This document shows, piece by piece, positions 1-64,000 of a stretch of DNA of 64,000 nt (its first letter is position 1; each line of letters starts with the position of its first letter). The position numbers and the translations under genes are program-made. The notes below the pieces were generated by a model. That model had not been told where the DNA came from. It worked only from the letters and a program-made list of their open reading frames with translations, and made no database searches. Origin of the DNA: Salinibacterium xinjiangense (GTDB taxonomy: Bacteria; Actinomycetota; Actinomycetes; Actinomycetales; Microbacteriaceae); NCBI RefSeq assembly GCF_014645015.1, contig NZ_BMLC01000001.1, forward strand, positions 434,001 to 498,000. Direction: 5' to 3'.

Positions 1-648
1 CTCAGGTACCTACAGATCATCGAACGCGCCACGATGACCCACCTGCGCGGCGTGCTCGTCACGGCCACTCATAAAGACGCACGGATCACGGCGTTCCTCA
101 CCACCTGGGCTTTCGAGAAGTATTGGATCGCTGACGCCTTCGAACAGATCGGTCTTGCACACCAGCCGGAAGGGACGGATGTCGACCGCGCTCCCTTCAT
201 CACCCCGGTGGAGCGCACCATCCGCGAAGCCATCTATGCGAACATCGTCGGCCTTCCGATGATCGCGGTGCACATGACGCTCGGTACCATCGACACGTGG
301 CTGAGCCAGGCGGCATATCGGCGGCTCATCGAAATCGAGCCGCATCCGCAACTCACCAGGACGATCGAGAAATTCCTCGCGCTGAAAGACCGACAGCTGG
401 AGTTCTTCGAGCTCCAGTCCCGGTACCGCCTGACGGAGTCGGCGCAGGCTCGAAAGATCACGAAGCGCCGCCTCGTGAAGACTCCATGGCCGATCGGCGC
501 GAAGGCCGAGCCGCCCCACGAGACAGAATTCCTTTTCCAGCGGCTCTTCGGATCAGCTAGAGAGATCATCAGCGAGCTCGACGCCCGCATCGATTCCCTT
601 CCCGGCCAGTCCGGGCTCAACCTCATTCGAAAGGCCGCCAGGCTGTGA
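1..648 (+). CDS. Ferritin-like protein with degenerate metal site (5' end outside window)
   Basis: The reading frame is open from base 1, so the N-terminus lies upstream; an internal ATG at 34 is probably not the start, because homology to the downstream gene at 3096 begins before it (RYLQIIERAT here, RYMADIEYHT there). The two proteins align through most of this fragment, so they are paralogs of a helical ferritin-like / acyl-ACP-desaturase-like fold. The paralog keeps likely di-iron ligands (E45, E77/H80, E141, E171/H174). Here only the first Glu survives; the ExxH pairs are replaced by KYWI and KDRQ, so iron binding looks lost. The stop overlaps the GTG start of the reductase-HAD gene (GTGA), which implies translational coupling. 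A structural or regulatory partner of the catalytic paralog is one reading; that is inference. Confidence 0.7.
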   Translation, partial: LRYLQIIERATMTHLRGVLVTATHKDARITAFLTTWAFEKYWIADAFEQIGLAHQPEGTDVDRAPFITPVERTIREAIYANIVGLPMIAVHMTLGTIDTWLSQAAYRRLIEIEPHPQLTRTIEKFLALKDRQLEFFELQSRYRLTESAQARKITKRRLVKTPWPIGAKAEPPHETEFLFQRLFGSAREIISELDARIDSLPGQSGLNLIRKAARL

Positions 649-3077
649 CTGACGCTTCAAAGACGCCCGTACGCAAGACACCCCTCGCGGCCAAAGTTCC
701 AGCGAAGGCGTCAACGCCACGTAAGCCGCGCGCCACCCCTGCAGCCGCAGTGAAGAACACCATTCTCACCAACGAGCACGTGTTCATCACCGGAGGCACG
801 GGATTCGTGGGGCAGGCGCTGCTCGAACGACTGCTGTCGTCGCATCCTGACACCCGCATGACGTTGCTGGTTCGTGGCAAGGGCAGCCTGACCGGCCAGG
901 CAAGGCTTGCCGGTCTGCTGCGCAAGCCGGTCTTCAAGAACTGGATCGAGGCAATCGGCGAAGAGGAAGCTCATCGCCAGTTCGCCAGCCGTGTGACGGC
1001 CCACGAGGGCAGCCTCGGCAATGTCGGAACCCTCCCTGACGACATCGACGTGGTAATCCACAGCGCATCGACCGTGTCATTCGACCCGCCGATCGACGAA
1101 GCGTTCGACACCAACGTCGGCGGGGCGCACGGCGTGTACGGTGCCCTGCTGGCGAGCAAGAGCACCCCGCACGTCGTGCACATCTCCACGGCGTACGTCG
1201 GTGGAATCCGCAAGGGCATCGCGCCCGAAGCATCCCTCACCCATGAGGTCGACTGGCGCGCAGAGTATGAGGCCGCGAAGTCGGCCAGGATCCGAGTGGA
1301 GCTCGAGTCACGCCAGCCCGAAGCCCTTCGCGCCCAGCTCAGCGCGGCGAAGGCCCGCCACGGCAAGACCGGCCCACAGGCCGTTGCAGGATTCGCTGAG
1401 ACCGCAAGAAACGCCTGGGTGCGCGAACGTCTCGTGGATTACGGCCGCACCCGCGCCGAGAGCCTGGGCTGGACCGACGTCTACACGCTGACCAAGGCTT
1501 TCGCCGAGCGGGCCGCGGAAGAGCTGTGGGCCCAGTCAGGTCACCGCCTGTCGATCGTGCGCCCGTCCATCATCGAGAGCTCGCTGCACCACCCCTTCCC
1601 GGGCTGGATCGACGGCTACAAGGTCGCAGATCCGCTGATCATCGCCTACGGCCGCGGCCAGCTTCCGGATTTCCCGGGCCTGCCAGACTCGATCCTCGAC
1701 GTCATCCCCGTCGACTTCGTGGTCAACGCTGCGCTGGCTGTCGCTGCTCGTGATGCCCAGCCGAACGAGCCGAAGTACTACCACGTGAGCTCGGGAGCCA
1801 GCAACCCGCTGCCGTTCCACCGCATGTACGAGAACGTGAACAGGTACTTCACCGAAAATCCGCTGCCCGATGGCACGGGCCACATCACCGTGCCACTGTG
1901 GCGATTCCCCGGCGGTGTTCGCGTCGAGAACGCTCTCGCACGTCGTGAGAAGCAGGCGGCGACGGCGGAGTGGCTCATCGAGCACCTGCCGACGACTCCT
2001 CGCACCCGCGCCTGGCTCGATGTCGTCACGAAAGGCAAGCACGGCCTGCAGAAGCTTCGTGCGTTCACCGAGCTCTATCGGGCCTACGTGCAAACCGAGA
2101 TCATCTTCGACGATGCGAACACCCGCGCGCTGCTGCTCTCCCTACCCGAGCAAATCCAGGAGACCGAGGGATTCGACGTCACCGAGATCGACTGGGAGGA
2201 CTACTTCCAGAAGGTGCACTTCCCCGCTGTCACCACTCTCACACGCGCGTTCGGCAAGCGCCCTGCGGCCAAGGAACGCGCCACGCGTGCCCTGCCTCTG
2301 CGCTCAGATGTCGTCGCGATATTCGATCTCGAGGGCACCGTTCTCGAGTCGAACCTCGTCAAGCAGTACCTGCAGTTGTGGGCGGGAAGTGTGCCCCGAA
2401 AGCGAGTCGCTCACGACCTCGGTAATTTCGCGTTCTCTCTTCCCCGGTACATGCGGGCCGAGCGCCGCGACCGCGGTGAGTTCATCCGCACCTTCATGCG
2501 TCGCTATAAGGGCTTCAGGGTCAGCGAGATCGAAGGACTGGTGAGCGGCAGTTTCGGTCGCGCCATGCTCCGGCGTGCCCTGCCGGATGCATTGCGCCGA
2601 GTACAGGCGCACCGTGACGCGGGGCACCGCACGGTGCTGGTCACCGGAACGATCGACCTCATGGTCGAACCGTTCCTGCCCTACTTCGACGAGGTCGTTG
2701 CCGGAAGCATGCACGAACGCAACGGAGTTCTGACCGGATTCCTCGCCGATCCTCCGCTGGTCGATGAGGCCCGCGCCGCGTGGTTGCGTCACTACGCCGC
2801 CAAGAACGGTTTCGACCTCGAGCACTCCTACGGTTACGGCGACAGCCACGCCGACCTCGTCTGGCTCCAGCTGTTGGGAAACCCCAGCGTAGTAAACCCC
2901 GACATCAGCCTCTACCGCCACGCCATGGAAAAGCACTGGAACGTGCTCGACTGGAAACGTGGTTCCGCGACATCCAAGCCCATCCTGCCTATGCCTACGA
3001 ACAACACGGCAGCAGCAACCGACACCGCTGCACCCCAGGCCACACCGAGCACGGAAGGAGTCGGGCAGACCTCATAG
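645..3077 (+). CDS. Fatty-acyl-reductase-like SDR fused to HAD-IB hydrolase
   Basis: 810 residues. A basic Lys/Ala/Pro-rich leader (about 1-38) is followed by an extended-SDR domain of the male-sterility/NAD_binding_4 type: nucleotide loop GGTGFVG (about 50-56) and catalytic YTLTK (about 285). The C-terminal third is a HAD family IB phosphatase-like domain with motif I FDLEGT, motif II VTGT and motif III GDSHADLVW. Motif I carries Glu where most HAD phosphatases have the second Asp, which may weaken phosphatase activity. By family, the SDR part would reduce an acyl-CoA or acyl-ACP to aldehyde or alcohol; the HAD substrate is unknown. The GTG start at 645 overlaps the preceding stop, and another ferritin-like gene follows after 18 nt, so the three form one operon. 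A Thr/Ala-rich tail ends the protein. The substrate cannot be read from sequence. Confidence 0.8.
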   Translation: MTDASKTPVRKTPLAAKVPAKASTPRKPRATPAAAVKNTILTNEHVFITGGTGFVGQALLERLLSSHPDTRMTLLVRGKGSLTGQARLAGLLRKPVFKNWIEAIGEEEAHRQFASRVTAHEGSLGNVGTLPDDIDVVIHSASTVSFDPPIDEAFDTNVGGAHGVYGALLASKSTPHVVHISTAYVGGIRKGIAPEASLTHEVDWRAEYEAAKSARIRVELESRQPEALRAQLSAAKARHGKTGPQAVAGFAETARNAWVRERLVDYGRTRAESLGWTDVYTLTKAFAERAAEELWAQSGHRLSIVRPSIIESSLHHPFPGWIDGYKVADPLIIAYGRGQLPDFPGLPDSILDVIPVDFVVNAALAVAARDAQPNEPKYYHVSSGASNPLPFHRMYENVNRYFTENPLPDGTGHITVPLWRFPGGVRVENALARREKQAATAEWLIEHLPTTPRTRAWLDVVTKGKHGLQKLRAFTELYRAYVQTEIIFDDANTRALLLSLPEQIQETEGFDVTEIDWEDYFQKVHFPAVTTLTRAFGKRPAAKERATRALPLRSDVVAIFDLEGTVLESNLVKQYLQLWAGSVPRKRVAHDLGNFAFSLPRYMRAERRDRGEFIRTFMRRYKGFRVSEIEGLVSGSFGRAMLRRALPDALRRVQAHRDAGHRTVLVTGTIDLMVEPFLPYFDEVVAGSMHERNGVLTGFLADPPLVDEARAAWLRHYAAKNGFDLEHSYGYGDSHADLVWLQLLGNPSVVNPDISLYRHAMEKHWNVLDWKRGSATSKPILPMPTNNTAAATDTAAPQATPSTEGVGQTS

Positions 3078-3095
3078 GTTGGCCCGCGGCATCCC

Positions 3096-3896
3096 ATGGC
3101 ATTTGATATCGACAAATACACCTCCACGTCCAAGAAGGTCGTCTGGGGTGACCTCGACTTCGATCAGTTCCGCACCAACCCACTGCCCGAAAGCACGCTT
3201 CGAAGCCTCAGGTACATGGCAGACATCGAGTACCACACGGTCTGCTACCTGCGGGACCTGCTGGTCACCCCCTCCCACAAGGAAGCCGACGTCAGTGCCT
3301 TCATGACCATGTGGAACCGCGAGGAGTTCTGGCACGGGGAGGCCCTCGCGGCCGTTCTGGGTGCCCACGGCGTCACGCTCGATTTCGACCAACTCAAGGC
3401 GACCCGCCTGAAGCTGGGGTGGAAGGATCGCCTCGACCCCATCAAGCAGTCCCTGCTCGGCAACATCGTCGGCAAAGACTTCATCGCCGTGCACATGATC
3501 TGGGGCGCCGCCAACGAGTGGTCAGCGGTCGCGGCCTACAACCGCATGGCCGACCTCGAACAGCACCCCGTGCTCGCCGAACTGCTGCGTCGCATCGCCA
3601 AGCAGGAGGCACGCCACGTCGCCTTCTACGCTACGCAGGCCAGGGAGCGTCTCGGCAAGAGCAGGAAGGCACAGGTGCTCGCGCGCTTTGCCCTCAAGAA
3701 TGCCTGGGGTCCCGTCGGCTCGAGCGTCATGGATCCAGCGGAGGTCACCCACGTCATGGGCCACATCTTCGCCGGCCCCGAGGGGCTGCGCGAGATCCGC
3801 AAGCTCGACGAACACATCTCCCGCATGCCTGGGCTCGACGGGCTCACCATCGTCGAGAACTCGCTCCGCAACAAGTACGGATACGTCGCGGCCTGA
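3096..3896 (+). CDS. Ferritin-like di-iron protein (acyl-ACP-desaturase-like)
   Basis: 266 residues, all helical in character. Likely di-iron ligands sit in the order expected for ferritin-like oxidases: E45 in DIEYHT, E77 and H80 in REEFWH, E141 in NEWSA, E171 and H174 in QEARH. It is the intact paralog of the degenerate protein that opens the window. The gene follows the acyl-reductase/HAD fusion after 18 nt with no clear ribosome-binding site, so it probably depends on read-through or coupling. The context (acyl reductase plus di-iron protein) suggests oxidation or desaturation of a fatty chain, or a fatty-aldehyde-consuming step; this is inference. A general ferritin-like oxygen-scavenging role is the alternative. 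Confidence 0.75.
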   Translation: MAFDIDKYTSTSKKVVWGDLDFDQFRTNPLPESTLRSLRYMADIEYHTVCYLRDLLVTPSHKEADVSAFMTMWNREEFWHGEALAAVLGAHGVTLDFDQLKATRLKLGWKDRLDPIKQSLLGNIVGKDFIAVHMIWGAANEWSAVAAYNRMADLEQHPVLAELLRRIAKQEARHVAFYATQARERLGKSRKAQVLARFALKNAWGPVGSSVMDPAEVTHVMGHIFAGPEGLREIRKLDEHISRMPGLDGLTIVENSLRNKYGYVAA

Positions 3897-4010
3897 TTTT
3901 CTTTCGCGATCGGCGTCATAGTCGCACCGATCGGCAGTCTCTCCCTGTGAGCAGCTATCCACTGCTCATGTGTGCTCACCCCGCGCGCACGGTCGAGACG
4001 AACGGAAGAA

Positions 4011-4574
4011 ATGTCTGCCAACGCTGTTGTCACAGAGATCGAAGCCAGGCTCCTGGAGGGTGCGGGCACCGGGGACGCCGTCGCATTCAGCGAGCTGTAC
4101 AACCGGATGAGCCCGCGCATCCTCGGCCTGATCATCCGGGTGCTCCGCGATCGCGCGCAGTCGGAGGAGGTCGCCCAGGACGTCTTCGTCGAGATCTGGC
4201 AGCATGCAGCCCGCTTCGATGCGGCGCGCGGCAGCGCAGTCGGGTGGATGCTGCGCATAGCCCACAGCCGTGCCATCGACCGGGTCAGGGCCTCCGAGGC
4301 GAGCATGGCGCGCGACTGGCACCAGGGCATCCGGGAACTCAATCACACCCAGGATGCAACGGACGAGGTCGTCTCACTGCGGCTGCAGAGCGTGAAGATC
4401 GCTGAGGCGATGAAGTCACTCCCCGAACTCCAGCGCCAGGCCATCGATCTGACTCACCTGCAGGGGCTGACGCAGACCGCTGCGGCTGAACTGCTGTCGG
4501 TGCCGGTCGGGACCGTCAAGACTCGCGTCCGCACCGGGCTAGCGAGGCTGCGCAAGCAGCTCGAGGCCGCGTAG
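4011..4574 (+). CDS. sigK: ECF RNA polymerase sigma factor, SigK-like
   Basis: 187 residues from ATG 4011, chosen because GGAAG lies just upstream; a longer GTG start at 3972 lacks a ribosome-binding site. Region 2 is clear (FSELYNRMSPRILGLIIRVL, then AEEVAQ-like SEEVAQDVFVEIW and AIDRVR), and region 4 has LPELQRQAIDL followed by the helix-turn-helix VPVGTVKTRVRTGLARLRK. The layout matches actinobacterial SigK. In that family the membrane anti-sigma factor RskA is usually encoded directly downstream. Here the next gene is on the opposite strand only 11 nt away, so no cognate anti-sigma is present in the expected place. Assignment to ECF is firm; to the SigK subgroup moderate. Confidence 0.85.
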   Translation: MSANAVVTEIEARLLEGAGTGDAVAFSELYNRMSPRILGLIIRVLRDRAQSEEVAQDVFVEIWQHAARFDAARGSAVGWMLRIAHSRAIDRVRASEASMARDWHQGIRELNHTQDATDEVVSLRLQSVKIAEAMKSLPELQRQAIDLTHLQGLTQTAAAELLSVPVGTVKTRVRTGLARLRKQLEAA

Positions 4575-4585
4575 GTGTTGCTGCC

Positions 4586-5989
4586 CTAGTCGCCGGACGG
4601 CTCTGCCCCGAGGTCGGCGAACTTCGCCGCCATGGTCGGATTTCCGCGGGTGAGCTTCTTGATCGTGACATCCTGGGCCTTGTCGTTGGCCAGTCGGAGG
4701 TTGCGGTTCGTGCCGAGCAGGGCCTCTTTTGTCTTCTGCAGGTGGTCGATGGATTTGTCGATCTCATCCACGGCCGTCTGGAAGCGCCGGGTGGCGAGGT
4801 CGAAGTTGCGCGCAAATCCTCCCTTGAACGACTCGAGTTCTTCCTCGAAATGGGTGATGTCGATGCTCTGTGCCCTCACGAGCGCCAACTCCGACTTGTA
4901 CTGGAGCGCATTCAGCGCGGCGTTCCGCAGGACCGTGATAATCGGGATGAAGAACTGCGGACGCACGACATACATTTTGGGAAAGCGGTGCGACACGTCG
5001 ACGATTCCGGTGTTGTAGAGCTCACTATCCGGCTCCAGCAGCGAAACGAGCACCGCGTATTCGCAGCCCTTCTCGATGCGATCCTTATCGAGCTCCTTGA
5101 GGAAATCCTCGTTCTTGTGCTTGGTCAGCGTCGTGTCGCTCTCGTTTTTCATCTCGAACATGATCGAGACGATCTCCGTACCGGCGTTGTCGGAGTCACG
5201 GAAGATGTAATCGCCCTTGCTGCCGGTGCGCGCGTCGTTGTCTTTCTCGAAGTACGCCCTCGGGAACGCGGTGGCACGGATCTGGTTGAACGTCGTCTCG
5301 CAGTGCTGCTCCAGGGTCTCGCCGACCATCTTCGTCGACAGCTTCGCCTTCATGTCGCGCAGTCGCTCGATCGCGTCATCCCGGTCCCTGATCTGGGTCT
5401 CGTATTTGTCCCTGAGCGACGTCTCGGCCAACTGCTTCTCCAGCTCGACGCGCTCGAGGCCGTTCTTCAGGTCGTCGCGTTCCTTCTCCACCGCGCCGAG
5501 CGCTTCGATGATGGCCAGCTTCTGCGAAACTTCGCCGGCATCGAGCTGTGCCTTCAACTCCTGGATCTGCGAGTCCTTCGTCGCTGAGACCTTCTGCAGT
5601 TCGTTAGACAGCTTCGCTTCGGCAAGATCGGCGACAGAATCTGTTTTCTGCCTGGCCTGCTGAAGTTCCGTCACCAGGGCGTCGCGTTCCTTCTCCACGA
5701 CGCTGAGAGCCTCGACCACTGCAAGCTTGCGTGTTACCTCACCGGCGTCGAGCTTCGCCTTGAGATCCTGGATCTCCGCATCTCTCGAGGCGCCGGCTTT
5801 TTGCAGCTCGGTCGACATCCGCATCTCGGCGAGCTCCATCGCGCTGCGCTTGTCCTGCTCCGCAAATTCGAGCCGCTCGTGCAGCTGCTGCTCGAATTCA
5901 CTGTCGCGAACCTGTTTCGCGATGTCGGCGTATCCTGCCTCATCGATCTTGAACGCCTTGCCGCAATGCGGGCACGTAATCTCGTGCAT
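4586..5989 (-). CDS. DUF2130 coiled-coil protein with zinc ribbon
   Basis: 467 residues from ATG 5989 (a TTG lies one codon upstream). The N-terminus has a single CPHCGKAF knuckle, followed by a long charged coiled coil (about 25-205) and the conserved DUF2130 domain. That domain contains a D...E-x-K arrangement (GDYIF, then MFEMKNES) reminiscent of PD-(D/E)xK nucleases. The coiled coil holds an obvious internal duplication: residues about 55-108 and 124-177 repeat the pattern ELQK...LDAGEV...VEALxxVEKERD with a 69-residue offset. No function is established for the family; nuclease-like activity is inference. It ends convergently 11 nt from the sigma gene, and nothing intact lies upstream for about 1 kb. 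Confidence 0.75.
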
Positions 5990-6494
5990 CAATGTGCCCC
6001 CTGGTTTCGGTCCACCGGCCGGCGTGGCTTCGTGACGAACCGAACAGCGACCGTGGAGAACTCCTCTGCATGTTATCGCTCGGGCACGGAGCCGACCCGT
6101 TTTGCCGCCCCGCTCGGAACCGTGGAAAGTGACGAGCCCACTGGGTGATCGGAGCCGTCCCTCGCATCGAGAGCGCGGTAATCGTCGCTATCCTCGATCG
6201 TTAACGACAGTTTGTGCGCTTTCGATGACAGCGGTGCAAGCACAGCGCAGCGGAATGCGCCGGCGGGGAGCACCGGGATTCGAACACGGCCTCCCTGGAC
6301 CCTTACTGACTGCGTCCCGCAAAACACCGATGACAGCCTGTTATCCGGGATGCCGTACGGCCCCTCTTTTGGTGCTATTTTACCCAGCGATATTCTCAAA
6401 CGTGACTTCGACATGACCTCGATGACCCACGACCCCGCATAGGAGCACCGCCCGCTGTTTCCAGGTTTTTCCGGCGGGTAATCGATCTCATCCT
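5990..6494. other. Non-coding stretch upstream of the DUF2130 gene
   Basis: No convincing coding frame on either strand. The part next to the DUF2130 start should hold its promoter, though no clear hexamer pair was found. The only recognisable element is the tRNA-like 3' piece at 6262-6300, annotated separately. Confidence 0.5.
6262..6300 (-). other. tRNA 3'-end-like fragment (possible old attachment site)
   Basis: Read on the minus strand, this piece contains a T-arm-like stem-loop: CCGTG, loop TTCGAAT, CCCGG with four of five pairs, then TGCTCCC as an acceptor 3' half. The matching acceptor 5' half GGGAGCA and a D-arm/anticodon arm are not found upstream, so this is not a whole tRNA gene. 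Such fragments are left when elements integrate into tRNA genes, and recombinase remnants lie just beyond it. Chance similarity is possible. Confidence 0.35.
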
Positions 6495-6572
6495 GGCATT
6501 TTCGAACTCCGACATTTTCGAATCCCGACATTTTCAAACTCCGACATTTCGATGACTGACATTTCGATGACT
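6495..6572. repeat. Five tandem 15-16-bp repeats
   Basis: Five head-to-tail copies of a unit resembling GACATTTTCGAACTCC: 6495-6510, 6511-6526, 6527-6542 (16 bp each), then 6543-6557 and 6558-6572 (15 bp, GACATTTCGATGACT, two identical copies). The repeats are AT-richer than their surroundings. They could be iteron-like protein-binding sites of a decayed mobile element, or simple slippage products. Confidence 0.7.
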
Positions 6573-6629
6573 GCGGAGAAGGCCAGAGCAGCACGGGGTG
6601 TACGTCATGCCACTGGCACCGACCGCTGT

Positions 6630-6935
6630 ATGAGCCAGCAGGTTGACGCCGCTGTTACTGCGGGCAAGTTCACTGCGACCAAGTTCACCGGGGATGGGAT
6701 CACGGCTGACCGGTTGCGGCGGATGACTGCAGACCTCGCGCCAGCGCGGAGCGCAGCCGAGCAGGAATTGGAGGTGGCTCGACCTCGCTGCGCGCTCACT
6801 GGCCTCATGGGCGAGTGCGGCGTTCGAGTGGCGAGCGGTGGACACCAGCATGACCCGGGTCCGACTGATGTCACGGACCGTGGGCTTCACCCGGGCTGCT
6901 CGCCGGATTACGGTTCGGCAATCGGCTGAACTGAC
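6630..6935 (+). pseudogene. Possible serine-recombinase C-terminal remnant, frameshifted
   Basis: One frame reads AEQELEVARPRCALTGLMGE and the neighbouring frame continues FEWRAVDTSMTRVRLMSRTVGF then TRAARR. Joined across a frameshift near 6830 this resembles the C-terminal tail of large serine recombinases, where a Gly-rich segment is followed by a W-x-A-L-D-x-x-R-R-A-V stretch. No start region or catalytic domain is present. The similarity is weak and judged by eye, so the call is tentative. Confidence 0.3.
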
Positions 6936-7030
6936 CACGCCAGAGAAGGGCCGATGTCATGACACGGGTCTGCGCCCGTCCAGCGAAGAACACGCCGTCA
7001 GACACGCCGTCAGACACGCGACGTAGACGA

Positions 7031-7392
7031 ATGGTCGTAGACCTTTTCGTCGATGAGCGCGTCTCGGGCTCGCTCGCGAGCCGTCCGGGCCTCGATGAAC
7101 TACGGGCCTTCGCGAGCCGTGACAACACGATCGTGGTCCGGGTTTGGATCAGCTCGGGCGTTCAACCCAAGATCTGCTTCATCAGGTGGATACTCTGCGG
7201 GAGCGGGAAATCGCTTTTCGGATTCTCGACCTGGGTGTGGATTCCGCTACACCGGCCGGGTATCCGGTGCTCACCGTGATCGCGGCTGTCGCGGAGATGC
7301 CCGACCCCGACGGTCCGCAGGGTGCCCCGGTAGACGGGCCAGGCGGTGCTGAATTCCCAGCGCCGTTAGCGAAACCCGTCAGAGAGATGTGA
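7031..7392 (+). pseudogene. Serine resolvase/invertase remnant, frameshifted
   Basis: Two adjoining frames carry consecutive pieces of a resolvase catalytic domain: FVDERVSGSLASRPGLDELR then RDNTIVV up to about 7140, and DQLGRSTQDLLHQVDTLRER, then DLGVDSATPAG and VLTVIAAVAEM from about 7144. The typical resolvase order is sGxkxxRPxLdxl...GDtlvVwkLDRLGRS...TPxGrlv...aaxAE. A frameshift separates the halves near 7140. The N-terminus with the catalytic Ser (YxRVS) is missing, and the C-terminus departs from the family after AEM. The gene is dead and marks former mobile DNA. Just upstream, 6991-7018 holds just over two tandem copies of CACGCCGTCAGA. Confidence 0.65.
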
Positions 7393-7756
7393 ATCGAAGA
7401 GTGCGTTCGCAACCTACGGTTCGCACTCCAACAGCATCGCGTCAAAATCTCCACTGTGGGCCCGGGACGCAATGTCATCTTCGTAATCTTCCCCGGGTAT
7501 GACCCCAACCCCAGCCCCGCATTGCGCGACGAAATAGGAGACGATGAGCCAAACCGAGTAGCAGTTTGTCACCTGAACGAGTTGCTCTTGAAGGTAGGTC
7601 TGCCCCAGGGACGTGAGACGGCCCCAGACCGGACCTGATGTTGAGCATCTGGCGCTGGAGCGTTTCCTTGCTGAGGCGCCGGAACTGCGCGTGATGCACG
7701 CCGTCGCGATCGACCGCGAGACTACCGTCCGTGCCCATAAATCGCATCTCGCGCGA
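7393..7756. other. No gene recognised
   Basis: Open frames here are short, overlap one another, and show no family motif. The stretch lies between the resolvase remnant and a small membrane-protein gene and is probably decayed mobile DNA. Confidence 0.4.
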
Positions 7757-8117
7757 TCAGGTCAATGCCCAAACCAGTCCGAATGCCACTGTGATCAGGA
7801 CAACACCACAGGCAGCGCTGATGGCGACCCATTGCCGAAGGCGCAGGTTTTCGGTCCGGGGGACGAAGCGAAGGATCCCCCACCATACGCCACTCGAGAA
7901 AAGGACAAGGAAGGCCGACTCTACGAGGGTGGATACCGTTTCCCGATCCAGACCAGCTCCGCAGGCCTCCGAAAAGCACAGCCCCCATTGTGCGATGGAC
8001 CACGGCGGGAGGCTGAAAACGATCGCCACAGGAATGGCCCACACGAGGTGCAAAAAAAGCCAGTCGGTTCTTCGAATCAGGTGTCGGCGGTCCCTGGCGA
8101 TGAGGTGCGTTCGTCAT
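7757..8117 (-). pseudogene. Small three-helix membrane protein, probably frameshifted near its start
   Basis: The minus-strand frame 8113-7757 encodes a plausible membrane protein: a basic lead-in (RDRRHLIRRTDW), then hydrophobic segments LHLVWAIPVAIVFSLPPW, ESAFLVLFSSGVWWGIL and WVAISAACGVVLITVAFGL. The only start codon inside the frame is a TTG at 8053, in the middle of the first hydrophobic segment. An ATG at 8117 overlaps the stop of the upstream frame (TGATG) but is in a different frame; removing one base just after it would join it to the membrane-protein frame. A recent one-base frameshift, or a sequencing error, is therefore likely. No family recognised. Confidence 0.45.
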
Positions 8118-8317
8118 CAGCCCACGTTCACTGTGCCGTTGACGCTGAAGCATCCGGCCGACACGGTGCCGCCTATCGTCGACGTTCCGTTCATCGTGAG
8201 TTTGGCTTCGATTTTCACCGCGATGTTGCTGGACTCGCTGGATGTGGTGCCTGCCGACAAAGTCACACTGTTCGGGGAGGAGCACAGCGTTGCCCCGGGA
8301 ACGACGATAGTGACCAT
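8117..8317 (-). CDS. Small Ser/Thr/Gly-rich hypothetical protein
   Basis: About 66 residues, rich in Thr, Ser, Gly and Val, with beta-type repeats (LTMNGTSTIGGTVSAG, FSVNGTVNVG) that recall a surface-exposed or secreted strand-rich protein. There is no evident signal peptide; the frame stays open upstream to 8515, and that extension contains another TVNGTV motif, so this may be the end of a decayed longer gene. It overlaps the next gene's ATG by one base. Unrecognised. Confidence 0.3.
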   Translation of the reverse strand: MVTIVVPGATLCSSPNSVTLSAGTTSSESSNIAVKIEAKLTMNGTSTIGGTVSAGCFSVNGTVNVG

Positions 8318-8515
8318 ATGACTTTTGCCGTCTGCCGACCGGACCTGCGGCCGTTGATCAAGTCGAAGCCATCGGTGAAAAGGGTCGGGTCTCCTCGCAA
8401 GATTCACCGTCACGCCCCGGAGAGCCACACGGGAACACCCGGGCTGCCGATCATCTACCAGGGTGTTGCGGTCAATGCGCACGGTTCCGTTGACGGTCGA
8501 ACTCCACGGGGCCAT

Positions 8516-8837
8516 GGTGCAGCCGGGCTTGGATGTGCGGGCCTGTCACGAGGATGGGACGACATTGGGGGCAGCTGTCGCGTTCATCCACTCGGTTCAG
8601 GTCTGCGGGGCGAACCGCGGCCAGCCGGACGGATTCCCGTGCTAGCAATGCTCAACATCGTGGACGCCGACTGGCCGCTCATCCGTGACGCCTCATCCGT
8701 GACGTCTCATGAATGATGGCGTTCATGTCTTACGGCCGAAAAAGCCAGGTGACTGGTGTAGCCGGAAGTCGCTGCACGAGACGGCTGGCATCCGGCGTAC
8801 CCTGCCGCGAATGAGCAGGCAGGCACCACACGCAGCT
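8516..8837. other. No gene recognised
   Basis: No supported coding frame. Around 8681-8708 the word TCATCCGTGACG occurs twice in direct orientation. The region separates the decayed stretch from the alcohol dehydrogenase 3' end. Confidence 0.4.
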
Positions 8838-9938
8838 CTAGAAGATAATGACTGGTTTGAGGGTCACGCCGCTGTCGCTATCAGCGAAGGCTTCGTTGAT
8901 GTCGGCGAAGTCATACTTCTTGACAAGCTTGTCAAACGGGAACAAGCCGGCGTTATAGAGCGAAATCAGCTGGGGAATGAACGTTTGCGGCACGGAGTCG
9001 CCCTCGATCACCATGCTGATCTTCAGCCCACTCAGCAGCAGGCTGCCGATATCGATCGGCGCTTCGGTGCCGGGCGCCGCCACGCCGACGAGGGCACCGT
9101 GACCAAGGATGCCGAGAGAGTTGGTCATCTGGGTGAAGACAGATTTGTTACCGGTCGTGTCGAGAGCGTAGTTCACCCCACCACCGGTGATCTCGCGAAT
9201 CCGCGCGACGGCGTCCTCGTTGCGGCTGTTGATGGTGTGGGTGGCGCCGAGTGTTTTGGCGAACTCGAGACGGCTGTCGACGATATCGATCGCGATGATC
9301 GTCGTAGCGTTAGCAAGGACGGCGGCGAGAAGGCCGGACAAACCCACAGCACCGGATCCGAAGATAGCGATGCTACTGCCGGCTTCCGGCCGGAGGACGT
9401 TGAGCACGGCCCCCGCCCCGGTCTGGATACCGCAACCAAGTGGGCCCAAGAGTTCCAACGGTGCGTCCGGAGCGACCTTGACGACACTGCGCTCATCGAC
9501 ATTGCTGACCGTGGCAAAGGATGACTGGCCGAAGAAATGGGAGGATACGGGCGTGCCGTCGTCGGCAGTGAACGCGGTCGAACCGTCGGGACGGGCCCCG
9601 CTGAAGTCGAGGTCGTAGAGGTGGATACAGTACGAAGGGTGTCCTGACACACAGGAGGAGCACACCCCGCAACTCGAGAAGCTGAGCACCACATGGTCGC
9701 CAACTTCGACGCTCGTCACGCCCTCGCCAATGGCCTCGACGATCCCGGCGCCTTCGTGGCCGAGCACGGCGGGCAGCGGAGTGGGATACACCTGATCGCG
9801 CACGACGGCATCGGTGTGGCAGACACCCACGGCGACCATGCGCACCTGAACCTCGGTGGCTCGTGGAGCGTCGAGCGTCAGCTCCCGGATCACGAGTGGC
9901 TCTCCCTTAGCGAGAGCGACAGCAGCAGTTACCTTCAT
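8838..9938 (-). CDS. Zinc-dependent alcohol dehydrogenase (aryl/benzyl-alcohol type)
   Basis: 366 residues of the medium-chain dehydrogenase superfamily. Catalytic zinc ligands are C40, H61 with E62, and a Cys near 169 (PLGCGIQTG); the structural zinc site is C90, C93, C96, C104. The NAD(P)-binding loop is GSGAVG in the second half. The pattern is closest to XylB/aryl-alcohol dehydrogenases, which oxidise primary alcohols to aldehydes with NAD; the exact substrate is not readable. ATG 9938 is preceded by AAGGAG at good spacing. The gene stands alone between decayed DNA and a dead insertion sequence, so it may be cargo of an older element. Confidence 0.85.
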   Translation of the reverse strand: MKVTAAVALAKGEPLVIRELTLDAPRATEVQVRMVAVGVCHTDAVVRDQVYPTPLPAVLGHEGAGIVEAIGEGVTSVEVGDHVVLSFSSCGVCSSCVSGHPSYCIHLYDLDFSGARPDGSTAFTADDGTPVSSHFFGQSSFATVSNVDERSVVKVAPDAPLELLGPLGCGIQTGAGAVLNVLRPEAGSSIAIFGSGAVGLSGLLAAVLANATTIIAIDIVDSRLEFAKTLGATHTINSRNEDAVARIREITGGGVNYALDTTGNKSVFTQMTNSLGILGHGALVGVAAPGTEAPIDIGSLLLSGLKISMVIEGDSVPQTFIPQLISLYNAGLFPFDKLVKKYDFADINEAFADSDSGVTLKPVIIF

Positions 9939-10058
9939 TGCGTCTCCTTAGATCCGCGACGTCGCCGCCGCAATAACCCCTTATCAGTCTGCGCTCGTTT
10001 TCCAGATAAGTCCAAGGTTGAGCCTCTTCACCCCGTCCGGACGCAACCCCCGTCGGGA

Positions 10059-10087
10059 GGTGACGTCCCCTTGAGTGGTGTGCTTTC
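10059..10087 (+). repeat. Left terminal inverted repeat of the IS256-family element
   Basis: 29 bp starting GGTGACGTCCCC and ending GTGTGCTTTC. It matches the right end in inverse orientation with four mismatches. Transposase would cut at its outer edge. Confidence 0.88.
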
Positions 10088-10090
10088 GCT

Positions 10091-11361
10091 TCACCGTGTG
10101 GGGTCAGTGGTTTTAGCTTGGGCGGCGATCAATTTGTGCAGCAGTGTCACCTCCTCGATGACCACGACGGGTTTGATTATGGGCTTCAGCTCGAGCATCA
10201 ACGACTCGGAGAAGTAGCGTCGGTCGCCGGCGTCCCATTCGTCGTGCTGTTAAACCAGAGCAGCGCCCGCGAGTCGCAGCAGTGCGGCTGGGTTGGGGAA
10301 AACACCAACGACGTCGGTGCGACGTTTGATCTGCTTATTGACCCGTTCCAACGGGTTCGTGGACCAGATCTGTCGCCAGTGTCGCTGCGGGAACGGCGCG
10401 AATGAGAGCAAGTCATGCTCGGCATCAGCAAGCATCGCTGCAACTTTCGGGTGAGAGCGGGCCAGCATGGTGGTCACCTCGCCGAACTGTTTGTGAATGT
10501 GCTCCACGTCGGGTTGGGCGAAGACTGTGCGGATAATCGACGCGACCATGTCCTGGCTGGCTTTTGGCACGACGGAGAGCACGTTGCGCATGAAGTGGAC
10601 CCGGCACCGCTGCCAGGACGCGCCCTGAAACACCGTTCCGATCGCTTTCTTCAACCCAGAGTGCGCATCAGACATGACGAGCTTCACCCCGTTCAGGCCG
10701 CGGACTTTCAGCGAGCGGAGGAACTCGGTCCAGAACCCTTCGTTCTCGGTGTCTCCGACATCGAAGCCGAGGACCTCCCGGCGCCCGTCTGCGGCAACAC
10801 CGACCGCGACGACGATCGCTTGGGAGACGATCCGGTGGTTCACCAGGGCTTTGCAGTAGGTCGCGTCGAGGAACACATACGGGTAATCCAACGCTGACAG
10901 TGACCGATCGCGGAACTGGGCGACTTCCGCATTCAGGCCAGCGCAGATGCGTGAGACTTCAGACTTTGAGATTCCGGTATCAGCACCCAAAGCCTTGACG
11001 AGGTCATCGACCTTTCTCGTCGACACGCCATGCAAATACGCTTCCATTACGACTGCGAACAGAGCTTGATCAATCCGTCGACGCCGTTCGAGCAACGCCG
11101 GGAAGAATGTCCCCGCGCGCAGCTTTGGGATCTTCAGATCCAACTCACCCGCCGTGGTCGTCAGCACCCGTGGACGAGTGCCATTTCGATGGGTGGTGCG
11201 CTCTGCAGAACGTTCGAACGGGCTGGCGCCGATGAACACGGTCGCTTCCGCAGCGACAGTCCTTGATAGAGCGCCTCAGTCGCGACCCTGATTCGGTCGG
11301 TGACGTCGGTGAGTTTGAGTTGGGCAAGAAGGTCGAGCAGGGCAGACTGGTCTAAAGCCAT
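10091..11361 (-). pseudogene. IS256-family transposase, frameshift plus premature stop
   Basis: The N-terminus (MALDQSALLDLLAQLKLTDV) starts at 11361 in one frame and runs to about 11250, where loss of one base moves the reading to the frame of EATVFIGASPFERSAERT. The main body has the mutator-type core: DATY (first catalytic Asp), VMSDAHSGLKKAIG (second Asp), WQRCRVHFMRNV, and the C-terminal catalytic Glu in WSTNPLERVNKQIKRR. After LLRLAGAALV a TAA stands where GAA is expected; the frame continues past it (QHDEWDAGDRRYFSES) to a natural stop at 10091. Two independent lesions make self-mobilisation impossible. Confidence 0.9.
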
Positions 11362-11452
11362 CGTGTGGTGTCCTTTGTGAGAGTTTTAGTCGGTTCTCAC
11401 TGACCATCCCACGATGGCTCCTCACCTTGCAGAAGCAATGCTCAGGAACCCT

Positions 11453-11481
11453 GAAACCACACCACTCCCAGGGACGTCACC
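11453..11481 (-). repeat. Right terminal inverted repeat of the IS256-family element
   Basis: 29 bp; its reverse complement starts GGTGACGTCCCT and ends GTGTGGTTTC, pairing with the left end. It lies about 90 bp upstream of the transposase start, where the element's promoter would be. Confidence 0.88.
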
Positions 11482-11612
11482 GCTCGCGCCCCGTGTTGAG
11501 GACCAGCTACAAAGAATTACCAGTTCAATAACTGGCCGACTTCACCGCCGGCAATATTTCGCAGCAGGCCATGCCTCATGTTTTTGAACCGACAAAGTCT
11601 GTGAGCGGACGC

Positions 11613-12431
11613 CTAGTGACCGTGCGCCTCGATCGAAACCGGCTGCCATTCATTCCACGTCGCGAGGCGTGATTCGTAGTCCTTCATCGCGATCGCTAGC
11701 GGATCCGTGCCAAAAAAGATTCGCAGTGGCGGTTTTTCCGCGTCGACGACCTTGAGGATCGCGCCGCGGGTAGCCGTGGGGTCGCCCGGGTTATTTGCGG
11801 AGGGCCGATTAGCCGCGGCCTGTCGAATGTCGCTGTACTCCGGCATTTGCTCGCTGTGCGTGGCGGATGGACCGGACCAATCAGTTGAGAATCCGCCAGG
11901 CTCCACTAGTGTCACGTTGATACCGAAGCCAGCAACCTCCAATGAGAGAGACTGCGAGAAACCTTCCAGTGCCCACTTCGACGCGTGGTAGATGCCAACT
12001 GACGGGAAGGCGCTGATGCCTCCGATACTCGACACCTGGATGATGTGGCCCGATCCCTGCTGACGCATGATCGGCAACGCCGCTTGTGTAATCCACAGGG
12101 CCCCGAACAGGTTCGTCTCAAGTTGCGCTCGAGCCTCGACTTCAGTCAGTTCCTCAACCATCCCGAAATGACCGTATCCCGCATTATTGATGACAACATC
12201 GAGGGCACCGAAGTGCTCGGCGGCCGTGTTCACGGCCGCGAAGCCTGCATCCTTGTCCGTGACGTCAAGCTGAAGAGGCAGGAACGTTTCGGGGTACTCG
12301 TCACGGAGGGTGTCGAGTGTTTCCAGTTTTCGTGCCGTGCCTGCGACGGAGTCCCCCCGCTCCAGTGCCGCTTCCGCCCACTCGCGGCCGAAGCCCCTGG
12401 ACGCACCAGTGATAAACCAAGTCTTACTCAT
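11613..12431 (-). CDS. Classical short-chain dehydrogenase/reductase
   Basis: 272 residues. The nucleotide-binding loop TGASRGFG is at residues 8-15, NNAGYG follows at about 87, the catalytic Ser lies in QVSSIGG and the Tyr/Lys pair in YHASK. The region after the active site has the PGGFSTDW element that closes over cofactor. The acidic end of strand 2 is not obvious (GTARKLETL), so NADP use is more likely than NAD. ATG 12431 is preceded by AAAGG. Substrate unknown; such proteins are common single-gene oxidoreductases. The next gene upstream on the same strand is another SDR about 100 bp away, but the two differ too much to be a recent duplication. Confidence 0.85.
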   Translation of the reverse strand: MSKTWFITGASRGFGREWAEAALERGDSVAGTARKLETLDTLRDEYPETFLPLQLDVTDKDAGFAAVNTAAEHFGALDVVINNAGYGHFGMVEELTEVEARAQLETNLFGALWITQAALPIMRQQGSGHIIQVSSIGGISAFPSVGIYHASKWALEGFSQSLSLEVAGFGINVTLVEPGGFSTDWSGPSATHSEQMPEYSDIRQAAANRPSANNPGDPTATRGAILKVVDAEKPPLRIFFGTDPLAIAMKDYESRLATWNEWQPVSIEAHGH

Positions 12432-12529
12432 GAACTCATACCTTTCAATAACGCATATCCACAGATAGCGTGTGGCGTGGATCGAGCAACTTTTCCTAAA
12501 CGAATCTTTATCTTCGTGCGAGACGCTTT

Positions 12530-13195
12530 CTAATCAGCGCTGATCTGATGGCGGAAGCGATCACGACGGCTGTGAAGGTTCCAAAGGTGCTCCGCGAGCA
12601 CGGATGGGTCCTTCTCGGGGTCGCCAGCGATGATGCGCCCGCCGATGATGAGCTGCGACACCTGGATGCCTTCCTCGCCGAGCGCCTCGTTGAGCAGCTG
12701 CGCGTAGGCGGCCTGTCCGGCGAAGGCGATCGAGGTGCCGGTCACGTTGCGCCCGGGGGTGACGGCAGAGCCGCCGTTGACGAAAAGAATGGTCCCGCGG
12801 TTCTCCCCGAGAAAGCGCATGCCGGGGATGACCTGGTGCACAGCCGCTACGGGTCCGTAGATCGAGAACTCGACCGGCCCGACGAGGTCGGCCGGGGTGG
12901 TCTCCAGCACGGGGCGCATAAAGTCTTTCTGGGGCAGCGGGCTGTATTGCAGCACCTCGATCGGGCCGACTGTCTCGGCCACCCTCTCGAGCGTCGCAGA
13001 GATCGACGCGGGGTCGCGCACGTCGGCGGTGAAGCCGACTGCGTGGATGCCCTCGCGGGTGAGATCTGCGGCGAGGGTGTCGACGCGCGCCTGGTTGCGG
13101 GCGATGAGGGCGACGGAAAAGCCTTCGGCTCCGAAGCGACGCGCGACGGCGGCCCCGAGTCCTGAACCGGCTCCGATGATTGCGATAGTGGTCAT
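12530..13195 (-). CDS. Atypical SDR-fold protein lacking the catalytic Tyr/Lys
   Basis: 221 residues with a good Rossmann start (IIGAGSGLGAAVARRFGAEG) and ARNQARVD after strand 2, so it should bind NADP(H). The usual YxxxK is absent: the aligned stretch reads SIAFAGQAAYAQLL, with Ala or Phe for Tyr and Gln for Lys. It may bind nucleotide as a sensor or have lost enzyme activity. It shares its strand with the catalytic SDR downstream, about 100 bp away, and may be co-transcribed. Distinct families of non-catalytic SDRs exist, so this could be ancestral rather than recent loss. Confidence 0.75.
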   Translation of the reverse strand: MTTIAIIGAGSGLGAAVARRFGAEGFSVALIARNQARVDTLAADLTREGIHAVGFTADVRDPASISATLERVAETVGPIEVLQYSPLPQKDFMRPVLETTPADLVGPVEFSIYGPVAAVHQVIPGMRFLGENRGTILFVNGGSAVTPGRNVTGTSIAFAGQAAYAQLLNEALGEEGIQVSQLIIGGRIIAGDPEKDPSVLAEHLWNLHSRRDRFRHQISAD

Positions 13196-14622
13196 ATCTT
13201 CTACAAGGGTCGGGCTGCCCTACATATTCCAGCGGTCACGATGTGAGCTACCGTGCGAGACGATCTGTGGATTGACCCGCTGGCGAAAATGCACAGTCCC
13301 CTCGATCAACCAATCGAGTAGCCGCATAGACCGCCTTAGTGCGGCCCCGTGTCCATATCCCTTCCCCGCTCTGGCAGCGTAGCGCCAAGCGCCAAGCGCT
13401 GGGCGCTGGTGCCAGTGGTCTTGGGGCAGCACGACCGACGGCCCGGATCGTGAGCAGTCGCAGCCGACCGCACGCCTGATCAATGGCGCCCTGCGCGCCT
13501 TCCTCCGTTGGATATTCCGACGAATAAGTCGAATTCGTCACGTCAACTCCGAGGGTGTCGTGTAACTATCGATGAGCGCCACGGTTCGAGCATTAGATTT
13601 TGCTACGGAGATTCATGTATGGACATACCGCAAATCCAGCGATCTCGAACATGAGAAAGCCCCGTCGCGAGACGTCTCATATCGCTGGGGATACAAGACG
13701 CTCGCGATGGATTCGAGGCGCTAGTGGCCTCAGGATTGGGGTGTACGGGCAGAGGCTGCGGCCGCCTAATCTCGAACTAAAAGAGCATGGGGCAAGTATG
13801 TTGCGAACGATCTCCACCGATGTTTGCTTCCGGGACCTTCACACGCAGCCTTTTGGCGAAGGAGACAGCGCGTGCGTACTCGGCAAACGGACTGTGGTCT
13901 ACGGGCGAAACGGACTGTGGTCCACGGGCGAAACGGCGCGAGCAAGACCTCTCTGAGTGAACCGCTGAGGATCGGCGCCGTATCGTCGCGAGCCGAAGGC
14001 GCGGCCGTCACCGCGGCTCTTCGAGATGGCGGAGGTAATCGCAAGCAGCTCTTGGCCGACTCGTCTTTCCCCATGGAAGTCATGGTTTATAACCGCTTTT
14101 ACGTGGCAGAGACCCTGGCGCTCTTTCTAGACGGGAGCGGCATTTCGGAGCCGATCCTCAAACTCGGAAAAGTGAATGTCGAGGCGGCTGCTCAGATTGT
14201 CCTTCTACGCGAGGTCGAAGCCCGGTTGGTCAGGTGGAAAGACCACGCGGTTGCCGCCATCAGAAATGCGGCGTGCGCGGTGACCAACGCTGAAAATTCG
14301 GTCTAAGCCGAGGTGATTGCGCACCTAAGCCCAAGCGATCCAGGGCAATACGGAACAGCAACTTAGCGCGTTGATCGTGTTCGACGACTGTTTGAGGATC
14401 AGCGGGAGGCTGGACAGCTCCAGGATGAAGCCCTGGCTCAGCAGGTATCGCTCGCCTGCGCAACGGCGACGCGATGAGCGCTGCGATGTTCCAACGCAGG
14501 CTACGAGGTGCCGTCGCCGAGCCATCGCGCACTCGTACCAACCCGCAGGACTTCGCGTTGTGAAGCAGAATCCGAATCACAACGTGACGGATCAACGTGA
14601 TCCCAGCCCGTCAGCCAAAGAG
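13196..14622. other. 1.4-kb stretch without a confident gene
   Basis: Frames overlap and none shows a family motif. The best candidate is the plus-strand end 14072-14306 (MEVMVYNRFYVAETLALF, then LREVEARLVRWKDHAVAAI), a soluble helical piece of about 77 residues with no recognised relative. A minus-strand start at 13541 (MTNSTYSSEYPTEEGAQGAI) also looks protein-like for about 30 residues and then degrades. The segment is the chromosomal side of the island's left junction and may hold leftovers of earlier insertions. Confidence 0.4.
13885..13930. repeat. Tandem 23-bp duplication
   Basis: Two adjacent copies (13885-13907 and 13908-13930) starting AAACGGACTGTGG and ending ACGGGCG, differing at a single base. 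A further partial copy (AAACGG) follows. Probably replication slippage in non-coding DNA. Confidence 0.8.
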
Positions 14623-14655
14623 GAAAGCCCCGGAACCGTAATGGTTCCGGGGCTG
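14623..14655 (-). terminator. Rho-independent-type hairpin beyond the left attachment site
   Basis: Stem AGCCCCGGAACC / GGTTCCGGGGCT with a five-base loop, followed on the minus strand by TTTCC. It closely resembles the hairpin after the intact tRNA-Ala at 28842. It is therefore likely the chromosome's original terminator for that tRNA, separated from it by the island. Confidence 0.7.
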
Positions 14656-14659
14656 TTCT

Positions 14660-14696
14660 GTGGATCCAAGGGGATTCGAACCCCTGACCCCCTGCA
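14660..14696 (-). other. Left attachment repeat (attL), tRNA-Ala 3' fragment
   Basis: 37 bp identical to 28880-28916, covering the T-arm, the variable region and part of the anticodon stem of tRNA-Ala. The next bases on both sides differ from the right copy, which sets the limits of the crossover region. It is not a functional tRNA because the D-arm and acceptor 5' half are absent. Confidence 0.9.
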
Positions 14697-14921
14697 AGTT
14701 CATGCCAAAGGAAATCGACTGCCGTCCGACCTTGAATTGCACCAGAATCCCCGGATTGGTGCCCATGTGGGCCCCAGCTCCGCTCCCGTTGTTCACGACG
14801 GGATGGCAACATCATCCGGTGATCCGCGATGTTTATGGACACTAAATGGACCAATTTCCTAGTCGGTCCTGTACCCAGTCCCGATCGCTAGGGTTTGCGG
14901 CAAGTCGAGGAGACTCCGTGA

Positions 14922-15470
14922 TCAGATCCTGTGGGAGCGGAGTAGCTCGACGCGCGCGGCAGAGAGCCCACCAGCTCGCGTCAGCTCCGACTGCGTGGCT
15001 CGCCACACAGACAAAGACCGCTCAGGCGAATCCCTCGAACGTCGCGAGGGGCGGCGCCCCTCGCGCTCGACGAAGTCGACGTACTCCCAGAGCCGCTGTT
15101 CCCACTTCTCGTCCAACGGTGCCCAGGAAAATCCAGGAATGAGTTCGAGCCGATCCGCGCGGTAGTCGCTCAGTGTCTGCTCACTGCGTCGCTGGTACTG
15201 CACCCAGTTAGCTAGCCGATCTTCGTCCGTGGAGCGGAACTCAGCCGGTCGCCGTGAATTCGCGTGAGGCCAGCGATTCTCGCGCTCGATGAATGCTTCG
15301 AGCTCATGGACCGTCGAAATCCACCTTCCCTGCCGAATCTTAAGGATTTCGGTGGATGGGCGTGATTCAGCTAGGAAGAGTTGGATCGAGTCGTCCCACC
15401 TCGACGGTTCGTGATCGTTGATCTGCCTCCACTTTTCGAAAAGCGCAGTGAGTGTTGTCGACGAAGACAT
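14922..15470 (-). CDS. Helicase-associated-domain protein
   Basis: 182 residues. Two copies of a Trp/Arg-rich helical unit are visible (about 50-115, ending in SDYRADRLELIPGFSW, and about 122-180, with RLWEYVDFVEREGRRP then LSVWRATQSEL). They match the HA (helicase associated) domain often found in repeats at the ends of bacterial helicases and in stand-alone DNA-binding proteins. No helicase motifs are present. ATG 15470 follows AAGGAG at five bases. It is the first gene inside attL and diverges from the hipBA pair. Binding of DNA is a family-based inference; the role in the island is unknown. Confidence 0.65.
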   Translation of the reverse strand: MSSSTTLTALFEKWRQINDHEPSRWDDSIQLFLAESRPSTEILKIRQGRWISTVHELEAFIERENRWPHANSRRPAEFRSTDEDRLANWVQYQRRSEQTLSDYRADRLELIPGFSWAPLDEKWEQRLWEYVDFVEREGRRPSRRSRDSPERSLSVWRATQSELTRAGGLSAARVELLRSHRI

Positions 15471-15599
15471 GTGGCTCCTTTCGGAGCCCGAGACCTTCGA
15501 ACTCCGAGAGGGCTGTGCGCGGCACTACACGGGCACGCTCACGATGAGCCAGTCTCTTTGTGGCAATTGGGCGAAACGACGCCCATCTCTGCCATTTAG

Positions 15600-15641
15600 A
15601 AAGTTTATTTGGCTTGAAGTCCTTCAAATAAAGTAAACTTT
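15600..15641. promoter_or_regulatory. Palindromic operator/promoter of the hipBA pair
   Basis: An interrupted palindrome centred between 15620 and 15621: AAAGTTTA (15600-15607) pairs with TAAACTTT (15634-15641), and TTGAA (15614-15618) with TTCAA (15623-15627). It ends five bases before the ATG of the Xre-type gene, the usual site of autoregulation by HipB-like antitoxins. It is distinctly AT-rich compared with the surroundings. Confidence 0.65.
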
Positions 15642-15645
15642 GCAT

Positions 15646-15960
15646 ATGAAGCGATTGCGTCACTATTCACCCGAAACTCGCCGCGCACTCTCAGTGCTCG
15701 GCAACTTGATCGCTGCCGAGCGGCGGTCTCAGCGGCGTACGCAAAGTGATCTCGCGGAGCGGGTAGGCATCTCACTTCCCACGTTGTCCAAGATTGAGCG
15801 CGGTTCGGCCGGTTCAGAGATCGGATCGGTCTTCGAGCTCGCGACAATTCTCGGGATCCGATTGTTTCCGGATGTTGATGATGTGCGCCTTGATCAGCGT
15901 CTCGCACTCTCCCCGTCGTCAGTGAGGACGACCCCTCGTCCCGTGGATGATGAGTTCTGA
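15646..15960 (+). CDS. Xre-family antitoxin (HipB-like)
   Basis: 104 residues. A helix-turn-helix of the Cro/C1 (Xre) type occupies about 18-75: LIAAERRSQRRTQSDLAERV, then GISLPTLSKIERG and VFELATILGI. The start ATG 15646 lies directly behind the palindrome, with a TTG two codons upstream as alternative. By family it binds the operator and neutralises the HipA-type kinase encoded next. Its stop shares one base with the hipA start (TGATG), so the two are translationally coupled. A short acidic tail (PVDDEF) closes the protein. Confidence 0.85.
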   Translation: MKRLRHYSPETRRALSVLGNLIAAERRSQRRTQSDLAERVGISLPTLSKIERGSAGSEIGSVFELATILGIRLFPDVDDVRLDQRLALSPSSVRTTPRPVDDEF

Positions 15961-17213
15961 TGTCTGACCACGCATTCGTGTGGGTGTGGTTGCCCGGAGC
16001 AACTGATCCTGTGGTGGCTGGGCGCGTGCAACAGCAAGTGCAGGCTGGACGCCCGGCAAGTTACTCGTTCACTTATGGACGCTCCTATTTGCAGAATCCG
16101 AGAGCTGTACCTTTGTTGGCCGAGTTGCCGATGGAACAAGGTGTTCAGATGCCTGCGTCGGGGTTGGAGATCGCTGGGGTCTTGCTTGACGCAACACCTG
16201 ACAGTTGGGGTCGGCGAGTCATCAATGAGCGTGTACTTGGCGCGCGCACGCGTCAGTCAGAGCCTGCGGATCTCGATCTGCTCACCTACATGCTTCGGTC
16301 GGGTTCTGATCGCATTGGAGCACTCGACTTTCAGACATCAGCCACCGAATACATCGCACGCAATGCCGAGCATCAAGCGACATTGGACGAGCTGATGGAT
16401 GCCGCCGCACTGATCGAAAAGGGAGAGGCGCTATCGCCGGCCATTGCGGACGCTCTCTTCCTAGGCAGCTCGGTTGGAGGCGCACGACCGAAGGCCTCCC
16501 TGATCGACGGCGGACGAAGTCTCATCGCGAAGTTCCCGAGTACCACCGACCAGTACCCCATCGTCAAATACGAGGGCGTCGCGATGGAACTCGCACGACG
16601 CGTGGGAATTACCACCGCCAAGACGGAGGTGCGTCACACAGCCGGGCGTGACGTGCTGATCGTCGAGCGCTTCGACCGACCTGGCGACGGAACTCGAATG
16701 ATGCAGGTGTCCGCGCTCACCATCCTCGGAGTGAATCCTGAGACCGCCCGCGGCGCCACGAGTTACCCCGCAGTCGCCGACAAGATTCGTTCTTCCTTTA
16801 CCCAACCCAGAGCAGCGCTAAGCGAATTATTCGCCAGGATCGTTTTCAACGTGATTGTGCGCAACACGGACGATCACGCACGAAACACGGCCGCATTCTG
16901 GGACGGCCACGCACTCACGCTCACGCCCGCATACGACATCACACCCTCACACGGCCGACGCGACTCCATCGCATCCCACCCCATGGCCATCGACGTTGAT
17001 GGAGACAACCAATCACTGCTTGCCGTGTGCATCGACGCGGCAGCGGCTTACCTGCTGTCCAACGAGGAAGCGCAAGAGATCGTCGACCGCCAAGTCGACC
17101 TCGTCCGCGAAGAATGGAGGGACGCAGCCGACACCGCTCGACTCACAACACGAGAGCGGGACGCGCTCTGGGAGACGTCAATTCTCAACCCAGCGATCTT
17201 CTGGGAGAGGTAG
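15960..17213 (+). CDS. hipA: HipA-like Ser/Thr kinase toxin
   Basis: 417 residues with the full HipA signature: GSSVGGARPK (169-178, the loop carrying the autophosphorylated Ser), ATP-binding Lys in IAKFP (K191), VERFDR (235-240), catalytic RNTDDHARN (301-309) and the metal-binding AYD (324-326). HipA kinases phosphorylate translation factors, classically glutamyl-tRNA synthetase, and slow growth. The N-terminal subdomain (RVQQQVQAGRPASYSFTYGR, then PDSWGRRV) is of the HipA N-terminal type. Coupled to the Xre gene upstream, it forms a type II toxin-antitoxin module that may stabilise the island or act in phage defence. All catalytic residues are present. Confidence 0.9.
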   Translation: MSDHAFVWVWLPGATDPVVAGRVQQQVQAGRPASYSFTYGRSYLQNPRAVPLLAELPMEQGVQMPASGLEIAGVLLDATPDSWGRRVINERVLGARTRQSEPADLDLLTYMLRSGSDRIGALDFQTSATEYIARNAEHQATLDELMDAAALIEKGEALSPAIADALFLGSSVGGARPKASLIDGGRSLIAKFPSTTDQYPIVKYEGVAMELARRVGITTAKTEVRHTAGRDVLIVERFDRPGDGTRMMQVSALTILGVNPETARGATSYPAVADKIRSSFTQPRAALSELFARIVFNVIVRNTDDHARNTAAFWDGHALTLTPAYDITPSHGRRDSIASHPMAIDVDGDNQSLLAVCIDAAAAYLLSNEEAQEIVDRQVDLVREEWRDAADTARLTTRERDALWETSILNPAIFWER

Positions 17214-17406
17214 CAGAGGAAGAACTCCAGGACTGTTGTCTCGGAATCGTTGACCATGATCCTAAGCACAGAAAATATGGCCAAGACGCCCCGACGATTT
17301 CTTGCGTTTTGCACTCCCCACGAGAAGCTGCGCCACGTGAATTGATCCAATCGCGTGGGAGCTGACGGCCCGGATGCGCAGCGCGTTACTGGAGTGCAGT
17401 TCCTTA

Positions 17407-17712
17407 CTAAGGAGCAGGTGACAGGCGCACCTTGGCGCCGGCCTTCTCGGCGGTCTCCTTGTTGGCGCCGTTGAGAACGACACCGGGAGCGTTGCCAACG
17501 AGAGCCTTAGCCGCGCCAAGACCGAGGCTCACGAGGGTACGCATCTCCTTAATGACGTGAATCTTTTTCTCACCAACACTCTCAAGAACGACGTCAAAGG
17601 AATCCTTCTCCTCGATCTCATCGGCTGGAGCCGTGAGGCTACCAGCGGCTGCGGCGGCCAGGCCGGCACCATTTGGGTCGGGCGAGCTACCGGCAGCAGA
17701 AACCCTAGTCAC
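17407..17712 (-). CDS. Orphan ribosomal protein L7/L12-type C-terminal domain
   Basis: 101 residues. Residues about 37-98 match the L7/L12 C-terminal domain ([20 protein letters not shown], then [13 protein letters not shown] and [11 protein letters not shown]); residues 15-30 look like its Ala-rich hinge. The N-terminal dimerisation domain that anchors L7/L12 to L10 is missing, and about six residues before the last strand are deleted. The GTG start (17712) overlaps the hsdR stop (GTGA), so it would be translated right after HsdR. It may be a truncated rplL copy captured by the island, or a domain reused as a decoy or regulator. It is not the functional ribosomal gene. Confidence 0.7.
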
Positions 17713-20700
17713 GAAGCCGCGGCCGCGATGGTAATGCGCTCCAAAAGGTCCAAAAGCTCAGCGACCTTGGATGCTCCAAACAACCCTTCGGGCCCCGTCG
17801 GCGCGTAGTTCGTGAAGGGCGCCTCGTACAGCAAACCCGGTTCGACGATGCCGCGCTGCGTGAGCTGCTCAACGATCAAGGCCACGAACGACTGCTGATT
17901 AGCGGTGAGCGTGGCTCCGGCGGTGAACTCTGAGAGTGCATCCGTAGCTGCGATTCGGTCGAGGCCCACCAGTGAGCGCACAAACAACCCGAGCCCGTGT
18001 GCGGCGGCGGCGGCATCCCGCACCTGGGTGGGGTCGAGTCCGTTCTCGATCATGATGTTCTCAAGCTGTTCGAGGTCGCCAGGCGCCAGGGGCAACCCTT
18101 TGCGTAGGCGCGAGACCGCGAGGTCGCTTTCATGCTCGCGCAGGAACGCCACAGCCTTCTCCCGAAAGCGCGCCCTGTCGACACCCACCGCGACCTTCTG
18201 GATCTCGATGATCGCGGACTCCCCCGCGGTGTCCTTGAAATCGGTGTAGACGATCGCGCGGGTAGACGAGTCGATGAGCTTGACTAGTTCGCGTAGGCGG
18301 ATGCGGGCAAGTTCGAGTATCGGCACTGTGATATCCACCCACCAGTCCTCGCCGGCGACCGCCTCGATCAGTTGGATGTTGTTATCGATCGCCGGGATGC
18401 CGCGCTGCCCGCCGAGGGCATTCGCTATCGCGCGCATCCGTTCCTTCGCGGCCGCGAAACCGGGGTCCGCGGCGAGGACGCCGAGTTGGGCGCGAAGTGC
18501 GAGTAGGTCGAACCGTTTGGCGAGTTCGTTGGTGTCTTGCACGTCGGTCGCGGAGGGGAGGTCGGCGAGCGTTCCCGCCTCCGTGAAGTCGTCGCCAGCA
18601 ATCGTGAGCCAGCTCTCGCCTCGGGCGAACCGCTCAACTGCGCGTCGGGAGCGCCTGACGAGGAAGTTGTCGAGGCTCATCCCCGCGACCCGTTCGTGCA
18701 TGCGGGCGGCGACGCCTTCACGCAATGCTGTGAGCTCCGCCTCGTCCGGGGCTGCGTCCATTGCGGCGAGCAACTGGAGCCTCGACGTGAACAATCGCGA
18801 GCGCAGCGATGGCATCGTGCCGACGCCTGCCGACGGCAGGTCTTGATTGAAGTACTCGATATTCTGACAAACGTCGAAGATCACGAAGTCTTGCTTGGGC
18901 TCTCCTGGCCCGTACAGATCCGGTCGCAACCGTGTGCCGCGGCCGACCATCTGCCAGTACTTGGTCTTGGAATGCACGGCCTTGAAAAAGACGAGGTTCA
19001 CTACTTCAGGCACGTCGATGCCCGTGTCGAGCATGTCGACCGAGATCGCGATGTGCGGTGCCGAATCGGGCTTCGAGAAGTCGTCGATGAGGCTTTGAGA
19101 GTACTTCTGCTGATGCGTGATCACACGGCCGAACTCGCCTTTGTACTGCGGGTAGTTCTCGTTGAACCGCTCTGCGATGAACTCCGCGTGTTTGTTGTTC
19201 TTTGCGAAAATGATGGTCTTGCCGAGGCGGTCGCCACCCGCGACGGTGCGTCCCTCGGTCATGAGGGTCTCCAGCACAGTGTCAACAGTGTCCTTGTTGA
19301 ACAGCCAGGTGTTCATGGCGCTGGAGTCGACCTCGTCCGGGATGTCGCCGTCGTCCCAGTCGAGCAGGTCCCACTCTTCCTTTTCGCTCTCGCTGAGTTC
19401 GGCGTAGCGGATACCCTCGCGCACGAATTTCGTCGCGACCGAGCGCCCCACGGGCGGCACCAAGTAGCCTTCCGCGATCGCGTCGGTGAGGTCGTAGGAG
19501 TCGGTGGGCACGCCATCCTCAAGGTTGAAGAGCCCGTAGGTGTTGTGGTCGATCTCGTTCTTCGGGGTGGCCGTCAGGCCGACCAGCAGGGAATCGAAGT
19601 AGTCGAAGATTGCACCATACTTTTGGTACACCGAGCGATGCGCTTCGTCGATGATTACAAGGTCGAAGGAGCCTGGTCCAAAGCGCCGTAGCCCATCTCC
19701 CCCGTTGTTTATCAGCCCCATCATCGTCGGGTAGGTCGAGACGTAAACGCGTCCTTCGGAATCCTTGTCGGTCACGAGGTTTACTGGCGCCGAGTCGGGC
19801 AATTGCTGTTTGAACGCGTTCGTGGCCTGGTTGACGAGAGCAATGCGATCGGCCAGAAACAGGATTCGCTTGGCCCAGTTCGCGCGAATCAGCACGTCCG
19901 CTAGCGCGATCACCGTGCGCGTCTTGCCCGAGCCCGTGGCCATGACTAGCAGTGCCTTGCGCTCCTTGTTCTCGAACGCCTCCGCGACCTTGGCGATCGC
20001 GCGCCGCTGGTAATAACGCTCGACGATCAACGGGTTGACCTCGACGCTCGCGAGCGGCTTTCGGGTAGCGCGACGCTGAATGAGCAGCTCAAGTTGATCG
20101 CGGGTGAAGAAGCCATCAATCCGACGCGGCGGGTAGCTCGCGTCATCCCAGAGGAAATGCTCGTAGCCGTTGGTATAGAAAATTAGCGGTCGCTGGCCGT
20201 ACACGGCCTCCAGCCGATCGGCGTAGAGCTTCGCCTGCTGTTGGCCGGCTATCGCATCCTTGCGGGTGCGTTTGGCCTCGACCAGCCCGAGCGGCAAACC
20301 GTTGTCGCCCCAGAGCACGTAGTCGACGAAGCCATTGCCGTCCGCGGAGTTGTTGGGCATGCCGAAAACCGGAAACTCAAGATCGCGTGCCTCGTCGAGC
20401 TTCCACCCGGCTTCGTGCAGGAGCACGTCGATGAAGAGATCGCGGGTTTCGTCCTCGCGGTAGTCGTGCGTGTCGGGCACAGTGGCGTTGGCTGCCTTCG
20501 CGAGCGCCACCTGTTCGCGCAATTGCGCAATTTCAGTTTCGAGCTCGTCATTTTTGTCGCGCGCCGCGGCAAGAGCTGCGTCCGCAGCGGCAAGCTCATC
20601 CCCGAGCTTGACGAGCTGGGCCATGGTTTTGACGGCGACACCAGCGGCAGGCTTAGGCAAGGCAGCCGCGTTGAAGGGCATACCCGGGGCGGGTCGTTCT

Positions 20701-21083
20701 TCGGGTGTGCGCGCGTACCGTGTTGCCACCCACACCATCACCTGGAACAGCTCACGTACGACAGGGAGGCTGTCGGTTGGCCTCAGTGGAGCGCTTCGAT
20801 GCACGGCGTTGTTGCCCTGTTTGCGGATTAGGTCGAGTTTGGTGTGAATGCCGGGCCCAACCAGCCGCTTGAAACTGGCCTCGTAGGTGAGGGCGGCGAG
20901 GTCGTCCTTGTATGGGCGTTGGAGGGTCGCATCCGCGTCGTAAAGCCAATTGACGATCAGCTCGATCGCTCGGCGTGCGTAGAACACCGACGAGCGTGGA
21001 TCCCCGTTGACGTAGTGCTCGGCTCGGCGGGCCTCTTCGGCGATCTGTGGCCAGCCGGCGCGCAAGAAATCGAAGTTGCTCAC
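17709..21083 (-). CDS. hsdR: Type I restriction enzyme, R subunit
   Basis: 1,124 residues from GTG 21083 (GAAGGGA upstream). The N-terminal part looks like DUF4145 ([20 protein letters not shown]), followed by a short coiled coil and the HsdR nuclease domain with an acidic residue in GFVDYVLW and the VEAKRT E-x-K motif. The translocase has ATGSGKT (Walker A, near 387), IIDEAHRS (Walker B), LTATPK (motif III) and [10 protein letters not shown] (motif VI). The C-terminal third fits the EcoEI-type R-subunit tail. It would cleave unmodified DNA with HsdM/HsdS. hsdM and hsdS lie 2.5 kb away on the same strand, separated by mrr and two opposite-strand genes. No disruption is seen. Confidence 0.93.
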
Positions 21084-21253
21084 AAGATCCCTTCACGCGG
21101 CCTGCGCCCACAATATCGCTCGGATACGGCGCTCCGGCCACATTCATGACGGGAAGTCATCAAATGTCGTTGGTCACCGATGGACTGTCCGACTTGCCTT
21201 CGGCAGGTTCTGCGGCTCACCCAGCGCAGGCAAACAGCAAGCAAGGAGACATC

Positions 21254-22105
21254 ATGTCTGGAAACACACACCCTGAGCCGCTCGCACCGGCCGAACCGAC
21301 ACCCACTCTGGTCGACATCGCCCCGTCGAAGAGGCCGAGCCGTTTGAGTCTCGTCGCATTGATCGTCGGGATCGTGGCTTTCGTCTGCGCCATTATTCCC
21401 GGCCTCAGCTTCTTCGCGTTCTTACCCGCGTTCGCAGCACTCGGCCTGGGCATCGCTGCCCTCGCAATGAAGGCACCGGGCCGCGGCAAGGCCATTGCCG
21501 GCCTCGCCCTTGGCCCGGTCGCACTGACGAGCGCGATCATCGTGAGCGTTGCGGCGATTGCCGGGGGCGTCGCACCAACGGTCGACCAGGCCAAACCGCA
21601 GCCTCTCGTCGAGACATCGACACCGGCTGCACCCGCCACCCAGACGCCCACGCCGCAGGCGGCCGAGAAGGAGGGCACGCGCTCCAATCCCGCACCCGCC
21701 GGTAGCGCGGTCGAAATCAGCGACAACAGTGGCGCGATCTGGCAGGTGCAGATCGGTGCGACCAACCTCAACGCCGGTGACGTTGTTGCGGCGGAGAACC
21801 AGTTCAACGACGCAGCCGACGCTGGCTTCCAGTACATCTTGGTGCCGGTGACGTATACCTACGTCGGAACTGAGAGCGGCACGCCCTGGCTCGATGTCAC
21901 GATCGAGTTCGTGTCGGCGGCCGGCACGACGCACACCAACGCCTACGTGGTGATTCCAAACAACCACAACGACATCAACGAGATGTACACCGGTGCAAGC
22001 GCCACCGGCAACGTCGTCATCATGGCTCCAAGCGCGGACATCGAAAAGGGCGCATTCACGATCTCGACGCTCTTCGGCAGCCCGTACTTCGTGAAGGTCG
22101 TCTAG
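21254..22105 (+). CDS. Membrane-anchored DUF4352-like protein
   Basis: 283 residues from ATG 21254, chosen because AAGGAG stands seven bases upstream. A Pro-rich cytoplasmic leader is followed by three hydrophobic segments (about 33-50, 52-71, 80-105), as in DUF4190-type membrane domains. Then comes a Thr/Pro/Ala linker and an extracellular domain (about 145-283, starting GSAVEISDNSGAIWQVQIG) that resembles the strand-rich DUF4352 fold. It lies on the plus strand between hsdR and mrr inside the restriction locus, with an inverted-repeat hairpin right after its stop. No enzymatic residues are apparent. Being cargo in a restriction locus makes a defence role possible, but that is inference. Confidence 0.7.
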   Translation: MSGNTHPEPLAPAEPTPTLVDIAPSKRPSRLSLVALIVGIVAFVCAIIPGLSFFAFLPAFAALGLGIAALAMKAPGRGKAIAGLALGPVALTSAIIVSVAAIAGGVAPTVDQAKPQPLVETSTPAAPATQTPTPQAAEKEGTRSNPAPAGSAVEISDNSGAIWQVQIGATNLNAGDVVAAENQFNDAADAGFQYILVPVTYTYVGTESGTPWLDVTIEFVSAAGTTHTNAYVVIPNNHNDINEMYTGASATGNVVIMAPSADIEKGAFTISTLFGSPYFVKVV

Positions 22106-22126
22106 TAGAGCTCGTCTAGCAAGTGG

Positions 22127-22164
22127 GGATGCCGCGGCTCGCGACTGCGTGGCCCGCGGCATCC
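22127..22164 (+). terminator. Hairpin after the DUF4352-like gene
   Basis: Perfect 11-bp stem GGATGCCGCGG / CCGCGGCATCC around a 16-base loop, beginning 21 bases after the stop codon. No T-run follows, so efficiency as a terminator is uncertain. Confidence 0.5.
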
Positions 22165-22242
22165 ATATTCGATAAGCGATGTACGCCCGCGCCACGACGA
22201 AGACCTATCGTAGGAATTATCAATTTGAGCAGAGGACTCGAC

Positions 22243-23562
22243 GTGACCGAAAACAATGCGCTCGTGCCGGTGTGGACACTCGCCACTGAGGATGTCAGTA
22301 TGCCGGACGTGTTGGGTGATATGGGCGATGAAGGCATGACCTCGACCCGACTCGCAGAACTGAGAACAGTCCTGGCGACACTCGCGGACTCCCCCATCGC
22401 AACCCTCGAAGCACATTCACTATCAGAACGTCGGGATCGGCAAGGCGGCATCGCACTCCACGCGGCCAGCCCGCTTGCCCAGCAACTGTCGCGGCTCGTG
22501 GCCGATACAGCGAAATCAGCGCCCCGCTCGCTGAACGTCGCTGATACCGGAGAAACGCTGTATCGAATGGTGGTTCCGGCGAAGGTCGCCGCACAGGTCG
22601 GCAAAGGCTTGGTCAAGTCAGTGCAATCGAAGACTGTCCCCGGAGGTGTTTACAGTGCGATGCGCAACTCTAAGGCGTTCGCTGCGAACGCCGCGTTCGT
22701 CCCAGTTAGCGGCAAGCTCGCTGCGACGGGCGCCGCAACGGGCTCGGCCGCCACCGCAGGTGTGGCTGTGGCCGGTGCCGGCGTGATGACGGTCGCTGCT
22801 CCCCTGGTGCTCATGGCCGTCGCGATCGGGATGAGCGCCTACGCGGATCAACAACGCCAAAAAGCGATCGAACGGATCACAGACCTCTTGGAGCAGTTGC
22901 ACGACGACAAACTGGAGAAGGAACGTAGTGAGCTCGACGGATGTCGTGACGCGATCGAGAAGGCGACATCGATCCTTCTCGATCAGGGAAAGATCGGGTT
23001 CTCTCTGGGACTGGATTCCTCATCGTTCGCGATTAGCACAGCCATCGAGCAAACCAGGCGTCGACTTGCGAAGTGGCAAGCTGCGCTTGAGAAATTACCC
23101 GACGGGCCGGTTGATCTGGGTGAACTAAAAAAATCCTTCCTCGGTATTGACGATGACGGTGGAGCGTTCCGTGCACATCTTGAGCTTGCGCGGCTCGCCA
23201 TTGCTCTTCGGCGCCGGGTACTTGTTCTCCAGGCTGTTGAGCACGCCCAGCTTGAGGGCACAGGGAACCCATTCAAGAAGTTTCTTGGAGCGCTGCGAGA
23301 CGACGAGCGTCGTATCGACGAGCTGGAATCCGGCATCGGGTCGGTGCTGTTTCAACTGTCGACCCTCGAATTGAAGCGTCCCGGCGGTCTTCGGAGCCCA
23401 GTGTTCACTCAGGGCGAGGTCGGCGCGCTGCTCAAAGCCTCGTATCGTATTCGCGCTTTGGGTGACGACCTCAACAGCACGGTCAACCAGGGGGACGTCG
23501 CAATTGAGATCGAACGACGCCGCGACGGATCGCTAGTGGTGTTTCCCGCGGTCCAGGCCTAG
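22243..23562 (+). CDS. Unknown protein with hydrophobic Ala/Gly helix pair and coiled coil
   Basis: 439 residues from GTG 22243 (AGAGGA about seven bases upstream); the frame is open to 22123 but the extra residues look non-coding. The N-terminal 130 residues are mixed alpha. A Gly/Ala-rich hydrophobic stretch (about 160-205: AATGAATGSAATAGVAVAGA, then VMTVAAPLVLMAVAIGMSAY) is long enough for two membrane helices. The rest is charged helix with coiled-coil character (ITDLLEQLHDDKLEKERSEL, then IEQTRRRLAKWQAALEKL). No known family was recognised. A hydrophobic hairpin set in a long helical protein recalls alpha-helical pore formers, so a membrane-acting effector is conceivable. That is speculation based on shape only. 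Confidence 0.65.
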   Translation: MTENNALVPVWTLATEDVSMPDVLGDMGDEGMTSTRLAELRTVLATLADSPIATLEAHSLSERRDRQGGIALHAASPLAQQLSRLVADTAKSAPRSLNVADTGETLYRMVVPAKVAAQVGKGLVKSVQSKTVPGGVYSAMRNSKAFAANAAFVPVSGKLAATGAATGSAATAGVAVAGAGVMTVAAPLVLMAVAIGMSAYADQQRQKAIERITDLLEQLHDDKLEKERSELDGCRDAIEKATSILLDQGKIGFSLGLDSSSFAISTAIEQTRRRLAKWQAALEKLPDGPVDLGELKKSFLGIDDDGGAFRAHLELARLAIALRRRVLVLQAVEHAQLEGTGNPFKKFLGALRDDERRIDELESGIGSVLFQLSTLELKRPGGLRSPVFTQGEVGALLKASYRIRALGDDLNSTVNQGDVAIEIERRRDGSLVVFPAVQA

Positions 23563-23577
23563 ATCGCTCCAGCCGCG

Positions 23578-24507
23578 CTACTCGTCGCTGAAGAAATCCT
23601 CGTCGATCTTCACGATCTCGACCCGGCGGGCGACCTGCACGCCGACGCGATGTTTGATCATCAGCTCGGTGAGTTTTAGCCCGTCAACGAGCGCGATGTC
23701 CTGGGGCACGCGCTCCGCGGCATCCGCCGCTTCGCCGCTGTATTTGCTCGTCGTGAAGAAGACTCCAACGTTCGCACCCCGTGTCGCTAGCGCCCCAACG
23801 AAAGCTTGAATCGCTGGGCGTCCCACGACGTTGTCTTCCGCGTATCGCTTGGCCTGGACGTAGATCTGGCTCAGGCCCAGCTCATCGCGGTCGATCTTGC
23901 CGTCGAGTCCCCCGTCGCCGGAACCCTTGAGCTGCTTCATCTCGCCCTCGGTGCCGTAGCCCATCTTCACAAGCACGCTACGCACCACTTGCTCGAAGAA
24001 CAGAGGGTCCGTGCCGCGCAGACGTTCGAGCAGCTTCGACTTGACGTCATCCTCGATCGCTTCAATGCCCGACTCGATCAGGTCTTGCGGGGTCTGGTCG
24101 CCCACTGACGCCAACGACGGAATTGCGGTTGGGCTCGATGCCTTGCGAGTTGGGATGTACTCGGTGTACGCCGGTATCATCTCCAGATCGCCCACGGTGA
24201 TTAACACCGGATGCCGCGCCAAGAGGTCCCGTCCGGTATCGGTAATCACGAACGTGCCCCTACTCGGGGACGACAGCGCTTTGGCTCGTCGGAGCGCAGA
24301 TGTCGCCCACCCAATCCGGTTGAGCGAGCGGGGCTGACCGGAATCGAGTTGCTCGTTTCGCTCCGGCTCGGTGAGGCCCGCGATGTCCATCGTCGCCTTC
24401 TCCATGTCGCGCTTGACATGAACAGCCCCGTCGGAAAGCGACTCAAGGACCGGCCGCATGAAGGTGTGCCACGTGTTGATGGTCGAGACGCCAGTGTCGT
24501 TCGTCAT
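23578..24507 (-). CDS. mrr: Mrr-type restriction endonuclease
   Basis: 309 residues from ATG 24507 (GAGGAG five bases upstream), overlapping the hsdS stop (ATGA). Residues 1-115 have the winged-helix Mrr N-terminal look (TWHTFMRPVLESLSDG, then GTFVITDTGRDLLA). The catalytic domain contains FFEQVVRSVLVKMGYG, D202 in GGLDGKIDRD and the Q218-x-K220 motif in YVQAKRY, followed by GRPAIQAFVGAL. That is the D...QxK form of the PD-(D/E)xK nuclease site. Mrr enzymes cut methylated DNA, so pairing it with a type I system protects against both unmodified and foreign-modified DNA. It is the last gene of the hsdM-hsdS-mrr run. Confidence 0.88.
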   Translation of the reverse strand: MTNDTGVSTINTWHTFMRPVLESLSDGAVHVKRDMEKATMDIAGLTEPERNEQLDSGQPRSLNRIGWATSALRRAKALSSPSRGTFVITDTGRDLLARHPVLITVGDLEMIPAYTEYIPTRKASSPTAIPSLASVGDQTPQDLIESGIEAIEDDVKSKLLERLRGTDPLFFEQVVRSVLVKMGYGTEGEMKQLKGSGDGGLDGKIDRDELGLSQIYVQAKRYAEDNVVGRPAIQAFVGALATRGANVGVFFTTSKYSGEAADAAERVPQDIALVDGLKLTELMIKHRVGVQVARRVEIVKIDEDFFSDE

Positions 24508-25679
24508 AGTTCTCCTCGGAAGGCGCGGTGTTGGAGGGAGGCGAAGAGTTCGTCTAGGCGGGCGAGGTGGCTCGCGTGCACGTCCGCCAAGTCCTCGATC
24601 TCCTGAGCCTGGCGAACGTATGCATGTTGAAGGTCGATCGGTGGAACCGGAATCCGCACCGCACGCAGCTTCTCCCCGGTCAGATGAGAGATTGTTGCGG
24701 ACGAAATGCTGTCCGCGAGTACTCCGGTGGTGACCAACCATTTCATAGTGCGGACGAAAACCTCGGGCAACATGACCGAACGGTTCAGGCGCACGCGATG
24801 CAGGGCCTTCTGGAAGTACACGTCCTCCAACTGTCCCCTCCAGACGGCCGAACGCCCGGGTTGGCCGCCCTCACAGACAAGTACGTCGCCGGGAGCCAGA
24901 GCAAACTCGACTTGGTCCTTGGGCGAAAAATCCATCTCATTGAGATCTTCAAGCTCGAAACTCAACCATTGGACATTGGCATTTCGCAAGTAGCGCTTGC
25001 GTTCAAGCCCAGTTTGTCGACTAGCGTCGAGCATCTTTCCTAGGCGAGTATTGGCGATCTCGTCGATGCGGGCTAGGGGGTGTTCCCCCGAACTTTCCAG
25101 AAACCCCTCGAACAGAGCCTCAGCAAGAAGATTCACCCTTGAGAGTGCTGTGCGCCGGCTATCGAGCTCCAAGTCCAGGGCATCGAGGATGGATGCGATT
25201 CGGCGCTGCTCGGGGAGGGGTGGGAGGGGGACGTCGAGGTTGTCAAGATCTTCACCACGAAGATTATTGATGTTCGCCCCAGCGGCGAGACTAGAAACAC
25301 GTGCTCTGTAGGACGGCGTTCGGAGAAAGTGAGCCAAGTAGTTCGGGCTGACCAATTTACCTGGCCGCAGGACTTTGCAGAAAGCGCCGAAGGTTGCGTC
25401 CACGTTGTCGCGCACAAGCACCGCTCGACCCACAACCTTCAGGCTTCCGCTGGATGCTGTGACCAACAGATCATGTTTCCGCAGGAACTGTCGATCGAGA
25501 ATCTTCTCACGAGAAAGATAAAGTACAGACTTTAGATCAAGGCCGTCTTCAGTGACGTTCGAAGCTGTCATCACAGGCACGAGTCCGGGCGCAGTCTCCG
25601 GGACAGTGTCATTCTTCGCGAAAGTTACCCCTCGAATCTGAGCGGAAACCTCGCCGAGCTTTACTGTCGGCCAGGTCAC
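24504..25679 (-). CDS. hsdS: Type I restriction-modification specificity subunit
   Basis: 391 residues with two target-recognition domains, each followed by a conserved helical region. The first TRD spans about 1-160 and ends in the typical PLPPLPEQRRIASILDALD; the second spans about 200-350 and ends VPPIDLQHAYVRQAQEIEDL. HsdS directs the methylase and the R subunit to a bipartite site, which cannot be predicted here. The GTG start overlaps the hsdM stop (GTGA) and the stop overlaps mrr (ATGA). Both halves look intact, with no inverted repeats or recombinase nearby that would suggest phase-variable shuffling. Confidence 0.9.
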   Translation of the reverse strand: MTWPTVKLGEVSAQIRGVTFAKNDTVPETAPGLVPVMTASNVTEDGLDLKSVLYLSREKILDRQFLRKHDLLVTASSGSLKVVGRAVLVRDNVDATFGAFCKVLRPGKLVSPNYLAHFLRTPSYRARVSSLAAGANINNLRGEDLDNLDVPLPPLPEQRRIASILDALDLELDSRRTALSRVNLLAEALFEGFLESSGEHPLARIDEIANTRLGKMLDASRQTGLERKRYLRNANVQWLSFELEDLNEMDFSPKDQVEFALAPGDVLVCEGGQPGRSAVWRGQLEDVYFQKALHRVRLNRSVMLPEVFVRTMKWLVTTGVLADSISSATISHLTGEKLRAVRIPVPPIDLQHAYVRQAQEIEDLADVHASHLARLDELFASLQHRAFRGEL

Positions 25680-27187
25680 GCGAGGGACCTTGCAAGGGTG
25701 GCCGTCGCATCCTGGATCTCGCGCTCCAGGACCATCAGCTCGGCGAGAATCACGGCGGGGTCGCGGTGCTCGACCTCCTCGTGCTCAACCACCTTGTAGC
25801 GGTTGAGGGAGAGGTCGTAGTTTTGGGCGACGATCTCGGACTTGGGGACCAGGAAGGATTGCGCGGTTCTGGGGCGATCGAACTCGGGCCAGGTTTCGAC
25901 TCGGCTGCTTTGCGGCCTGCTCAACCAGCGGGCTAGGACATCGGGGAGGTCGTTCTGCTCGGTGGGGGTGCGCTTGTCGTCGAGGGTAAAGCCGTCGGCT
26001 TGCACGTCGTAGAACCAGACTTGGTCGGTGCCGCCCGAGCTGGTCTTCGTGAAGAACAGGATCGCGGTCGACACACCCGTGTACGGCTTGAAGGTCCCGC
26101 TCGGCAGCTTGACCACGGCATCCAGCTTGTGATCCTCCACCAGCATCTTGCGCAGCGCCTTGTGAGCGGTGGATGACCCGAACAGGACGCCGTCCGGGAC
26201 GATCACTGCCGCGCGCCCGCCGTTCTTGAGCAGGCGAATCATCAGCGCGAGAAAGAGCAGCTCGGTTTTCTTCGTCTTGACGATCGTGAGCAGATCCTTT
26301 GCGGCCGTTTCATAGTCGAGGCTCCCAGCGAACGGTGGATTGGCGAGCACCAGCGTGTAGCTGCCCTCGGCGTCCGTGTGCTCCTCGGCTAATGAGTCTC
26401 GTCGCTGGATGGTCGGGTTCTCCACGCCGTGAAGCTGCATGTTCATGCTGCCGATGCGCGACATCGACGCGTCGGAGTCGAAGCCCGTGAACGCGAGCCG
26501 GTTGAAGTGGTCGCGGCTTGCGGCATCCGCCCAGATCTCGGGGTGATGGTCGCGCAGGTACTCGGATGCCGCCACCAGGAAGCCGGCTGTACCCGCCGCC
26601 GGGTCGATGATGAGGTCCTGCGGGGTCGGCGCCGTCATGTCGACCATTAGCTGGATGATGTGGCGCGACGTGCGGAACTGGCCGTTCTGACCCGAGGTGG
26701 CTAGCTTGCCGAGCATGTACTCGTAGATGTCGCCCTTGGTATCGCGATCCTCCATCGGGATGTCTTCGAGGAGGTCGACGACCTTGCTCAGCAGCGCCGG
26801 GGTCGGAATCGTAAAACGCGCGTCCTTCATGTTGGCCGCGAAACTCGATCCCACATCGCCCAGATTGCGGATGAACGGGAAGACGTTCTGGTCAATGACC
26901 TCGTACATCTCGGGAGCGGCGAAGTTCTTGAAGTGGCTCCAGCGCAGGTCGCTGTAGAGGCGCGGGCGGCGGCCGGTGTCATCCATGCCATCAGGGAAGA
27001 CCCGGTTCTCGATCAGCTTCCCTGTGGTGTTCGCCTTGTTCTCGGCGAGGGTGTGGAGCTCGTCAAGCCGCTTGATGAAGAGCAGGTAGGTGATCTGCTC
27101 GATCACCTCCATGGGATTGGCGATGCCGCCCGACCAAAAGGCGTTCCAAACCTTATCGACCTTGGACTTCAATTCGCCAGTTACCAA
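25676..27187 (-). CDS. hsdM: Type I restriction-modification DNA adenine methylase
   Basis: 503 residues from TTG 27187, chosen because CAGGAG lies eight bases upstream and the protein then begins LVTGELKSKVDKVWNAFW as in the family; an upstream extension to 27310 would lack support. The helical N-terminal domain (VIEQITYLLFIKRLDEL) precedes the SAM-binding motif DPAAGTAGFL and the N6-adenine catalytic motif NPPF in LANPPFAG. It methylates the target adenines and protects host DNA. It is the first gene of the minus-strand run and diverges from the integrase; their 5' ends are 271 bp apart. Confidence 0.93.
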   Translation of the reverse strand: MVTGELKSKVDKVWNAFWSGGIANPMEVIEQITYLLFIKRLDELHTLAENKANTTGKLIENRVFPDGMDDTGRRPRLYSDLRWSHFKNFAAPEMYEVIDQNVFPFIRNLGDVGSSFAANMKDARFTIPTPALLSKVVDLLEDIPMEDRDTKGDIYEYMLGKLATSGQNGQFRTSRHIIQLMVDMTAPTPQDLIIDPAAGTAGFLVAASEYLRDHHPEIWADAASRDHFNRLAFTGFDSDASMSRIGSMNMQLHGVENPTIQRRDSLAEEHTDAEGSYTLVLANPPFAGSLDYETAAKDLLTIVKTKKTELLFLALMIRLLKNGGRAAVIVPDGVLFGSSTAHKALRKMLVEDHKLDAVVKLPSGTFKPYTGVSTAILFFTKTSSGGTDQVWFYDVQADGFTLDDKRTPTEQNDLPDVLARWLSRPQSSRVETWPEFDRPRTAQSFLVPKSEIVAQNYDLSLNRYKVVEHEEVEHRDPAVILAELMVLEREIQDATATLARSLA

Positions 27188-27458
27188 CGGTGATGCTCCT
27201 GATTCGTGATTGATGCTCTGCTCGATTGTGTCAGAGGGCTGGTGCTTCACACTCCAAGCGCCGACGCAATGCGACCGAATCGGTAGCGAATTGAACCGGG
27301 GCTTTTGCACCCTTAGAGCGCCTCAAATGAGAGATCACAACTGGCCAGAATCGGCCCGCATAGACCAACTAGCCAACCGGTCAGGTGCGACTCAAAAACT
27401 CTTGACGCACCTTCACTACGGTCTCCCTCGCAGGGAGCCGTCACGAAAGGAATCTCTC

Positions 27459-28616
27459 ATGTCACGTCCCCGTCTCCCCATCGGCACTTGGGGCACGATC
27501 TCCAGTCACAAGGACCCCAGCGGCTCATGGCGATCAAGCGCCTACTTCCGCGACTTCAACGGAAGCAGCCGAAGGGTGCGCGCGAGCGGCCCTTCGGCGA
27601 GTGCTGCCGAACGGCACCTAACCGCGAAGCTCGTCGAGGGTGCACGGATCGGCAGCGGTGAGCTCAAGCCCACAACGCCGCTCGCCACTACTGCTGAGAT
27701 GTGGCTCGCCGAAGTTGAAGGAACCGTCGGCGATGGCACTCTTGACGAATACAAGCGCCTCGCTCGCAAACGGATCATCCCCGCCATCGGCGAGCTGATG
27801 CTCGGTGAGGTCACCGTCGGCGTAGTCGACCGGTTCCTGCGCGCCGAGTCGCTGCGAACGCCAGCACAGGCGCGCAACGTCAGGTCCGCTCTTCTCCACA
27901 TCATGGCCGTGGCCCTGCGCCACGACGCGATCCGGCTCAACCCCGTCCGCGAGTCCGCCCCTCTACCGAAGGTGCACAAGACGCCCGAGGCTCTCACGGA
28001 GACCGAGGTGGTGGAGCTGCGGGACATGGTCAGGCTACACCGCGCGGGACCGGGGAGGAGCGGGCCGCCCCCCGGCGTAGACCTGATGGACTTCGTCGAT
28101 CTCACCCTCGCCACCGGCACTCGAATCGGGGAAGCCCTTGGCCTCCGGTGGCAGGACATCAACCTCGATGTGGAGCCCGTCCTCGTCACGATCGCTGGAA
28201 CCCTCGTCGAGGCGACCGGCGTCCCCGTGCACTACAAAAACTCTCCGAAGACCGCGTCTGGATTTCGTACGCTGTCGCTGCCCGACCACGCCGCCGCGAT
28301 CCTCAAGCGGCGGCGTGCATCGGCGAAGAGTGAATGGGTGTTCGCGACCAAGGCCGGCGCCCCGCGCGCTCCGCAGAATATCCACCGGACCTTTCGGGAG
28401 ATCGTCAAGGATACGGAACTCCAGTGGGTCACACCGCACGTCCTCCGCAAGACGGTGGCCACCCGCATCGCCCGGCTCTTCGGCGATGAGGCGGCCGCGA
28501 AGCAGCTCGGACACTCCGGACCTGAGGTCACAAGGCGCCACTACATCCAGAAGGCGTCGATCGCACCAGACGTCAGCGAGACGCTGAGCCTGATGTTCCT
28601 GGAACCGATGAGCTAG
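27459..28616 (+). CDS. Tyrosine recombinase/integrase of the island
   Basis: 385 residues from ATG 27459, preceded by AAAGGA at eight bases; the frame is open further upstream, but that part overlaps the hsdM promoter region. It has an N-terminal arm-binding region, a SAM-like core-binding domain (about 75-160) and a catalytic domain with R222 (TGTRIGEALGL), K264 (NSPKTASGFR), H327 and R330 (PHVLRKT), H352 (LGHSG) and Tyr nucleophile Y362 (RRHYIQ). It would integrate and excise the island at the tRNA-Ala site about 260 bp downstream. No excisionase gene was recognised. All catalytic residues are present, so the island may still excise. Confidence 0.93.
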   Translation: MSRPRLPIGTWGTISSHKDPSGSWRSSAYFRDFNGSSRRVRASGPSASAAERHLTAKLVEGARIGSGELKPTTPLATTAEMWLAEVEGTVGDGTLDEYKRLARKRIIPAIGELMLGEVTVGVVDRFLRAESLRTPAQARNVRSALLHIMAVALRHDAIRLNPVRESAPLPKVHKTPEALTETEVVELRDMVRLHRAGPGRSGPPPGVDLMDFVDLTLATGTRIGEALGLRWQDINLDVEPVLVTIAGTLVEATGVPVHYKNSPKTASGFRTLSLPDHAAAILKRRRASAKSEWVFATKAGAPRAPQNIHRTFREIVKDTELQWVTPHVLRKTVATRIARLFGDEAAAKQLGHSGPEVTRRHYIQKASIAPDVSETLSLMFLEPMS

Positions 28617-28841
28617 ACCCGCCCGACACCTCAACCTGCACGGGGCGAGGCACTCATCGAGCGCTTCGCCCTGTGGGCGAGCATTGGGCCACAAACGGGC
28701 CAGATGAATCTAGGCATGGCATACCTACAACGAAATGCGTCCCCTATGTGAGCCTGCTCGACTCACACTGGCGCACGAATCGCGTTGGTTTATGACCTTT
28801 AATGGCCCAATTGCTTCAACGGGAGCCCGCTCCGGGCAAGG

Positions 28842-28877
28842 AAAAAGCCCCGGAATCGTGACGATTCCGGGGCTTTC
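28842..28877 (-). terminator. Rho-independent terminator of tRNA-Ala
   Basis: Immediately after the tRNA 3' end on the minus strand: stem AGCCCCGGAATCG / CGATTCCGGGGCT with a three-base loop, followed by TTTTTCC. This copy is supplied by the island; its chromosomal counterpart is at 14623-14655. Confidence 0.85.
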
Positions 28878-28954
28878 TGGTGGATCCAAGGGGATTCGAA
28901 CCCCTGACCCCCTGCATGCCATGCAGGTGCGCTACCGGGCTGCGCCATGGACCC
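28878..28954 (-). tRNA. tRNA-Ala (anticodon GGC)
   Basis: 77 nt including an encoded CCA. Acceptor GGGTCCA pairs with TGGATCC (one G-T pair). The D-arm is GCGC...GCGC, the anticodon arm CCTGC-ATGGCAT-GCAGG with anticodon GGC reading GCC/GCU, and the T-arm AGGGG-TTCGAAT-CCCCT. Its 3' end faces the island and serves as the integration target; the island restores the 3' end so the gene stays complete. A terminator follows directly. Confidence 0.95.
28880..28916 (-). other. Right attachment repeat (attR) within tRNA-Ala
   Basis: 37 bp identical to 14660-14696, running from the second base of the CCA end through the T-arm into the anticodon stem. Strand exchange by the integrase at 27459-28616 would occur in this segment. 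Confidence 0.9.
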
Positions 28955-29033
28955 CAGTCTTCTCGCAAGCGCGAAGACAACTTCATAAGGGTACTACATC
29001 CGGATGCCGGTGCGAACCCGGGACAATGGATCC

Positions 29034-29585
29034 ATGGCTCCAGAACCGATCACCGTCTCTGTCACTCGCCGGGTCGACCCTGAGCGGGCGAAAGAGGTCG
29101 CTGCGTGGGCGCGGGCCGGGCAGGATCTGCTCAGCGCCTCCCCTGGCTACCTCGGCTCGGGCTGGGTTCGGCCAGACCCGACAAGCCCGGAATGGCACAT
29201 GCTTTTCAGGTTCGCGGATGCCGCATCCCTCGCCCGCTGGCAGGAATCCCCTGAGCGCGCGTGGTGGGTAGCCTCCGCCCTCGGGATGGTGGAGCACGAT
29301 GCCGAGGAACATCGCACCGGGATCGAGGGATGGTTCGACACACCCTCCACTGTCGAGGTCATCAATTCCGGGGCATCCGCTCCGCCGCGCTGGAAGCAGA
29401 TGGTGTCGATCTTCGTGGCGTTTTTTCCGCTCAGTCTGCTCGCAAACTGGGCTCTGGGCCCGCTAACCCACGACTGGTCGCTCGTGTTCAGGGTGCTCAT
29501 CACCGTGGTGCTGGTGACCCCCGTCATGACCTACCTGGCGATGCCGCTCGTCACACGAGCACTGCGCCCCTGGCTTACCCGCTGA
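29034..29585 (+). CDS. Antibiotic-biosynthesis-monooxygenase-like membrane protein
   Basis: 183 residues from ATG 29034. The N-terminal 90 residues have the dimeric ferredoxin-like ABM pattern (ITVSVTRRVDPERAKEVAAW, then SPGYLGSGWVRPD and WHMLFRFADAASLARWQESP). The C-terminal part has two membrane helices (about 120-140 MVSIFVAFFPLSLLANWAL, and 150-172 FRVLITVVLVTPVMTYLAMP). ABM domains bind or oxidise small aromatic or heme-like ligands; the fusion to two membrane helices is common in actinobacterial proteins of unknown role. It starts 80 bp beyond the tRNA on the opposite strand. Confidence 0.75.
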   Translation: MAPEPITVSVTRRVDPERAKEVAAWARAGQDLLSASPGYLGSGWVRPDPTSPEWHMLFRFADAASLARWQESPERAWWVASALGMVEHDAEEHRTGIEGWFDTPSTVEVINSGASAPPRWKQMVSIFVAFFPLSLLANWALGPLTHDWSLVFRVLITVVLVTPVMTYLAMPLVTRALRPWLTR

Positions 29586-29629
29586 GGGAGCAACCAGGGC
29601 TGCAGCGGCTGCAATCAGGCAGTGGGGAA

Positions 29630-30015
29630 TCAGGCACTGGGATCAGGAAGCGGGGAAGCGGGAACGACGATCCCGCCCCAGGTATTCTGGCCGAACCGGG
29701 CAACCTCTGGTGAGGTGAACAGCTCGTAGAGCTTCTGAATGCGCGGGTCGTCCTGCAACTCGGGTCGCGTCGCGTCACAAGAATGTTGAAGTACGTACTG
29801 TCGTCGCCCTCGATCGGGATCGCCTGGTCCGAGCTGAGGCCGGCGGGCAGGGCGAACGAGATGGTCGCGAACGCGGCATCCACATCCGGAAGCGCATGCG
29901 GACGAGTCGCGTTCTCGGTCTCAACAAGCCCGAATTTCTTCGGGTTGTCGGTGATGCCGTCCGCGGAGGCCGCACCATTGGCGATCTCAGTCAGCACGTT
30001 GGCCGCACTGCGATC
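29630..30015 (-). pseudogene. MetQ/NlpA-type methionine-binding lipoprotein remnant
   Basis: The minus-strand frame carries ITDNPKKFGLVETENATRPH, DVDAAFATISFALPAGL and GDDSTYFNILVTRRD, the C-terminal part of MetQ-like substrate-binding proteins. One base is lost near 29760; the neighbouring frame then continues PRIQKLYELFTSPEV and NTWGGIVVPA to a stop at 29630. The N-terminal half, lipobox and any metN/metI genes are absent, so this is the tail of a deleted transporter locus. It lies between rsfS and the tRNA. Confidence 0.75.
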
Positions 30016-30088
30016 AACGCTCGCAGTGAGTTCGCTACTCGTGGTTGCAGTACCGCTCAGTGCTGCAAACCCGCTCAGTGTTGCGCGA

Positions 30089-30466
30089 CTACTCGGCTGC
30101 CTTGGCCGCGGGCAGTTCGATCGGGATGGCCGGGCAATCTTTCCACAGGCGTTCGAGCGAGTAGTAAAGCCTGTCTTCCTCGTGGAAGACGTGCGCGATG
30201 ATGTCGCCGAAGTCGAGGAGGATCCAGCGGCCCTCAGCCCGACCTTCGCGGCGCAGGGTCTTCGCCCCGGCCTCGAGCATCTTCTCTTCGATCTCACCAG
30301 CGATGGCCTGGACGTTGCGCTCGTTGCGCCCCGTCGCAAGAAAGAAGATATCGGTCAGCGGGAGGGGGCCGGATACGTCGAGAGCGACGAGATCTTCACC
30401 CTGCTTAGCATCGGCGGCACGAGCCGCAACGGTGAGAAGTTCGCGGGCGCGCGAAGTGGCAGTCAC
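30089..30466 (-). CDS. rsfS: Ribosomal silencing factor RsfS
   Basis: 125 residues from GTG 30466 (AGGA five bases upstream). It matches the RsfS/DUF143 fold: ARAADAKQGEDLVALDVSG, then DIFFLATGRNERNVQAIAGE, GRWILLDFGDIIAHVF and YYSLERLWKD. RsfS binds L14 on the 50S subunit and blocks joining with 30S in starvation. The short C-terminal tail (IELPAAKAAE) is variable. Downstream of nadD and a large TM-anchored protein, it keeps the conserved actinobacterial order nadD-...-rsfS. Confidence 0.93.
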   Translation of the reverse strand: MTATSRARELLTVAARAADAKQGEDLVALDVSGPLPLTDIFFLATGRNERNVQAIAGEIEEKMLEAGAKTLRREGRAEGRWILLDFGDIIAHVFHEEDRLYYSLERLWKDCPAIPIELPAAKAAE

Positions 30467-30505
30467 ATGATCCTTAGGGGGAGAGAAGTCAGCAAGGGAG
30501 AGAAA

Positions 30506-32374
30506 TCAGAAAACGTTGAAGGCAAAAGCCGCCACCAACAATCCGGCAACGACGACAGCGAGCGACGACGCAGCAATGAGCAGGCCGGTGAGGGCCCGCG
30601 TGCCTTTGGGCTTCTGGGTGTGAGTGACCCCATGGGCTGAGGCGTGGGTGCTGACGGCACGAATGGCACGCACCGGCGATGAATCAGTCGAGATGACTTC
30701 TGCATCGTTCAGGTCGTACAGCGCATCCATATTGTCGCCATCGAATCGATCGGACTGGCCGTTCGAGGACAGGTTGCGAGGCAGGTCGACCGAGCCTGTG
30801 AGCATGATCTCACCGGCACCCGTCAGCGGCCCGCGGATGTCGGCGCCATCGGGGATCGACGGCAACACGAGCGCATTGGTGGTGGAGATTCCACTGCCGA
30901 CAGTGCGGCTGATGGTGCCTTCACCGGGCGCATCTTCGTCGACTTCGTCCTGGGCTGACCAGTGCCCGGCTGGAGGCGTCCAATGCGAACCGGCCGCGGC
31001 GACAGACTCGCCAGCGTTCTTGCTCTCAGCGCGCGCGTCATCAGCAGCCTCGCGCGTCAGCGCATCGAACTTTGCCATGGCGTCAGCAAGAGCGGGGCTC
31101 TCGTCCGCTGCGGGTGCGACAGCGGGGAGTGGCGGATCGATCAGCGGTGCTGGCCTACCTTCGGCGCCCGGCGCGTCGCGGAATGGCGGCAGCAGGTCGG
31201 ACGGAGCCGCACGCGGCGCGCCTGACGGCACCTGGAACAGGGAATCGAATGGTGTGAGAGCGGGAGCCGTGAAAGGCACCTCATCCACAGCAGCAGCATC
31301 GTCAGCGGCAACCTCGTCGATGCTCCCCGCCGGGGCCGCCGGGGCCGGCGGATCGACGAGAGGCGGTGGAGTGTTGGTGCCCTCGGATGACTTGGGCTCG
31401 GCGTCGGAGGTCGTCTCGATGAGCGCCTCGCTGTCGTTCTCGTCGTTGAACGTGGTCTCGACGAACACGGCCGCCGCTGCGCCAGTAAGAGACCCGTCCG
31501 GCGCAAACTCCGGCAAACGTGGTGGATTCTGGGAGCCGCGTTGCTGGGCTTCGAGTTGCTGGGCTTCGAGTTGCTGGGCTTCGAGGGCCCTGAGTTCACG
31601 ACGGGTCATGGTGTACTCAGGAATGGCAAACTCAAGAATGGCAAGCACAGGCGCGACTGGAATGTCGACCTGCTCGACGGCCACGGCTTCGGGCATTGCG
31701 GCCACCGCGGCAGGGACGATGGTGTCTTGCAGGGCAGACTCCGGAACGAAGAACTGTGGGCGCGCTCCCGCGAGTGCGCTTGCAGCGGGAGGGCTGAACG
31801 GCGTCACGGCGAGGGCATCATCGACTGCGCTGGCCGACACTTCACTGGGCGCCGGGACTGGAACGGCAGTCAGCCATGGAGCTGCGGACGCTGCGGAAGA
31901 TCGGCGGCCCTCAGGGCTGTAGTCACGAACACGGTAGGCCGGTCGATCGGCCTGCGCGATGGCCTGCGTGGGAGGAAAGCTCTCGAGACCCGGAGTCGTC
32001 ACGACGGAATCCACCGTCCCCGGTGCATCCGCCTGCTTCGTGGCGTTCTGCTCTGTGCCGATTTGTGTCGTGGCGATCTGTGTCGTGGCGATCTGTGTCG
32101 TGGCGTTCTGCCCAATGGCGATCTGCTCTGTGACGGCGCTCGGCGGCCCGGCTGACGCAGCGGCGCGACGCCCCCTGGGTGCGGACCCCTTATCGGTCGT
32201 TTCCGCGTTTCCGCGGGTTTCATTGCGCGCTGCCGGAGGCGAGGCGTCTGGCGAGTACGCCTGTGGAGCATCCGGCTGACCGTTGGTGAACTCGGCCTGC
32301 TCGGTGCTCTCGCCGCGCTCGCTCTCGCGAGCCGCCCGCCTCGACTGGGGCTGCGATTCGTGGAAAGTCGTCAT
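30506..32374 (-). CDS. Large low-complexity protein with C-terminal membrane anchor
   Basis: 622 residues from ATG 32374, which overlaps the nadD stop (ATGA). Most of the chain is disordered, rich in Ala, Pro, Glu and Ser, beginning basic ([17 protein letters not shown]). One C-terminal hydrophobic segment ([20 protein letters not shown]) anchors it, with almost nothing beyond, so the bulk would be cytoplasmic. Two short tandem repeats (TTQIA-type and LEAQQ-type) are encoded. No enzyme domain is seen. A protein in this slot between nadD and rsfS is seen in related actinobacteria; its role is unknown. Confidence 0.75.
31541..31585. repeat. Three 15-bp in-frame repeats (LEAQQ)
   Basis: Three perfect copies of TTGCTGGGCTTCGAG (31541-31555, 31556-31570, 31571-31585) encode LEAQQ three times on the minus strand. 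Copy-number change would alter protein length by five residues without a frameshift. Confidence 0.85.
32060..32104. repeat. Three 15-bp in-frame repeats (TTQIA)
   Basis: Three copies of GATCTGTGTCGTGGC (the first with one mismatch) at 32060-32074, 32075-32089 and 32090-32104 encode ATTQI-type units on the minus strand near the N-terminal third of the protein. Confidence 0.85.
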
Positions 32375-33006
32375 GAAACACTCCGATACAAATGGTGCTT
32401 GGCGATGTACTGAACCACACCATCGGGAACCAAATACCAGACCGGGAAGCCCCCGCTTACCCGGTCTCGGCAATCCGTGGAGGAGATAGCCAGCGCGGGC
32501 ACTTCAAGCGAGCTTACGCCCTGCTCAGGTAAACCGCTAATAGTCAGGGAGTGGCCCGGGCGGGACACGGCTACGAAGTGGGCAAGCGACCAAACCTCTT
32601 CGACGTCTTTCCACTCCATGATCTGAGCGACAGCATCGGCACCGGTGATGAAGAATAGGTCGGCTTCCGGCCTCGCCCTGCGAATATCGCGAAGTGTGTC
32701 GATCGTGTACGTCGGCCCCTGGCGATCGATATCCACCCGGCTGACGGTAAACCGAGGGTTCGCTGCCGTGGCAATCACGGTCATCAGGTAGCGGTGCTCA
32801 CCCTCAGTGACGGTCTTCTTCATCCACGGTTCGCCCGTCGGCGCGAAGATGACTTCGTCGAGGTCGAATTTCTGCTGCACTTCGCTGGCAGCGACAAGGT
32901 GGCCGTTGTGGATTGGGTCGAACGTGCCCCCCATCACGCCGATGCGAGCACGTCTGCGCAGAACCGAATCCGGGGCAGGCTCGCCTACCGGAGCTAGTTC
33001 GGCCAT
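32371..33006 (-). CDS. nadD: Nicotinate-nucleotide adenylyltransferase
   Basis: 211 residues. The nucleotidyltransferase motif [11 protein letters not shown] is at 26-36 and ISSTDCR near the C-terminus. NadD joins nicotinate mononucleotide with ATP in NAD synthesis. [11 protein letters not shown] and [16 protein letters not shown] are family-typical. An N-terminal extension of about 20 residues ([20 protein letters not shown]) precedes the fold; the ribosome-binding site is weak, so a later start is possible. It overlaps the downstream gene by four bases and follows proA and a small membrane protein on the same strand. Confidence 0.93.
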
Positions 33007-33021
33007 TGAAGCTCGAGAGCC

Positions 33022-33216
33022 CTAGTGACCAGAGCCGTGGGTATCACTGGACTTCCCAGCGCCCTGCCCCTGCCGGTTGGCGACGTCGCGAAAGCTGAAC
33101 ACGACGAAGCCCAAGGCAATGAAGATGGCCGCCGCGATTCCGGCGAACGCCAGTGGTGGCATAAGCAGTGGTGCGAGTTCCTCGGTGCTGGCAGCGAGGG
33201 TGACGAGCAGCGACAT
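33022..33216 (-). CDS. Small single-helix membrane protein
   Basis: 64 residues from ATG 33216. A short leader (MSLLVTLAASTEELAPLLMP) precedes one hydrophobic helix (LAFAGIAAAIFIALGFVVF), followed by FRDVANR and a polar Gly/Ser/His tail. It lies between proA and nadD, 15 bp before the latter, and is probably co-transcribed. No family function known; similar short proteins occupy this slot in related genomes, as far as can be judged from memory. Confidence 0.7.
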   Translation of the reverse strand: MSLLVTLAASTEELAPLLMPPLAFAGIAAAIFIALGFVVFSFRDVANRQGQGAGKSSDTHGSGH

Positions 33217-33245
33217 GTTTCTCCATTCGGGGTTGCTCTTAAATA

Positions 33246-34508
33246 CTAGCCGCGAACCTGGCCGGAGCCGCGCACGACCCACTTCGTGCTGGTCAGTTCC
33301 GACAGGCCCATCGGGCCACGCGCGTGGAGTTTCTGGGTGGAGATGCCCACTTCGGCGCCGAAGCCGAACTCCCCACCGTCAGTGAACCGGGTCGAAGCAT
33401 TCACCATCACCACGGCGGAGTCGACCTCGGCGAGAAACCGCTCCGCCCGCGCAATGTCATTGGTCACGATCGACTCGGTGTGGTGGGTGGAGTACTGACG
33501 GATGTGTTCGAGGGCTTCGTCGAGATCATCCACTACCCGCACGGCGAGATCAAGGCTCATGTACTCGGTCGCCCAATCGTCATCGGTTGCAGGAATCGCA
33601 TCGCTGAATACGGCCAGGGTGCGCTGGTCTGCGTGGATGGTCACTCCGGATTCCCGTAACCGGGCCAGTACGGGCGGCAGGAGCCTCGCGGCGGCGCTCT
33701 CGTGAACCAGCAGGGTCTCGAGCGCGTTACAGACACTCGGCCGCTGCACCTTCGAATTGTGGACGATCTCGACGGCCTGCTCGAGGTCGGCCGACTCGTC
33801 GAGGTATACGTGCACCACTCCAGCACCGGTCTCGATCACCGGAACCGTCGATTCTGCCACCACCGTGTTGATGAGATCGGCGCTTCCGCGTGGAATCAGT
33901 ACGTCGACGAAACCCCGTGCCCGCATCAGCTGTTGCGCACCCTCACGGCCGAACTCGTCAATGGTCTGGACGGCACCCGCTGGCATTCCGGCCGCATCCA
34001 GCGCCGACCGGATCACCTCGACGAGCACCATGTTCGTGTTTTCGGCTGCCGATCCGCCCCTCAGGACTACGGCATTGCCGCTTTTCAGCGTGAGTGCGGC
34101 GATGTCGATGGTCACGTTCGGTCGTGCCTCGTAGATCGCCCCGACCACTCCGAACGGCACGCGCACCTGCGTGAGTTTCAATCCGTTCTCGAGCGAAGAC
34201 CCGCGCACGACATCACCGATGGGATCAGGAAGCGCGACGATCTCCAGTACCGCGGCAGACAGTGATGCGAGCCTCTCTTCGTCGAGTCGCAGGCGGTCCT
34301 GCAGCCCGGCGGCCATGCCGGACTCGCGGCCGCGTGCCAGGTCCTGTTGGTTCGCCGCAAGGATCCGGGGTGCATTGTTCACGACCGCGTCCGCGATCGA
34401 CCGCAGCGCTTGGTTTTTCTGCGCGGTCGTCGCCGTTGCCAGCACCCTTGCCGCTTCGCGCGCGGCTGCCAGCTTGTCGGTGAGGGTCAGTATGAGGGTG
34501 TCAACCAT
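33246..34508 (-). CDS. proA: Gamma-glutamyl phosphate reductase
   Basis: 420 residues with the aldehyde-dehydrogenase-like ProA pattern: PFGVVGAIYEARPNVT (118-133), LRGGSAAENTN, and the catalytic Cys C260 in VQRPSVCNALET. It reduces glutamyl-5-phosphate to the semialdehyde with NADPH, second step of proline synthesis. It lies 38 bp after proB, so both are probably one transcript. Full length, no lesions. Confidence 0.95.
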   Translation of the reverse strand: MVDTLILTLTDKLAAAREAARVLATATTAQKNQALRSIADAVVNNAPRILAANQQDLARGRESGMAAGLQDRLRLDEERLASLSAAVLEIVALPDPIGDVVRGSSLENGLKLTQVRVPFGVVGAIYEARPNVTIDIAALTLKSGNAVVLRGGSAAENTNMVLVEVIRSALDAAGMPAGAVQTIDEFGREGAQQLMRARGFVDVLIPRGSADLINTVVAESTVPVIETGAGVVHVYLDESADLEQAVEIVHNSKVQRPSVCNALETLLVHESAAARLLPPVLARLRESGVTIHADQRTLAVFSDAIPATDDDWATEYMSLDLAVRVVDDLDEALEHIRQYSTHHTESIVTNDIARAERFLAEVDSAVVMVNASTRFTDGGEFGFGAEVGISTQKLHARGPMGLSELTSTKWVVRGSGQVRG

Positions 34509-34546
34509 GGCTGCAGTTTAGCTGCGCAGCCGGCACGTGATCCTTA

Positions 34547-35341
34547 CTACTGCGGCAGAGCAGCCGCGAACCAGGTGCCGAGATCGGCGCCCTCGAGGGC
34601 TTCGGAAACACTTCCGGTGGCGGCGAGCAGCACAGGGATCCCGGATGCCGCGGCCAGCTTCGCCGCGGCGACCTTCGTCCCTGCTCCCCCGGTGCCCACT
34701 CCGGCCGAACCGATGTCACCGAAGGTGACCCGGGACAGGTCGTCGGCAAACTCCACGTGGTCGATCTTGAGCGCGCCTGGCTCGCCGGGCGGGCGGGTAT
34801 ACAGTGCATCGATATCGCTGAGAAGAACGAGCACATCGGCTTTGACCAGGATCGACACGAGGGCCGCGAGCCTGTCGTTGTCACCGAAGCGGATCTCGTG
34901 GGTCGCGACCGTGTCGTTCTCGTTGACGATGGGAAGGATGCGCAGGCCGAGAAGTCGCTCCATGGCGCGCTGTGCGTTGCTGCGGTGCGTCGCGTTCTCC
35001 ATGTCTCCGGCCGTGAGCAGGATCTGCCCGGCGACGATCGAGTATCGCGACAGGCTCTCCTGGTAGCGATAGATCAGCACGTTCTGGCCGACGGCGGCGG
35101 CAGCCTGCTGCGTCGCCAGGTCGGTGGGCCTGCCATCCAGTTTCAGGAACGGGATGCCCGTGGCAATGGCCCCGGACGACACCAGGATCACCTCACAACC
35201 GCGTGCATGCGCGGCGGCCAGCGCATCGACCAGTGGCGCGATCTGGCCCACGTTCGGCCCACTGACCGACGATGAACCCACCTTGACGACGATGCGTCGC
35301 GCCGTGGACAGGTCGGCTCGGGACCGAACGGCTCTAGTCAC
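34547..35341 (-). CDS. proB: Glutamate 5-kinase, short form without PUA domain
   Basis: 264 residues from GTG 35341, which overlaps the end of obg by eight bases; the frame is open upstream, but that is inside obg. The kinase begins [11 protein letters not shown], then [20 protein letters not shown] and [11 protein letters not shown] (substrate and ATP sites), and [12 protein letters not shown]. Enzymes of this length end before the C-terminal PUA domain of the E. coli form; the kinase is the feedback-controlled first step of proline synthesis. Loss of PUA is usual in many actinobacteria. Confidence 0.93.
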
Positions 35342-36914
35342 TGAACACCGTGGAACCGTCGTCGTCGGCATCGGTGCGCTTGGCACCGCGGTCTGACTTG
35401 TCGATGGCGAATCCTTCGTCGTCGACCCAGATTCCGGCGGTGCGTTCGGCCTGGAGCTCTGCGCGAGCGGCGGTCTTGGCATCCATTCGCTCGAGGTAGG
35501 TCTGGCGACGCTTGCGGTTGGTGTCCCGCTGGTTGTCGTCAAGCCTGGAGTCTGTTCCGCGCGGGCTCGTGATCAGCTCTGCAGTCGACGACAGGGTCGG
35601 CTCCCAGTCGAACACGACGCCACCCCCGGCACCGATCATGACCGTCGAACCGGGCACAGCTCCGGCCTTGAACAAGTCGTCTTCGACCCCGAGCTTCGCG
35701 AGCCGATCTGCGAGGAAGCCCACGGCCTCCTCGTTCGTGAAGTCGGTCTGCGCCACCCAGCGTTCGGGTTTGGCACCGATGACCCGGTAGACGTTTCCGA
35801 ACGTGCCGCCCTCGACCTTGACGACGAAGTCTTTCTCGTTGACCGCGCGGGGGCGGATGACGATCCGCTGCTTCGCAGGCTCGAGCACCCTCGCGGTGCG
35901 ATCGGCCTCGACCAGGGCGGCCAGGGCGAACGAAAGCTCGCGCAGGCCGGCACGCGACACGGCCGAGACTTCGAAAACCCGGTATCCGCGACCCTCGAGC
36001 TCTGCTGTCACGAAGTCGGCGAGTTCGCGGCCCTCCGGCACATCGATCTTGTTCAGCGCGATCAGCTGCTCGCGCTCGAGCAGCGGCAGCTGGCCCTCGG
36101 GCACCGGATATGCGGCGAGCTCGGCGAGGATGATGTCGAGGTCGCTGATTGGGTCACGGCCGGGTTCGAGAGTGGCGCAGTCGAGCACGTGCAGCAGCGC
36201 CGTGCAGCGCTCGACGTGGCGCAGGAATTCGAGCCCCAGGCCCTTCCCTTCGCTGGCTCCCTCGATGAGGCCGGGAACATCCGCGATCGTGTAGCGGGTC
36301 TCGCCGGATTCGACGACTCCGAGGTTCGGGTGGAGGGTGGTGAAGGGGTAGTCGGCGATCTTCGGCTTGGCGGCGCTCATGGCGGCAACCAGGCTCGACT
36401 TGCCCGCTGACGGGTAACCGACGAGTGCGACATCCGCCACGGTCTTCAGTTCGAGGAAGACGTCGCCCTCGAAGCCGGGGGTGCCGAGAAGGGCGAATCC
36501 CGGCGCTTTGCGCTTCGTGGTGGCGAGAGCGGCATTACCGAGGCCGCCCTGCCCGCCCTGGGCGACGATGAGGCGCAGACCGGGAGCATCCATATCGAGA
36601 AGCTGGTTGCCCTCGGCATCTTTGACGACCGTGCCGACGGGAACCTGCAGGATCATCTCTTCGCCGGATGTTCCGCTCTTGTGGTCACCCTGGCCGGGCT
36701 GGCCGTGGTCTGACCGGCGGTGCGGCGCGCGGTGAAAGCCCAGTAGCGTCGTCGTGCCGGAGTCGCTCACGAGCACGATGTTGCCGCCGTCGCCGCCGTT
36801 TCCGCCGTCGGGCCCCGCCAGTGGCTTGAACTTCTCGCGCTTGACCGAAACACAGCCGTTGCCGCCATGCCCCGCGCGAAGGTGGAGTGTGACTTGGTCG
36901 ACGAATGACGCCAT
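35334..36914 (-). CDS. obg: GTPase Obg
   Basis: 526 residues from ATG 36914. The glycine-rich Obg fold comes first ([20 protein letters not shown], then [13 protein letters not shown]), followed by the G domain with P-loop [10 protein letters not shown], switch motif [13 protein letters not shown] and SAVSRAG, and the C-terminal OCT domain ([20 protein letters not shown]). A basic then acidic tail ends in [12 protein letters not shown]. Obg acts in 50S assembly and the stringent response. It follows rpmA, separated by a hairpin, and overlaps proB. Confidence 0.95.
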
Positions 36915-36939
36915 GGCACTCTCCGTTCTCTTGTTAACG

Positions 36940-36969
36940 AGTGATGGCGAGCCGAAGCCCGCCATCACT
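36940..36969. promoter_or_regulatory. Hairpin between rpmA and obg
   Basis: Perfect 10-bp stem AGTGATGGCG / CGCCATCACT with a ten-base loop, 26 bases upstream of the obg start. No T-run follows on the minus strand, so an RNA processing or attenuation element separating L21/L27 from obg expression is more likely than a full terminator. Confidence 0.5.
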
Positions 36970-37025
36970 TACATGCTTGGGCCCCTGCTGAGCAGTCCGA
37001 CCGATTCGAAGAATCGGAAGGTGAC

Positions 37026-37277
37026 TCAGGAGGGAACGATGTTGATGACCTTGCGGCCACCCTTCGCGCCGAACTCGACCGCACCGGCGGCGAGGGCGAA
37101 CAGCGTGTCGTCTCCACCGCGGCCGACGTTGGCGCCCGGGTGGAAGTGTGTGCCGCGCTGGCGGACGATGATCTCGCCGGCGCCGACGACTTGGCCGCCG
37201 AAGCGCTTCACGCCGAGGCGCTGTGCGTTCGAGTCGCGACCGTTACGAGTGGAGCTTGCGCCCTTTTTGTGTGCCAT
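37026..37277 (-). CDS. rpmA: 50S ribosomal protein L27
   Basis: 83 residues, basic, with the family start [20 protein letters not shown], then [10 protein letters not shown] and [20 protein letters not shown]. It starts AHKKG directly, as in species that do not cleave an N-terminal extension. L27 reaches the peptidyl-transferase centre. It lies 24 bp after rplU. Confidence 0.97.
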
Positions 37278-37301
37278 CTGCTGAAAACTCCCTAGCGCCT
37301 A

Positions 37302-37613
37302 TTAAAGATTGATGCTGGTGATCTTGATACGGGTCTGCTCCTGGCGGTGGCCCTGGCGCTTCTTGTATCCGGTCTTGTTCTTGAATTTCTGGATGACGAT
37401 CTTCGGGCCACGAAGGTCGTTCAGCACCTCGGCCACGACCTTGACCTTAGCCAGGTCCTTCGCGCCGTGCGTGATCTTCTCACCATCGACAAGCAGCACG
37501 GGTACGAGCTCGACGTTGCCGTTCTCGTCACCCTTGATGCGGTCGAGGACGACGATCGTGCCGACCTCAACCTTTTCCTGGCGCCCACCGGCGCGCACAA
37601 CTGCGTAAACCAC
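37302..37613 (-). CDS. rplU: 50S ribosomal protein L21
   Basis: 103 residues from GTG 37613, with AGGTAGGG nearby. Family pattern [20 protein letters not shown], then [20 protein letters not shown] and [11 protein letters not shown]. First gene of the rplU-rpmA-obg-proB-proA run. The 190 bp upstream (37614-37806) hold no gene and should contain the operon promoter. Confidence 0.97.
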
Positions 37614-37806
37614 TTGGTTTCCCTACCTATTTTTGTCGACTAGACCGGAAATCCGGAACGCTCGAACGAATCAATGCAATGAATCAAACCTGTTGGAAGC
37701 TGTTGGTGTTCAGAGCGGGCTCGGCCCAGCAGACACCAAGGGTCAACAGTACCCGACAGTGTCGGAGCGGTCAAACCCAATACGCCCCGAGGAGCGTGCC
37801 TCAAGT

Positions 37807-38367
37807 CTACAGGTCGATGATGCCCTCGAGAGGGCGCTTCGGTGGGTGATCTTTGCGCCAGATCCACAACAGGAGGCCGGCCAGCACCCCCAGGGGCAAG
37901 CGCATCAAAAACACGTTGATCGCACCCACGAGCGCGCTGAGCACCCCCTGGCCCGCGCCGCTGCCGTCGAACCGCGGGAACGGGAAGGAAGAGCCGAAGA
38001 TCGATGCATCCGATGAAAATGAGGCAATGACGGCAAGCACCGCGATGACGATGAAGGTCACGGTCGATCCGATGCCGGTAGCGAGGATCGCACGGGTGAT
38101 GACGTGTGGAACCCTGAGCTCTTCCGCGATCGGTGCGACGAGCCAGAGGCTGAGGAAGAAACCGATCCCGAACGGGATTGCCCGCAGGAGCGCGAAGCCG
38201 ATCGACAGGATGAACACGTTCGGCAGATCCTGTCCGGCTGCTGACAGGAAAGAAGTCGCCGTTTGAACCATTTCCTGGGCAACGAGAACCACGACGATGG
38301 CGATTCCGGTGATCCCCGAGACGAACGCCCCGTGCCTGCGGACAAGTTGCTTCATGGTGACCGTCAT
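37807..38367 (-). CDS. Four-helix membrane protein, unknown
   Basis: 186 residues from ATG 38367; in-frame ATGs at 38376 and 38355 are equally possible because no ribosome-binding site decides. Four hydrophobic segments: GITGIAIVVVLVAQEM, a long second one (IGFALLRAIPFGIGFFLSLW, then LVAP), ITRAILATGIGSTVTFIVIA and VLSALVGAINVFLMRLPLGV, with a short basic end (WRKDHPPKRPLEG). No family recognised. It lies upstream of rplU on the same strand and diverges from the DUF4031 gene 30 bp away. Confidence 0.7.
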   Translation of the reverse strand: MTVTMKQLVRRHGAFVSGITGIAIVVVLVAQEMVQTATSFLSAAGQDLPNVFILSIGFALLRAIPFGIGFFLSLWLVAPIAEELRVPHVITRAILATGIGSTVTFIVIAVLAVIASFSSDASIFGSSFPFPRFDGSGAGQGVLSALVGAINVFLMRLPLGVLAGLLLWIWRKDHPPKRPLEGIIDL

Positions 38368-38397
38368 GGCCACCATGCTAACGCCTAGTATTTTTGG

Positions 38398-38661
38398 ATG
38401 ACCGTGTTGATCGACCAGCCGATCTGGCCAGCGCACGACACGGTCTGGGCCCATATCGTCAGCGACACGTCACTGGCGGAGCTTCATGAATTCGCGGCAT
38501 CCGCCGGGCTCCCGGACCGGGCCTTCGACCTGGATCACTACGACGTGCCCGCACGGATGTGGGCGAAGCTCGTGGCTCTCGGAGCTGAGCCGGTCAGCAT
38601 CCGCGAATTCATTCGCCGGCTCGAGGCCAGTGGCCTCAGGGTGCCCCAGCGTGACCGGTAG
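38398..38661 (+). CDS. DUF4031 protein
   Basis: 87 residues beginning MTVLIDQPIWPAHDTVWAHI and continuing FDLDHYDVPARMWAKLVALG then REFIRRLEASGL, which fits the short DUF4031 family found mostly in actinobacteria. TAGTAT lies just ahead of the ATG without a ribosome-binding site, so the mRNA may be leaderless. No function established. It ends three bases before the convergent zinc-ribbon gene. Confidence 0.8.
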   Translation: MTVLIDQPIWPAHDTVWAHIVSDTSLAELHEFAASAGLPDRAFDLDHYDVPARMWAKLVALGAEPVSIREFIRRLEASGLRVPQRDR

Positions 38662-38664
38662 CGC

Positions 38665-38838
38665 TCAACTCCGGTTGAAGATGCGCGACAACAGGCTCGG
38701 CCGGGCGGTCGACTTTTCGCCCTCGTGGCCCCGGCAGCGATCGGCGCTGGGCACTCCCCGCATCACCTGGTCGACATGCTCGCCACAGCCCGCCCAAGTC
38801 GTCTTGCCGCATTTTTTGCATGTGACAGCCCTGCACAT
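38665..38838 (-). CDS. 57-residue zinc-ribbon protein
   Basis: Too short for routine ORF lists but well supported. From ATG 38838, with GGAGGA seven bases upstream, it reads MCRAVTCKKCGKTTWAGCGE, then HVDQVMRGVPSADRCRGHEG and a Ser/Arg-rich tail. CxxC, a later Cys with His, and RCRGH give a zinc-binding knuckle, a pattern seen in many actinobacterial small proteins of unknown role. Its predicted -10 box lies in one arm of the 30-bp palindrome at 38867, so it should share sulfur or metal control with the divergent CoA-disulfide reductase. Zinc binding is inferred from the motif only. Confidence 0.75.
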   Translation of the reverse strand: MCRAVTCKKCGKTTWAGCGEHVDQVMRGVPSADRCRGHEGEKSTARPSLLSRIFNRS

Positions 38839-38866
38839 CAGGTCTCCTCCAGTTGGTTGGTGAACT

Positions 38867-38896
38867 GCTCACTATACCCCCAGGGGTATAGTGAGC
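38867..38896. promoter_or_regulatory. 30-bp perfect palindrome: CsoR/CstR-type operator with two divergent -10 boxes
   Basis: GCTCACTATACCCC, two central bases, GGGGTATAGTGAGC: 14 bp of perfect inverted repeat. The TATACCCC...GGGGTATA core matches the style of operators bound by CsoR-family tetramers. Each arm contains a TATAGT hexamer facing outward (38887-38892 on plus, 38871-38876 on minus) at good distance from the starts at 38911 and 38838, so a bound repressor would block both promoters. The likely repressor is encoded at 40548. Confidence 0.8.
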
Positions 38897-38910
38897 TTTT
38901 GGAGGATTTT

Positions 38911-40847
<1,937 letters not shown>

Positions 40848-40860
40848 GGCTGGCTCCCTG

Positions 40861-41127
40861 TCATCGCAAAGCCCTCGTGGCTTCGCAGCTGGGCGCCGAA
40901 GACCAGAGCGAGAGCGACGAGCTCCTCGCGGGTGCCAAACACAGCGCGCGAAACCAGCACCTTCCGGCGGCCACGAGCGACCCGATGAACCGCGCGGGCA
41001 TGATCCCGCGCGACTCCCGCACCACGATGTCATCGATGCTCCTACCCCGCCTGGAGCGCGTGTGCCGGTGACCCTCGGGACGACGACATCCAGCCGCGAT
41101 AAATCGGGCTCGCGACGGTGTGTGCAT
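40861..41127 (-). pseudogene. Unidentified minus-strand coding remnant
   Basis: One frame reads SIDDIVVRESRGIMPARFIG then SLVAAGR, and a neighbouring frame continues KVLVSRAVFGTREELVALAL then VFGAQLRSHEGFAMTG. Third-position GC in the second piece is high, as in real genes here. A frameshift near 40960 would join them. No family was recognised and neither start nor full fold can be drawn. The rest of 40848-41240 holds only the terminator hairpin. Confidence 0.3.
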
Positions 41128-41177
41128 CGGAGCGCCCGAGCCCTCGGAATCGCCACCCGGTCTCGCCCTGACAGAGC

Positions 41178-41208
41178 AATCCCCGGTTCATGTGCTGAAC
41201 CGGGGATT
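41178..41208. terminator. Strong bidirectional hairpin between the csoR-like gene and rne
   Basis: Perfect 13-bp stem AATCCCCGGTTCA / TGAACCGGGGATT around a five-base loop, followed by TCTCGTTG on plus and GCTCTGTC on minus. It lies 32 bp beyond the rne stop and would serve rne and possibly read-through from the sulfur unit. Confidence 0.8.
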
Positions 41209-41240
41209 CTCGTTGCGCTGTGCGGTTGTGACGCTGGTCG

Positions 41241-43874
41241 CTAGTTGGAGCCGGCGCCCTTGGTCGTGATCACCGGTGATGAAACGCGCCGCGAGACCCG
41301 CGAACGACCCTGACCTGGCTGCTTGGGCTCGGGAAGGGCATCCAGCACAGAATCGAGGATCTGCTCGGCGTCGTGTGTCGAGATTTTACGGGGTGACCGC
41401 GAGTTCTTCTTCACGGGGATGTCGAGAATGGCGACGGCCGCCTCGGCAGCAGCGACCGAGGCCTCTTCCACCTTCGACTGCTCCTCTACCCGGGGCTGTT
41501 CGGAAGCCGGGGTCGACTCCGGAGCTGCAGCCTGCTGCACAGCGATCTCGGTGGTGTGAGGCACGGTGCTCGCAGCGACCCTGGCGAGCGCATTGCGAAC
41601 ATCCTCGGTGATGGCGTGCGTGCCCGCACTGCCCATGCCGTTCTTGACGGTATTCGAGGGAGCCGACTGGCCGTTGCCAGAGCTGTTCCCGTTTCCACTG
41701 CTGGAACCGCCCCCGTTGTTGCCGCTGCCGGAACCGCTTCCATTGTTACCCCCGCTCCGGTTGCGACCGCGGCGGCTGTTGCCGTCGGCGGCCGGCTGCG
41801 CGGTTTGCTGCTGCTGGCGGTGCTTGGTCACGGGGTCGTGATGAACGACGACACCGCGACCCGCACAGACCTCACAGGCCTCGCTGAAGGTCTCCAGAAG
41901 CCCGAGACCGAGCTTCTTGCGAGTCATCTGCACGAGCCCGAGGCTGGTCACCTCGGCGACCTGGTGTTTGGTGCGGTCACGACTCAAGCACTCTACGAGT
42001 CGCCGCAACACCAGGTCACGGTTGGACTCGAGCACCATGTCGATGAAGTCCACGACGATGATGCCACCGATATCCCGGAGCCTCAGCTGGCGCACGATCT
42101 CCTCGGCGGCCTCGATGTTGTTCTTGGTCACCGTCTCTTCGAGGTTGCCGCCGGAGCCGACGAACTTGCCGGTGTTCACGTCGACGACAGTCATCGCCTC
42201 AGTGCGGTCGATGACAAGGGAGCCACCGGAGGGCAGCCAGACCTTGCGGTCGAGTGCCTTCTCGATCTGCTCCGTGATGCGGAACGCGTCGAAGGAGTCG
42301 ACGTTCGTGTCGTCGTAGCTCTCGACGCGCTCCGAAAGGTCAGGGGCCACGGCGTTGAGGTATCCCTCGATCGTGCCCTTAGCATCCAAACCATCGACGA
42401 CGAGTTTCTGGAAGTCCTCGTTGAACACGTCACGGACGATCTTGATCAGCAGGTCGGGCTCGGAGTGCAGCAGCGCTGGACCCTGCTGGGTCTCGACCAG
42501 GCGGCTGATCTCCGCCCACTGAGTCGTGAGCCGCTGCACGTCGAGCGTGAGCTGCTCTTCGGTCGCACCTTCGGCCGCCGTGCGCACGATCACGCCGACG
42601 TTCTCGGGCAGAACCTCCTTGAGGATCTTCTTGAGGCGTGCACGCTCGGTGTCGGGAAGCTTGCGGCTGATGCCACTCATCGATCCATTGGGAACGTAGA
42701 CGAGGTATCGGCCCGGCAGGCTGACCTGGCTGGTCAGTCGGGCACCTTTGTGGCCCACGGGATCCTTTGTGACCTGCACGAGCACACGGTCGCCAGGCTT
42801 GAGCGCGAGCTCTATGCGGCGAGCCTGGGTCTTGCCTTCACCGGACTCGAGAGCGGCGGCATCCCAGTCCACCTCACCGGAGTACAGCACAGCGTTACGC
42901 CCGCGCCCGATGTCGACGAAGGCCGCCTCCATGCTCGGCAGAACGTTTTGCACACGACCGAGGTAGACGTTTCCTATAAGGCTCGCGTCGGCCGCCTTCG
43001 CGACGTAATGCTCGACGAGCACGTTGTCTTCGAGCACGGCGATCTGGATGCGGTCGAACTTCGAACGCACCACCATGACGCGGTCGACGCTCTCACGACG
43101 GGCGAGGAACTCGCTCTCGGTAACGACAGGACGGCGACGACCGGCATCGCGGCCGTCGCGGCGGCGCTGCTTCTTGGCTTCGAGCCTCGTCGAGCCCTTG
43201 ATGCGGGTCGGCTCGTTGCTGACCACGGGTTCCGGGCGCGGCTGGCGTACCCGCACGACAGTGTTGGGAGCCTCGTCTCCCGGGCGAGCTTCCTCACCGG
43301 GGCGACGGCGCGACCGCCGACGAACGCTGCCGGTCTCGTCAGCATCGGTATTGACCTGGTCACCCCGGGAGTTTCCCCCGTCGTGGCTCTGGTCACGCGA
43401 ATGGGACTCGCGCGGCTCACGCTCCGGCCTGGAATTGCTCTCGCGACCGGGAGCACGCTCCGGCATCGGAGGAAGATCAGGCGCCTGGAACAGCAGTGAT
43501 GTGCTCGGGCGTGCCCTGGTCTTCTTTTCGGGAGCCGAAGTCTCGACCGTGTCCTCCGGTGCAGCCTGAGCCTCAACCTGAACTGCACGACGCGGCTGGG
43601 TGCGCCGCGCGGCCGACTGGTCTGTAGCCGACTGGTCTGTCGGTGCCTGGTCGGCGACCGGCTTCTCGGCCTGCACTTTCTCGGCCTGTGCTTTGGACTC
43701 CACCGCGACAGGCGGCGTCGGTTCGGCTACCTGGGTGCGTTCTGGCTGGGGAGTCTCGGGGGCTTCTGCTGCGGTCGAGGCGGCAGCCGCGGCATCCCGC
43801 GCTGCCTTCCGACCACCGAAAAGGCGGCTTCTCTTCTTCGGGCCGTCTGCGTTGTTGTCGTGTGTATTCACCAT
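41241..43874 (-). CDS. rne: Ribonuclease E/G
   Basis: 877 residues from ATG 43874 (GGAG nine bases upstream). The catalytic core is in the middle: S1 domain (GNVYLGRVQNVLPSMEAAFV, then DIGRGRNAVLYSGEV), 5'-sensor/DNase-I-like region with VVDVNTGKFVGSGG and GIIVVDFIDMV, and the zinc-link CEVCAGRG. Long basic, disordered N- and C-terminal arms flank the core, as in actinobacterial RNase E; they bind RNA and partner enzymes. The C-terminal arm contains a Gly/Ser/Asn-rich stretch. RNase E starts mRNA decay and rRNA processing. It lies between ndk and rplU as in related genomes. Confidence 0.95.
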   Translation of the reverse strand: MVNTHDNNADGPKKRSRLFGGRKAARDAAAAASTAAEAPETPQPERTQVAEPTPPVAVESKAQAEKVQAEKPVADQAPTDQSATDQSAARRTQPRRAVQVEAQAAPEDTVETSAPEKKTRARPSTSLLFQAPDLPPMPERAPGRESNSRPEREPRESHSRDQSHDGGNSRGDQVNTDADETGSVRRRSRRRPGEEARPGDEAPNTVVRVRQPRPEPVVSNEPTRIKGSTRLEAKKQRRRDGRDAGRRRPVVTESEFLARRESVDRVMVVRSKFDRIQIAVLEDNVLVEHYVAKAADASLIGNVYLGRVQNVLPSMEAAFVDIGRGRNAVLYSGEVDWDAAALESGEGKTQARRIELALKPGDRVLVQVTKDPVGHKGARLTSQVSLPGRYLVYVPNGSMSGISRKLPDTERARLKKILKEVLPENVGVIVRTAAEGATEEQLTLDVQRLTTQWAEISRLVETQQGPALLHSEPDLLIKIVRDVFNEDFQKLVVDGLDAKGTIEGYLNAVAPDLSERVESYDDTNVDSFDAFRITEQIEKALDRKVWLPSGGSLVIDRTEAMTVVDVNTGKFVGSGGNLEETVTKNNIEAAEEIVRQLRLRDIGGIIVVDFIDMVLESNRDLVLRRLVECLSRDRTKHQVAEVTSLGLVQMTRKKLGLGLLETFSEACEVCAGRGVVVHHDPVTKHRQQQQTAQPAADGNSRRGRNRSGGNNGSGSGSGNNGGGSSSGNGNSSGNGQSAPSNTVKNGMGSAGTHAITEDVRNALARVAASTVPHTTEIAVQQAAAPESTPASEQPRVEEQSKVEEASVAAAEAAVAILDIPVKKNSRSPRKISTHDAEQILDSVLDALPEPKQPGQGRSRVSRRVSSPVITTKGAGSN

Positions 43875-44258
43875 TGCTGGTGTACTCCTAGCCCGGGTGG
43901 GCGACCGCGCCGCTCACCGGGTACTCTCTCGTGCGCTGTCCCCGCACTCGTGCGGAAGACTGCTGCCAATTCTTCAGGTCATGCTGCGGGCCTGCCCTCA
44001 AGAGGGCTGCTCACGCTGCATCAATTCTTTTGTCACTAAGACGCTTGTCAAGATCAATTCTTTTGTCACTACTGAACGGAACTTGCTATCCGCCTCGGGC
44101 GGTTCTGCGCATTCATAGCGCTGAACTGCATTCCTGGCCCGGTTTCATGCCCGGTAAATCTGTATTTGGTGCCACATCGAGCGCGGCTCGGGTGACTGAA
44201 CTCGATTATCGCATGCATTCGCAGCAAGAGGCTATTTGGTGCGTGCAATAATCCGATC
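43875..44258. other. Intergenic region between rne and the VKOR gene
   Basis: No coding frame is convincing. It should hold the divergent promoters of rne and the VKOR gene. The visible structure is a direct repeat at 44020-44070, annotated separately. Confidence 0.5.
44020..44070. repeat. Two 18-bp direct repeats upstream of rne
   Basis: ATCAATTCTTTTGTCACT occurs exactly at 44020-44037 and 44053-44070, 33 bp apart (about three helical turns). The AT-rich words lie 146-196 bp upstream of the rne start. Repeats spaced by whole turns are typical of regulator sites, but no regulator is suggested by the sequence. Confidence 0.75.
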
Positions 44259-44852
44259 ATGACTCAGGCTCCAGCCACCGTACGCCCGCTCCCGCTTGCG
44301 ATTGTGCTGATCGCCACGGGAGTGATCGGCTGGTACGCGGCATTCAAACTGGTGCTCGACAAGCTCGAGGTGTTGGTGAATCCGCAGGCCGACCTCGACT
44401 GCAACCTGAGCGTGATCGTGCAGTGCGGCAAGAACCTCGGCTCGTGGCAGGGTGCCATTCTCGGCTTCCCGAATCCCCTCCTCGGCGTCGCAGGATTTGT
44501 CGCACCGATGGCTGTCGGAGTCGCCCTCCTGGCCGGCGCAGGCTTCGCCCGATGGTTCTGGATCAGCCTCAACGTCGGAGTGCTCGCCGCGTTCGCCTTT
44601 TGCCTATGGCTGGCTTTTCAAAGCATTTTCGCCCTGAGCACGCTGTGCCCGTGGTGCATGGTCGTGTGGTCTGCGACGATCCCGATGTTCTGGGCGCTGA
44701 CGCTTTTCAATGCCCGGGCGGGCATATTCGGCAACCGGATGACCCGGCTCGGCTCAACCCTGTTCACCTGGGTTCCGGCGATCACCGTCGCCACCTACCT
44801 GGTCATCACGATCGTTGCGCAAGTGCGACTGGACGTGCTCTCCACGCTGTAG
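44259..44852 (+). CDS. Vitamin K epoxide reductase (VKOR) family protein
   Basis: 197 residues, five hydrophobic segments. Loop cysteines C48 and C56 (LDCNLSVIVQCGKN) and the active CPWC motif C130/C133 (STLCPWCMVV) give the full VKOR set. Bacterial VKOR reoxidises DsbA-like partners with quinone and so drives disulfide formation outside the membrane. ATG 44259 lacks a ribosome-binding site, and an AT-rich CAATAAT lies ten bases before, so the mRNA may be leaderless. No DsbA-like partner is encoded in the window. It lies between rne and ndk, on the opposite strand. Confidence 0.9.
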   Translation: MTQAPATVRPLPLAIVLIATGVIGWYAAFKLVLDKLEVLVNPQADLDCNLSVIVQCGKNLGSWQGAILGFPNPLLGVAGFVAPMAVGVALLAGAGFARWFWISLNVGVLAAFAFCLWLAFQSIFALSTLCPWCMVVWSATIPMFWALTLFNARAGIFGNRMTRLGSTLFTWVPAITVATYLVITIVAQVRLDVLSTL

Positions 44853-44872
44853 GGCGCGCAGCGCCCGACTCG

Positions 44873-45286
44873 CTAGAACCAGAGAGCGAGTTCGCGAGCG
44901 GCCGATTCGGGAGAGTCGCTGCCGTGAACGAGGTTCTGCTGAACCCTGAGACCCCAGTCTCGACCGAGGTCGCCACGGATGGTCCCCGCTGCCGCGGTCG
45001 TCGGGTCTGTCGTGCCAGCCAGCGCGCGGAATCCTTCGATCGAACGGTTTCCGGCAATGCGCAGTGCGACGACCGGCCCGCTCATCATGAATTCGACGAG
45101 CGGCTCATAGAACGGCTTTCCCTGGTGCTCTTCGTAGTGCGCCGCGAGCAGGTCGAGGTCGGCTTCGACCAGCTTGATGTCGACGAGCTGGTATCCCTTG
45201 GCCTCGATTCGGCGCAGGATCTCGCCAGTCAGGTTGCGGGCCACGCCGTCGGGCTTGACGAGGACGAGAGTTTCTTCAACAGGCAT
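44873..45286 (-). CDS. ndk: Nucleoside diphosphate kinase
   Basis: 137 residues from ATG 45286 with AAGGAG at five bases. LVLVKPDGVARNLTGEIL, GYQLVDIKLV and the catalytic His H121 in NLVHGSDSPESA are all present. It moves gamma-phosphates among NTPs. It follows the DUF4233 and folC genes. Confidence 0.97.
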   Translation of the reverse strand: MPVEETLVLVKPDGVARNLTGEILRRIEAKGYQLVDIKLVEADLDLLAAHYEEHQGKPFYEPLVEFMMSGPVVALRIAGNRSIEGFRALAGTTDPTTAAAGTIRGDLGRDWGLRVQQNLVHGSDSPESAARELALWF

Positions 45287-45326
45287 GGGGTCTCCTTGGA
45301 GTTGATTGGGTGGTGTGGTTGGTTGT

Positions 45327-45719
45327 TCAGGTCGCTGGAGGGTTGTCGAAAGAAGCACGCTGGCGGTCGATCTGACGACCCTTGACGAAGCAGAAGATCC
45401 AGATCGCGATGAAGGCGAGGGCCACGAAATACATCGCCGTGAGCACGACACCCGTGGCGAGGAGCACACCCTGCAGTGCCCAGCCGACCCACACGCCCCA
45501 GGGTCGACGCAGCAGGCGACCCGTGGCGATCAGTGCGAAGATCAGCACACCGCCACCGATGAACGCCATACCGGCGGGGAGCGCCTTGATGCCGAACACC
45601 GTCAGGGTGACGAAAAACATCAGCACGGCCTCGAGTACGAGCACGATGCTCAGCAGGGACTCGGTAGTCGAGCGCACCCGCCGGATGCGCGGTGGTGTGG
45701 GCTCATCGGCCGTGGTCAC
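45327..45719 (-). CDS. DUF4233 membrane protein
   Basis: 130 residues from GTG 45719, overlapping the folC stop (GTGA). Four hydrophobic segments (LLSIVLVLEAVLMFFVTLTV, ALPAGMAFIGGGVLIFALIA, WVGWALQGVLLATGVVLTAM, FVALAFIAIWIFCFV) and a basic cytoplasmic end. The family is actinobacterial and nearly always sits between folC and ndk. Function unknown. Confidence 0.88.
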   Translation of the reverse strand: MTTADEPTPPRIRRVRSTTESLLSIVLVLEAVLMFFVTLTVFGIKALPAGMAFIGGGVLIFALIATGRLLRRPWGVWVGWALQGVLLATGVVLTAMYFVALAFIAIWIFCFVKGRQIDRQRASFDNPPAT

Positions 45720-47254
45720 TGCTTCCACTTCTCCGCTGCGGCAAGGTCGATGGCCTCGCCGACGAGAGTGACGGAGCCGGTGACGATGACCGCGCGGCGT
45801 GGTGCTTTTGCCGCCCACTCACGGGCATCCTGCATCGCCCGCTCGAAGGTCGCGAACTGGTGGGTCGCGTCTTCGTGGGTGACCTCGAGCACCAGTTCGG
45901 CGAGCTCGTCGTAGGCGACAGCACGTTCGGACTGCGATTGGGTCGCATGGAAGCGGGCCGCGACCGGAGCAAGGGCCGCGATGATGCCGCGAGCGTCCTT
46001 GTCCTGCAGTACGCCGAGCACTACGACCACCTCGTCGAACGTGAAATAGGTCTTGATGGCGGCTGCTAGGGCTGCTGCCCCGTGAGGGTTGTGGGCCGCA
46101 TCCACGATGACCGTCGGCTCGGTGCCGATGATCTGCAGTCGCCCGGGGGATGTTGCGGTCGCGAGCCCCTCGGCAAGCACATCGCCGACCAGGGCCTGGC
46201 TACCGGCCCCGAGGAACGATTCGACGGCGACGATAGCCAGGGCTGCATTGTGCCCCTGGTGATCGCCGAACATCGGCAGGAACAGGTCCCTGTAGGTACC
46301 CGCGAGGCCGCGAACCGAGATGACCTGCCCGCCCACTGCGACGCTGGAGCCCAACAGCTCGAAACCGGTGCCCTCAGTGGCGAATGTCGACTCCGTGAGT
46401 TCGACGGCGCGCTCGAGCTCGGCCAGCGCGTCACCGGTCTGGATCGCCGACACCACGTTGGCCAGCGGCTTGATGATGCCGGATTTGGTGCGCGCGATCT
46501 CAGCGACGGTCGACCCGAGTCGCTGCGTATGATCGAGGGCGATCGGGGTGAACACAGCCACCTGGCCGTCACCGACATTCGTGGAATCCCACTCTCCGCC
46601 CATCCCGACCTCGATCACGGCGACATCGATGGGGGCATCGGCGAAGCTCGCGAAGGCCAGCACTGTCAGCGCCTCGAAGAACGTCAGGGGCTCCTCCGAG
46701 CCCGCGATCAGTTCGGCATCGACCATGTCGAGGAACGGGCGGATGTCAGCCCAGTTCGCTGCGAGAGCCCTGTTCGAGATGGGCTGCCCGTCGATCACGA
46801 TGCGCTCGTTGACGCGTCGAAGGTGCGGACTCGTCATCAGTCCGGTGCGCAGGCCGTATGCGCGCAGGATGCTCTCCGTGATGCGGCTCGTCGAGGTCTT
46901 CCCGTTTGTGCCCGTCACGTGCACGATCGGGAAGGTGCGCTGCGGATCGCCCAGCAGCTCGACGGCGCGACGCGTGGCCTCGAGCCGCGGCTGCGGCGCC
47001 GCTTCACCGATGCGGGCCAGCAACTCTTCGTAGACCCGGTCGGCGTCATCCTGGTACTCGGTGTCTTCGAGCTCGAAATCGGAGTCATCGTCGAGGTTTG
47101 TTCCCTCGTCGCCCTGCGCGAACGGGCTCAGATCGGCGAGCGGGTTCGCGTTGTCGTCGCCGAGGTCGGTCTCGTCGAACTCGTCACCGGTATCGAATCC
47201 TTCATGGTCGTCCCGACCCGATCCACCGTTCCCTGATCCACGGTTGTCAGACAT
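45716..47254 (-). CDS. folC: Folylpolyglutamate/dihydrofolate synthase with acidic N-terminal extension
   Basis: 512 residues. The synthase core begins near 75 ([20 protein letters not shown]), with ATP loop [10 protein letters not shown], then [17 protein letters not shown], the Mg-binding [21 protein letters not shown] and [10 protein letters not shown]. The first 70 residues are unusually acidic ([20 protein letters not shown]) and have no counterpart in most FolC proteins. ATG 47254 overlaps the end of ileS by only eight bases, and no better start exists before the core. It adds glutamates to folates. The role of the extension is unknown. Confidence 0.92.
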
Positions 47255-50200
47255 TCACTGCTCCAGATTTCCAGACATCGATGACCAGCACGCCCTCGTT
47301 CGCATACTGGCCAGCCTTAAGCGTCGCACGTTGTGAGCCGGCCACAGAGTCTGCGGCAGATATTTCGGGCTCTGGCGAGACCGAGAGATCCATCTGGACG
47401 GCGAGTGTTTCGGCAGCGATGGTGTCGCCGAACCGCTCGATCGCCGCGATATCAGCCACAGTCGAGCCGACCACCGACAGCGTGATGCGGTCGCTGACGT
47501 CCAGCCCCGCCGCCTTCCTGGTGTCCTGGATGGCGCGGATGATGTCGCGCGCGAGCCCCTCGGCCTCGAGCTCCGGCGTCGACTGCGTGTCGAGGATGAT
47601 GAACCCACCATCGGCGAGGAACGCTATCGCGCTCGACTCATCCACTGCCGTCGGCTGCAGCTCGAACTCGCCCTGTAGCAGTTCCACTCCTCCGGCAATG
47701 ACGCCGTCCGTTGCCGTCTCCGACCAGTCCCCCGCTTTCGCGGCCTGGATAACGTGCTGCACCTGCTTGCCGAGGCGCGGACCGAGGGCGCGAGCGTTCA
47801 CCGTGAGCTTGCGACTGATGCCGAAGGACTCGAGCGAACCTGCCGCGAATGGCTCGAATTCGACCGCCTTCAGGTTCAGTTCCTCAGCCAGGATTGCCTG
47901 CACCCCGTCGAACCAATCGCTGCGAGTGGTCACGATCGTCAGCTTCGCCAGCGGCAGTCGCACTCGCAGCGAGCGGTTTTTGCGCAGCGCCAAGCCCGCC
48001 GACGCGATCTCGCGCACGTAGTCCATCTCTCGGACGAGCTCGTGGTCGGCCGGGAACGCTGAGGCATCCGGCCAGTCCGTGAGATGCACACTGCGCCCGC
48101 CGGTCAAGCCCCGCCACGCCTCTTCGGCGATCAACGGGATCAGTGGAGCAGCAACCCGCGTGACGGTCTCGAGCACGGTGAACAGGGTGTCGAACGCATC
48201 CTGGTCGCCCTGCCAGAACCGGTCGCGGCTGCGCCTGACGTACCAGTTCGTCAGGACGTCGGCGAAGTCACGGAGCCTGGCGGCGGCGATCGGGCTGTCG
48301 AGCGCCTCGAGGTCGGTCGTGACATCCCGCAGCAGTTCACCGGTCTTGGCGAGGATGTAGCGATCAAGGAGGTTCGTGGAATCTGTGCGCCACCGGGCCT
48401 CGTAGTCGCTCGCGTTGGCGTAGAGCGCGAAGAAGTAATACGTGCTCCAGAGCGGGAGCATGAGCTCGCGCACGCCCGCGCGGATACCTTCCTCGGTCAC
48501 GATGAGGTTGCCCCCGCGGATCACCGACGACGACATCAGGAACCAGCGCATGGCGTCGGCTCCGTCGCGGTCGAATACCTCGTTGACGTCGGGGTAGTTG
48601 CGGAGGCTCTTCGACATTTTCTGCCCGTCGCTGCCGAGCACGATGCCATGGCTGATGACGTTCTTGAATGCAGGGCGGTCGAACAGCGCCGTCGACAGCA
48701 CGTGCAGCATGTAGAACCAGCCGCGGGTTTGCCCGATGTACTCGACGATGAAGTCTGCGGGGTTATGGGCCTCGAAGGACTCCTGGTTCTCGAACGGGTA
48801 GTGCACCTGGGCGAATGGCATGGAGCCCGAGTCGAACCAGACGTCGAGCACATCCTCGATGCGACGCATGGTCGACTGCCCGGTCGGGTCATCGGGGTTC
48901 GGCCTCGTCAGCTCGTCGATGTACGGGCGGTGGAGGTCGGTGGGTCTCACCCCGAAGTCGGCCTCCAGCTCATCGAGCGAACCGTAGACGTCGAGGCGCG
49001 GGTAGTCGGGGTTGTCGCTCTTCCAGACCGGGATCGGGCTGCCCCAGTATCGGTTGCGGCTGATCGACCAGTCGCGCGCGTTGGCGACCCACTTGCCGAA
49101 CTGGCCATCTTTCACATTCTCGGGCACCCAGTTGATCTGCTGGTTGAGCTCACCCATGCGGTCGCGGAACTCGGGGACCTTCACGAACCAGCTCGACACC
49201 GCCTTGTAGATCAACGGGTTGCGGCAGCGCCAGCAGTGCGGGTAGCTGTGCTCGTAGCTCGCGACGCGGAAGAGTCGGCCATCGTCGCGAAGCTTGCGGA
49301 TGAGCGGCTTGTTCGCCTCGAAGACCTGCAGGCCAGCGACATCCTCGATGATCGGCAGGAACTTTCCTCCGTCGTCGACGGAGAGGATCACGGGGATTCC
49401 CGCGGCAGCACAGACCAGCTGGTCGTCTTCACCGTAGGCGGGCGCCTGGTGCACGATACCGGTGCCCTCGCCGGTGGCGACGTAGTCGGCGACCAGGATC
49501 TGCCACGCGTTGCCGGTGCCCCACTCGGCTTCATCCGCGTAGTAGTCCCACAGCCTGGCGTAACGCACACCATCGAGCTCGCGACCCTTCAGGGTGCGAG
49601 TGGTGGCGGATGCCGCGGCGTCTGCCGACTCGTAACCGAGCTCTTTCGCGTACGCGCCGACCGTGTCAGTCGCCAGGAGGTAGCCCGCGACGCCCTCCGC
49701 CGCGCCGTCTCCCCCGCCCAGTGGACCGCTCGGGACCACGGAGTAGTCGATGTCGGGGCCCACGGCGAGCGCCATATTCGTCGGCAGCGTCCAGGGGGTT
49801 GTCGTCCATGCGAGTGCCCGCACGGCCGTCAGCCCGAGGCTCTCGGCCTTCACACCGTCCAACGGAAAGGTCACTGTGACCGACTGGTCCTGGCGCATCT
49901 TGTAGACGTCGTCGTCCATGCGCAATTCGTGGTTCGACAACGGTGTCTCGTCGTGCCAGCAATACGGCAGCACACGGAAACCCTCATAGGCGAGTCCCTT
50001 GGTGTGCAGCTGCTTGAACGCCCAGATGACCGACTCCATGAAGTTCACGTCGAGCGTCTTGTAGTCGTTCTCGAAGTCGACCCAGCGGGCCTGGCGCGTG
50101 ACGTACTCTTCCCACTCCTTCGTGTAGGCGAGCACGGATTCGCGGGCTTTCGCGTTGAAGACCGCGATCCCCATCTCCTCGATCTGCGCCTTCTCGGTGA

Positions 50201-50525
50201 TGCCGAGCTGGCGCATCGCCTCGAGTTCGGCTGGCAGCCCGTGGGTGTCCCAGCCGAAGCGTCGGTGCACCTGCTTGCCGCGCATGGTCTGGAACCTGGG
50301 AAACAGGTCTTTCGCGTATCCGGTCAGTAGATGGCCGTAGTGCGGAAGCCCGTTGGCGAAGGGTGGGCCGTCGTAGAAGACCCATTCCGGCGCGCCCTCG
50401 CGCTGGTCGATGGACGCCTGGAATGTGCCATCCTGTTTCCAGAATTGCAGCACGCGCTCTTCGATCGCCGGGAATCGCGGTGAGGGTGCGACGGGCTCGT
50501 CGGGGGTGTGGCGTGGGTACGTCAT
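47247..50525 (-). CDS. ileS: Isoleucyl-tRNA synthetase
   Basis: 1,092 residues from ATG 50525 (AGGAG six bases upstream). Class I motifs [14 protein letters not shown] (HIGH, 54-67) and [10 protein letters not shown] (KMSKS); editing domain [16 protein letters not shown], then [16 protein letters not shown] and [12 protein letters not shown]. The length and sequence style fit the eukaryote-like IleS type common in actinobacteria, which lacks the C-terminal zinc finger of the E. coli type. Expression is controlled by the T-box leader at 50530. The stop overlaps folC by eight bases. Confidence 0.96.
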
Positions 50526-50529
50526 CTCA

Positions 50530-50745
50530 GGCTCCTGTGTTGTTCCAACACGAGGACGACATCGCTTCTGCAAGCACTGCCGCGGTACCACCCCGCTTGC
50601 CCTCGCGCCGGCTTACGCTCGACGAGAACCACTCAGACTGCTGTGACGGGCTTACCCGCTCGGTTCTACGCACGTGTCGGCGGGCCGCCAGCGTGTTTCT
50701 TCCGAGAACTCCCCGGTGATGGCCGGATCAGCGTCTTTCAATGAC
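50530..50745 (-). promoter_or_regulatory. T-box riboswitch leader of ileS, Ile specifier
   Basis: On the minus strand, GGCCATCACCGGGGAG near 50710-50725 is a Stem I specifier loop with codon ATC (50718-50720), and GGGTGGTACCGCGG near 50580-50594 is the conserved T-box that reads the free CCA end of uncharged tRNA. The ileS ribosome-binding site follows the T-box within about 45 bases and there is no terminator stem with a T-run, so this is the translational actinobacterial type. A TAGACT -10 box at 50747-50752 would start the RNA around 50740. Confidence 0.9.
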
Positions 50746-50930
50746 GAGTCTAGCGCGAGCTACCAGGCCGTTGACGAGGGATGCCGCGGTTACGGCGGCG
50801 TCGACCGTCACCTGTCGCCCGGCAGCAGTGCTCGAACAGCGCCATGGTTGATGCGGCATCCGTTCGATACAGCACGGGACAGGCGTATCGCTCTCCTTAC
50901 GCTGGAACAACTATTTTTATGAGTAGCCAC

Positions 50931-51629
50931 TCACCACGGCTTCTCGACGGAGAACCCGCCGCCACCACCGCGATCCTGCGACTGCTCATCGGCCTTCTCC
51001 TGGTCGGCCTGCCCCTGCTGGTCCTGGAGATCCTGCAGTTGCTGATCCTGGCTGTTCGGCTCTCCGTCGCCCCGGTCGGGCTGCTGGGCGTCACGCAGGT
51101 TCTTGGCGGCGTCGATCTTCTGCTGCACCCGCTGCTTCGAGTCGTCGAGCTGCTGCTTCTTCTCCGGAGGGTCGCACTCCGGCCCGGCGGCATCCAGTAC
51201 CGCCTGCGACGCTTCGTACAGCAACACGGCGCCCTGGTAAAAACCGTTGGCAACATAGATGTCCCCGAATCGCTCCCAGGTGAGGGCGAGGTTCAGCCGC
51301 ACGTCGCATTTTCGATCCTCGGGAGCGAGCTCCAGTGCTTTCTCGAAGTCGTCGGTCGCTGGCCCGTAATACTGGTCAGCCGCGAAGGCGTCACCGCGGT
51401 TGAAGTAGGGCAGGTACGGCTCCACGATGTTGATGTCGAGCAGCGAACCCGAAATCTCGCCGCTCGAGGTGTACAGCCCGCTGTCGTAGGCGTCGATCGC
51501 CGACTGCGCGGTCGGCGCGAGGGTCAGGAGCTTCACTGCGGCGACGAGCACGAAAAGCACGAGAGGCAGGGAGATCCAGAACATCAGAAGGCGGCGGCGG
51601 CGAAGTTGTTCGACCGTGAGGGCTGTCAT
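50931..51629 (-). CDS. Membrane-anchored TPR-like protein of the MoxR/vWA operon
   Basis: 232 residues. One N-terminal helix (LLMFWISLPLVLFVLVAAV), then helical repeats with TPR character (NRGDAFAADQYYGPATDDFE, KALELAP, ANGFYQGAVLLYEASQAVLD), and a Gln/Asp-rich tail with repeated DQQ words. Equivalent to the BatE/D-type partner at the end of such operons. Its ATG overlaps the stop of the preceding vWA gene (ATGA). The 180 bp beyond its stop contain no gene and lead to the ileS leader. Confidence 0.75.
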   Translation of the reverse strand: MTALTVEQLRRRRLLMFWISLPLVLFVLVAAVKLLTLAPTAQSAIDAYDSGLYTSSGEISGSLLDINIVEPYLPYFNRGDAFAADQYYGPATDDFEKALELAPEDRKCDVRLNLALTWERFGDIYVANGFYQGAVLLYEASQAVLDAAGPECDPPEKKQQLDDSKQRVQQKIDAAKNLRDAQQPDRGDGEPNSQDQQLQDLQDQQGQADQEKADEQSQDRGGGGGFSVEKPW

Positions 51630-52693
51630 GACGCCCTCCTGGCGGGTCGAAGCTCGGCTATGGCGCCGCCGATCGCAACGATCTGCAGCAGGGCCAACAG
51701 GCCGAGGGGAATCGCGAAGATCCAGTACAGCTCGGTGACGGTACCGGGTTTCCCATCGTCTGCGAAAAGGTCGCCGACCTCGATTCCCGTCGTCGCGAGC
51801 GCGGTGGATGTCGCTGCCGACCTCTTCTCATAGACGATCCCGAGCCCACTCGCGATCAGCTTGAGCGCGGTCTCGTCGATCGTCGAGACGGCTTCGACGG
51901 GCGTGCCCCCCGAGAAGTCCTGAATGTAGGAGGGCGGCGGGGTATCCGTGGGAACGGGCACCTGCTCCTCACCGAAGAATCGCTCGTCGATCCCGTTGGA
52001 TTCCTGCATCCGCCCGCCATCCGCGGTGCCGTAGCCGAGCACCGCGCCACCCTGGATGTACGGCGCGAGCTGGTCGAAGGGCTGCGGCTCTGCGCTCGAG
52101 GTCTGCTCGCCGTCACCGAAGTAGAACAGCACGCGACGCTGCTCGGGGTTCTGCGCGGCGGCATCCAGCAGGATGCCCGACAGCAGGTCGAGCGGTTCGT
52201 CGATGCTGCTCCCCCGCGAGTACGCCGAGACCTCCTGCCGAAGCACCGATGCGGCCGACAACACCGCGGAGCTGTCACTGGTGAGCGGCACCCGCTGCAC
52301 CGCGACGGCGTCGAAGGTCACGAGGGAGAATTGCGCACCGTTCAGGTCCCTGACAATCGAATCGATATCGGCTTTCACGCCATCGAGCCGGGTCGGCGCC
52401 GCGGTGCTGCCTGATCCCTCGCCGTCCCAGTCCTCAGCCGCCATGCTGCTGGTCGTGTCGACCACGAGATACACCTCGAGCCCTCCCGAGGCGCTCGGCC
52501 CCTGGCCCTCGCCGAGGATGGTGGGGCGAACGGCGATAACGAGCAGAAGCGCAACCATGAGAAGTCTCGACGACCACAGGATCACGAGGCGACGGCGACG
52601 TCGGTTGACGACGAGCTGCCACACGGTCATCGCAGCAAGGGCCAGGCCGACGACGGCCAGCAGCCAGATCGGTGCCACGGGATTGACGGTCAT
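51626..52693 (-). CDS. von Willebrand factor A membrane protein (second of pair)
   Basis: 355 residues from ATG 52693, overlapping the previous gene (ATGA). Two N-terminal helices (about 8-27, 43-60), a vWA domain with metal site DTTSSM (79-84), and a C-terminal helix (LYWIFAIPLGLLALLQIVAI). MIDAS Asp-x-Thr-x-Ser differs slightly from the usual DxSxS, but Thr/Ser exchange is tolerated. With the next vWA protein it matches BatA/BatB pairs thought to act as MoxR-dependent envelope chaperones. Function inferred from operon context. Confidence 0.82.
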   Translation of the reverse strand: MTVNPVAPIWLLAVVGLALAAMTVWQLVVNRRRRRLVILWSSRLLMVALLLVIAVRPTILGEGQGPSASGGLEVYLVVDTTSSMAAEDWDGEGSGSTAAPTRLDGVKADIDSIVRDLNGAQFSLVTFDAVAVQRVPLTSDSSAVLSAASVLRQEVSAYSRGSSIDEPLDLLSGILLDAAAQNPEQRRVLFYFGDGEQTSSAEPQPFDQLAPYIQGGAVLGYGTADGGRMQESNGIDERFFGEEQVPVPTDTPPPSYIQDFSGGTPVEAVSTIDETALKLIASGLGIVYEKRSAATSTALATTGIEVGDLFADDGKPGTVTELYWIFAIPLGLLALLQIVAIGGAIAELRPARRAS

Positions 52694-53670
52694 CGCTTCA
52701 GCCTCCAGCCGAAGACGGAGAGCCCCACGAGACCCGCGAACGACAACCAGACCCACGGCTGTGGCTGCTCGATGACCTGCACCCGGGGTTGACCGGGAAG
52801 AATGGACGCCTGCTCCGAGGTAATCTGGTCGACCACGGCAGGAATGACCGATGGATCATCGAGCGCGTAGTAGGCGCCTCCCGTGGCCAGCACAGAGGTC
52901 TCGAACTCGTTCGCGAGATCGGCGAGATAGTCTTTGGCCGCCGCGTCTCCGGGGTTGATCCCGTACACCCTAATCCCACGATCGGCGGCGAGCTGCGCTG
53001 CCTGCGGAAGCGTGAAGATCTGCTCTCCGGCCACGAAGTTGTCTGTCACCATGATCACCGATCGCGACCTGTCTGCGGTGCCCTGGTCGAACCTGACCAC
53101 ACAGGATGCCAGCCCATCGCCCACCAGGGATGAGCCATTGCCGATGAGCGTGCCGCCATAGTAGGGCGCTGCGGGGTCATCGAATTCTTCAGAAAGCCGT
53201 TCGAGCTGCCTCGAGATGTAGTCGTAGTCCGTCGTCAGCGGGAAGTACGTCACCGCTGAGGCGTTGAAGACCACGAGACTTATGCGTTCGCCGGTGAACT
53301 CCGTCGCGAGCTCCTGGAACACCTCGAGCACCACGGCGTCGTAGTCGATCATCGAGCCCGAGACATCCAGGCACAACACGATGTCACGGTTATTGAGGTC
53401 GGGGGTGACGAGTGATACCGTCGCCGGCCGAGCTGTCAGCACTGCTCCCCCGGTAACGAGGGCGACCAGGCAGAGTGCGAATCCGGCCACGAGCAGCCTG
53501 TACCGCGACATGGCCCGCCGATAGGAGGGAAGCGCCGTGAGCCGCTCCCGGTGTGCGACGGGGATGCCGCCCGTCACGCGATGCCGTCGCCGGTACCACG
53601 CCACTGCACCGATGACGGCGGCGGCAGCCGCGATCCACAGCAGCGGGGCCCACCATGCGATCAGTGCCAT
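52690..53670 (-). CDS. von Willebrand factor A membrane protein (first of pair, BatA-like)
   Basis: 326 residues. N-terminal helix (LLWIAAAAAVIGAVAWY), second helix at about 58-80, vWA domain with full MIDAS DVSGSM (102-107), TLIGNGSSLVGDGL and MVTDN, and a C-terminal helix (WVWLSFAGLVGLSVFGW) ending in basic residues. It overlaps the upstream 159-residue gene by ten bases and the downstream vWA gene by four. Intact metal site. Confidence 0.85.
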   Translation of the reverse strand: MALIAWWAPLLWIAAAAAVIGAVAWYRRRHRVTGGIPVAHRERLTALPSYRRAMSRYRLLVAGFALCLVALVTGGAVLTARPATVSLVTPDLNNRDIVLCLDVSGSMIDYDAVVLEVFQELATEFTGERISLVVFNASAVTYFPLTTDYDYISRQLERLSEEFDDPAAPYYGGTLIGNGSSLVGDGLASCVVRFDQGTADRSRSVIMVTDNFVAGEQIFTLPQAAQLAADRGIRVYGINPGDAAAKDYLADLANEFETSVLATGGAYYALDDPSVIPAVVDQITSEQASILPGQPRVQVIEQPQPWVWLSFAGLVGLSVFGWRLKR

Positions 53671-54140
53671 GTGGTTACCAGCCTCTTGGCCTCGTCGACG
53701 GCACGGTCGACGCTCACGCCGGCGCGCACACCGAAAGCGCCCGGATACAGCTTCTCGACGGCCTGCGCGAGTGGCGTGAAACGTGTACCGCGCAGGTCTT
53801 TCAGGGTCATCTGCATCGTCTGCTGGCCTTCACGTTCGGCCACGTACGATCTCAGGATCTGGCTGAGCTGGTGATGTGCTTCCCGGGAATCGACGCGTCC
53901 GCTGGCGTGCTCGCGCCGCGTCCGGTCGATGAGTTCCAGATATTCCATGCGGACGGTTTCTGCCGTGCGCAGCGGACCAGCCAGCTGGTCTTCGGCAGGT
54001 CGCGTCGGCACGCGACCGGCCCTCGTCGACACGAACAGGAAAACGTACCAACCGGCCACCACCAGCAGCAGCACGAAACCGATGATTCCCCACCACGGCA
54101 GGTACTGCACTGGGGGAAAGAATTCGCTATCTCCTGGCAT
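53661..54140 (-). CDS. Single-helix protein of the MoxR/vWA operon (DUF4381-like position)
   Basis: 159 residues from ATG 54140, which overlaps the DUF58 gene by 14 bases. One membrane helix (WWGIIGFVLLLVVAGWYVFL), then a soluble helical domain (AETVRMEYLELIDRTRREHA, LSQILRSYVAEREGQQTMQM, VEKLYPGAFGV). Genes in this slot, between DUF58 and the vWA pair, often belong to DUF4381; the match is by position and general look. Confidence 0.65.
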   Translation of the reverse strand: MPGDSEFFPPVQYLPWWGIIGFVLLLVVAGWYVFLFVSTRAGRVPTRPAEDQLAGPLRTAETVRMEYLELIDRTRREHASGRVDSREAHHQLSQILRSYVAEREGQQTMQMTLKDLRGTRFTPLAQAVEKLYPGAFGVRAGVSVDRAVDEAKRLVTTWH

Positions 54141-55014
54141 GCTTATGCGCCTCCAGGAGCCTGAACAGGCCGGGAACAACCGCAGCGCCAGAGGTAATCC
54201 GCCGGCTGCTGATAGTCACGCTCTCGAAGAACTCCTCGGTCGTCGTAGCCGTCTGCGTGACGGAGGACGCATACTCTGCCCGCAACGTCGAGTCATCCCG
54301 CAGGAATTTGGGGAGCGCGGCCGAGTCAGCCACGTCGTACATGGCACGCCCCGCCCACTCCTCGCGCATGAGATCGGCATCGCCGATCGTGAGCCAGAGA
54401 ATCTCGTGCTGCACCGCGAGCCTGCGGACGAGCCGCTGCTCGTCGGAGGTGAGCTGCCTGTCATCCGCGATCACCATCACGATCATCCTGCGCCTGAAGG
54501 TGCGTGCCACATAATCGAGCTGCCGCGAGAGATTGCTCGGATCGCTCGACAGCGTCGTCGATGCATGGATGCGCTGCAGCATCCTTTCGAGGTGCGATTC
54601 GGTGAGTTCGGGCGCCATGTACCGGGTCGATTCCGCGGTTCCCGTAACGAGTCCGACCTGATCGCCATGCCGGATCGCGATGTAGCCGGCTGTTCCGGCG
54701 GCGAGGATCGCGAGGTCGCGCTTCGACTCACCACTCTCGGCGAGTGCCGCCATGTCGCGGCCGGTGTCGACCACGAGCATCAGCGTGTGCTTTCGTGAGG
54801 CGATGTAGCGCTTCGTGAGCGGCGAACCGTGCCGCGCCGTGGCCTTCCAGTCGATGTCCTTGAATTCGTCTCCCGGCACATAGGGCCGCAGGTCGTCGAA
54901 ATCCATGCTTCGACCGTGGAACACCGAACGGTATTCACCCTCGATCAGCCCGCGCACCTTACGGTGTGCGTGAATCGACAGTTTCGTCCTGACGCGGCGC
55001 AGCAGGCTATCCAC
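54127..55014 (-). CDS. DUF58 protein
   Basis: 295 residues. The family hallmark is clear at about 28-60: YRSVFHGRSMDFDDLRPYVP then GDEFKDIDWKATARHG, followed by a vWA-like domain (LMLVVDTGRDMAALAESGES) whose metal site is incomplete. DUF58 proteins always travel with MoxR ATPases and are the presumed clients or adaptors. It lies 45 bp after moxR. Confidence 0.88.
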   Translation of the reverse strand: MDSLLRRVRTKLSIHAHRKVRGLIEGEYRSVFHGRSMDFDDLRPYVPGDEFKDIDWKATARHGSPLTKRYIASRKHTLMLVVDTGRDMAALAESGESKRDLAILAAGTAGYIAIRHGDQVGLVTGTAESTRYMAPELTESHLERMLQRIHASTTLSSDPSNLSRQLDYVARTFRRRMIVMVIADDRQLTSDEQRLVRRLAVQHEILWLTIGDADLMREEWAGRAMYDVADSAALPKFLRDDSTLRAEYASSVTQTATTTEEFFESVTISSRRITSGAAVVPGLFRLLEAHKHARR

Positions 55015-55059
55015 GGTCCCCGCCGTTTCTCATCGACATCGTCCCCGGGTGAGCAACGG

Positions 55060-56076
55060 TCAGGGAGCCTTCACTGATTCGAAGATGGCGTCGATGACGG
55101 TTTCCGGCGAGATGTTATCGGCGATGGCCTCGAAGTTCAGGATGATGCGGTGCCTCAGCACCACGTGCCTGAGCTCTTTCACGTCTTCCGGGATGACGTG
55201 ATCGCGGCCCTCCAGAAGCGCCAGTGCGCGTGCAGCCTTGCTGAACGCGATGCTCGCCCGGGGGCTCGCACCGTACTCGATGCCGTCGGCCAGCTCCTGC
55301 GAGATATAGGTGGACGCGTGCCGGGTCACGTACACGGCAGACACGATGTAGTTGGTGATCGAGGCGTCGACGAAGACCTTCTTCACGGCATCCTGCAGGA
55401 AGAGCACATCCTCGATCGACACGGTCGGCGACTCCGGCGCGTCCTTGTCGTACACGCCGGCGTCGATCCTGCTGATGATCTCGATCTCTTCCGCGAACCC
55501 GGGATAGTCGAGCACCTCCTTGAGAAGGAATCGATCCAACTGCGCTTCGGGCAGGCGGTAGGTGCCCTCCTGTTCGATCGGATTCTGCGTCGCGAGCACA
55601 AGGAACGGCGTCGGCAGCGCATACACGGTGCCGCCGATGCTCGTCTGGCGTTCCTGCATCGCCTCGAGCATCGCGCTCTGCGTCTTCGCACTGGATCGGT
55701 TGATCTCGTCGAGCAACACGAAATTCGCGTGTACAGGGCCGAGCTGCGTCTCGAAGCTCTGGCGGTTGTAGTCGAAGATCTGGGTGCCGATGATGTCGCT
55801 CGGCAGCAGGTCGGGGGTGCACTGGATGCGCTTGAACGAGCCATTCACCGCGTCGGCGATCGCCTGCGCTGCCGTGGTCTTGGCGAGCCCCGGCACGCTT
55901 TCGAGCAGCACATGGCCGCCGGTCAGCAACCCGATCAGCAGGCTGCGCTTGAGGCTGGCCTGGCCGACCACCTTCGAGCCGTAGGCGTCACCGATCGTCG
56001 TCAGGATGGATGTCGCCCTCGCGAGATCGGCGACCGACAGGGTCCCAGCCGACAGGGTCCCAACCGCCGCAATCAT
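55060..56076 (-). CDS. MoxR-family AAA+ ATPase
   Basis: 338 residues from ATG 56076, overlapping the proS stop (ATGA). Walker A is [10 protein letters not shown] (60-69), with Ala before Lys as in MoxR; Walker B is [10 protein letters not shown] (119-128); sensor 1 is [13 protein letters not shown]; the C-terminal lid has [18 protein letters not shown]. MoxR ATPases act as chaperones for vWA-domain proteins and metal-enzyme maturation. First of six MoxR/Bat genes and translationally linked to prolyl-tRNA synthetase. Confidence 0.92.
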
Positions 56077-57866
56077 GGCTGCGCCGCCAGGGCCGCGCCG
56101 AGCTCGATCATGGCCACACTCGTGCGGTCCCCGGTGCGGCGGTTCCACAACTCGACGGTGCCCTCGGCGGCATCCCGTCCGACGATGACGATGAGCGGTA
56201 CTCCGAGGAGCTCTGCATCACCGAACTTGACCCCGGGCGAGACCTTCGGCCGGTCGTCGAACAGCACGTCGAAACCGCTCTCTTCGAGCGAATCGACGAT
56301 GGTCTCTCCGATGGCCATGACGGCGACATCCTTGCCCGCGACCGCGACATGAACGTCGAACGGCGCCACATTCTTCGGCCAGATGAGCCCCTTGCCGTCG
56401 TTGTTACTCTCGGCGATGACAGCGAGGATGCGCGTGACACCGATGCCGTACGAGCCCATGGTGACCGTGACGAGCTTGCCGTTCTCGTCGAGCACCTTGA
56501 GCCCGAGCGCGTCAGCATACTTGCGACCCAGTTGGAACACGTGCCCGATCTCCATGCCGCGGGCAAGTTCCACGGGGCCGGAACCATCGGGAGCAGGATC
56601 GCCGGCGACCACGGAGCCGACCTCGATGATGCCGTCGCTGTGGAAGTCGCGCCCGGCGACGAGGCCGAACACGTGCTGGCCGTGCACGTTAGCGCCTGTG
56701 ATCCACCCTGTTCCTTCAGACACTCGCGGGTCGAGCAGGAATCGGATGCCCGTGGTCGACCTGGCCGGTTCCCCCGTCTGTGCCGCTCCCAGGACCGCGC
56801 CGCTCGGTGACCAGGGGCCGATGTAGCCCTTGACGAGTCCAGGATGCTTCGCGAAGTCGCCCTCGTTGGCCGCCTCCACGTCGGCGGGTGCAAAGGCGAC
56901 TTCTGCACGCTTGAGGTCGATATCACGGTCGCCGGGGATTCCGACGACAACCAGCTCGCGGGTTCCATCGAGGGCGGTCAGGGCCAGCACGATGTTCTTC
57001 AGCGTGTCGGCAGCAGTCCAGGCGCGGCCGTCCGGTCGAGGGTGCTTGCCGTTCGCGACATCCACGAGGGCCGCGATCGTCGGGGTATCCGGGGTGTCCA
57101 GTACTTCGGCCGGGGTGAGGCCGTCGAACGAGCGGGGCTCAGGCACAGCCGTCGTGAACGCCTCGACGTTGGCGGCGTAGCCACCGGCGGAGCGCACGAA
57201 GGTGTCTTCGCCGACCGGGGTGGGGTGCAGGAACTCCTCACTCCTCGATCCACCCATCGCGCCGGCATCTGCCTTCACGATCACGTAGTCGAGGCCGAGC
57301 CGCGTGAAGATGCGCTCGTAGGCATCGCGATGCTGCTGGTACGAAGCGTCGAGTCCGGCATCCGTGTAATCGAACGAGTAGCTGTCTTTCATCGTGAACT
57401 CGCGTCCACGCAGCAGACCCGCACGGGGTCGTGCCTCATCGCGGTACTTATCCTGGATCTGGTACAGCGAGAGCGGCAGGTCTTTATAGCTCGAGTAGAG
57501 GTCTTTCACGAGAAGCGTGAAGACCTCCTCGTGGGTCGGAGCCAGCAGGTAGTCGGCACCCTTACGGTCTTTGAGGCGAAAGATGCCGTCGCCGTATTCC
57601 GTCCAGCGGTTGGTCACCTCATACGGCTCGCGCGGCAGCAGGCCGGGGAAAAGTACCTCCTGGGCTCCGAACGCTTCAAGTTCGTCCCGGATGATCGCCT
57701 CGATCTTTCGACGGACCTTCAGGCCCAGTGGCAACCACGCAAACACCCCGGGAGCCTGGCGCCGGATGTAGCCAGCGCGCACCAGCAGGCGGTGGCTGGC
57801 GACCTCCGCATCGACGGGATCTTCACGGAGAGTGCGGACAAAAAGCTGCGAAAGGCGAGTAGACAC
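56073..57866 (-). CDS. proS: Prolyl-tRNA synthetase, bacterial type
   Basis: 597 residues from GTG 57866. Class II motifs: motif 1 region with the [13 protein letters not shown] stretch, motif 2 [20 protein letters not shown], motif 3 [12 protein letters not shown]. An insertion domain (about 220-385, YLK/YbaK-like editing fold) lies between motifs 2 and 3, and the C-terminal anticodon-binding domain ends [20 protein letters not shown]. It charges tRNA-Pro and clears mischarged Ala. Its end overlaps moxR. Confidence 0.95.
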
Positions 57867-57911
57867 CCGGCCATATTACCGGCGGCGGCTGGAGCCACCC
57901 TTCGGTGACGG

Positions 57912-59060
57912 CTAGCTCGTGAGCACCTGTGGAGACCCGACGGCACCCGCTGGCATCTCAGCCGCCAGGCGGTTCGCCTCCTCGATGAGGGTAGCGACAA
58001 TGTCTGCTTCCGCCACGGTCTTGATGACCTCGCCCTTGACGAAGATCTGGCCGCGGCCGTTGCCACTGGCGACGCCGAGATCGGCTTCGCGCGCCTCGCC
58101 AGGCCCGTTCACGACACATCCCATGACAGCCACACGCAACGGAACCGTCATCTTCTCGAGCCCGGCGGTCACGTCGTTTGCGAGTTGGTAGACGTCGACC
58201 TGCGCGCGCCCGCAACTGGGGCATGACACGATCTCGAGCTTGCGCTCTCGCAGGTTGAGTGATTGCAGGATCTGGAGCCCGACCTTGACCTCCTGGACCG
58301 GCGGCGCCGAGAGCGAGACGCGGATTGTGTCTCCGATGCCCTCGGACAGGAGGATACCGAACGCCGTCGCGCTCTTGATAGTGCCCTGGAACTCTGGCCC
58401 GGCCTCGGTCACACCGAGGTGCAGCGGCCAGTCACCGCGCTCGGCGAGCTGGCGATAGGCCTTGACCATGACGATGGGGTCGTTGTGCTTGACGGAAATC
58501 TTGAAGTCGTGGAAGTCGTGCTCTTCGAAGAGGGCTGCCTCCCACACCGCACTCTCGACGAGAGCCTCCGCCGTCGCCTTCCCGTACTTCTGCATGATGC
58601 TCGGCTCGAGTGATCCGGCATTGACGCCGATCCTGATGCTCACGCCGGCCGCCTTGGCCGCGGCAGCGATCTTGCCGACCTGGTCGTCGAACTTTCGGAT
58701 GTTCCCGGGGTTGACGCGCACGGCGCCCACGCCGGCGTCGATCGCGGTGAAGACGTAGCGGGGCTGGAAGTGGATGTCGGCGATCACCGGCAGCTGGCTC
58801 TTGCCCGCGATGATGTGCAGCACGTCCGCGTCGTCCTGGTGCGGAACCGCGACGCGCACGATGTCGCAGCCGGTTGCCGTCAACTCGGCGATCTGCTGGA
58901 GCGTCGCATTGATGTTGGTGGTTTGGGTCGTGGTCATCGACTGCACGCTCACCTGGGACTCACTGCCCACCCCGACCTTGCCGACCTTGATCTGGCGGGT
59001 CTTGCGACGGGGGGCGAGAGTTTCGGGAACTTTGGGAATACCGAGATTGATGGCTGGCAC
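57912..59060 (-). CDS. ispG: 4-hydroxy-3-methylbut-2-enyl diphosphate synthase
   Basis: 382 residues. TIM-barrel part with [11 protein letters not shown] and [10 protein letters not shown], and a C-terminal [4Fe-4S] site with C280, C283 (SCPSCGRAQ), C315 ([10 protein letters not shown]) and E322. It makes HMBPP in the MEP isoprenoid pathway, the pathway that also needs Dxr, encoded at 62172 in this window. It lies between rip and proS as in many actinobacteria. Confidence 0.95.
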
Positions 59061-59148
59061 GCACCCCAGCTTACGCGGGCACGCTCACCACGGGCACGAG
59101 GTGCGCTTGTGGCGAAATGCTGGCATTGCCGACGTCGCCGGGAGTCGA

Positions 59149-60507
59149 CTACAGGATCGAGATCGGCTTGACGATATCGGCATAGATCAGGATGACGCTC
59201 ATCACGATCAGCAACGAGGCGACCACGAACGTGAGAGGAATGATCTTCGCGGTGTCGATCGGACCAGGATCCTTACGACCGAAAAGCTTTGCGAAGAAGC
59301 GCCTGATGCCTTCGAACAGCGCACCAGCGACATGGCCGCCGTCCAGCGGCATGAGCGGCACCAGGTTGAAGACCATGAGCGCGACGTTCAGTGACGCGAC
59401 GAGGCCGACGAGGGCCGACGCCCGTTCGACGATCGGCACGGTGTTGAGACTCGTGATCTCGCCGGCCAGGCGCCCGACACCGACGACGCTGATGGGTCCG
59501 TTCGGGTCACGCTCATTCGGCCCGAACGCCGCGTTGACAACGTCGATCATGCGCTGGGGAAGATTCAGGATGAGGTGGGTCACCCTCGAGATGTTGTCGC
59601 CGACTGCGGGAAGCACGGCAGTGATGGGCTGCTGCACCACCTTCGAGGCCGAACCGATGCCGAGGAAACCGACTTCCTCTGTGATGGAGGCACCGCTCGA
59701 ATCTTTCTGGATCGCGCCCTGCGCGTCGTAGACATAGCGTTCGGTAAGCAGGGGGGAGGCTGTCAGCGTCACCGGCGCTCCATCGCGATTCACCACGATC
59801 GACAGGTCGTCCGAAGCCGACTGCCTGATGATGGTTGTCGCCTGCTCCCAGCTGGTGATCGCAATGCCATTCATGCTGACAATCCGGTCCCCCGGTGTCA
59901 ACCCGGCTGCGAGCCCTGGAGCCGGGGCCGACGACGGCCCGCACTCCTGTTGCTGGCTCGTCGCGGGAAGAACGCATTCCGAAACGCTCCCGACGGTCGT
60001 GGTGGCCTGGGCGAGTCCGAATCCGCAGAGCAGCACGGCGTACAGCACCACCGCGATGACGAGGTTCATGAACGGTCCACCGAGCATGATGATGACCCGC
60101 TTGTAGACGGGAAGCCTGTAGAAGGCACGACGCTCGTCGACCACGGCCTCTTCGCCGGTGGTCTCGTCGACGGCCACCATGGTGTCGGAACTGGAGGTGC
60201 GGGCATCCTGGACCAGGCTCTGCATGATGCCGGTCGTCGCCGTTCGCGAGCTGGCTCCCTCTTTGGCAGGGGGAAACATGCCAGCCATCGAGATGTATCC
60301 GCCCAGCGGGATGGCCTTGAGTCCGTACTCGGTTTCTCCCCGCCTGCGCGAGAAGAGGGTCGGGCCGAAACCGATCATGTACTGGCTGACCCGCACCCCG
60401 AAGAGTTTTGCCGGGACGAGGTGGCCGATCTCGTGCAGTCCGATCGACAGCGCGAGGCCGACGACGATGATCACTATGCCCAGGAGATAGAGCAGAACGG
60501 TTTCCAC
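59149..60507 (-). CDS. M50 site-2 protease (Rip/RseP type)
   Basis: 452 residues. Zinc site HEIGH (25-29) in the first helix (LSIGLHEIGHLVPAKLFG), second helix region after a cytoplasmic insert, one PDZ domain (about 195-285, GLTPGDRIVSMNGIAITSW), and the third zinc ligand in PLMPLDGGHV. A variable loop at 75-125 carries polar residues. Such proteases cut anti-sigma factors within the membrane. The sigma factor at 4011 has no nearby anti-sigma, so the substrate must be elsewhere. Normal length and intact motifs. Confidence 0.93.
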   Translation of the reverse strand: METVLLYLLGIVIIVVGLALSIGLHEIGHLVPAKLFGVRVSQYMIGFGPTLFSRRRGETEYGLKAIPLGGYISMAGMFPPAKEGASSRTATTGIMQSLVQDARTSSSDTMVAVDETTGEEAVVDERRAFYRLPVYKRVIIMLGGPFMNLVIAVVLYAVLLCGFGLAQATTTVGSVSECVLPATSQQQECGPSSAPAPGLAAGLTPGDRIVSMNGIAITSWEQATTIIRQSASDDLSIVVNRDGAPVTLTASPLLTERYVYDAQGAIQKDSSGASITEEVGFLGIGSASKVVQQPITAVLPAVGDNISRVTHLILNLPQRMIDVVNAAFGPNERDPNGPISVVGVGRLAGEITSLNTVPIVERASALVGLVASLNVALMVFNLVPLMPLDGGHVAGALFEGIRRFFAKLFGRKDPGPIDTAKIIPLTFVVASLLIVMSVILIYADIVKPISIL

Positions 60508-60601
60508 TGGCCCATGCTAGCGTCGCCGTCTCGATAACTCGCTGTGAACTGGCAGGGACCCTCCGAGCGCGTTTCTGCGGCGGGTTGATACGATCGATCG
60601 G

Positions 60602-61798
60602 GTGAACACACGAGATGACGACGCGACCGTAGGGTACGCGAACAGCGATGATGCATCGACTGACCGTCTCGTCGCTGGCCGCTACCGGCTTCGGGAGGTG
60701 CTCGGCCGCGGCGGTATGGCGACCGTCTACCGCGCTGACGATGAGTCGCTCGGACGAACCGTCGCCGTCAAACTCTTCCACGCCGGACTTGCCCATGCAC
60801 AGGATGCCCGCCGCCAGCGCGACGAAACGAGCCTGCTCGCGAGCCTCAATCACCCGGGCCTGGTCACACTGTTCGATGCAGCCACCGATGGCGACGACGC
60901 ATTCCTCGTTATGGAGTTTGTCGATGGGGATGATCTCAAGAACCGGATGCAGGTTGGTGCGCTCGACTCGAGGTCCACTGCGCTGATCGGTGCGGACGTT
61001 GCCCGGGCCCTGGCGTACATCCACGGCAGGGGCGTCGTGCACAGGGACGTGAAGCCGGCGAACATCCTGCTTGCCAGCGACCTGGACGCGTCGAAGCCCA
61101 CATATGCGAAGCTCGCCGACTTCGGGATAGCCCGGCTGATCGATTCGACTCACCTCACAGCGACTGGTTCGCTCATCGGCACGGCGAGTTTCCTGAGCCC
61201 CGAGCAGGCAGAAGGAGGCGAGATCGGCGGAGCCAGCGATATCTACTCGCTCGCACTGACCCTCCTCGAATGCCTCACCGGCAACCGAGCCTTCCCGGGA
61301 ACCGCCGTCGAATCCACTTTCGCGCGACTCAATCGAGATCCGGTAATTCCCGTCGAGCTGGGGCCAGCCTGGGTGGAGCTCCTCACATCGGCAACCGCCC
61401 GCACACCAGCGGCCCGACCCAGCGCGATCGAGTTCGCGCAGCGTCTCCAGGATCTGTCGGCGACCGACGCCACGCTCGTACTTCCGCTGTTTGCCGCACA
61501 GCCCGCCGATGGCACCCAGCAGACAGTGCGGATGGCGGTGGGACCGAATGAGACAGTGCCGATGTCATCGTCAGCGATTCCGCAACGACGCGCCCGAACG
61601 GTTTCAAGCCGCGCCCGAGCCATCGGGATTATCGCGGCTGCGGTCATCGTGATCTCGGCGGGCGTCGGCCTATGGTCGCTTCGGCCCGTCGATGCCGGCG
61701 CAGGTTCTGGGCCGTCGAGCGTGCCCGTCGTCTACCCCGCCACCGAGGGCGACCTCGGAGTCCATCTCGAACAACTACAGGAAAGCGTGGCACCGTGA
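60602..61798 (+). CDS. Serine/threonine protein kinase, single-pass, PASTA-less
   Basis: 398 residues from GTG 60602. Complete kinase domain: GRGGMATVYRA (35-45), K57 in VAVKLFH, catalytic VHRDVKPAN (D149), DFG (173-175), and SPEQAEGGEIGGASDIYSLA. A helix at about 335-358 (IGIIAAAVIVISAGVGLW) leaves only a 40-residue external tail without sensor repeats. Two Thr/Met words (QQTVRMAVG, ETVPMSS) ahead of the helix may be phosphorylation sites. The stop shares a base with the lipoprotein start (TGATG). The pair is inserted between dxr and rip, on the opposite strand. Confidence 0.92.
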   Translation: MNTRDDDATVGYANSDDASTDRLVAGRYRLREVLGRGGMATVYRADDESLGRTVAVKLFHAGLAHAQDARRQRDETSLLASLNHPGLVTLFDAATDGDDAFLVMEFVDGDDLKNRMQVGALDSRSTALIGADVARALAYIHGRGVVHRDVKPANILLASDLDASKPTYAKLADFGIARLIDSTHLTATGSLIGTASFLSPEQAEGGEIGGASDIYSLALTLLECLTGNRAFPGTAVESTFARLNRDPVIPVELGPAWVELLTSATARTPAARPSAIEFAQRLQDLSATDATLVLPLFAAQPADGTQQTVRMAVGPNETVPMSSSAIPQRRARTVSSRARAIGIIAAAVIVISAGVGLWSLRPVDAGAGSGPSSVPVVYPATEGDLGVHLEQLQESVAP

Positions 61799-62175
61799 TG
61801 CGCCGGATTACCCTGATCGTGCTCGCAACGTGCGTCCTCCTGTCAGGATGCGCGGCAAACGACAGTTACAGCACCGATACCGCTGGTGCGCTTCAGGGTC
61901 GCGTGCTGGCGGTGTCTGAGGCCTCGGCCGCTGGCGATCCGGTGGCTGCCCTGGCGCACCTCGATGAGTTGCAGGCTTCGCTGCTCGACGCCTACGGCGC
62001 CGGTTCGGTGACCAAGCCTCGATTCGATGGCATCACTGCCGCCATCGAACTGGTGCGAGCGGATCTCGAACTGGCCATCAGCCAGCAGGTTGAGGTCCCC
62101 AAAGATGAGGACAAACCCGACAAACCCGACGAACCGGACAAACCCGACAGGCCGGACAAGCCGGGCGAAGACTAG
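61798..62175 (+). CDS. Lipoprotein partner of the kinase
   Basis: 125 residues from ATG 61798. Signal peptide [17 protein letters not shown] with lipobox LSGC, a helical domain ([20 protein letters not shown], then [16 protein letters not shown]), and a charged proline tail of repeated KPD units ([19 protein letters not shown]). Translationally coupled to the kinase gene, so it may modulate the short external end of the kinase. Its TAG stop and the dxr TAG stop share the same four-base CTAG. Confidence 0.8.
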
Positions 62176-63254
62176 TCCCGAGAGGCGAGTAACCCGTCGG
62201 CGTGCTCGCGAGCCCACCGTTCGGCCTCGTACACGGCATTCAGGTCCATGCCGTGCGGTTCGTGGGCATCGACGACGGCGGCCACCGTATCGAGGATGTC
62301 CAGGTACCCGATGGCTCCCGCGTGGAAGGCCAGCACGGCCTGCTCGTTCGCCGCATTGAACACGGCAGGGAAGGTCAAGCCCGCTTTGCCCACCTCTTTC
62401 GCGAGCGCGACGGCGGGAAATACCTCGGAATCCAACGGCTCGAAGCTCCACTGGCTCGCCGTCGTCCAGTCCAGCGGTGTGCCGACTCCGGGTACGCGAT
62501 TCGGCCAGTCGAGCCCGAGGGAGATTGGCAGGCGCATATCGGGCGGGCTCGCCTGGACGATGGTCGAACCATCCACGAACTCCACCATCGAATGCACGAT
62601 CGACTGGGGATGCACAGTGACGTCGATGCGGTCGTAGGGCACATCGAACAGGATGTGCGCCTCGATTACTTCGAGCCCCTTGTTGACCAGGGTGGAGGAG
62701 TTGGTCGTGACGACGAGCCCCATATCCCAGGTCGGATGCGCCAGCGCTTCGCTCGGAGTGACTCCTCGGAGTGACTCTCGAGTCCTGCCCCGGAACGGAC
62801 CGCCCGACGCCGTCAACACCAGTCTCTGCACCTCGGCGCTGCTGCCGGAGCGCAGCGCCTGGGCAATGGCCGAGTGCTCGGAATCAACAGGCACGATCTG
62901 TCCGGGGGCAGCGGCCGCGGTAACGAGGTCGCCGCCCACGATCAGGCTCTCTTTGTTCGCCAAGGCAAGAGTGGCGCCGGACTGGAGTGCCGCGAGGGTC
63001 GGACCGAGCCCCACGGAACCCGTGATGCCATTCAGGATGACGTCTGCTGAGACATCCCGAACCAATTGGCACGCCTCATCGACCCCGAGCGCCGTGTGCT
63101 TGACACCGAACGCGCGCGCCTGCGTCATCATCTCGTCGCGATTACTGCCGGCGGCAAGCCCCACCACCTCGAAGAGGTGAGGATTAGCGGCAATCACGTC
63201 GAGAGCCTGGGTTCCGATGGAACCCGTCGACCCGAGGATGATCACGCGACGCAC
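62172..63254 (-). CDS. dxr: 1-deoxy-D-xylulose-5-phosphate reductoisomerase
   Basis: 360 residues from GTG 63254. NADPH loop [12 protein letters not shown], then [24 protein letters not shown] (metal and substrate Glu/Ser), TASGGPFRG, and the C-terminal [15 protein letters not shown]. It converts DXP to MEP, second step of the MEP pathway. It ends convergently on the lipoprotein gene. The C-terminus ([20 protein letters not shown]) is complete. Confidence 0.95.
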
Positions 63255-63262
63255 GATGACCC

Positions 63263-64000
63263 CTAGCCCAGGCCGAGGATGTCGACCACGAAAACGAGGG
63301 TGTCTGTTCCGCCGATCGAGGGCGGACGGCCCGCTTCGCCGTAACCCTCAGCTGGCGGGATGATCACGATTACCTGCGAACCGACGGTCTGGCCCTCGAG
63401 CGCCTTGGTGAACCCGGCGATGACCTGGGCGGTGTTGAACGGCGAGGGTTCGCCGCGAGCCCAGCTCTCGTCGAAGATCTCCTTCGTGTTCCAGTTGATG
63501 CCCTGGTAGTGCACGATCACGTCTGAGGCCGGCGGCACCTCAGCGCCGTCACCCTTCTTGAGAACCGCGATCTTCAGCTCGGTGGGCGGCGCCCCGTCGG
63601 GAATCGTGACGGTCGGGCGGCCGTCGTCGGCCAGTACCACCGTCGGGAATCCCGCTGTGGCCGGCTGATCGGCACCGTCTGCCTTGGGCAGTGGCGCGGT
63701 GGTGGGCCCATCGGTGGGCGGCGCCGCCTCGATCGAGACGATGTCGGCGACGAACACGAGATCCTGGCCCGGCTCGATGCCGAGGTCTGCCGATCCGGTC
63801 TCTCCGAATGCGTCGGCTGGCGGGATGACGCCGACGACCCTGGAACCGACTGCCGAGCATTCGAGTGTCTTCACGAAGCCGGGAAGCAGGTTCTCATTGA
63901 GGGGGAACGCGCTGAGCGTCGCATCCGTGTAGTCGGTGCCTGCGATGTTCACGCCCGTGGCACCGTTGAAGATGGAGTACTGCACGTTCAGGGTGTCGCC
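63263..64000 (-). CDS. FKBP-type peptidyl-prolyl isomerase, two domains (5' end outside window)
   Basis: The frame is open to the last base ([13 protein letters not shown]...), so at least the N-terminus lies outside. Two FKBP domains in tandem: the first is divergent ([20 protein letters not shown], then [11 protein letters not shown]), the second more regular ([20 protein letters not shown], then [20 protein letters not shown] and [10 protein letters not shown]). A Pro/Thr-rich linker separates them. Similar actinobacterial proteins are secreted lipoproteins; the signal region is not visible here. It folds proline-containing clients outside the membrane. Confidence 0.88.

Follow-up and report, generated by a model that had tools for sequence, protein, structure and literature searches.

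What are two plus-strand genes doing in the middle of a type I restriction locus? In the window, the whole 64,000-nucleotide stretch of Salinibacterium xinjiangense DNA analysed here, P0001 and P0002 lie between hsdR and an mrr-type gene and interrupt four restriction genes that are all on the minus strand (Table 1). This arrangement, described in an initial annotation of the sequence, was confirmed: both genes are open reading frames (ORFs), PADLOC recognised HsdR, HsdS, HsdM and Mrr, and hsdR, hsdM and hsdS are uninterrupted ORFs on one strand, as in a type I restriction-modification (R-M) locus. The GTG start of P0002 matches the annotated starts of both full-length plasmid homologs. The spacing of 137 bp and the hairpin between the two genes were likewise reproduced, the fold having a predicted energy of -31.4 kcal/mol (z -4.7; none of 200 shuffled sequences was equally stable). 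As the hairpin has no T-run, it can be called only a putative terminator, and a search for a shared promoter found no sigma-70-like site within 20900-23700. Our best explanation sees P0002 as an actinobacterial defence-island gene that works by itself and moves horizontally, neither a type I subunit nor one half of a pair with P0001; taken as a whole, with the mechanism set out below, we put this forward tentatively, as an account that falls a little short of probable.

Table 1. Features of the restriction locus and of the island that carries it (positions in the window)
Feature	Position	Strand	Remarks
Transposase-like ORF	10250-11239	-	IS256/Mutator type by eye
Island	14624-28916		14.2 kb; direct repeat at both ends
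Direct repeat, distal copy	14624-14696	.	att-like, tRNA 3' part; 89% identical to proximal copy
HipB/HipA-like pair	15640-17213	+	helix-turn-helix and HipA-type proteins by eye
hsdR, type I restriction subunit	17709-21083	-	PADLOC REase_I, 1.8e-164
P0001 (gene 1)	21254-22105	+	283 aa; ATG start; good Shine-Dalgarno by eye
G+C-rich hairpin, 11-bp stem	22127-22164 (whole fold 22122-22169)	+	between P0001 and P0002
P0002 (gene 2)	22243-23562	+	439 aa; GTG start; candidate stand-alone defence-island protein
Strongly apolar stretch of P0002	22750-22848	+	residues 170-202
mrr-type restriction gene	23578-24741 (longest ORF)	-	PADLOC mREase_IV, 1.1e-77; likely start near 24507 (read by eye)
hsdS, type I specificity subunit	24504-25679	-	PADLOC, 7.6e-60
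hsdM, type I methyltransferase	25676-27310 (longest ORF)	-	PADLOC, 1.3e-182
Tyrosine-recombinase-type integrase ORF	27210-28616	+	function by eye; true start probably near 27459
Direct repeat, proximal copy	28844-28916	.	overlaps 3' half of tRNA gene
tRNA gene, island end	28878-28954	-	right flank conserved in genus relatives

P0002 belongs to a rare family. Matches were found in six of 398 genomes of the taxonomic family and in eight of 396 of the order (profile A1), and profile A2 found 14 of 394 genomes in the class and four of 296 in the phylum; the genome of the window is included in every count, and the counts overlap in some genomes. A further match in the Burkholderiales (L025; 29% identity over 57 residues) overlaps a longer ORF on the opposite strand and was set aside as chance. 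Full-length relatives number 16 and share 39-73% identity with P0002; outside this set are three fragments (L028, L033 and L070), a copy broken by stops (L032) and the distant members L044-L047 and L071-L074. Pfam, NCBIfam and PHROGs yielded nothing better than E 0.1 for P0002, the best sub-threshold matches being TTRAP in Pfam (0.41) and a PHROG (0.11), with none in NCBIfam. When 25 members of the family were compared with Pfam, the matches were scattered (Med9 in two members; Ferritin at 2.8e-4, a SpoU-like family, DUF7269 and DUF4407 in one each), and we attribute them to chance similarity arising from helical sequence. No enzyme family was recognised in Pfam or NCBIfam, nor in Pfam for the 25 members. 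Our literature search found no published description of the family, which does not prove that none exists. We conclude that the P0002 family is unnamed, and that it is sparse but taxonomically broad within the Actinomycetota.

The neighbourhoods of these homologs point to a role in defence. A restriction or defence gene lies within 10 kb of 15 of the 16 full-length homologs, with strong evidence at 13 loci and modest evidence at two. The kind of neighbour differs from locus to locus, and includes type I, II and III R-M, DISARM-like, Hma, Septu/Mza, IetAS and Dpd genes. The strong cases comprise an annotated BsuBI/PstI restriction endonuclease (L026), HmaA/HmaB (L027; PADLOC, E=0), a type I methyltransferase (L029; PADLOC, 1e-274), DrmD (7e-177) with a type III methyltransferase and endonuclease (L030; PADLOC), PtuA (7e-109) with MzaB/MzaC (L031; PADLOC), a type III methyltransferase (L041; 2e-128), IetS (8e-35) and IetA (1e-74; L042), a type II methyltransferase (L043; 2e-127), DrmA (L064; 7e-201), DrmMI (L065; 1e-56), DrmMI or a IIG enzyme (L066; 2e-61), DrmA at L067 (one of three DrmA members, assigned via gene clusters) and DpdE (L068; 8e-181). 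The modest cases are a type IV endonuclease (L063; 3e-11) and PDC-S48 (L069; 8e-20). Neighbours scanned singly were chosen by eye, and a single PADLOC match near a homolog does not show a complete system. A common DISARM-like arrangement is found at L064, L065 and L067, and the type III genes of L030 recur at L041; allowing for this, the 16 loci represent about 13 independent cases. L062 is the exception among the full-length homologs, lacking a defence neighbour that convinces; in its protein (9310-10554), roughly the first 30 residues fail to align. A defence neighbour was also confirmed at four of nine distant or fragmentary loci (L044, L045, L046 and L073), a count in which L047, L071 and L072 lay outside the PADLOC scan and L070 and L074 gave no defence match in the single protein scanned at each. 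At L030 (5322-5558) and L041 (8899-9579) we also observed members of one small protein family, next to close P0002 relatives that both adjoin type III R-M genes.

To set these neighbourhoods against a matched background, a single scripted rule was used to select genes near 13 P0002 homologs, with a minimum ORF length of 170 aa and a distance of up to 4.3 kb from the homolog; control proteins were selected in like manner from loci 50 kb away in the same genomes. The 82 picked proteins matched 129 PADLOC families at E<=1e-20; the 88 of 91 control proteins scanned, three having been dropped for length and control locus L096 being unrepresented, matched 11. P0002 homologs are thus enriched for defence genes over the matched background, although 129 to 11 overstates the gene ratio because families rather than proteins were counted and one helicase or methylase matches many models. 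The control matches include PglW, MkoA, mad6, PD-T4-6 and a GlgB-type model, and the control scan reached about 5 kb, as against the 10 kb used for the 15 of 16 neighbour count. If systems are assumed to span 6 kb and genomes 3 to 9 Mb, an estimated 2-5% of random 20-kb stretches overlap a defence system. Even at a background of 30%, 15 of 16 has a probability of 1.7e-7 and 12 of 14 one of 2.5e-5, figures that ignore the choice of neighbours by eye. The suggestion of the initial annotation that an accessory gene nested here may be a separate defence is supported for P0002, whose family recurs beside restriction and defence genes across genera and families at a level far above that of the control. 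From this gene neighbourhood we infer an anti-phage activity for P0002.

The same survey argues against P0002 being a subunit of type I R-M, an idea we rejected because its relatives range beyond hsd loci: type I genes were found at two of the P0002-homolog loci (L029 and L073), and the other loci adjoin other systems. Nor does P0002 travel with a fixed companion. Across the 26 homolog loci and the window's island, no gene family other than that of P0002 was represented among the picked genes at more than four loci, and this lack of a recurring partner is what is looked for in a single-gene system.

P0002 also appears to move between hosts. Its identity to the copies in two genomes that share only the class is 74% and 71%, and the housekeeping comparison, ProA, gives 58% for both; in two genomes of the same family ProA is instead the more similar, at 75% and 71%, with P0002 at 67% and 64%. 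For the remaining six of ten genomes in the comparison, identities lie between these cases, at 59-68% for P0002 and 53-62% for ProA. Since the two sets of identities are discordant, vertical descent does not fit. Five plasmid records matched P0002, two of them carrying it over most of its length and a third as a fragment, and the window's copy sits on an island bounded by a repeat that overlaps a tRNA gene; two further queries built from P0002 subfamilies found nothing in plasmids. Comparison of the sequences thus suggests that P0002 is horizontally mobile.

How P0002 might act is suggested by its build. Residues 170-202 are strongly apolar, as is the corresponding stretch in the six close relatives tested, and have an Ala/Gly-rich lead-in of variable length. 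P187, near the centre of the segment, is kept in 24 of 25 aligned members, and P154, L246, D247 and F309 are invariant in all 25. In four distant members the segment is mildly apolar (L038 and L039, about 1.7) or below threshold (L037), so that a buried helix is possible. The predicted model has a 64-residue helix at residues 185-248 and further helices, at low confidence (pLDDT 58; residues 117-190 below 50). Of the Ala/Gly-rich hydrophobic hairpin in a long coiled coil that the initial annotation described, the apolar stretch and the helical build are thus reproduced, and the hairpin form is putative. A Foldseek search with this weak model gave no match at E<=0.001 among 270 PDB matches, and a PDB profile search returned mostly coiled-coil or helical-bundle chains, the best being a spike HR1 fusion at 0.0051. 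A distant P0002 subfamily carries an extra N-terminal apolar helix (L071, 9247-10545; L072, 8264-9580; L073, 9160-10416; L074, 9193-10515), and its copy at L073 adjoins the hsdM of a type I locus. The conserved proline-centred apolar segment, together with the predicted long helix, suggests that P0002 may act at the membrane, so that the membrane-acting effector proposed in the initial annotation is plausible for this gene. On the mechanism we propose, P0002 would use this segment to lie at, or reach, the inner face of the cytoplasmic membrane; the segment would run into a long helical stalk, with the N- and C-terminal strands forming a head. The head or stalk might sense phage or foreign-DNA activity, upon which the apolar segment would be freed or would oligomerise, perturbing the membrane and halting the infected cell. 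P0002 could in this way serve as a back-up to neighbouring restriction systems, acting on invaders that get past them, and P0001 would be an envelope protein that was captured at this site as a passenger.

This account leaves P0001 outside the defence system, contrary to the two-gene system that the initial annotation had envisaged, with P0002 as the effector and P0001 as its sensor or immunity partner. That the genes share a strand, lie 137 bp apart and are both nested between hsdR and mrr would suit such a pair. P0001 was described as a three-helix protein with a DUF4352-like domain, and the predicted structure (pLDDT 71) does contain three helices (residues 30-47, 52-71 and 77-109) and a beta-rich C-terminal domain; Pfam, however, gave no DUF4352 match, so that this label is an assumed likeness. 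P0001 resembles envelope proteins of the DUF4190/DUF4352 type in having apolar helices followed by a beta-rich domain, and differs from them in that it falls below every Pfam cut-off (DUF4190, E 0.069) and leaves DUF4352 unmatched. Its matches are widespread at E<=0.001: of the family's 398 genomes, 201 have one, against six for P0002; many are confined to the apolar N-terminal part, and the best are full length with 38-54% identity. The 14 best of these relatives were fetched with their flanks, and the homolog was identified in 13 of them (not in L082). By eye, the neighbours at these 13 loci are mostly ordinary, and we did not find support for P0001 as a defence gene, although a weak link is possible: restriction- or repair-related ORFs lie nearby at three loci (L079, L085 and L087), the one at L079 being Vsr-like, and these count slightly in favour of the pair. 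The ORFs near the relatives at L085 (6290-7282) and L087 (4958-5998) resemble DNA methyltransferases by eye and stand beside a RecQ-like ORF. The distribution of the two genes speaks against the pair. None of the picked genes at the 26 P0002 loci is a P0001 homolog (E<=1e-4), and none of the six genomes in the family that match P0002 is among those of the 14 best listed P0001 relatives. Besides the window's own genome, three of the six have a weaker P0001 match (G011, G023 and G248), which in G023 and G248 is on another contig than P0002. With the strong hairpin separating the genes as well, we rejected the pairing as very unlikely; no support was found for P0001 as a sensor or immunity partner, and it is probably an unrelated passenger in this locus.

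Other readings keep P0002 at the centre and differ on what it does. It could be an accessory of restriction and other systems that attack DNA, tethering the adjoining nuclease machinery to the membrane or modulating it, and so positioning it or keeping it in check, for instance at the site of phage DNA entry. Among the confirmed neighbours, many modify or cut DNA, and the predicted long helices and apolar segment would suit an anchor, but these neighbours (type I, type III, Hma, Septu, IetAS, DISARM-like and others) have no common subunit. Moreover, of 16 upstream sequences examined by eye (L043 lay outside this set), at least 13 have a Shine-Dalgarno-like stretch ahead of the start, so its translation is not obviously coupled to that of a neighbour, and we regard an accessory role as unlikely. 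No common motif was seen by eye in these upstream sequences. P0002 might instead serve the mobile elements themselves, as an exclusion or maintenance protein of plasmids and islands whose link to defence is shared carriage. Three of the plasmid copies have mobF within about 6 kb, which makes a role in plasmid transfer possible, the window's copy is on an island, and one homolog has an integrase-like sequence just upstream (by eye). Against this, no transfer or replication gene recurs beyond a few loci, 50,697 phage records contained no match to P0002, and a pattern scan of viral contigs with A1 found no relative; we judge that this reading, too, has a small chance of being right. The sole PADLOC match of P0002, a marginal one to LeoBC (E 7e-4) in which residues 158-283 align with the C-terminal part of the profile, raises the further idea of a dynamin-related membrane protein that lacks its GTPase. 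All of this match falls in the apolar segment and long helix, a region whose composition can by itself produce a score, and with no dynamin GTPase domain matched in Pfam and no fold match for the weak model, we consider the idea extremely improbable. The bacterial dynamins LeoBC (PMC4159319) resemble P0002 weakly at the profile level, in its apolar and helical part, and differ in the GTPase domain, for which P0002 has no match.

Separate defences nested in type I loci are already known; P0002 is a new candidate of this kind, with an unnamed protein family. According to PMC11411939, TgvAB is a GmrSD-related restriction pair encoded by two genes within a type I R-M locus of Vibrio cholerae VPI-2, and these foreign genes nested in the hsd cluster are a defence of their own, independent of the restriction activity of HsdR. 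The likeness to P0002 is one of placement and not of protein family, since P0002 matches no nuclease family and lacks a fixed partner. The same paper attributes to Payne et al. 2024 the HEC genes, embedded defence candidates found by their position within known multi-gene systems (PMC11411939). P0002 differs from these in matching no PADLOC model except, weakly, LeoBC, and in that at the loci examined it adjoins most systems rather than sitting inside them. A family that stands beside many kinds of defence and has no PADLOC model, bar one marginal match, makes a strong candidate for a defence gene that has been overlooked. Existing catalogues of defences draw mainly on well-studied hosts. As P0002 is a single gene, the proposal is directly testable, and the build of the protein suggests an action other than DNA cutting. 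The broader claim, that P0002 founds a new single-gene antiviral family in which an infection-triggered, membrane-acting stalk moves from island to island as a back-up to whichever restriction system is resident, is one we regard as doubtful at present.

The whole locus is contained in the island, which has a 73-bp direct repeat at both ends, one copy of it at a tRNA gene, and which carries hsdRMS, mrr, the integrase ORF, P0001 and P0002. Six of the eight genus loci compared (L103-L108) align to the window at the tRNA and rightward, and past the 3' end of the tRNA these six have no blastn match to it. The island also holds a HipB/HipA-like pair with weak PADLOC matches, and a transposase-like ORF lies just outside it (Table 1).
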